This document shows positions 1 through 32,619 of a stretch of DNA of 32,619 nt, piece by piece. The position numbers and the translations under genes are program-made. Where the stretch lies: contig JAGLLA010000004.1 of NCBI GenBank assembly GCA_023140775.1, forward strand, positions 1-32,619, written 5' to 3'. The notes under the pieces are model-generated. The model was not told the DNA's origin. It saw only the letters and a program-made list of their open reading frames with translations, and made no database searches. Source of the stretch: Candidatus Parcubacteria bacterium. GTDB lineage: Bacteria > Patescibacteriota > Minisyncoccia > JAHIHE01 > JAGLIN01. The first letter of the stretch is position 1; each line of letters begins with the position of its first letter.

Positions 1-227
1 AATATGAGGTGGACTAGCACAATATTTTGCAATTTATAAAGAAAAAATATAGAATGGAAAGAGAGTTTGAGAAATTTGTTATTTCGAATTTAATTAAAAA
101 TTTATTGTTTATTATTATTTCTAACTTCCTGAAATAAAAATACAGATTATACCTGTTAATCAAAAGATCCTGAAACCCTCCAAAGGCGGACGGGCAAGTT
201 TAGGAAGACAAATTAAAAAATATTATT

Positions 228-317
228 ATGAAAACAAAATGTAAACTTCGCTTAGCTATGATTATTTTTCTGCTTTTGACAATTTTCGCAATGAAGATTA
301 TTTTGTCTGATCTATAA
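228..317 (+). CDS. Possible small membrane peptide, 29 aa (MKTKCKLRLAMIIFLLLTIFAMKIILSDL)
   Basis: Short ATG-to-TAA ORF with one hydrophobic segment; no convincing Shine-Dalgarno nearby; not in the supplied track. Confidence 0.2.
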   Translation: MKTKCKLRLAMIIFLLLTIFAMKIILSDL

Positions 318-363
318 TCTTATTTCGTTTAAATTGCAAATAGTGAATTTGTTTCAAAAAAAT

Positions 364-388
364 AAGAAGGCTACGGTGAACCTTCTTG
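364..388 (-). terminator. Rho-independent terminator of the 371..601 ORF
   Basis: Minus strand AAGAAGG-ttcaccgtag-CCTTCTT followed by ATTTTTTT; the TAG stop lies in the loop. Confidence 0.6.
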
Positions 389-601
389 CGCTAGAAGTGA
401 TAAATTGCAACACTTTCTATCAAATCTTTCTCTCTGATAATTATCACAAAGAAAAATAAATGATGCGACTTCAAAACACAGTGCCATTCCCAAAAAACCT
501 ATGATATTATAAATATCAATTATTATCACAGGAAGTTGGGATAAAAATAATATCAAACCGACGAAAAATAATATAATATATAATTTTTCTTTTATTGTCA
601 T
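371..601 (-). CDS. Hypothetical small membrane protein
   Basis: 76 aa ORF with two hydrophobic segments, followed by a terminator hairpin. Confidence 0.55.
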   Translation of the reverse strand: MTIKEKLYIILFFVGLILFLSQLPVIIIDIYNIIGFLGMALCFEVASFIFLCDNYQRERFDRKCCNLSLLAQEGSP

Positions 602-724
602 TAAGATTCACCTCAATAACATCCTATCATTTTATACAATGTAGTCAACAATTTCTCAACAATTTCATTAACAGAGATAGGCTTGCAAAATCTAAGTCAT
701 TGAAGATTTCAAAAAATAAATATT

Positions 725-1297
725 TTATTTTAGTCCTTTAACCTGTTTATACTTTTCTAAAAACTTTTGATCATCATCCAGACACTCTTTTATATAAAGC
801 TCGCTAAACTGTTTAACTTCTTTCATCGACTTAATTGACTTTGGAGTTTTAATTAAATCCGCGATCCACTCTGAAGCATCTTCAAAATTATCAACAACAA
901 CATCGCTCAAACCTCCAACAAAAGGATGAGTCCAAGACCTTTCAACTCCATCCTCAATTATATTCTTTTTATAATGTAAACCCTTTGGACAAACAGAGAT
1001 AACGGGTATTTGATGAGATTTTGCCAGCATCATTTCTGCACCAATTCCAATACCACGCTTTTCACGCAAATCAACTACCACAAAATTACTAAGCATAACT
1101 TGTAATACATCTTTCCCAAAACGCGCCAATCGGTCACTCAAAATTTTACTTTCATTTGGATCCAAGAGAATTGTATTATATTTTTTTAATTTTGAAATTA
1201 GCTGATTTTTAATATCGTCATCTACTACTAATTTGCTCTTTTCTTTCAGAAATGGTTTTTTTACACTTCCAGCAAGATATATAACGATTTTTTTCAT
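725..1297 (-). CDS. Nucleoside 2-deoxyribosyltransferase-like protein
   Basis: MKKIVIYLAGSVKKPF... start and NFVVVDLREKRGIGIGAEMMLAKSHQIPVISVCPKG resemble the nucleoside deoxyribosyltransferase-like fold (D...G.G.E motif). Confidence 0.55.
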   Translation of the reverse strand: MKKIVIYLAGSVKKPFLKEKSKLVVDDDIKNQLISKLKKYNTILLDPNESKILSDRLARFGKDVLQVMLSNFVVVDLREKRGIGIGAEMMLAKSHQIPVISVCPKGLHYKKNIIEDGVERSWTHPFVGGLSDVVVDNFEDASEWIADLIKTPKSIKSMKEVKQFSELYIKECLDDDQKFLEKYKQVKGLK

Positions 1298-1396
1298 AAT
1301 ATTGAACTAATTTAATGTGAAATCCTATTTTATTATTATATTAACAAAAAAACTAAATTTATATATATAGCACCTTCGCAGGAAATGATAATAAAA

Positions 1397-1975
1397 CTAT
1401 TTCTTTCCCAATTCCTTCAACGCCATTTTAATTCTTTCACTGACATCTTTAATCTCAGCTGGAATATTGGCAAGCGCTTTTTTGGCTTGTTGATTGCTAT
1501 ACCCCAGAGAAACCAAAGCTTCAATGACATCAGCGTAATCACTTATTTCTTTACTCTTCTCTTGCAACATATCATCGCTGTCTAGATTGGAAAATTTATT
1601 ACGAAGTTCCAAAACAACTCTTTCGGCAGTTTTCTTCCCAATTCCAGAAACGCGAGTCAAAATGCTTGAATCCCCCTTGGCAATTGCAACTTTGACAGTT
1701 TCAGGATCAGCAAGGGACAAAATTCCCAGTGCTGCTTTTGGTCCGATACCAGAAATTGAAATCAGATGCTCAAAAAGCTCAAGCTCGCTAAAGCTGGAAA
1801 ATCCATATAAGGTCAAGGCATCTTCACGCACATTCAAATAGGTGAAAAACTCCACTTCATCCTCAACTTTGTCTTCATAAGATAATAAAAAAACCTTATA
1901 TCCAACATTACCTGCTAATAATATAATAAAATTTTCACTTTTAAAAATGATTTTTCCTTTCAAATAAGAGATCAT
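1397..1975 (-). CDS. ruvA: Holliday junction branch migration protein RuvA
   Basis: MISYLKGKI..., helix-hairpin-helix motifs ISGIGPKAALGIL and VSGIGKKTAERVVLELRNK, C-terminal EALVSLGYSNQQAKKAL. Confidence 0.95.
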   Translation of the reverse strand: MISYLKGKIIFKSENFIILLAGNVGYKVFLLSYEDKVEDEVEFFTYLNVREDALTLYGFSSFSELELFEHLISISGIGPKAALGILSLADPETVKVAIAKGDSSILTRVSGIGKKTAERVVLELRNKFSNLDSDDMLQEKSKEISDYADVIEALVSLGYSNQQAKKALANIPAEIKDVSERIKMALKELGKK

Positions 1976-2075
1976 ATCGTATAACTTATAACGTATAGCT
2001 TATAACGTTTTCATGATTTATGTAACTTACGTTACATATTGTACAATATACATTATACACCTATGATACTGCTAT

Positions 2076-2104
2076 TTGACAATTCTTGCAAATTGTAATA
2101 ACAT
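2076..2104 (+). promoter_or_regulatory. Sigma70-type promoter for rpsT
   Basis: TTGACA (2076-2081), 17-nt spacer, TAACAT (2099-2104), about 36 nt upstream of the rpsT ATG. Confidence 0.55.
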
Positions 2105-2140
2105 TCCTATATTGAGTAATAATTATAACTTATAATAATC

Positions 2141-2461
2141 ATGCCAAATACGACATCAGCGAAGAAAGCCCTGAGACAAAACGAGAGAAGAAGAAAGATT
2201 AATATCAGGACTAAGAATAAAATGAGAAAAGACCTAAAAAGCTTTAATGAACTGATCAAAACACTTGAAAAGCAAGTTGACAAAATTACGGATGAAAATA
2301 TCAAGGAAATTCAAACAGTCTTACAACAAGCTTACAAGCACATAGACAAAACTGCCAAGAAAGGACTCATCAAGAAAAACAATGCTTCAAGAAAAAAATC
2401 TAGTTTAGCGAAAAAAGTTAATTCTTTGCAAAAAAAGACTGAATCTAAGAAAAAGAAATAA
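2141..2461 (+). CDS. rpsT: 30S ribosomal protein S20
   Basis: MPNTTSAKKALRQNERRRKINIRTKNKMRKDLKSF is the characteristic S20 N-terminus; highly basic. Confidence 0.95.
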   Translation: MPNTTSAKKALRQNERRRKINIRTKNKMRKDLKSFNELIKTLEKQVDKITDENIKEIQTVLQQAYKHIDKTAKKGLIKKNNASRKKSSLAKKVNSLQKKTESKKKK

Positions 2462-2534
2462 ATATAAACCCATATATTTATTAGAACAAGAAAATAATTG
2501 CAGAAATGCAAAAAACCGAGAAATAGACCAAAGT

Positions 2535-2566
2535 AAATCACCCCTGGAACGGGGTGATTTGTTTTT
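2535..2566 (+). terminator. Rho-independent terminator downstream of rpsT
   Basis: AAATCACCCC-tggaac-GGGGTGATTT followed by GTTTTT. Confidence 0.85.
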
Positions 2567-2604
2567 GAGGTCAGATTTTAAGCCTTAGATTAGATAAAAT
2601 GATC

Positions 2605-2760
2605 TGTCATCTCGAAATGATTCACCATTTTGGCGAAGATTGAAAGATCTGCTGACTAAAAAATAATCAGCTAGATTGATAAATTGTGGTGAGCCTAAGC
2701 TGTCTCATAGACCTGCCTTCGGCGAGCTCGTTTCTCGCCCTATCGGGATTCGAAATGACA
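2605..2760. repeat. Dispersed intergenic repeat, copy A
   Basis: Bounded by TGTCATCTCGAA ... TTCGAAATGACA; internal sequence aligns with the reverse complement of 19073-19201. Confidence 0.7.
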
Positions 2761-2798
2761 ATTAAAATTTTATTATCTTTCATTCAAAATTTACAAAT

Positions 2799-3878
2799 TT
2801 AGACCATCGAAACGACCAATAGATCAAGGGCGAGATTGGCATTTATCTTTCCCGTTTTAATTGCCAAGTCTGCATCAAAAAGTTTTTTATAGATCATCTT
2901 CAGATTTTCCAAATTAAAATTTCGACATTGTCCAATACTTTTTTGCACAACGAAAGGATGCAATTTTGTTCGAGAAACAATTTCCTGTTCTGAAAAATTA
3001 TCTTCTAATAGACTTTTGATCTTAATCAAGTTTCGAAACTGATAAACAAGCATCGTTAAGATATAATTTTCGTTCAACCCCTCTTCGATTTGTTTATTCA
3101 TAATGATTACAGCCTTCGCACGATTTTTAGCACCGATACTGTCAATCAAATTGAAAACATTCATATCAACCTTTGACTTCACTAAAAGAGAGACATCGTC
3201 AACGCCAATTTCATTCACTCCACAATAATTGATCAACTTTTCAATTTCATTGCTTGCTTCCCATAAATTGTATGACTGAACAATTTTTCCACTCTTTTCT
3301 TTTTGAGCTAACCCTTTTCCAAGAGATACAGCCAAAACATTAACTGCCTCACGGCTAATTTTTCCACTTTGTTTTTCCACACGACTTTTTATCCAATTAT
3401 CAAACTGAAATGTCAAAGGTAGTGTAAACTCTTTGATCAGCGCATTTCCTGTTTTTTCAAGCTTCAATATTTCCTTGTAAGTTTTCTTTCTTTTATCCAG
3501 AGAATCTTCTATAAAAAAAATTCTAATCCCCTCTTGAATATTTGCAAAATATTTCAAAATCAATTCATCAACCCCATTATTACTGTTTTTGTCTTCTGTT
3601 TCCGCTATGTCTTTTTTCTTAGTCGCAGAAAATAAACTGTTTTTAATTATAACTAATTTATCACTACTAAAAAGAGAAGACCCCATCAACGCCTCTTGCA
3701 GCTTTGAAATTTTTTCTCCCTGAGGAATGCTTTGATCTTTCCAGTCGATTGTCACAATGTTCATCTGATCACTACCTTTGGCAAATCGCTCTTTTTCTTT
3801 TTTCATTTCCTCAGCCACAGAGAAATCGTCATCACCAAAATATAGATTGATATTTTTTTTACTTGATATACTTGACAT
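2799..3878 (-). CDS. holA: DNA polymerase III subunit delta
   Basis: Overall layout of HolA: INLYFGDDDFSVAEEMKKEKERF, ...SLFSSDKLVIIKN..., C-terminal ...MLVYQFRNLIKIKSLLEDNFSEQEIVSRTKLHPFVVQKS.... Confidence 0.85.
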   Translation of the reverse strand: MSSISSKKNINLYFGDDDFSVAEEMKKEKERFAKGSDQMNIVTIDWKDQSIPQGEKISKLQEALMGSSLFSSDKLVIIKNSLFSATKKKDIAETEDKNSNNGVDELILKYFANIQEGIRIFFIEDSLDKRKKTYKEILKLEKTGNALIKEFTLPLTFQFDNWIKSRVEKQSGKISREAVNVLAVSLGKGLAQKEKSGKIVQSYNLWEASNEIEKLINYCGVNEIGVDDVSLLVKSKVDMNVFNLIDSIGAKNRAKAVIIMNKQIEEGLNENYILTMLVYQFRNLIKIKSLLEDNFSEQEIVSRTKLHPFVVQKSIGQCRNFNLENLKMIYKKLFDADLAIKTGKINANLALDLLVVSMV

Positions 3879-3934
3879 AGAAAGGTAATTATGATAATTA
3901 TAAGATAATCGAAGAATCCTAAGGAGGGATTGAA

Positions 3935-4261
3935 ATTAGCGATGAAAAGGTTAAATTTGAAGATTTAAACGACAAGATAAAAGAATATTATATAGTAACA
4001 CTATTACTATATATATCAAGTATTGAACCAGTTAAGGCTTTTGAACTTTATCCTTTTGGAAAACTTTCCAATCAGTGCCCAATCTTCAAACATATCGATG
4101 GCGAAGAATTGCTTTCTTTCGCCATTAAAAAAAGATGGATTTCTAAACATAATGAGAGAGAAGAAAATTTTTGTAAAACTCTCATACGCAGAGTTTTCGG
4201 CATTACGTCAACTGGAGAAGAATATATTAAGCAATACAGAAATTTTACCGAGGCAGAATAA
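3935..4261 (+). CDS. Hypothetical protein, 108 aa, apparent ATT start codon (not in ORF track)
   Basis: Open frame ATT AGC GAT GAA AAG GTT ... GAG GCA GAA TAA; AAGGAGGG at 3921-3928 leaves 7 nt between GGAGG and ATT; in-frame TAA immediately upstream at 3920-3922; followed by a terminator. Confidence 0.65.
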   Translation: MSDEKVKFEDLNDKIKEYYIVTLLLYISSIEPVKAFELYPFGKLSNQCPIFKHIDGEELLSFAIKKRWISKHNEREENFCKTLIRRVFGITSTGEEYIKQYRNFTEAE

Positions 4262-4283
4262 TCAAATTCTCCTCGCTTTTTTT
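4249..4283 (+). terminator. Rho-independent terminator of the ATT-start ORF
   Basis: CGAGG-c-AGAAT / ATTCT-CCTCG stem followed by CTTTTTTT; the stop codon lies at the stem/loop boundary. Confidence 0.8.
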
Positions 4284-5376
4284 ATTTCTCCAATTCCCAA
4301 CTCACCGTCTGATTCGTTTGCACAACTTGAATCCAAATCTTTCCAGAAACAAACTTGATTTCTTCACCAGATTCAGTCAGAAAAAATAGTTTTGACTTCA
4401 TATCATTTTTGTCTTTTCTCCACTTCCCTTTGATCTCCCAACCGTTTTGATAGACAATCGCCTCTCCTTCTCCTTCAATGTCCATATCATTGTACTGTCC
4501 TTCAATTTGCCTTGAAGCGGCAAACATAATCACCACATTTTTCGCGCTGATTTGCTCAGAGGTTAACTTATCCTTATCAATGTTCCTCCCCTTAGTCCTG
4601 AAATAAAGATTTTTTTCAAAATCATAGTTATAGCTAACTTTATATGAAGATGGATAGCCGATACTAATTTTTCCATTTTTGTCTATTGGGTCTTCTTGGT
4701 CATAAAATTTGTATCCGGTAAATTCACTTTCTGTTCTATATCCCTTACGCTCTGAATATTCTCGTAATTTTTCAATGGTCGTGAAGCCATCGTGTGGTTT
4801 TGGCAATCCTGGTTTTCTGAAAAACACACTACCATCCAGATACAGAGCATTCACATTATCCATAATGCCCCCCTTCAATTTATCAAGAGCATAATGAGAT
4901 CCACCCCAATGAGCATAAATTGCATCAAACCCCATTGCCAGTGGAATAAAATCATGTCGAGCGCTTCTAATGCTTCCAACCTCTGCAGGCTCTGAGCAAT
5001 TATAAAGTGCCATATAGCGTGTAATTCCGTTGGTGACAACTGGCATCTCCAGTACCAAATCTGCTTGAGAAATTCCACTGAGTGGCCATGCTTCCCAGTC
5101 TCCAGCTTGCATCACAGCAAATGGTCTTGCCTTTGAATTCTCACACTCAATCCCATTGACTAAACTTCTGTTTTTCGTCTCTTCTTCCTTTTCCTCTTTT
5201 TCTTCTTCATTGTTTTTTACATCGTTTTTAACAACTGTATTTTCATTTTCAATTGTAATTGTCTTGCTTCCAAGCCATTTACCAGGCGAGTTGAAAAAAA
5301 TCATCGCCAAAATTAATGCTATAATTGCGATAATTATATAAATTTTTTGATCTTTGTTCAATTGTATCCTTATCAT
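4282..5376 (-). CDS. DUF3048 domain-containing (YerB-like) membrane-anchored protein
   Basis: N-terminal TM segment, then ARPFAVMQAGDWEAWPLSGISQADLVLEMPVVTNGITRYMALYNCSEPAEVGSIRSARHDFIPLAMGFDAIYAHWGGS. Confidence 0.85.
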   Translation of the reverse strand: MIRIQLNKDQKIYIIIAIIALILAMIFFNSPGKWLGSKTITIENENTVVKNDVKNNEEEKEEKEEETKNRSLVNGIECENSKARPFAVMQAGDWEAWPLSGISQADLVLEMPVVTNGITRYMALYNCSEPAEVGSIRSARHDFIPLAMGFDAIYAHWGGSHYALDKLKGGIMDNVNALYLDGSVFFRKPGLPKPHDGFTTIEKLREYSERKGYRTESEFTGYKFYDQEDPIDKNGKISIGYPSSYKVSYNYDFEKNLYFRTKGRNIDKDKLTSEQISAKNVVIMFAASRQIEGQYNDMDIEGEGEAIVYQNGWEIKGKWRKDKNDMKSKLFFLTESGEEIKFVSGKIWIQVVQTNQTVSWELEK

Positions 5377-5407
5377 ATATTATATCTTACATTTTATTAT
5401 TTTAAAT

Positions 5408-5533
5408 TGTCATCCTGGAGTGTAGTACAACGGAACAATAGGATCCCGAATTCAATTTCATATTATTGAGAAAAGAATTATGCGTAATAGGCTTGAGATT
5501 CAATCTTCACTAGTTAGTGAATCAAGAATGACA
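5408..5533. repeat. Dispersed intergenic repeat, possible copy with TGTCAT ends
   Basis: TGTCATCCTGGA ... TCAAGAATGACA imperfect terminal inverted repeat in an intergenic gap. Confidence 0.45.
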
Positions 5534-5572
5534 ACTTCTTCCTGCTTCCATTATATAATATTCCCCAAACAA

Positions 5573-5604
5573 AAACAAACTATTAGAGAATAGTTTGTTT
5601 TTTT
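5573..5604. terminator. Bidirectional rho-independent terminator
   Basis: AAACAAACTATT-agag-AATAGTTTGTTT flanked by A and T runs. Confidence 0.75.
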
Positions 5605-5636
5605 ACTAAATATTATTTTTGTTCTATTGCAAGCAT

Positions 5637-6083
5637 TTACGAAGACACTGCTCTTATATCAGGATCATTTCTGTCAGTATCACCACTGTCAAAACCACTT
5701 ACCTCGTCCGTAAAAACAATTTCCTTTTTTATCTCTTCAGATCGAAGAATATTATAAAATAAACTTGGATGAATTTCTTTTTGAACTCCTGATCCTTCAA
5801 CCAACAAACGATCTTTTGATATTATCTTTTTAATTACGACTTCTACAATGTCTAATTCTGATAGTTTTTTTGAATCTTCTTTGCTAACTGGAATTAAACT
5901 ATTCCATCTTTCAAATATATCTCCAGACATTTCTAGATAATCACCCACCTCCATTGCTTTCATTTTTTCTACTTCTGATAATCGATTTGCCTGCTTTAGA
6001 TCATTTAATTTTTGCAAAAAATTAGTTCCTACTATTTCTTTTTTGTCTGTTGCTCGTGGCATTTCCTCTTCAAATTGTGACAT
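5637..6083 (-). CDS. Hypothetical protein (ORF open from 6167; likely start MSQFEEEMPRATDKKE)
   Basis: Purine-rich AAGAAAGGAA upstream of the ATG at 6083 supports the shorter start. Confidence 0.6.
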   Translation of the reverse strand: MSQFEEEMPRATDKKEIVGTNFLQKLNDLKQANRLSEVEKMKAMEVGDYLEMSGDIFERWNSLIPVSKEDSKKLSELDIVEVVIKKIISKDRLLVEGSGVQKEIHPSLFYNILRSEEIKKEIVFTDEVSGFDSGDTDRNDPDIRAVSS

Positions 6084-6480
6084 AAATTTATTCCTTTCTT
6101 TTAATTTATTAACTTCACCCATAAATATTAATGTAATTCTAGCACATTTTTCCCTTAAGACAAACATTAAAGACTCGTATTAAATTTGAACTTTAAAAAT
6201 GACTCTCATCTTTACGTCTAATTTACTCCAAAATCTAACTCCTCTCCTGACAAAGGAAGATTGGGAACAGTTTGAAATATCACTATACTTATAAATTAAA
6301 GAACAATGCTAAAAGTTTTTTCAAATATTTTTTACCACTAAAACCTTTCTTAAACTTATAAATCTTTGCTAGAGTTCTGTGAACTCAAGAAAGATCTCTC
6401 GACTCCTAACGTCGCTCGAGACAAAATTGAAATAATTCTAATCTGAATTAATTTCTATTAAATAATGGCAATCTTATATG

Positions 6481-6520
6481 TTTAGATGTTTAGATGTTAA
6501 GATGTTAAGATGTTAAGATG
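6481..6520. repeat. Tandem 8-bp repeat, five units
   Basis: TTTAGATG TTTAGATG TTAAGATG TTAAGATG TTAAGATG; the last two units are the 3' end of polA. Confidence 0.95.
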
Positions 6521-9294
6521 TCTTTCATCTCCTCCCAATTGTCCCCCACTTTCATATCAACCACAATTGGTACAGGGAAATCAATTTTCTTGCCATCAAG
6601 TTCGAGATGACTATTTTCCATAATTTCACGAATATGTTTTGTTGCCTCAGGAACATTTTCTTCTTTGATAGAAAATATCAATTCGTCATGAACTTGAAGT
6701 AATGATTCTATCGCATCATTGTTTCTCAAATTATATTCAGTGACCCAATTATCGATCTTGAGCATCGCAATTTTCATAATATCGGCTGCTGCTCCTTGAA
6801 TCGGCATATTGATCGCCATTCTTTCAGCTGAACTACGAATTAATCCATTAGAAGCGTTTATCTCAGGCAAATATCTTCTTCTGCCCCAAATCGTTTCGGC
6901 ATATCCATTCTTGCGAGCATCTTCTTTTGATTTTTCAATATATTTGGCAATGCCTGAAAACCTTTTCATATAATTTTCGATGAACTTTTTGGCCTGATCA
7001 TTTTCAATCCCCGCCGAGCGCGCAAATCCAAAAGTGCTCATTCCATAAATGATGCCAAAATTCAAAGCCTTCGCTGATCTTCTCATTTCAGCAGTCACCT
7101 CTTGAAGCGGAACTTGATTCACTTCGGCTGCTGTTGCATTGTGCACATCAAGATTGTTATTGAAAATTTCTTTCATTTTCTGATCATCAGCTACCATTGC
7201 CACAACGCGCAGTTCAATTTGAGAATAATCTGCTGAAACAAGTTTTCGCCCAGACTCAGCAATAAACGCCTTTCTGATTTTTCTGCCAATTGAAGTTCGA
7301 ACCGGAATATTTTGCAAATTCGGTTCAGAAGACGAAAGTCTTCCCGTAGCCGTAATTGTTTGATTGAAGGTCGTGTGAAGTCTGTTTGTTTTTTTGCTCA
7401 CCAATTTTGGCAAAGCATCAACATAAGTATTTTTCAATTTCACCAATTCCTTATATTCAGAAATAAAACTGATAATAATATGTTCTGTTTTCAATTTTTC
7501 CATTTCTGGAGCGGCGATTGAAAAACCTGTTTTTGTTTTCTTGATCCCTTCTGTTGGCAATTTCATTTTCTCAAATAAGATAGTTGACAATTGCTGAGAA
7601 GAATTTATATTAAAAAACTCATCTCCTGAAAGAGTGTGAATCTTTTTTTCAAGCTTTTGAATTTTTTCTGAGATCTCTCCTGATAGGATCTTCAATAATT
7701 TTACATCTAAACTGACTCCATTTAACTCCATTTTGACAAGCACCTTTGTTATTGGCATTTCAATCTTGCAAAACAGATCCTCCATCCCTTCTTCTTTAAG
7801 TTTCTTTTGCATAATCCGATAGAGCTCAAAAAAATGACTAAGTTTGGCAATTATACTTGCATTTTTGATTTTATTTTCAATTTCTGCCCTGTTCTCAATT
7901 TCTTCATTATTTCGGTGACCCAAATAATCGAAGATAATCTTATCTTTACTATAATCTCTTTTTCCTGAATCAAGAAGATAGGCAGCGAGCATTATATCGA
8001 ATTCCAATCCCCTCACATTGATGCCATGAGAAGCAAGACCTTCAATGTCATGCTTAAAATGATAGCCAATTTTTTTATAATTCTCATCCTCCAAGATCGA
8101 TTTCAATTTTTCAAGCGGTGAATTTTCTGCCAGAACAGAAGTATTGAACAAATTTGGTTTATTGTCCTTCAGAACAAGCGGGATAAAATATATTGGACTT
8201 TTTTCCCAGAGAAAAACAATACCAGTCAAATCCCTTTGAGAAACATCTTCGTTATCGCTCCTTGTTTGAAAAACAAACTTTTTTTGTTTTTGAAGTTTAA
8301 TCAAAAAATCATCTACTTTTTTATCTGTATCCAAAATAATATATTGCACATATTTTTTTTCTATTTTATTTTCAGCTACTTGATTTTGATTATCGCTGTT
8401 TCCATTTTCTTTCTCAATTCTATCCATCAAGCTATAGAACTCCAATTCTCGAAAAAGATTGTTCAATTCTACCTTATTATAATCTCCCCACTTGCAATCT
8501 TCCAAATTATATTCAATGTTCATCTCGCAATCAATCGTTGCTAATTTCTTGCTCATCAAAGCTTTTTCTTTTTCCGCAATTAATTTTTCCTTGATCTTTG
8601 GTTTGATTAGGTCTCGAGTTTTATCTTCTTCGATTGCCTTATAAAGTTTTTCAATTGAACCAAAATTTTGCAAAAGTTCTGTTGCTCCTTTTTCTCCAAT
8701 TCCCTTCACTCCTGGAATATTATCTGAAGGATCGCCACGCAAACCTTTGAAATCTACAACTTGATTCGGAGCAAAACCATATCTTTCAAAGACTCTCTTT
8801 TCGTCATAAATCACTGTGTCTTTGATACCCTTGCGCAGGGTGAAAACCTTGGTATGCTTATCAACAAGCTGTAAAGTGTCTAAATCTCCAGTCACGATAA
8901 TCGTTTCAATTTTGCCACTTTTTCCAACCTGCCTAGCAAGTGAGCCAATCACATCATCTGCTTCAAACCCTTTTTTTTCAACAATAGGAATATTTAAAGT
9001 TTTAACAACTTCTTTGATTCTCGGAATTTGATCATAGAAATCTTGATCAGGTTTTTTTCGACCTGCTTTATATTCAGCATAGATCTGGTCACGAAAAGTA
9101 CCACCCTCCACATCAAAAGTGCAAATAATACAATCGGGCTTCAATTCTTTGATAACTCCCAAAAGAACTGAAGTAAAACCATAAACAGCATTAATCATTT
9201 CACCATTTCGCGTGGTTAGTGGCGGAATTGCATGATATGCCCGATGCATCAACGCATTTCCATCAATCAAAATTAGTCGTTTTTTCCTAGGCAT
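6505..9294 (-). CDS. polA: DNA polymerase I
   Basis: 5' nuclease domain (LILIDGNALMHRAYHA, FEADDVIGSLAR) and polymerase motifs ATGRLSSSEPNLQNIPVR, SADYSQIELRVVAM, RRSAKALNFGIIYGMS, LLQVHDELIFSI. Confidence 0.97.
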   Translation of the reverse strand: MPRKKRLILIDGNALMHRAYHAIPPLTTRNGEMINAVYGFTSVLLGVIKELKPDCIICTFDVEGGTFRDQIYAEYKAGRKKPDQDFYDQIPRIKEVVKTLNIPIVEKKGFEADDVIGSLARQVGKSGKIETIIVTGDLDTLQLVDKHTKVFTLRKGIKDTVIYDEKRVFERYGFAPNQVVDFKGLRGDPSDNIPGVKGIGEKGATELLQNFGSIEKLYKAIEEDKTRDLIKPKIKEKLIAEKEKALMSKKLATIDCEMNIEYNLEDCKWGDYNKVELNNLFRELEFYSLMDRIEKENGNSDNQNQVAENKIEKKYVQYIILDTDKKVDDFLIKLQKQKKFVFQTRSDNEDVSQRDLTGIVFLWEKSPIYFIPLVLKDNKPNLFNTSVLAENSPLEKLKSILEDENYKKIGYHFKHDIEGLASHGINVRGLEFDIMLAAYLLDSGKRDYSKDKIIFDYLGHRNNEEIENRAEIENKIKNASIIAKLSHFFELYRIMQKKLKEEGMEDLFCKIEMPITKVLVKMELNGVSLDVKLLKILSGEISEKIQKLEKKIHTLSGDEFFNINSSQQLSTILFEKMKLPTEGIKKTKTGFSIAAPEMEKLKTEHIIISFISEYKELVKLKNTYVDALPKLVSKKTNRLHTTFNQTITATGRLSSSEPNLQNIPVRTSIGRKIRKAFIAESGRKLVSADYSQIELRVVAMVADDQKMKEIFNNNLDVHNATAAEVNQVPLQEVTAEMRRSAKALNFGIIYGMSTFGFARSAGIENDQAKKFIENYMKRFSGIAKYIEKSKEDARKNGYAETIWGRRRYLPEINASNGLIRSSAERMAINMPIQGAAADIMKIAMLKIDNWVTEYNLRNNDAIESLLQVHDELIFSIKEENVPEATKHIREIMENSHLELDGKKIDFPVPIVVDMKVGDNWEEMKDILTS

Positions 9295-9479
9295 ATATAA
9301 AACTTAATTATGAAGTTATAGTTTATATTGGATCAGAAAATATTATTTTCTTTGGTAATCCAAGTACAGTTCTTTTTTGTAAATTATAAAAAAAGTATTT
9401 TTCTCATTTAAGTCAGACAAAGCTCAAAAAACTAAAATATTAAAAAAGAACCATCTTTATTTTGAAAATTCAGATACCC

Positions 9480-9761
9480 TTAATGACCACCGCCCAATGC
9501 TATGATTATTAAGATAAAAAGAGTCAAAAAAGATAGAATTATACCGACTATGACAGATTTAATTATGCTTTTAGTTAACGAATATACTATTATAAATAAA
9601 ATTAGAAAAGGAACGCTAAAAAAAATTACCGCAGGTCGACCACTTTGAGTCACAAAAAATAATAAAGTAAATATAAAAATAAACCCTACAATACAGTACC
9701 AGAATTTAACTTTTTGATTTATATATTTGTTTATCTTTAAAATACTACTTAAAATTCCCAT
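9480..9761 (-). CDS. Hypothetical membrane protein
   Basis: 93 aa ORF dominated by hydrophobic segments. Confidence 0.5.
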   Translation of the reverse strand: MGILSSILKINKYINQKVKFWYCIVGFIFIFTLLFFVTQSGRPAVIFFSVPFLILFIIVYSLTKSIIKSVIVGIILSFLTLFILIIIALGGGH

Positions 9762-9885
9762 AAATTTTAATTAATTTATTAAATTCATATTTCTATATTC
9801 TATTATAGCTTTTTTCAGCTTTTAGGCAAAAAAAGAAACAAAGGTCACTTCTCTGCTGTCTTGTCTATGCCTTAATAAAAATTAA

Positions 9886-10437
9886 CTAAGTATTTTCAAT
9901 AATATTTATGGGGCTTATTTTACCTTGTTCAATTTCCTCAAGTAATTCCAGGCTAGCTCTTTGCTCAAAACTTTTTCCTACTACTGACTTTTTGTAATCT
10001 GTCAGCATTTCTTTAATTGTTTGAATGGCTAGTAAAGAATATGATTTATAATATATTACAGCTCGAACATCGTTATTCTTCTCTTTTTCTCTAATTTTAT
10101 CCCCTATTATTTTTCGAACAAAATGAATTATCATATAAAGATAATTATCTTTATATTTTTTATATTCTTCAATATTCTCCTCTTCAGCCTTTGTTCTTAT
10201 TCGGTTTATAAATCTTTCTTCGTTGAGTTTTTGTTCAAAAACTTTTTTTACGTTTTTATCATAATCTCCTATAAAGCCAACATGTGTGCCGAATGTATCA
10301 TAATCAACATCATATTGATCAAAACTCACATCGCTTGCTTTTGCTCCTTCTATTTCCTTTATGAATTGTTCAAAATTATTTTTTTCTGTCGTTTCTTCTT
10401 CAGTTCCAGCTGGATGTAAAATTTCATGATTTAACAT
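9886..10437 (-). CDS. Hypothetical soluble protein
   Basis: 183 aa ORF rich in Lys/Glu; no recognised family. Confidence 0.6.
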   Translation of the reverse strand: MLNHEILHPAGTEEETTEKNNFEQFIKEIEGAKASDVSFDQYDVDYDTFGTHVGFIGDYDKNVKKVFEQKLNEERFINRIRTKAEEENIEEYKKYKDNYLYMIIHFVRKIIGDKIREKEKNNDVRAVIYYKSYSLLAIQTIKEMLTDYKKSVVGKSFEQRASLELLEEIEQGKISPINIIENT

Positions 10438-10618
10438 AAATTTAACCTTTTATTTTGCCTACGCTTATAACAGTAAGACAAATTATTAAAATATTATAAA
10501 ACTGTCACAACCTTCAAATCCATATTAAGTCTATTCCTTTTATTCAAAAAAGCAAAAAAGTTATACACAACATTATTAATTTATATTAATGATAACTTTT
10601 TTTAAGATTTGAAATAAA

Positions 10619-10644
10619 AAAAGAAGCAGGGACTATTCCTTGCT
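10619..10644 (-). terminator. Rho-independent terminator for the 10657..10935 ORF
   Basis: Minus strand AGCA-a-GGA-atag-TCC-c-TGCT followed by TCTTTTTTT. Confidence 0.6.
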
Positions 10645-10656
10645 ATGTATTTCATG

Positions 10657-10935
10657 TTAAACCAAATTTTGCAACAATTTCATTGCAAAGGCTAATCCGA
10701 ATTCTTTATCGATTAATTGTCTTAATGACGGTTTTATTTCCTTCTCATTTCTTGCTATTTCCTTTCCTAATTCTGTTAGATATATTAGGTTGCTTCTTAT
10801 ACAGAAAATACCTAATTCTTTCATAAACTTAATTGTATCTTTTTCATGCAGACCAGTACATTCGATTTTTATTCCTTGCTTTTCTTTCGCTTTAAGCATT
10901 ACATCTCTTGCAAAACATAAAATTATCGTAGTCAT
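10657..10935 (-). CDS. Hypothetical protein
   Basis: 92 aa ORF followed by a terminator-like hairpin. Confidence 0.5.
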   Translation of the reverse strand: MTTIILCFARDVMLKAKEKQGIKIECTGLHEKDTIKFMKELGIFCIRSNLIYLTELGKEIARNEKEIKPSLRQLIDKEFGLAFAMKLLQNLV

Positions 10936-11033
10936 TCAACTAACCTTCATTTTTATTTTATACATCATAATAATAAAACAATCCTAGCACATAAGATTTT
11001 TTTGTAAAGAATGTTTTACGATCCTAGAACATA

Positions 11034-11369
11034 CTATTGCAAATCATCTGTGATTTGTTCACTGTTATTACTGTCATTTTTATCATTGTCTTTATCAATG
11101 TCTTTATCATCATTATCTTTATTTGCTTTTTCAAACATTAATTCCAATGTCTCCATTCTTTTCTTTAGTCCATTATGCTCAACCAAATAATGATCCAAGA
11201 GATCGCGGTTCTCAATAACTCTTTCACCGATCAAATCCACATCATTTCTCAAATCCGCAATCTTTTTGTTGATTTCTTCAGTTTGGAAATTATCTTTTGA
11301 TTCGATTCTTCTCTGCAGACTCCCCTCTAATTGATTTAGTTTTCCATCAAGATATGTTTTTGTGATCAT
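11034..11369 (-). CDS. Hypothetical coiled-coil protein with acidic Asp/Asn/Lys-rich tail
   Basis: Heptad-like MITKTYLDGKLNQLEGSLQRRIESKD...; low-complexity tail NKDNDDKDIDKDNDKNDSNNSEQ. Confidence 0.6.
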   Translation of the reverse strand: MITKTYLDGKLNQLEGSLQRRIESKDNFQTEEINKKIADLRNDVDLIGERVIENRDLLDHYLVEHNGLKKRMETLELMFEKANKDNDDKDIDKDNDKNDSNNSEQITDDLQ

Positions 11370-11457
11370 AAATTTTTTTTAATTATTAAACATTGACTAA
11401 TTACAAAAAATCAATATACTAATTATAATCATTGAATAACTACATTCGGAGGAAATA

Positions 11458-11940
11458 ATGAATCTTGTATTTTATTATGTGATTGGAGTTATGATTATTT
11501 TACTCTCTCTTGCATACTACGCAAATACGAAGAATGAGGCCATCTCGTCCATATCGGCGGGTATAGGAACTGGAGTTGTAGGTGTTTGTTTTGTGATTGA
11601 TTACCTGACAGATCATTTGTTGAGTAATTCATTATTAGTATCCACTACTTTAGTTCTAGCAGTTTTATTCCTGTTTAACGGAATCTATCTGATTGGAACT
11701 GGAAATCCGAGAACTTTCATACCCAAGAACGCGATCATACACATTATTCAATTAATAAGTGTGCACGATCAAAAAATAGAAGGTTATCATTTAGTTGTGG
11801 CATCAATTAAAGAAGGAGGTGTATTCACAAAACCAAGGTTATTTAAAATTTCAGAAACAAAATTTAATAAGAAGCCTTATAAAGGTTCTATCTTAAAAGC
11901 TGACAAAATAGGTCATCTACGCCAATATCGAGCAAAATAG
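11458..11940 (+). CDS. Hypothetical membrane protein
   Basis: GGAGG upstream of ATG; about three hydrophobic helices then a soluble tail; terminator after the stop. Confidence 0.65.
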   Translation: MNLVFYYVIGVMIILLSLAYYANTKNEAISSISAGIGTGVVGVCFVIDYLTDHLLSNSLLVSTTLVLAVLFLFNGIYLIGTGNPRTFIPKNAIIHIIQLISVHDQKIEGYHLVVASIKEGGVFTKPRLFKISETKFNKKPYKGSILKADKIGHLRQYRAK

Positions 11941-11942
11941 TT

Positions 11943-11969
11943 AATAACTCATCGAGTTATTATTTTTTT
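11943..11969 (+). terminator. Rho-independent terminator
   Basis: AATAACTC-atc-GAGTTATT followed by ATTTTTTT. Confidence 0.75.
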
Positions 11970-12441
11970 ATTTATCAAAAACGATTTTCCTTGCTCCTTC
12001 GCCGACAACTTCAAATTTCAAATTCAGTCTTAACTTTGGCAGGATTTTTTCAATTCTCTCGGGCCACTCAACAAGGATAATATTATTTTCTCCTTCAATT
12101 ATGTCATCCCAGCCTAGATTCAGAATTTCTTGAGCATCAGAGATGCGATAACAGTCAAAATGGTATAGTGTATATTTCTTGTTAACCTTTTTTTCTGACA
12201 AGTATTTTTTCATAATCAAAAAGGTCGGACTGCTTACGACTCCCTTCACGCCTAATTCTTCAGCGACCCCCTGAGAAAAAGTTGTCTTGCCTCCGCCTAA
12301 ATCTCCATAAAGACAAACCAACCAGTTTGAGTTTTGCCTTTGGTTAATTTCCAACCACTGAGCACAAAGCATTTCTGCAAACTCCTTGGTCTCTGCTGAG
12401 CTATTTGTTGTTATTTCTTTTTTGTTCATATTAAATTTCAT
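11968..12441 (-). CDS. tsaE: tRNA threonylcarbamoyladenosine biosynthesis ATPase TsaE
   Basis: LVCLYGDLGGGKTTFSQGVAEELGVKGVVSSPTFLIMKKY ... LYHFDCYRI ... IILVEWPERI. Confidence 0.93.
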   Translation of the reverse strand: MKFNMNKKEITTNSSAETKEFAEMLCAQWLEINQRQNSNWLVCLYGDLGGGKTTFSQGVAEELGVKGVVSSPTFLIMKKYLSEKKVNKKYTLYHFDCYRISDAQEILNLGWDDIIEGENNIILVEWPERIEKILPKLRLNLKFEVVGEGARKIVFDK

Positions 12442-12519
12442 TTATTTTTTATTAACTTAATTGTACTGAAAAAAACAATTTTAAGCAAAAAAATAAACCT
12501 TTATCCACCCTGGCGACTC

Positions 12520-12547
12520 TTGACATAATTTTTCAATATGGTAAATT
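12520..12547 (+). promoter_or_regulatory. Sigma70-type promoter upstream of the DHH-family gene
   Basis: TTGACA (12520-12525), 16-nt spacer, TAAATT (12542-12547). Confidence 0.5.
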
Positions 12548-12604
12548 AAATAATCAACGAAAGGCTAGTATTCGATTTTTATCTTAACTTAACTTATCAA
12601 TAAG

Positions 12605-13750
12605 ATGGGACTTTCACCAAAAGAACAAATAATCGATCAAATAAGCAAAAGTGAGACGATTTTGCTTTGTACAAGCAAAAATCCCAGTGGCGATGCTTTG
12701 GGCTCAGCTTTGGGCTTTTATATTGCGCTAAAAAAAATGGGCAAAAAAGCGGACATCGTAACTCCAACGGCAATTTTGGAAAAATTCTCTTTTATGCCAT
12801 CCTCAGAACTAATTACACACAAGCTGGAGGGAGCACGTGATTATATCTTTTCTGTCGAGATCAAAAAAGACAAACTGCAACAGCTTAGGTACGAAGTAGA
12901 GGAAAATAAGTTAAAAATATTTATCACAGCAAAAAGCGGAGATTTAAATGAAAAAAATATATCTCTTGAATCTTCAAAATTTAAATATGATCTAATCATA
13001 ATTCTTGGCACCTCAGATCTTGAAAACTTGGGCATAGTCTATGATGACAACTCAGAGCTTTTTTATGACACTCCTGTTGTGAACATTGATAACGATCCTT
13101 CAAATGAATTTTTTGGAAAAATTAATCTCGTTGATGTCACAATGTCTTCAACTTCTGAAATAGTATATAACCTTATTTCAGAGATCGATGAAAAATTATT
13201 TGACGACAACATTGCAACCAATCTTTTAACGGGAATAATTTCAAAGACAGAAAGTTTTCAAAACAAAAACACCACTCCAAAATCATTTTTGACTGCTGCT
13301 GCTTTAATCTCAAAAGGAGCAAACAAGGAAAACATAATCAGATATCTATATAAGACAAAATCAATATCAGTTTTGAAAATAATGGGAACTATCATGTCCA
13401 ATTTAAAATACAACAGTCAATATAAGCTAGGTTGGTCAATTATAAATAGAAGCGATTTTGAAAAAACAAACACAGTTCCCGAAAATCTCAATCTAGTCAT
13501 AAGTGAACTTGCGAATAGCTCTCCTGAGTTTAATTTATTGCTTCTGCTGTATAAAAATAATGGAGTCGTAAATGGTATCATCAATTTTACTGGAAGGATG
13601 GATTACAGTGGTCTGAAAAAATTATTAAAGGGAAAGATAGAAGAAGATCAAATATTTTTCCAAGCCGATGAAACCGAGCTTGATTTGGCTGAAAAAGAAA
13701 TATTGAGGAAAATCAAAGAATACGAGGATAGTATTAATTTAAAAATATAG
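12605..13750 (+). CDS. DHH-family phosphoesterase homologue (NrnA-like), apparently catalytically degenerate
   Basis: Family-like positions SKNPSGDALGSALGFYIALKKMGKK and VVNIDNDPSNEFFGKINLVDVTMSSTSEIVYNLI align with NrnA motifs I and III, but the metal ligands are replaced. Confidence 0.75.
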   Translation: MGLSPKEQIIDQISKSETILLCTSKNPSGDALGSALGFYIALKKMGKKADIVTPTAILEKFSFMPSSELITHKLEGARDYIFSVEIKKDKLQQLRYEVEENKLKIFITAKSGDLNEKNISLESSKFKYDLIIILGTSDLENLGIVYDDNSELFYDTPVVNIDNDPSNEFFGKINLVDVTMSSTSEIVYNLISEIDEKLFDDNIATNLLTGIISKTESFQNKNTTPKSFLTAAALISKGANKENIIRYLYKTKSISVLKIMGTIMSNLKYNSQYKLGWSIINRSDFEKTNTVPENLNLVISELANSSPEFNLLLLLYKNNGVVNGIINFTGRMDYSGLKKLLKGKIEEDQIFFQADETELDLAEKEILRKIKEYEDSINLKI

Positions 13751-13773
13751 TTTAAGCTCCAATATATGATTCC

Positions 13774-13808
13774 AAAACAAGACTTTTTTAGCCTTGTTTT
13801 TTAATTTT
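13774..13808 (+). terminator. Rho-independent terminator after the DHH homologue
   Basis: AAAACAAG-acttttttagc-CTTGTTTTTT. Confidence 0.6.
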
Positions 13809-13948
13809 AATACTTCTGAATTTATGATATAATGAAATCAAATATACGATATGAATTAAACATTATTTATAAATATTACATAATATCATTTCTATAAAGA
13901 CAAAATATTAAAATTTTAATCTCACTATTTATTTAATAATATAATAAT

Positions 13949-15667
13949 ATGCAACACTTAGTTCATGTAAACAATAATGATTCAGATAAAAATACTAAGG
14001 AGTTAAAGGAAAAAGTCCAAGAAGAAACGATTCAAAAGCTACATCATAAAAGCGAAGAAGAGAGAGCAAATGCCATGGCAAACAAATATCACCTTCCTTA
14101 TGTAGACCTAAGTTTGATTCCGATAGATCCGGAAATGGTAAGCATCGTTCCAAAAGAAACAGCCCAAAATGCTAGTTTAGCAGTAATTTATAAGGTTGGA
14201 AAGAAATTAAAAATTGCAGTAAAAGATCCTGAGAATTATGAGACAAATAAAGTTCTTGAAAAGCTCAAGCAGGAAGATAAAATGAATTATACCTTAGTGG
14301 TAGTGTCAAGTGATAGTCTCCGAAAGGCTTGGTTAACTTATGATCTTTCAACAGTAACCAAAAGATTTGAAGATCAGGGTGTTTCTTTGAAAAAAGAAGA
14401 TTTGACTGAATTTGAAAAAGGAATACACAACATCATAGATCTGAAAAAAAGAATTTCTGAAATTAACACAACTGAAATATTTAATATAATTATGGCCGGG
14501 GCCATAAAAACGAAATCAAGTGATGTGCACATTGAGCCTAATCTCGATTATATACGACTAAGATATAGAGTAGATGGTGTACTTCAGGATATAGTCAATC
14601 TTCCCATCAAAGTAAGCAGAACAATAACATCAAGAGTAAAAATGCTTTCTAAAATGAAATTAAACGTAACTGACATTCCGCAAGATGGTCATTTTAGCAT
14701 AGACTTAGAGAATAAATCAATAAATATTAGAGCTTCTATTCTTCCCAGTACTTACGGCGAAAGTATTGTACTGAGAATTCTGTCCGAAGACGCAACAGGA
14801 TTAAAGCTAGACGAACTGGGATTCAATCAGTTCTACATGGAAAAGGTTGAAGAACAATTACTCAAGCCGACTGGAATGCTCTTGGTTACAGGTCCAACTG
14901 GAAGTGGAAAAACAACAACTTTATATTCATTTATTCGCAGAGTTAACCAACCGAATATAAAAATTATTACGCTTGAAAATCCAGTTGAGTATAGACTTGA
15001 AGGAATCTCGCAAACAGAGATCCATGCAGACACTGGTTTAACATTTGCTCAAGGATTAAAAGCTGTGGTGAGACAAGATCCAGATGTAATCATGGTAGGA
15101 GAAGTCAGAGACTCTGAAACTGCTGAGATATCAATTCAAGCTGCCTTGACAGGACATTCAGTGTTTTCAACATTGCATACCAATAATGCCGCTGGAGCCA
15201 TACCAAGACTTTTGCACCTTAAGGTTAATCCGACATTGATTTCTCCGTCAATCAACGCAATCATTGCACAAAGATTAGTGAGAACTTTATGCGAACATTG
15301 CAAAGAAGAATACACACCCGCTCAGGAAACAATAGATAAGATCAAGGAAATATTGTCAAAAATCCCAAGAAACAACAGCATGGAAATACCAAGAGATGTA
15401 AAAACAATATTCAGAAGTTGTGGATGTTCTAAGTGTAATTTCATTGGATACAAAGGACGAATAGGAATTTACGAAATGTTTATATTAACCCAAAATATAG
15501 AGAAAATTATTCTTCACAACACATCCGCATCAGAAGTAATGGAAAAAGCAAGAGAAGATGGAATGATCACAATACAGGAGGATGGAATCTTAAAAGCGAT
15601 TGAAGGAATAACATCTCTTGAAGAGATCAGAAGAGTTACTGGAGAAATATTTTCAAATAAATTTTAA
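13949..15667 (+). CDS. Type IV pilus / type II secretion assembly ATPase (PilB/GspE family)
   Basis: Walker A GPTGSGKTTTLYSF, Asp/Walker B boxes VRQDPDVIMVGEVRDSETAEIS, His box TGHSVFSTLHTNNAAGAIPRL, tetracysteine CEHC...CGCSKC. Confidence 0.95.
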   Translation: MQHLVHVNNNDSDKNTKELKEKVQEETIQKLHHKSEEERANAMANKYHLPYVDLSLIPIDPEMVSIVPKETAQNASLAVIYKVGKKLKIAVKDPENYETNKVLEKLKQEDKMNYTLVVVSSDSLRKAWLTYDLSTVTKRFEDQGVSLKKEDLTEFEKGIHNIIDLKKRISEINTTEIFNIIMAGAIKTKSSDVHIEPNLDYIRLRYRVDGVLQDIVNLPIKVSRTITSRVKMLSKMKLNVTDIPQDGHFSIDLENKSINIRASILPSTYGESIVLRILSEDATGLKLDELGFNQFYMEKVEEQLLKPTGMLLVTGPTGSGKTTTLYSFIRRVNQPNIKIITLENPVEYRLEGISQTEIHADTGLTFAQGLKAVVRQDPDVIMVGEVRDSETAEISIQAALTGHSVFSTLHTNNAAGAIPRLLHLKVNPTLISPSINAIIAQRLVRTLCEHCKEEYTPAQETIDKIKEILSKIPRNNSMEIPRDVKTIFRSCGCSKCNFIGYKGRIGIYEMFILTQNIEKIILHNTSASEVMEKAREDGMITIQEDGILKAIEGITSLEEIRRVTGEIFSNKF

Positions 15668-15692
15668 GTAAATTCACTCAAATTCAATAAAA

Positions 15693-15722
15693 GAACGACA
15701 TTTACACAAAATGTCGTTTTCT
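15693..15722 (+). terminator. Rho-independent terminator after the pilB-like gene
   Basis: AACGACATTT-acaca-AAATGTCGTTTTC. Confidence 0.8.
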
Positions 15723-15777
15723 TGCAGGAGATTATCGCAGACCATGTCCTAAAATATAAAATGTTATTTGACGACAT

Positions 15778-16707
15778 TCATCTATCTTTCATCCTTTCAA
15801 GAGAACTTTCAAGCCAAAAAGATATTTCCGCATTATGACCATCCAGATCAAATGCTTTTTGAAAATTATGAGCAGACATTTCATAGTCCCCTAATATAAA
15901 ACTAGATTTTCCCAAAATTATCCAGGCATCTCTATAGTCGATATCATCTTCTCCGTTTTCCTTTAGTTTGTTCATCGCCAAATATGGCTGATTGATCTTG
16001 TTGTACAAATCAGCGATTAAAATATTTTTATATTTATTATTTTTTATATTATAATAATTCTCGGAAGATTCTTTTAATGTTTTTAGCTCAAATTCATAAT
16101 CATCACTCTTTTTCTCGATCTGTTGAAAAAAAGTATTATATTCAGCGCTATCATAAAAATCAAGTAGTCCTAAATAATACAACACTTCTGAATCATTATT
16201 ATCTTGAAGCAACTGAGAAAAAATATTATAAGCCTTTTCATTCTCGCCTTTTGCTATAAAACTTTTTCCTACTTTAATTCTGACTTGTTTCGAATTTTTT
16301 ATTTGATTCGACTTATTATAATAAGTCATCGCATCAACTATATTTCTCTTTGCATAATAGATATCTCCCATAATTTCATAAGCAATATGATCACTCTTTT
16401 TCTCATTGATTGCTCTGTATATTTCCTGCTCAGCCTTTTCCAGATTACCATGCTCATAAAAGATTGATGCTCTATTGATTCTAGCTTCATACGCAATACT
16501 CCGATTTCCATCTATAGTCAGTGCATACTTATAATTTTTTAGTGCCTCATCATAAATTTTATTATTATAATTTTTATTTCCCAGAAATAAATATGAATTT
16601 GAGACTGTAACTTGCCATTTATAAAATATAATGAGCATCAAAAAAACAAATAAAAGGATAAAAATCATTTTCTTTCTTTCCCTGCTAACATCTATTTTGA
16701 AAACCAT
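15778..16707 (-). CDS. TPR-repeat protein with N-terminal transmembrane anchor
   Basis: N-terminal hydrophobic helix, then repeated TPR-like units (YDEALKNYKYALTIDGN, LEKAEQEIYRAINEK, YEMSAHNFQKAFDLDGHNAE). Confidence 0.85.
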   Translation of the reverse strand: MVFKIDVSRERKKMIFILLFVFLMLIIFYKWQVTVSNSYLFLGNKNYNNKIYDEALKNYKYALTIDGNRSIAYEARINRASIFYEHGNLEKAEQEIYRAINEKKSDHIAYEIMGDIYYAKRNIVDAMTYYNKSNQIKNSKQVRIKVGKSFIAKGENEKAYNIFSQLLQDNNDSEVLYYLGLLDFYDSAEYNTFFQQIEKKSDDYEFELKTLKESSENYYNIKNNKYKNILIADLYNKINQPYLAMNKLKENGEDDIDYRDAWIILGKSSFILGDYEMSAHNFQKAFDLDGHNAEISFWLESSLERMKDR

Positions 16708-16754
16708 TTAATTAAATCTATGTTTATAATATTAATAGCATACCAAATTTAAGC

Positions 16755-16946
16755 AAAAAAAGAAAGCATTCAATAAATTGCAGACAGCTAGATCCTCAGC
16801 TTATAAAAGGATGAGGGTGGAGAAATTTCCGAGGAATAGACCAGAAAATTCCAATAGAGGAACCCAAACTACCCAGGTCTGGGATAATATCCCCAACTGT
16901 CTACAAATTACTAAATACTTTTAAATGTCGAACTTTTCTAACTTGA
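16755..16946 (-). ncRNA. Unannotated structured RNA, 6S-RNA-like architecture (family not established)
   Basis: Arms 16763-16787 and 16897-16921 form a 25-position stem (20 WC, 4 G.U on the minus strand, 1 mismatch); internal hairpins GGGAT-att-ATCCC, GGAAT...ATTCC, ATCCT...AGGAT; minus-strand TTGACA-N17-TACACT promoter; T-run at the 3' end. Confidence 0.65.
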
Positions 16947-16952
16947 CTGATA

Positions 16953-16981
16953 AGTGTAGCAGAAATGACAAATCTTGTCAA
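16953..16981 (-). promoter_or_regulatory. Sigma70-type promoter for the candidate ncRNA
   Basis: Minus strand TTGACA (16981-16976), 17-nt spacer, TACACT (16958-16953). Confidence 0.7.
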
Positions 16982-17002
16982 GAGCTGTGAATCTGTTATA
17001 AT
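16975..17002 (+). promoter_or_regulatory. Sigma70-type promoter for ruvB
   Basis: TTGTCA (16975-16980), 16-nt spacer, TATAAT (16997-17002). Confidence 0.6.
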
Positions 17003-17114
17003 AAGATTAGCTAATTGCTTTAAAATAGGTGAAGTTCGCGATCAATAGAACAAATTTATGATTACTAAGTTATTATATAATTTAAGATAATATAACACTA
17101 ACCTTTTAATAAAT

Positions 17115-18128
17115 ATGGAAATTACTGATTCAAAAGAAATAATCGAAGATGAGAGCCTAGATTTATCTCTTAGACCAAAATTTCTCAAGGAATTTATTGG
17201 CCAAGACAAAATCAAAAAAAATATTGACATCCTTATCAAGGCAGCTCAAAAAAGAAATGAAACAATCGAGCATATTTTGTTCCATGGTTCAAGCGGACTT
17301 GGGAAGACAACGTTATCATATTTGATTGCCAATGAAATGAACAAAAATATCAGAATTACCTCTGGACCAGCAATCGAAAAAGTTGGTGATCTAGGAGCGA
17401 TCTTAACAAACATGGAAGACGGCGATATTCTGTTCATTGATGAGATTCATAGATTAAATAAATTGATTGAAGAAGTCTTATATCCTGCAATGGAAGATTA
17501 TGCCCTGGACATTATTGTTGGCAAGGGACCATCGGCCAGAACTATTCGACTAGATCTTCCACAATTTACCCTTATTGGAGCAACAACCAGGATTGACCTA
17601 ATTTCCTCTCCCCTTCTGAATCGTTTTGGAATTTCACAAAGACTTGATTTTTACAATAATGATGACATAAAACAAATTGTAAAAAGATCTGGTAAAATTT
17701 TGGACATTGCCATAGATTCAGATGGGGCTGATAAGATTGCAAAAAGCTCAAGGCAAACACCAAGAATTGCAAATCGTCTTTTAAAAAGGGTTCGTGATTT
17801 TGCTCAAGTCAAAGGAGATGGAATTATCAACGAAGGCATTGTCGGTCAAACTTTTGATCACCTCGAAATTGACAATTACGGACTAGAACATACTGACAGG
17901 AAAATTCTTGAAATAATTATAGAAAAATTTAATGGAGGTCCAGTTGGCGTTTCAACGATTGCAGCTAGCCTAAGTGAACAAGAAGACACAATTGAATATG
18001 TGTATGAGCCATATCTCCTGCAACTAGGTTTTCTTCAAAGGACACCCAGAGGAAGAAAGGTGACGAAACTTGCTTACAATCATCTCGGTTTTGATTTTCC
18101 AAAAGATAATCAAAACACTTTAATATAA
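17115..18128 (+). CDS. ruvB: Holliday junction DNA helicase RuvB
   Basis: [26 protein letters not shown], Walker [57 protein letters not shown]. Confidence 0.97.
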
Positions 18129-18145
18129 ATAATTTTTCAAAGATT

Positions 18146-18418
18146 ATGTCATTAGCTACATCATTCCCTTTTGTAGATTTTCTAGCTTTTGTTTTTATCC
18201 CCTTGGGTATCTTTTTCATTTTCGGCTGGTTGATCTTTTATCACTTGAATAAATACGGAATCAAGGGAGATCTAACAAAAAAAGTTGCTTTGTTTTTTAT
18301 CACAATTCTTATTTTCATATCTTTACTAATAACTTCTCTTTTTTTGATGATAAATTGGAATGAAATTAGCATAGAAGATCTAATGGAAATATCAAACATT
18401 AGCCTATTTAATAAATAA
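18146..18418 (+). CDS. Hypothetical membrane protein
   Basis: Two strong hydrophobic helices; sits in tight array between ruvB and the PH-domain gene. Confidence 0.6.
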   Translation: MSLATSFPFVDFLAFVFIPLGIFFIFGWLIFYHLNKYGIKGDLTKKVALFFITILIFISLLITSLFLMINWNEISIEDLMEISNISLFNK

Positions 18419-18419
18419 T

Positions 18420-19007
18420 ATGACCAAAAAATCAATAAACCTGCATAAAGTAGACAAATACACTTTTCCTGGACAACATCACAACGAAAGTGTAGTTCTT
18501 GTTCTGCGCAAGCACTCAATATCTCTTCTTCCTTATGTAATCCAACTCTTCTTGTTTTTATTTTTGCCTATCTTGATATATATATTTCTTGTTCCCAAAG
18601 CATTTCCAGCTTTTCTTGAATTTCCTTATCAAAACGTTTATCTTTTAACTTCTGTTATTTATTACGGGTTTATCTGGATTATAGCTTTTGTGATCTGGGT
18701 GGACTACTACCTGGATGTTTGGATCATAACAAATCAGCGACTAATTGATATCGAACAAAAAGGTTTTTTTAATCGTAGCGTTTCTGAATTAGACTTAAAA
18801 AAGATTCAAGATATCACAAGTAGTGTTAGCGGAGCGATTCCGACCATGTTTGGTTTTGGAAATATTCACATTCAAACGGCGGCCGAAGAAAACAAGTTCG
18901 AGATCAAGTCCGTCCCTCATCCAGTCACTGCCCGCAGAAAGATTATCGAACTCTACAAACACGCCAAGGAAAAAGACAGATTTATTTTCAGAGACAGAGA
19001 TGAATAA
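18420..19007 (+). CDS. Bacterial PH-domain (bPH2/YdbS-like) membrane protein
   Basis: Two TM segments then DVWIITNQRLIDIEQKGFFNRSVSELDLKKIQDITSSVSGAIPTMFGFGNIHIQTA. Confidence 0.85.
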   Translation: MTKKSINLHKVDKYTFPGQHHNESVVLVLRKHSISLLPYVIQLFLFLFLPILIYIFLVPKAFPAFLEFPYQNVYLLTSVIYYGFIWIIAFVIWVDYYLDVWIITNQRLIDIEQKGFFNRSVSELDLKKIQDITSSVSGAIPTMFGFGNIHIQTAAEENKFEIKSVPHPVTARRKIIELYKHAKEKDRFIFRDRDE

Positions 19008-19072
19008 GAACTAAATCGCTAAATTGTTATATTGATTTATCATTTCTAATCCTGGAGCGTGAGAAACCAAAC

Positions 19073-19201
19073 TGTCATTTCGGCAGAGCGATAGCAACGA
19101 GAAATCTATAAATCAGCTAAGACTCATTACAATTTATAAATCTAGACGATACTTATTTAGTCCATAGATCTCTCAATCGCTCCACTCATTTCGAGATGAC
19201 A
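19073..19201. repeat. Dispersed intergenic repeat, copy B (inverted relative to copy A)
   Basis: TGTCATTTCGG ... TTTCGAGATGACA ends; reverse complement aligns with 2605-2760. Confidence 0.7.
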
Positions 19202-19274
19202 TATAATTGTCATTCTGGAATAAAACAGATTCAAAACATTGATCTATAAAGCACAAAACAAACAATCTGCATAA

Positions 19275-19304
19275 CAAAAAAACGGTTTAGACACCGTTTT
19301 TTTG
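19275..19304. terminator. Bidirectional rho-independent terminator
   Basis: AAAAACGGT-ttagac-ACCGTTTTTTT. Confidence 0.75.
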
Positions 19305-19317
19305 TTTATATTTTTTC

Positions 19318-19953
19318 CTATTCAACTATTTCATTTTGAAATAAAAAATCTCTCACAATTTCAAACATTATTTCATGTCCTTTGGAGTTTGGATGAAGAC
19401 CATTTTCCAATAATTTTTTATATTCTAGTTTTAGAAACTTTTCAAATATATCGAGAAAACTAATTTTATTTTCTCGACAAACTAATTTTATAATTTTATT
19501 ATAACTTTTAATGTGTTCATTTTTGTATGAAATATCAATATCCCACGAAATTGTTTTAATTTCATCAACTGGAGCAGGTCCAACGAAAACTATGTTGGAA
19601 GAAAATTTTTGAGAAATTTTGATTATTTTTGTAATATTATTTTCAAAATTATCTGGCATAACCTTAAAAGTATTTTTATTTTTAATAAACCAAGAGTCAT
19701 TCACGCCAATTGCAAAAATAATTTTTACCATCTCATTTTCCCATACTCGACAACTAATCTCATTTTCCAACCTTCGTAAAATATTTTCAGAAGTGTCTCC
19801 AGAAATTCCAAGATTATAGACAGAATAATCAAATTTCTTATTTTCTAATTCTTTTTCCATGCAAAAAACCTTCAAACGATCAGTCCATCCCCCCCTAATT
19901 TTGTCCCAAGCACCATGGGTAATACTATCTCAAAAAACTAAAATTCTCGTCAT
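19318..19953 (-). pseudogene. SGNH/GDSL-type hydrolase with in-frame TGA at codon 8 (pseudogene or recoded gene)
   Basis: MTRILVF*DSITHGAWDKIRGGWTDRLKVFCMEKE...YNLGISGDTSENILRRLENE...IIFAIGVNDSW...ENGLHPNSKGHEIMFE; TGA at 19932-19930 replaces the Gly of GDS. Confidence 0.85.
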
Positions 19954-20002
19954 GATTTTTGATTAATTTATTGATACTTTTTTTCAACTGTTAATATCCT
20001 GC

Positions 20003-21193
20003 TTATATAACTTTCACCTTTCTCAACATCAAAATCGAAAATATGCCAACTATCAAGGTTGTGATTCCGAGAATTGTCAAGGCTTGAATCAAACTATAAA
20101 CATCAACAATCCAGCCAATTATTGGAATTATCGCAGCATAAAAAAATCTTTGTGACATATTTTTAATTGATAGAACAGTAGCTCTAATTTTCGAACTAGT
20201 TGCTTTATTAATGTAGTCTTCTATAATCGGAGTTGCTAATCCATTAACAAGCTGTTGTAAAAAAATAAAAGAAAAGCTGAAAAGAAATATGAAATTACTC
20301 ATCAGAAGATAACTTATTCCAGTTAAAAATATTAACATATACAAAGTAATTTTTTGACCTAAATAATTTTCAATCCTATGAGCATATTTTGAACTGAGTG
20401 CAGCCACGAGATAAAAAGAAGCAAATACAATTCCAAAATAAGCAATATCCAATCCAGAAATTTGAAAATATGGTTGATAAAGCCAAAGACCTGCTCCGTT
20501 AAAACCGAGCAGAACTCCTGAATAAATTATAAGCCATTTCAATTTTTTGTTATTCAAAATAACAGTTTTGATAATTCTTAACATATCAACAATATACCCT
20601 TTCTTAAAAATCAATTTATGTCTGTGCGGTTCCTTTAATGATATTGAAAGAGGAATAAGAAAAAACATAAATGGAAGTGTCAGGTACATTGTCCATCTTA
20701 AATTTACTTTACCTACAAGGCCTCCTATAATACTTGCCAATGCTAAAGAAATAAATGAATAAGATAAAATATTTCCCCAAATTTTCTTATACAACCTTTC
20801 TTTTTTCAAGTCCTTCAAGGTATCATAAAGCATGGCTGAATCTGCGCCAGATATAAGAGAAATTGAAAAAGCAAATAAAATTTCAGCTATCAAGAATTGA
20901 GAAAAGTTATACCCCAAACCATAAGCTAATAAAGCCAAAAAAACAAAAACACTAGCACTTATTAGAGACATTCTTCTGCCAAAAACATCGGCAAAATAAC
21001 CTGTTGGAATTTCCAGTAAAACAATAATCACAGAATAAATTGACTGTAAAATCATTATTTCTGTGATACTTAACCCATTTTCTTGCCAAAAAAGAACCAT
21101 TATCGGCACAAAAAAGAACAATCCAGATAATATTTGAAACACATACAATTTCCAAATATTCCCTTCTATTTTATTCATATTATTTAATATCAA
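20003..21193 (-). CDS. Major facilitator superfamily transporter
   Basis: About 12 hydrophobic helices; LLEIPTGYFADVFGRRMSLISA matches the MFS loop 2-3 motif. Confidence 0.88.
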   Translation of the reverse strand: MILNNMNKIEGNIWKLYVFQILSGLFFFVPIMVLFWQENGLSITEIMILQSIYSVIIVLLEIPTGYFADVFGRRMSLISASVFVFLALLAYGLGYNFSQFLIAEILFAFSISLISGADSAMLYDTLKDLKKERLYKKIWGNILSYSFISLALASIIGGLVGKVNLRWTMYLTLPFMFFLIPLSISLKEPHRHKLIFKKGYIVDMLRIIKTVILNNKKLKWLIIYSGVLLGFNGAGLWLYQPYFQISGLDIAYFGIVFASFYLVAALSSKYAHRIENYLGQKITLYMLIFLTGISYLLMSNFIFLFSFSFIFLQQLVNGLATPIIEDYINKATSSKIRATVLSIKNMSQRFFYAAIIPIIGWIVDVYSLIQALTILGITTLIVGIFSILMLRKVKVI

Positions 21194-21209
21194 AAAGATT
21201 AGAATAAAT

Positions 21210-24200
21210 TTATTTCACCTCCACAAATCTCTTATTGCTCTCATATGATCTTCCGTTTTTTTCATTGAGAATTGCAAAGATTTTATACTTTCCGGAAATG
21301 AAATATTGCTTGTCTTCCTCCCATAAAATTTGATAGATATTTTCCTCGCCAGGAACAGCATAGTCGGCTGAACTGATTTTTTTCTTGATCCCTGGTTTTT
21401 TAACTAAATTCATGTCAGCATCATATATGCTGTCTAATTGATAATAGAAATCTACATTTCGAATATTAGATGCTGAAACCGCAGTGTTGAGTATAAATGG
21501 AAAATCGGTTTCCAAAATTGGCTTAAGATATAAAGAGGAATTATTACTGACAATAACCGTGATTTCTTTTTGAGTGAGATTTCCCACTTTATCGTATGCT
21601 CTGACTGAAACCGTATGTAATCCTTCTTTGGTTCTACTTGGCAATTTATATGAAACTTCATAGGGAGTAACCTTACCAACTCCAATGAGATTATCATCAA
21701 AATAAACATCAATTTGTCCCATACCAAAAACTGTAAATGATTCTGCGCTAACAACGATCTTGCCATTCTTAACGATCTGATTGTCTTGAGGATACCGCAC
21801 TTGCAAAATCGGCATTTTGTCTTCCTGTCTAACTGAACAAACCTCCGCAGGAAGAGTGGTGTTCATTTCAGTTTCATTCTCCTGAGCCCATAGCAAAACT
21901 GTCTCTTCCCAAGACGCAAAACTTAGGTCAGAAGAAGGATCTGCTGGAATATCTTCTCTCGGATTATCCTTGTCAACATAATACAAAATATTATGAATTT
22001 CAAGATAAGTTTTTTCATCAATTTGATCTTCTGGCGTAAGCTCAGTGGCAAGTTTGTCTACGCAGGCTTTATCGATTTCGATCACGATTTCGTTACTAAA
22101 CTCACCGTCCAGAATTCTTTTACCAGTTTCAATTGGTTTTGGAGGAATAAAGTTTTCAACTGGATCAAGAGCAAGCACTCGAGACATAAAGTCATTCCAA
22201 ATAGGAGCGGCAACCGTGATACCTCCTCCTTGTTTCATTTTTTCTCCATTATTATTTCCAGCCCAAACTCCAGTTGCTAGACCTGGAGTGTAACCTATCG
22301 TCCAGCCATCTTTATAGTCGCTAGTTGTTCCAGTTTTTGCAGCGACAGGTCTTTCTTCAAAATTTAATTTATTTTTCATTCCAAAAGTTTTCATTCTGGC
22401 ACTATTATCAGATAAAATACTGTTGATATTTCTGGCAACTTGTTGATCTAAAACGTTCTTGGGATTTTCTGTAAATTCTTGCAAAACCTCTCCATAAGAA
22501 TCTTCGATTTTCAAAATACCAACGGTATTATTTCTTTTTCCGTCATTTGCGAAAACGCTATATGCAGAAACCATATCAATTAATTTAACCTCTCCTGTTC
22601 CCAAAACCAAAGATAATCCATATTTGTCAGGACTATTCATTGTTGTAATTCCTAAATCATGCGCCATTTGTACACTATCTCCTATGCCAGCTAAATAAAG
22701 AGTTTTCACGGCAGGTATATTCAAGGATCTGCCCAATGCCTCTCTGATGGTCACTGGACCAGAAAATTGGAAATTGTAATTTTGCGGACGATATTCCTTG
22801 CCACTTCCATCTTTGCCAAAATTAGTCTCCACGTCAAAAAGAATCGTATTAGGAGTATACCCTTTCTTAAACGCGGCCGCATAGACAAAAGGTTTAAAGG
22901 ATGATCCTGGCTGACGATTCGAAATTGCCACATTTACATTACCATCTTCTTCTAAGTTGAAATAATCCTTGCTTCCAACCATCGAAAGAATCTGTCCAGT
23001 TTCAGGATCAATTGCTACTAAAGATGCATTTTTAGCATTATATTGTTTTGTGTTTTTTTCAACTCCTTTTCTCACAGCATCTTCAGCGATAAGTTGCATG
23101 TCATAATCCAAGGTTGTATAAACGCGTAAACCTCCTTTTTCAACTTTTTCCACGCCGTATTCATCAACCAATTGTTGCTTGATATACATCACAAAATGAG
23201 GAGCCTTGATACTTGCTTCAAATGGTCTAACTCTCTTTAATATTTTTTCTTCCTTGGCAATATTCGCCTCTTCTTCACTAATAAACCCCTCACCTTCCAT
23301 TTGCCAAATAATATTTTGATAACGATTTTCTACCGCCTCAGGATGAGCTCCATAGGGAGAATAATATGTGGTCGCCTTGGGGAGGCCTGCCAGAAGAGCT
23401 GACTCTGAAATGTCTAAATCTTTGGCGGATTTTCCAAAAAATGTTTGCGCTGCCGATTCAATGCCATAGGCATTCGACCCGTAAGGAATTTGATTCAAAT
23501 ACATTTCCAAAATTTCATCTTTGCTGAATTTTTGCTCAGTTTCAATTGCCAAAATCAGCTCCTTGATTTTTCTCGTGAGAGTTCGCTCAGGAGTTAGAAC
23601 AGAGTTCTTGATCAATTGTTGAGTGATGGTTGACCCTCCTTGAAGCTTCTCTCCACTAATAACATCTTTATAAATTGCCCTGGCAATACCCTTGAAATCA
23701 ACGCCGTGATGCTTATAGAATTTTTGGTCCTCAGTCGCGATTGTCGCATTAATCAAATGTTGCGAGATTTGATCGAGCTTCACCACGCTTCTTTTTTCTT
23801 CACCATGTATTTCATATAACAAATGTTCTCCCGTTCTGTCATATATTTTTGTAGATTGCGCGACACTTCTGTCGGCAATTCTATCTGGATTTGGAATATC
23901 TTTTGAAAAATATATAAAAACACCAATCATAGTCACTAGTCCAGCGACAAAAAATATAATAGACAATCTTAGCGCGAATTTGAAAAATCTCTTAATTCTT
24001 CCTTTTTTGCTCTTATTCTTTTTTATTCTTAGTACCCTTTCGAATAGAGTTGGAATCATCTTTTTTCTGATTGTCCCTTTTTTGATTATTCCTTTTCTAA
24101 CTACTTTCTTGCTATGAGAAATTTTTGGCAATTTAAAACCTGACCTTTTTTTCTGATGAGGTCTTTTTTTTACCACAATTTTCTTTTCAATTCGATATTT

Positions 24201-24215
24201 TCTTCTAACGGCCAC
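21210..24215 (-). CDS. Penicillin-binding protein 1A family (transglycosylase/transpeptidase) with C-terminal Ig-like region
   Basis: Transglycosylase motifs ATEDQKFYKHHGVD and GGSTITQQLIKN; transpeptidase motifs SSFKPF and AAKTGTTSDYKDGW. Confidence 0.95.
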   Translation of the reverse strand: MAVRRKYRIEKKIVVKKRPHQKKRSGFKLPKISHSKKVVRKGIIKKGTIRKKMIPTLFERVLRIKKNKSKKGRIKRFFKFALRLSIIFFVAGLVTMIGVFIYFSKDIPNPDRIADRSVAQSTKIYDRTGEHLLYEIHGEEKRSVVKLDQISQHLINATIATEDQKFYKHHGVDFKGIARAIYKDVISGEKLQGGSTITQQLIKNSVLTPERTLTRKIKELILAIETEQKFSKDEILEMYLNQIPYGSNAYGIESAAQTFFGKSAKDLDISESALLAGLPKATTYYSPYGAHPEAVENRYQNIIWQMEGEGFISEEEANIAKEEKILKRVRPFEASIKAPHFVMYIKQQLVDEYGVEKVEKGGLRVYTTLDYDMQLIAEDAVRKGVEKNTKQYNAKNASLVAIDPETGQILSMVGSKDYFNLEEDGNVNVAISNRQPGSSFKPFVYAAAFKKGYTPNTILFDVETNFGKDGSGKEYRPQNYNFQFSGPVTIREALGRSLNIPAVKTLYLAGIGDSVQMAHDLGITTMNSPDKYGLSLVLGTGEVKLIDMVSAYSVFANDGKRNNTVGILKIEDSYGEVLQEFTENPKNVLDQQVARNINSILSDNSARMKTFGMKNKLNFEERPVAAKTGTTSDYKDGWTIGYTPGLATGVWAGNNNGEKMKQGGGITVAAPIWNDFMSRVLALDPVENFIPPKPIETGKRILDGEFSNEIVIEIDKACVDKLATELTPEDQIDEKTYLEIHNILYYVDKDNPREDIPADPSSDLSFASWEETVLLWAQENETEMNTTLPAEVCSVRQEDKMPILQVRYPQDNQIVKNGKIVVSAESFTVFGMGQIDVYFDDNLIGVGKVTPYEVSYKLPSRTKEGLHTVSVRAYDKVGNLTQKEITVIVSNNSSLYLKPILETDFPFILNTAVSASNIRNVDFYYQLDSIYDADMNLVKKPGIKKKISSADYAVPGEENIYQILWEEDKQYFISGKYKIFAILNEKNGRSYESNKRFVEVK

Positions 24216-24385
24216 GGTATAATATTAAGTATTAAGTTATAATCTAGCCTTACTTACTACCAATATATTATAACTATAATATGAAGTTTTGAAAAGAGTG
24301 TCAATTTAAGAAGTTAATCTTCGAATCATTGCTAGACATATGAATTTATGATAACATATTTGTATATATAGAAGGAGGTAAATAA

Positions 24386-24850
24386 ATGTTCTCTAAAAAA
24401 GACAGATCATTAAAAACAAACATATCGAGAAAAACTATCATAATATTAGAATCAATAATTAGGACACTAGTTTCTATGCTCGTATTGCTTGGTTCAATGT
24501 TTTTTTGGACGATACTAAAACAGCTTGATGAAGTATTATATTTAAGTGGAATATTATACTTAACAGTGCTTTGTCTGGCAGTGATATTATCCATATACAC
24601 CACCTTAACATACGAATATAAAACGAATGAACTGATTGTCCAAGCTAATATTGTAAAAAATTCAAGAAGAAACATCGAAGAACTAAAGAAGAAAGGAATG
24701 CCAGGTCCTTTATCAGAAATTCTGCAGATGCCAGTCAATGTGCTTGATGTTGCCAGAAAAGATTATTCAGGAACAGCTGAAGTGTCTGCTGAATTTGTCA
24801 CTGGTATAAATCGAGCAACTAGAGCACTAAAAAGAGAATTTGTGAGCTAA
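24386..24850 (+). CDS. Hypothetical protein with two transmembrane helices
   Basis: GAAGGAGG Shine-Dalgarno upstream; two hydrophobic helices then a soluble tail. Confidence 0.6.
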   Translation: MFSKKDRSLKTNISRKTIIILESIIRTLVSMLVLLGSMFFWTILKQLDEVLYLSGILYLTVLCLAVILSIYTTLTYEYKTNELIVQANIVKNSRRNIEELKKKGMPGPLSEILQMPVNVLDVARKDYSGTAEVSAEFVTGINRATRALKREFVS

Positions 24851-25048
24851 AAAATTCTAGCAACTGAGAGGCGAAATTCAATTAGTCTCTTTTTTTATAT
24901 CTCAAATTTCTTGTAAAATGAGCTAAGTTATGATAAGTTAAGAGTAGAAATAGAATTTTTGTTGATTATTATAAAAAACTTTATAGTTAATTTAATATTT
25001 CTCACATGGGTTACGTATTTCTTTAAATGTAAAATTTAATTTTTAGAC

Positions 25049-25075
25049 AAAAAAATAGAGGACACCTTTCAGTAT
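25049..25075 (-). terminator. Rho-independent terminator for the 25094..25579 ORF
   Basis: Minus strand GGATAC-tgaaag-GTGTCC followed by TCTATTTTTTT. Confidence 0.6.
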
Positions 25076-25093
25076 CCCATAGAATTAGTTTTG

Positions 25094-25579
25094 TCATCCA
25101 AAATATTCAACCCATTGCTTTAATTTTTTTGGACTTTTAGGTTGAGTTGGTCTTAAATTTAAAGCGAAAGTTTTTTGCACTTTATTTGCCATTCTGTTGT
25201 CTTGATTTCCGCAGAGTAAACGCGAATCGAATATGATTTTTAGATGATACGGCCCTGGTCCATCTTCAAGCTCAACCTCGAACTTTCTCATTTTGTTAAT
25301 CCTACCAAGAATGCCACTTAATCTTTCCAAATCGCCCTTTTCCATTACCAGCTGAAGTCGAACACTATCAGCAGTTAATAATAAATATTCGCGACATCCT
25401 ATTCTTCTTATACTAGAAGAAAGTGGCTTGTGTTTACGTATTCTCCTAGCAAGTTCTCCAATCCAATAGTTTTCGAATCTTTCATTGCCTGATTTGATAA
25501 TAATTCCCTCTATTGTGTCAGGATTACCTACAATTAATGAAGCACTTATTGGGCCAATAAATCCTTTATCCTTCTTCAT
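25094..25579 (-). CDS. Hypothetical protein
   Basis: 161 aa ORF with GGAGGTATTAATATG start context; no recognised family. Confidence 0.65.
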   Translation of the reverse strand: MKKDKGFIGPISASLIVGNPDTIEGIIIKSGNERFENYWIGELARRIRKHKPLSSSIRRIGCREYLLLTADSVRLQLVMEKGDLERLSGILGRINKMRKFEVELEDGPGPYHLKIIFDSRLLCGNQDNRMANKVQKTFALNLRPTQPKSPKKLKQWVEYFG

Positions 25580-25647
25580 ATTAATACCTCCATATCAATT
25601 TATATATTACCAATACAATATACAATAATCATATAATTGTCAATACT

Positions 25648-26853
25648 ATGAACAAAATTATTACCGATCGAGAAAAAATCAAAACTCTTTTTTCACATAA
25701 TGTCGAGGAAGTGATTATTCAAGATAATTTAGAGAAAAAATTACTTTCTGGAAAACAATTACGCATCAAGCTGGGTTGCGACCCTTCAAGGCCAGATTTG
25801 CATCTGGGTCATTCTGTGGTTATTCGCAAGCTAAAAGAGTTTCAAGATCTTGGACATCAGGTTGTTTTTATTATCGGTGATTCCACGGGAATGATCGGTG
25901 ATCCGTCAGGAAAATCAAAAACTCGCCCTGCACTTTCTGCCGAAAAGGTGAAGGAAAATGCCAAAAGCTATTTTGAACAAGTTGGAAAAATTTTGGATAT
26001 CAAAAAAACAGAGATTAGATATAACAGCGAATGGTTCTCAAAACTGAGATTTGAAGATGTTTTAACTCTTACGGGCAAATTTACTGTTGCCAGGATTCTG
26101 GAAAGAGATGATTTTTCAAAAAGACTCAAAAACGGAATTGACATCGGCGTCAATGAGATTATGTATCCGATCATGCAGGCCTACGATTCGATTATGATCG
26201 AAGCTGATGTTGAAATTGGCGGAACTGATCAAAAATTCAACATGCTCGCAGGACGAGGTTTGCAGAAGAAAATGGATAAATCTCAGCAAAATGTCATCAC
26301 CTGTCCCCTGCTGGTTGGACTTAATGGAAAAGAAAAAATGAGTAAAAGCCTTGATAATTATATCGGAATCACCGAAAGTCCAAATTCAATGTTTGGAAAA
26401 ATTATGTCAATTTCTGACGATATGATCTTTTATTACTTCAAACTTCTGACAGACATTTCCAAAGAAGAATTAGATGCAATTGAAAAAGACTTGAGAGATA
26501 TTTCAAATAATCCTCGAGACCTGAAAGTCAAACTGTCCAAAAACATCATCGCAATCTATCACAACAAAACTGAGGCCGATAAGGCTGAGGAAGAATTCAA
26601 TAAAATTTTTCGAGACAAAAATAAACCAACAAATGTTCCAGAAATTAAACTTGCAAAAAAAGAATATAATCTTTTAGATTTACTGACCGAAACAAAACTC
26701 GCCTCCTCAAAATCTGATGCTCGCAGACTTGTTCAACAAGGTGGAGTGAAAATTAATGATGTCGTGCAGAAAGATTTTGAAACAGAAATTGAAATTAAGG
26801 ACGGCATGATTGTGCAAGTTGGCAAAAGAAGGTTTGTGAAAATTAAAAAATAA
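25648..26853 (+). CDS. tyrS: Tyrosyl-tRNA synthetase
   Basis: LGCDPSRPDLHLGHSVVIRKL (HIGH-like), GMIGDPSGKSKTRP, GGTDQKFNMLAGR, KEKMSKSLDNYI (KMSKS), C-terminal S4-like region. Confidence 0.97.
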   Translation: MNKIITDREKIKTLFSHNVEEVIIQDNLEKKLLSGKQLRIKLGCDPSRPDLHLGHSVVIRKLKEFQDLGHQVVFIIGDSTGMIGDPSGKSKTRPALSAEKVKENAKSYFEQVGKILDIKKTEIRYNSEWFSKLRFEDVLTLTGKFTVARILERDDFSKRLKNGIDIGVNEIMYPIMQAYDSIMIEADVEIGGTDQKFNMLAGRGLQKKMDKSQQNVITCPLLVGLNGKEKMSKSLDNYIGITESPNSMFGKIMSISDDMIFYYFKLLTDISKEELDAIEKDLRDISNNPRDLKVKLSKNIIAIYHNKTEADKAEEEFNKIFRDKNKPTNVPEIKLAKKEYNLLDLLTETKLASSKSDARRLVQQGGVKINDVVQKDFETEIEIKDGMIVQVGKRRFVKIKK

Positions 26854-26875
26854 ATTGCAATATTGTTAAAATGAT

Positions 26876-26904
26876 TCGTTGGCTCTATACTCCTGTGTGG
26901 AGCC
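26876..26904 (+). repeat. REP-like stem-loop, copy 1
   Basis: TCGTT + GGCTCTATAC-TCCT-GTGTGGAGCC; all 10 stem positions pair, two as T.G. Confidence 0.8.
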
Positions 26905-26932
26905 TCGTGTGAAAAACATAAATTGTTACCTA

Positions 26933-27474
26933 TGCCAACACCAAGAATAAATAAAGAAAATAAAAATAAAATCCATTTTTTAAATTTTACAACAATAGAA
27001 TGGATTGATATTTTTACAAAACCGGAATATTTTGATTTAATAATAAATACATTCAAGTATTGCCAGAAAAACCAAGGATTGCTTTTGTACGGATTTGTGA
27101 TTATGACTAATCATATTCATTGTGTGGTATCAGCTAAAGAAAATTATTCTTTAGAAGATATAGTAGCGTCATTTAAAAAGTTTACCACCTTTCAAACAAA
27201 AAGGTTATTAGAAAAAGATAATCGCAAATATATTTTATCTTTAATAAAAAGTTCTTATTCAAAAAAGAAAAACAGCTCTTTTTAAATCTGGCAGAGAGAA
27301 AACTATCCAGAAATAATAGAATCAGAAAAATTCTTTTTACAAAAACTAAATTATCTACATAATAATCCAGTTAAAAAATGTTATGTCATAAAACAGAAAG
27401 ATTGGCTGTATTCATCCGCGAGAAATTATTTGCTAAATGACGATTCTATAATTGCAATTAGCAAGATTGTTTAG
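26933..27474 (+). pseudogene. Y1 (REP-associated tyrosine) transposase, COG1943-like, interrupted by an in-frame TAA
   Basis: MPTPRINKENKNKIHFLNFTT...MTNHIHCVVSAKENYSLEDIVASFKKFTTFQ...NSSF*IWQRENYPEII...FFLQKLNYLHNNPVKKCYVIKQKDWLYSSARNYL; TAA at 27283-27285, same frame resumes. Confidence 0.88.
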
Positions 27475-27475
27475 C

Positions 27476-27504
27476 TTGTTGGTTCCATGTCTCCTGACTG
27501 GAAC
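27476..27504 (+). repeat. REP-like stem-loop, copy 2
   Basis: TTGTT + GGTTCCATGTC-TCCT-GACTGGAAC; stem retained with a one-base bulge. Confidence 0.75.
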
Positions 27505-27535
27505 TTTATGTAAATTTCAGTGGGACCTCACAATA

Positions 27536-27564
27536 GGCTCCAGTCAGGAGACTAGAGCCAACGA
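27536..27564 (-). repeat. REP-like stem-loop, copy 3 (inverted)
   Basis: Reverse complement TCGTT + GGCTCTAGTC-TCCT-GACTGGAGCC. Confidence 0.8.
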
Positions 27565-27624
27565 AAAATATATGGAACTGAAATTAATAATGTAAAAACA
27601 AACTTCTTCCTAATTTAAGATAAC

Positions 27625-27648
27625 AAAAAACCGCTTTAGCGGTTTTTT
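27625..27648. terminator. Bidirectional rho-independent terminator
   Basis: AAAAAACCGCT-tt-AGCGGTTTTTT. Confidence 0.85.
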
Positions 27649-27666
27649 ATTGTAGAAATTCTATAT

Positions 27667-28557
27667 TTATAATAACGCTGCACCAATCAAGGTGGCCTCA
27701 TTGCCTAATCTTGATTGCAATATTTTTGTTTTTCTTCCAGGTATCAAAACTTTTTTTAGCGCCTCTTCTTTTGCTAATTTCAAAATCTCATCTTGTCTGG
27801 AAACACTGCCACCAATTAAAATTACTTCGGGATTTATGGTATTGATTATATTCACTAGACCCATAGCCAGAAATTTACTAGCCTCTTTGATGACTCTTTT
27901 GTCTTTTCTGATACCTCTTGCTGAGTCAATGGCGATTTCTTTGGCCTTTTTTTTCTCCGCATAAAGATCGAAATATAATTTTTCGATTGCTTTTCCAGAC
28001 ACATACTTCTCCCAGCAACCTCTGTTTCCGCAAGCACATTTTCTACCATCATACTCAATACTCATGTGCCCGAACTCACCAGCAATATTGTTTTCTCCAC
28101 AATATAATTTGTTGTCAATTTCAATCGCCCCGCCTATTCCTGTGCCAATTGCCAAATAGACAATATTCTGAAAATTCTTTACTCTTCCAAAAACATTCTC
28201 AGCAAGCGCAAAGCACTTCACATCGTTTTCAATTTCCACTGTCTCGCCAATTTTTTCCTTGATGATGCTTTTTAAATTCATACTATCAATACCATTTATA
28301 TTCGGTGAATGCATGATAATTCCATTTTTACTGTCAATTTGACCAGCAATACCAATTTTGATCTTTTTAAATCCGCCATTTCTTTTCTGATTTAATGCCG
28401 ACTCAATGATGATATTTATAAGATCTTTTTTGTTCTTTGGGGTTGGGACTTTTTGATAATCAAAGATCTGATATCCTTTCTGAGAAAATTCAACAATTCC
28501 ACTGGCAATTTTTGTCCCTCCAATATCAAAAGCGAGAATTTTATTTGTTTTTTTCAT
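27667..28557 (-). CDS. ROK-family sugar kinase (glucokinase-like); ORF open from 28683, likely start MKKTNKILAFDIGGTKIA
   Basis: ILAFDIGGTKIASGIVE, AIGTGIGGAIEIDNKLYCGENNIAGEFGHMSIE, Zn motif CACGNRGCWEKYVSG. Confidence 0.92.
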   Translation of the reverse strand: MKKTNKILAFDIGGTKIASGIVEFSQKGYQIFDYQKVPTPKNKKDLINIIIESALNQKRNGGFKKIKIGIAGQIDSKNGIIMHSPNINGIDSMNLKSIIKEKIGETVEIENDVKCFALAENVFGRVKNFQNIVYLAIGTGIGGAIEIDNKLYCGENNIAGEFGHMSIEYDGRKCACGNRGCWEKYVSGKAIEKLYFDLYAEKKKAKEIAIDSARGIRKDKRVIKEASKFLAMGLVNIINTINPEVILIGGSVSRQDEILKLAKEEALKKVLIPGRKTKILQSRLGNEATLIGAALL

Positions 28558-28636
28558 AATTATTTTCTTAGTAAATTTTAAGTTATATTCCAAGTATACC
28601 ACTAAATTAAAAAAGAGAGCAGTTTTTATAACTCTC

Positions 28637-28891
28637 CTATTCGTCTGCAAAAAGACATAAGTATAATACAAAAGCAACTGCAAGAATCATGACAATTGCA
28701 ACAATAATATTGCCTATAATCCTAGGTATATTAACTAATATATAAAACAAAATAATGACTAAGATTAATACTATAGCTACCTGATAGGCCTTTATTTCTT
28801 TTTGCAAAATTTCATTAATACTTTTTTTGATATTTATTACCAAACTATCATCCTCCATATTCCATAATAAAGCTTTTATAGAATATTGCAA
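28637..28891 (-). CDS. Hypothetical small membrane protein
   Basis: 84 aa ORF (likely true start MEDDSLVINIKK) with two hydrophobic segments. Confidence 0.55.
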   Translation of the reverse strand: MQYSIKALLWNMEDDSLVINIKKSINEILQKEIKAYQVAIVLILVIILFYILVNIPRIIGNIIVAIVMILAVAFVLYLCLFADE

Positions 28892-29028
28892 TATTATCGA
28901 GGTTGAACCTCCTTGATTTCTGAATTCTACCTGGAATAATCCGATGATTAGCGATACTTTCGTGTCGCAGTTTTTGAAGAATATTGAAACTAAAGTTTCA
29001 ACTACCCTCAGCTAAAGCTGGGTAGAAA

Positions 29029-30843
29029 TTATATCTTATAGATATCTTCTGTCAAAAGCTCATAATATTTTCTGATAATTCTTCTAATTCCGACTGCAGA
29101 CCAAAGTTGAACTTCACTGCCCTGATTTTTGTTTCCTAAGAGATCGTGAAAAGGAATTGTCTTTCCACTAATGTCAGCATATACTTCTGGAATGGAATTC
29201 ATCTGTTCAACTGCTTGCAAAGTATCTTCGCAAATTTTTATAATAGTTTTCTTGATTAATCTTTGAGAATCAATCGACCAACCTTCAATGATCGAATGCT
29301 TGAGATGCTTGCTTAAACCCAAAACAACAAAAGCTGTCTGTTTGATCCAGATAACCTGTCCGTGATATTCTTGTTTGGTGTAAAAATATTTGCTTTTACT
29401 GGCAACAAGCAAAGGTCCTGATTTTGTATAAAAATAATCAGGATCTAGGAGTCGATTACAATAACTTGTAATATCCTCCTCGTTGACATTTAAGTATGTA
29501 TATAAATATGATTCATCAAGGTGATTGAGTTTCATTTTTTCATATTTTTGCGATCCATCTCCATTTTTCCCGCTTCCATAAAGAGCGAGAGCATAGGCCG
29601 TGCTTCCATCTTTGTTTCTAAATTTATATTCATCTTTTTTATTTTTCCACTTCTGACATACTTCCTTAATCGCAATTAAATCTTTTTTCTTAAATCCAAG
29701 TTTTATATAATGATTTTTTATAGCTTCCAATGCCTTAGGATAGAAAACGGCATTAACATCAAAAGGAGCGATCAGACTGTCAAGTCTTCTGAACGCATCT
29801 CCGCTGTCTCTCCAATTACCAGTATCATGATGTTTTTTAAATGTTATATGATTTCTTGTCTTTGCTTGTTTGAGCACATATTTTGCAACCAAATGCATTT
29901 TTTTTCTATTATCTTTTTTTAGCCAGAAATTTTCTGACAAAAAATCAATACCCATTAAATACTTGGGTTCAATATCAATCATGTGTCTGTCAAAAACATC
30001 TTTGCCTGATATTTCATATTCATATTTAAACTCGCCGACAACATCCTCATGCCAACCCTCACCTTTCGAATTGACATTTTTCAAACTCATTTCATACATA
30101 TAGCTTCGCACTTCGGAAGTAAAATCATGATGCCCAATATCTGCCGCTTCCATCCAATCCCTTGGAAAAACTGTGCCAAACCGATCACCAGAAGTTTTCC
30201 CCCACTGCAAAAGATGCTTGATCTCAATTTCAGTTTGATCCCAAACTTTTTCGATAAAATTCTTCTTTTCTTTAAAAACTCGAAAATCAAAATTATCTTT
30301 TTCGATTAAACTAATCTTTTTAAAGGTCTGTCGATTTAGATCGTTAGTATTTGCTCTAATGAGTAATGAAATTTTTTCTGACTTTGTCGAAATTTCAAAA
30401 CCCATAAAAGGGTGTTTGATTTTTTTGACCTGCACACTATCATCAAATTCAAATATGGTTTGATAATATTTCTTTCCGTAATTTCTCTTAAACCTTAGCT
30501 GTGTTTGTCCATTTTTTTTAACTTTTCTGGCAAGCTGCGGAACAAGACGATCATAGACATCTCCTCTTATTTGCAGAAAAGTTTTGGAATTCACAATATC
30601 TCTGACAGTTCTCATATCATCCATAGCAGGATAGTATAAATTAATTTTATTCGTATTAAATTGTGCCTTAATTTCCAAAGCATCATCCACACTTTCATCT
30701 GAATTAATAGTAATTTTATGTCTTGGAATATCGATCAATCCGCAATAAAGATGATTATTCGGACCAATAATACGAAACTGCTCATGCGCATCAAAATCAA
30801 CATAATACCCACCCGCTATCCATAAATTTTTATTTATTTTCAT
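29029..30843 (-). CDS. Glycogen debranching enzyme-like / amylo-alpha-1,6-glucosidase family protein
   Basis: TVFPRDWMEAADIGHHDF, GWHEDVVGEF..., HHDTGNWRDSGDAFRRLDSLIAPFDVNAVFYPKAL, resembling (alpha/alpha)6-barrel glycosidases. Confidence 0.7.
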   Translation of the reverse strand: MKINKNLWIAGGYYVDFDAHEQFRIIGPNNHLYCGLIDIPRHKITINSDESVDDALEIKAQFNTNKINLYYPAMDDMRTVRDIVNSKTFLQIRGDVYDRLVPQLARKVKKNGQTQLRFKRNYGKKYYQTIFEFDDSVQVKKIKHPFMGFEISTKSEKISLLIRANTNDLNRQTFKKISLIEKDNFDFRVFKEKKNFIEKVWDQTEIEIKHLLQWGKTSGDRFGTVFPRDWMEAADIGHHDFTSEVRSYMYEMSLKNVNSKGEGWHEDVVGEFKYEYEISGKDVFDRHMIDIEPKYLMGIDFLSENFWLKKDNRKKMHLVAKYVLKQAKTRNHITFKKHHDTGNWRDSGDAFRRLDSLIAPFDVNAVFYPKALEAIKNHYIKLGFKKKDLIAIKEVCQKWKNKKDEYKFRNKDGSTAYALALYGSGKNGDGSQKYEKMKLNHLDESYLYTYLNVNEEDITSYCNRLLDPDYFYTKSGPLLVASKSKYFYTKQEYHGQVIWIKQTAFVVLGLSKHLKHSIIEGWSIDSQRLIKKTIIKICEDTLQAVEQMNSIPEVYADISGKTIPFHDLLGNKNQGSEVQLWSAVGIRRIIRKYYELLTEDIYKI

Positions 30844-30912
30844 AGTTTTGTGTAAATTATCGTTTGCATCCTATTAACACATTATAACATTAATCTTTAT
30901 TTCTGCGAATAA

Positions 30913-30936
30913 AACAAAAAAGCAAGAAATAATGCT
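30913..30936 (-). terminator. Possible rho-independent terminator downstream of the GH57-like gene
   Basis: Minus strand AGCA-ttatttct-TGCT followed by TTTTTGTTTT. Confidence 0.4.
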
Positions 30937-31033
30937 TTAAAAAGGGATAGTCCTTTGAGAAATAAATTTCGAAAATACTTTTTGACAAAACCCGTCTTAC
31001 TAATTTCAGAGATTCCTTTAAGGACTGTCCTTA

Positions 31034-32197
31034 TTATTGATTCTGATAATGTTTTTTCCAATGGCTGCTCCAGATATTTTCAATGATATTGAGAAACATT
31101 TTTTCTGCCTTTATTCTCTTTTTTGTGTCCAGTTTTTCCAATGACCGAATAGCTCGAACTAAGTTCAGCGCGCCAGACTCGATCATGTCGGGATTCCAAA
31201 TTACGTCTTGCCAAATAAAAGATCTCTTTCCACTAGCAGACCAAAAAGTGCAGCTAGTCAATCCTCTGTCCACAAGACTTCTGGCAATTTCGTAACCCTT
31301 GTCCTTTTGATTTTCTTCAACAGTATTAATTGAAAATAACGCCAAATCCCAAAGCATTTTTTGTAATTTATTTTGAGGATCATACCAGAATGAATAGGGA
31401 ATATTATTCTTCAAATCCTCAACTGATGACTCCCAACAAGAGTCCACTGGATCTATTTTCTCAAGATCCTTGAACTGCTCGATGTAATCAGAAATTTTTA
31501 ATCTTTTAATATTTCTATTGGCAAAATTTTCCTCAAGATGCCTTTCCAAATCCCAATGATGATGACCATAGAGTTCTCCGTCTGTAGCAGTGATGACAAC
31601 CCTGTCTTCTTGATCACCTGAAATTTCATTTATTTTTTGAGGCACAAAAGAATCAGAAATTTTCCTATTTCTGAAAACAATTTTCAATCCTAAATTTTCG
31701 ATTTCGAAAACTTTTTCAATATCACCTTGTCCTAATTTACCATTTTTTGAAATCTCATCAAGAATGATCCACTGGAATCCCACTTCTTTCACAACTTCTG
31801 CAACTTCTCTGCTATAGCACATTTCTGGCATATAAAAACCTTTTAATTTAAGATCTGCTCCAAAATATTTTTTCAATATCTCATTATTTAAATTGATCTG
31901 TCTTTTGACCTCGTTCCTATCCAAAAGTGGCAAAATCGGATGATACATTGCGCTGGAAACAAGTTCAATTTTCCCGTCATTATAAGCCTTTTTTAGACCA
32001 TTAATAACATCATTTTTTTGATAAAAATCTAATTGTTCCAAAAGAGACCCTGACACATTCATTGTGAAATTTACATCATCGTCTAAATTTAAAATTCTCA
32101 CGATCCGCCGATAGCTTTCATCAACAATTTTCCCAAAAACAAATCCGTTCTGATGCGGAGGCTGATATAGATGTAAAAAATTTATCCATGTAATCAT
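31034..32197 (-). CDS. Glycoside hydrolase family 57-like protein
   Basis: MITWINFLHLYQPPHQN start, YMPEMCYSREVAEVVKEVGFQWIILDE, ATDGELYGHHHWDLERHL. Confidence 0.85.
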   Translation of the reverse strand: MITWINFLHLYQPPHQNGFVFGKIVDESYRRIVRILNLDDDVNFTMNVSGSLLEQLDFYQKNDVINGLKKAYNDGKIELVSSAMYHPILPLLDRNEVKRQINLNNEILKKYFGADLKLKGFYMPEMCYSREVAEVVKEVGFQWIILDEISKNGKLGQGDIEKVFEIENLGLKIVFRNRKISDSFVPQKINEISGDQEDRVVITATDGELYGHHHWDLERHLEENFANRNIKRLKISDYIEQFKDLEKIDPVDSCWESSVEDLKNNIPYSFWYDPQNKLQKMLWDLALFSINTVEENQKDKGYEIARSLVDRGLTSCTFWSASGKRSFIWQDVIWNPDMIESGALNLVRAIRSLEKLDTKKRIKAEKMFLNIIENIWSSHWKKHYQNQ

Positions 32198-32224
32198 AAT
32201 TTTTGAGTTATATATTCTTTAATT

Positions 32225-32351
32225 TGTCATCCTGAATTTAATTCAGGATCTTTTATGTATTACAATTTATGTAATATTTTCTTTAGAAAATTTGATTTGG
32301 TGTGAATAAAAGCAATTTCCCCGCTTCGCTCCGCTCTGGTCGAAAATGACA
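32225..32351. repeat. Dispersed intergenic repeat, possible copy with TGTCAT ends
   Basis: TGTCATCCTGAA ... TCGAAAATGACA boundaries in an intergenic gap. Confidence 0.4.
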
Positions 32352-32619
32352 AAATAAATATTTTTTAATTATATAAGAGATCTACCGACGAAGTCGGTCG
32401 TTCATGATTTTTTCTTGCGAACTAAGTCAGTTTATTATTTCTAAATATGCAAAAAATATAATTTGTCATTCTGGGTATAAAGGTAGGTAACTTGTTGCTA
32501 AAAATACTAGTTCTTTGCTAAGATAACAGTAAAGAAGAGTTTAATATTAAACTAGTTCAATATTATGAAAAAAAACATGTTCAAAGTGTAGTTCTCTACA
32601 AGTTATCTTTTATGGTAAA

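Follow-up and report, generated by a model that had tools for sequence, protein, structure and literature searches.

The window analyzed here, a 32,619-nucleotide stretch of DNA from a Candidatus Parcubacteria bacterium, very probably contains a free-standing gene for a structured noncoding RNA that is present across most of the class to which the organism belongs. Our preferred reading of this gene, to which we give a probability of about 0.7 from sequence comparison, is that its product is a class-wide, predicted abundant and trans-acting RNA that would form the RNA part of a putative ribonucleoprotein.

Promoter, fold, and parts of the RNA

The gene, its promoter elements, and its structural parts are as follows.

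16755 to 16946, minus strand: noncoding RNA gene, placed by its fold z score, by homologues in the family and the class, and by covariation
16976 to 16981, minus strand: -35 element TTGACA; the exact promoter pattern recurs in 85 of 97 homologues
16953 to 16958, minus strand: -10 element TACACT with an upstream TG; its position is conserved in the family alignment
16974 to 16982, both strands: palindrome CTTGTCAAG, holding the shared -35 elements of the RNA (minus) and ruvB (plus)
16897 to 16921, minus strand: 5' arm of the closing stem, AAAGTATTTAGTAATTTGTAGACAG; two-sided changes in all 26 modelled pairs over 99 matches
16763 to 16787, minus strand: 3' arm of the closing stem, CTGTCTGCAATTTATTGAATGCTTT, placed by pairing and covariation and followed by the U-rich tail (16762-16755)
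16879 to 16894, minus strand: 5' strand of the basal half of the central arm, GGGGATATTATCCCAG, with one bulged base and one pyrimidine mismatch
16869 to 16874, minus strand: 5' strand of the upper half of the central arm, GGGTAG (GGAUAG in the class consensus)
16825 to 16844, minus strand: invariant family core CTGGTCTATTCCTCGGAAAT on the 3' strand of the central arm, from 13 family genomes
16794 to 16816, minus strand: 3' hairpin CCTCATCCTTTTATAAGCTGAGG, placed by fold and consensus

Folded as minus-strand RNA, the stretch 16946-16755 reached -59.9 kcal/mol, compared with -40.3 ± 3.9 for 200 dinucleotide shuffles (z = -5.05), none of which folded as well (0/200); the plus-strand fold of the same stretch was unremarkable (-36.1, z = -0.99). 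Folding of the minus strand is beyond chance and strand specific. An earlier, sequence-only reading had reported that 16763-16787 and 16897-16921 are complementary arms and had argued for a minus-strand RNA from pairs that become G.U on that strand. The coordinates proved to be exact; in minus-strand RNA, 20 of the 25 positions are Watson-Crick pairs, 4 are G.U, and the remaining one is a U.U mismatch, and the difference in fold between the two strands upholds the strand assignment. The terminal U run that it reported is present as the U-rich tail at 16762-16755.

The same reading had placed a TTGACA-N17-TACACT promoter just upstream, and this was confirmed on the minus strand, with TTGACA at 16981-16976 separated by 17 nt from TACACT at 16958-16953. 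The position of the promoter puts the transcript start at about 16946, giving a predicted transcript of about 192 nt whose U-rich tail ends at 16755; size and promoter fit a sigma-70-driven transcript of about 160 to 200 nt, as predicted from sequence. Among the homologues, 85 of 97 members have an exact TTGACA-N16/17-TAnnnT no more than 110 nt upstream, a pattern that occurred in 0.14% of random stretches drawn from these loci and in 0.35% of shuffled upstream regions. The RNA of genome G005 keeps its own promoter, TTGACA-N17-TAGTAT, though its upstream neighbor is not ruvB. The -10 element and the closing stem are separated by about 1 to 80 nt, and some members have a 5' extension, often with a hairpin of its own; at three loci where this distance is long (L032, L034, and L035), the extra hairpin constitutes a variable appended domain. 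The closing stem is often followed by a long T run, but in 44 of 97 members this run is short (2 to 4), and intrinsic termination is therefore not uniform among the members. Taken together, the promoter and tail evidence indicates that the RNA is its own transcription unit.

In the window, the promoters of the RNA and of ruvB stand back to back (16974-17002). The ruvB promoter on the plus strand consists of TTGTCA at 16975-16980 and TATAAT at 16997-17002 (11/12 consensus matches), and because its -35 element shares one palindrome with that of the RNA, the two genes may compete for polymerase.

The architecture across the class comprises the closing stem, an optional 5' hairpin, the central arm, the 3' hairpin, and the U-rich tail; in the model, the arms meet a closing stem of about 25 bp at a tight three- or four-way junction. 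In members that lack the 5' hairpin, the 5' side of this junction measures 0 to 7 nt, that is, it is closed. The closing stem reads CUGUAGGCAA...UUGCCUACAG in most class matches and AUCCCUGGCUG...CAGCCAGGGAU in others. In the family alignment, the outer closing stem varies with compensation, and the segments of low variation are CAATTTGTAGACAG, CTGGTCTATTCCTCGGAAAT, and CTGTCTACAAATTG.

Two of the inner hairpins proposed for this RNA fared differently. The 3' hairpin (16816-16794) holds up as a conserved element, being present in nearly all class members and absent from some members in other classes. The GGGAT-att-ATCCC hairpin belongs to the fold of the single sequence and is not conserved structure: in homologues, the GGGAT-side strand pairs with CUCGGAAAUUUCUCC (16833-16819), the consensus partner of the strand at 16879-16894, to make a single long central arm. 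The first G-C pair of the upper half of this arm is invariant (97/97), and nearly all positions of the core are invariant across the 13 of 13 family genomes, with CUAYUCCUCGGA as the class consensus of the core over 99 class matches. The arm bulges one base on its 5' strand and one on its 3' strand, the latter a pyrimidine in 91 of 97 members, and its predicted conserved bulged core can be written UCUUAG / CUAYUCCUCGGA; GGGAUAUUAUCUUAG..GGAUAGUUUGGUUCCGACUGAACUAUUCCUCGGAAUUAUCCU is an example from the class matches. Between families, the length of the central arm ranges from 49 to 142 nt, and its apical part varies.

Homologues and covariation

BLASTN with the 192 bases gave one strong match in 13 of the 14 genomes of the window's family and no match outside that family. 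The sole family genome without a match, G008 (family f1), is 94% complete, and either a contig gap or a true loss would account for it. A covariance model built from the window's family only (R1) matched 65 of 286 class genomes at E ≤ 0.1, and a second model, built from 27 sequences (R2), matched 197 of 286 at E ≤ 0.001, together with some genomes from other classes. About 30% of class genomes had no R2 match; since the search scored few candidates per genome, and since a third model (R3) found some that R2 had missed, part of this shortfall reflects missed detection. In an even draw of 380 genomes from the phylum, R3 matched 28, of which 21 belonged to the window's class. When 84,980 bacterial and archaeal species were scanned for an exact-letter pattern, 18 stretches matched, all from genomes named as Yanofskybacteria, Azambacteria, Portnoybacteria, Parcubacteria, Paceibacterota, or Patescibacteria. 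Going by these names, we take the class in which the RNA occurs to be Paceibacteria (Parcubacteria); other classes of Patescibacteria hold a few likely relatives of the RNA. There is strong support for the suggestion of a new, lineage-specific ncRNA encoded on the minus strand, the lineage being the whole class and not one species.

One model match, L063 (genome G090), proved to be a long perfect hairpin with no relation to this RNA and was discarded; L046, a partial match, was excluded from the alignments. The closing stem is nearly symmetric. Echoes of the model on the reverse strand were removed by threshold, with one left in the 99-row alignment.

Covariation, which had been put forward as the check on homologues, is evident. 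In an alignment of 99 model-aligned matches (98 loci and the one echo), which was fitted to the structure, 89.5% of cells were paired and 56 of 61 pairs showed two-sided change; the covariation score was 0.596, compared with 0.232 ± 0.005 for shuffled data and 0.104 to 0.181 when partners were slid by 1 to 3 columns. The arms of the closing stem covary alike in a structure-blind MAFFT alignment of 27 sequences, where one closing-stem pair, for example, is AU in 10 sequences, CG in 8, UG in 4, and UA in 2.

Known RNA families and neighboring genes

At gathering and permissive thresholds, Rfam gave no match in the RNA, either in the window or at 37 homologous loci. The leading specific rival, which we consider unlikely, is a 6S-like action, in which the RNA would sequester housekeeping RNA polymerase as an abundant decoy, being a functional analogue of 6S RNA or a homologue diverged beyond recognition. 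In 6S RNA, long stems flank a large central bubble that is single-stranded. The new RNA resembles 6S RNA (SsrS; RF00013) in its length class, its long terminal stem, its free-standing single-copy gene, and its near-consensus, sigma-70-type promoter, and elimination points the same way, with RNase P RNA found in 18 of 18 relatives, SRP absent, and a recognized 6S RNA missing (0/14 family genomes and 0/37 relatives over the cutoff; 4 of 14 control genomes scored over it). The 6S model itself, however, gave no hit at E ≤ 10, neither in the window nor in the RNA at 17 homologous loci, and none at E ≤ 1 in the RNA at 20 further loci. The new RNA also has a closed multiway junction and not an open bubble, members without the 5' hairpin having only those 0 to 7 nt on the 5' side, and its most conserved letters sit in the terminal arm. 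Membership of the 6S family, which the sequence-only reading had suggested and had proposed to check with Rfam/Infernal, is not borne out.

Genome G025, binned in this class, carries the new RNA on contig C141 and, separately, a below-cutoff but orderly 6S match of 33.4 bits (L015 1501-1649, on contig C147). That match is either a genuine 6S RNA in the class or contamination of a bin that is 85% complete; unless the contig is contamination, the presence of both in one genome also weighs against 6S-like action.

Signal recognition particle (SRP) RNA was rejected as an identity. Like bacterial SRP RNA (RF00169 and RF01854), the new RNA is a structured RNA of housekeeping type; unlike it, the new RNA has no Rfam match and, by inspection, no GGAA-loop / AGCAG helix 8, and the region of the window gave no match to the SRP RNA covariance models. 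RF00169 was found in 0 of 192 Patescibacteria genomes, RF01854 in 0 of 18 relatives, and the Ffh M domain (PF02978) in 0 of 37 relatives, with 14 of 14 controls positive. This agrees with published work in which ffh and ffs are missing from Parcubacteria (PMC4508563) and SRP subunits from many CPR (PMC8080830). Because Ffh is absent too and the loss is published, the missing SRP RNA is a loss, not the new RNA under another form. The 192 genomes of the phylum without small-type SRP RNA (RF00169) and the 37 relatives without the Ffh M domain in themselves confirm, over a broad sample, that SRP has been lost as published. RNase P RNA was ruled out as well, as RF00010 had no match in the window and RNase P RNA was found at a separate locus in all 18 of 18 relatives.

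OLE and raiA RNA are large orphan classes of bacterial ncRNA that emerged from comparative genomics. The new RNA is like them in having been found by covariation, in being broad in its lineage, and in having a function that cannot be read from sequence; unlike them, it has no Rfam match, is smaller, and has another architecture.

The genes around the RNA in the window are as follows.

17115 to 18128, plus strand: ruvB, divergent from the RNA (Pfam RuvB_N, 3e-74)
13949 to 15667, plus strand: type II/IV secretion ATPase (pilB type), convergent with the RNA (Pfam T2SSE, 7e-121)
15778 to 16707, minus strand: TPR-repeat gene between the RNA and pilB, in that position only in the window's family

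The covariance models are blind to neighboring genes, and in 83 of 98 loci the RNA has ruvB on its upstream side, divergent, and a T2SSE/PilB-type ATPase on its downstream side, convergent. Within the locus DNA examined, a further 6 loci keep ruvB and 8 keep pilB, bringing the divergent ruvB upstream to 89 of 98 and the convergent pilB to 91 of 98. Seven further R3 matches within the class but outside the training set (G040, G059, G123, G142, G197, G215, and G249) occupy the same ruvB/pilB position. Members in other classes adjoin ruvB in some genomes (G333, G435, G402, G307, G367, and G291) and have no ruvB neighbor in the locus DNA examined in others (G590, G380, G458, G628, and G567), so the RNA is not tied to one neighbor. 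At L013 and L048, the upstream ruvB is replaced and the RNA is still present. The TPR gene had no match in class loci outside the window's family (f1); it diverges fast, with 25 to 52% identity to members outside the genus.

This recurrent position next to pilB, with a median of 21 nt from the end of the RNA match to the end of the pilB alignment, raises the possibility that the RNA regulates type IV pili, controlling pilB by antisense overlap of transcripts or in trans. We think this improbable: in most loci the RNA stops short of the pilB coding sequence, in the window's family the two are kept apart by a TPR gene of about 1 kb, several members in other classes are not near pilB, and shared ancestry alone can give a conserved gene order. 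A cis-acting leader or attenuator of the TPR gene, ruvB, or pilB, although suggested by the TPR gene about 48 nt downstream on the same strand in the window, by the near-constant presence of ruvB, and by a U-rich tail that could serve attenuation, is very improbable, since what lies downstream is mostly pilB, which runs toward the RNA on the other strand in 91 of 98 loci, leaving no gene to lead into in most genomes, no conserved same-strand gene directly downstream, as a leader or riboswitch would have, was found at these loci, and the RNA persists where ruvB is replaced and, in several other-class genomes, away from ruvB. The TPR leader, named earlier as the main alternative, is refuted as a general explanation, the TPR gene being specific to one family.

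Predicted role in Parcubacteria

Under our preferred reading of a free-standing, trans-acting RNA, the consensus promoter would drive strong transcription, and the predicted abundance of the RNA follows from that promoter. The molecule would then serve, in trans, as the RNA component of a ribonucleoprotein, with a putative protein partner bound at the conserved central arm. The conserved letters belong to the central arm and the inner closing stem, where they fall within helices or at bulges and avoid open loops, which argues for recognition by a protein over base pairing with mRNA; as the apical part of the arm varies too, a protein-binding scaffold is favored over an antisense RNA. The lineage in which this would take place has lost SRP and has no recognized 6S RNA. 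Broad presence in the class, a fixed locus, and a clear consensus promoter suggest an important function, and we lean toward the view that this is an abundant class of housekeeping RNA, ancestral to Paceibacteria and perhaps to all Patescibacteria, whose ribonucleoprotein would have no counterpart in other bacteria.

We found no description of this RNA in the open-access literature searched, and relative to Rfam 15 it is a new class. Patescibacteria (CPR) make up a very considerable part of bacterial diversity. Since their genomes are reduced and most of them have not been cultured, what is known of their core machinery comes chiefly from homology, and an RNA without homologues is invisible to annotation. 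Parcubacteria probably make a major RNA that has so far gone undescribed, and the family, which now has a covariance model, predicted ends, and a neighborhood, can be searched for in existing metatranscriptomes.
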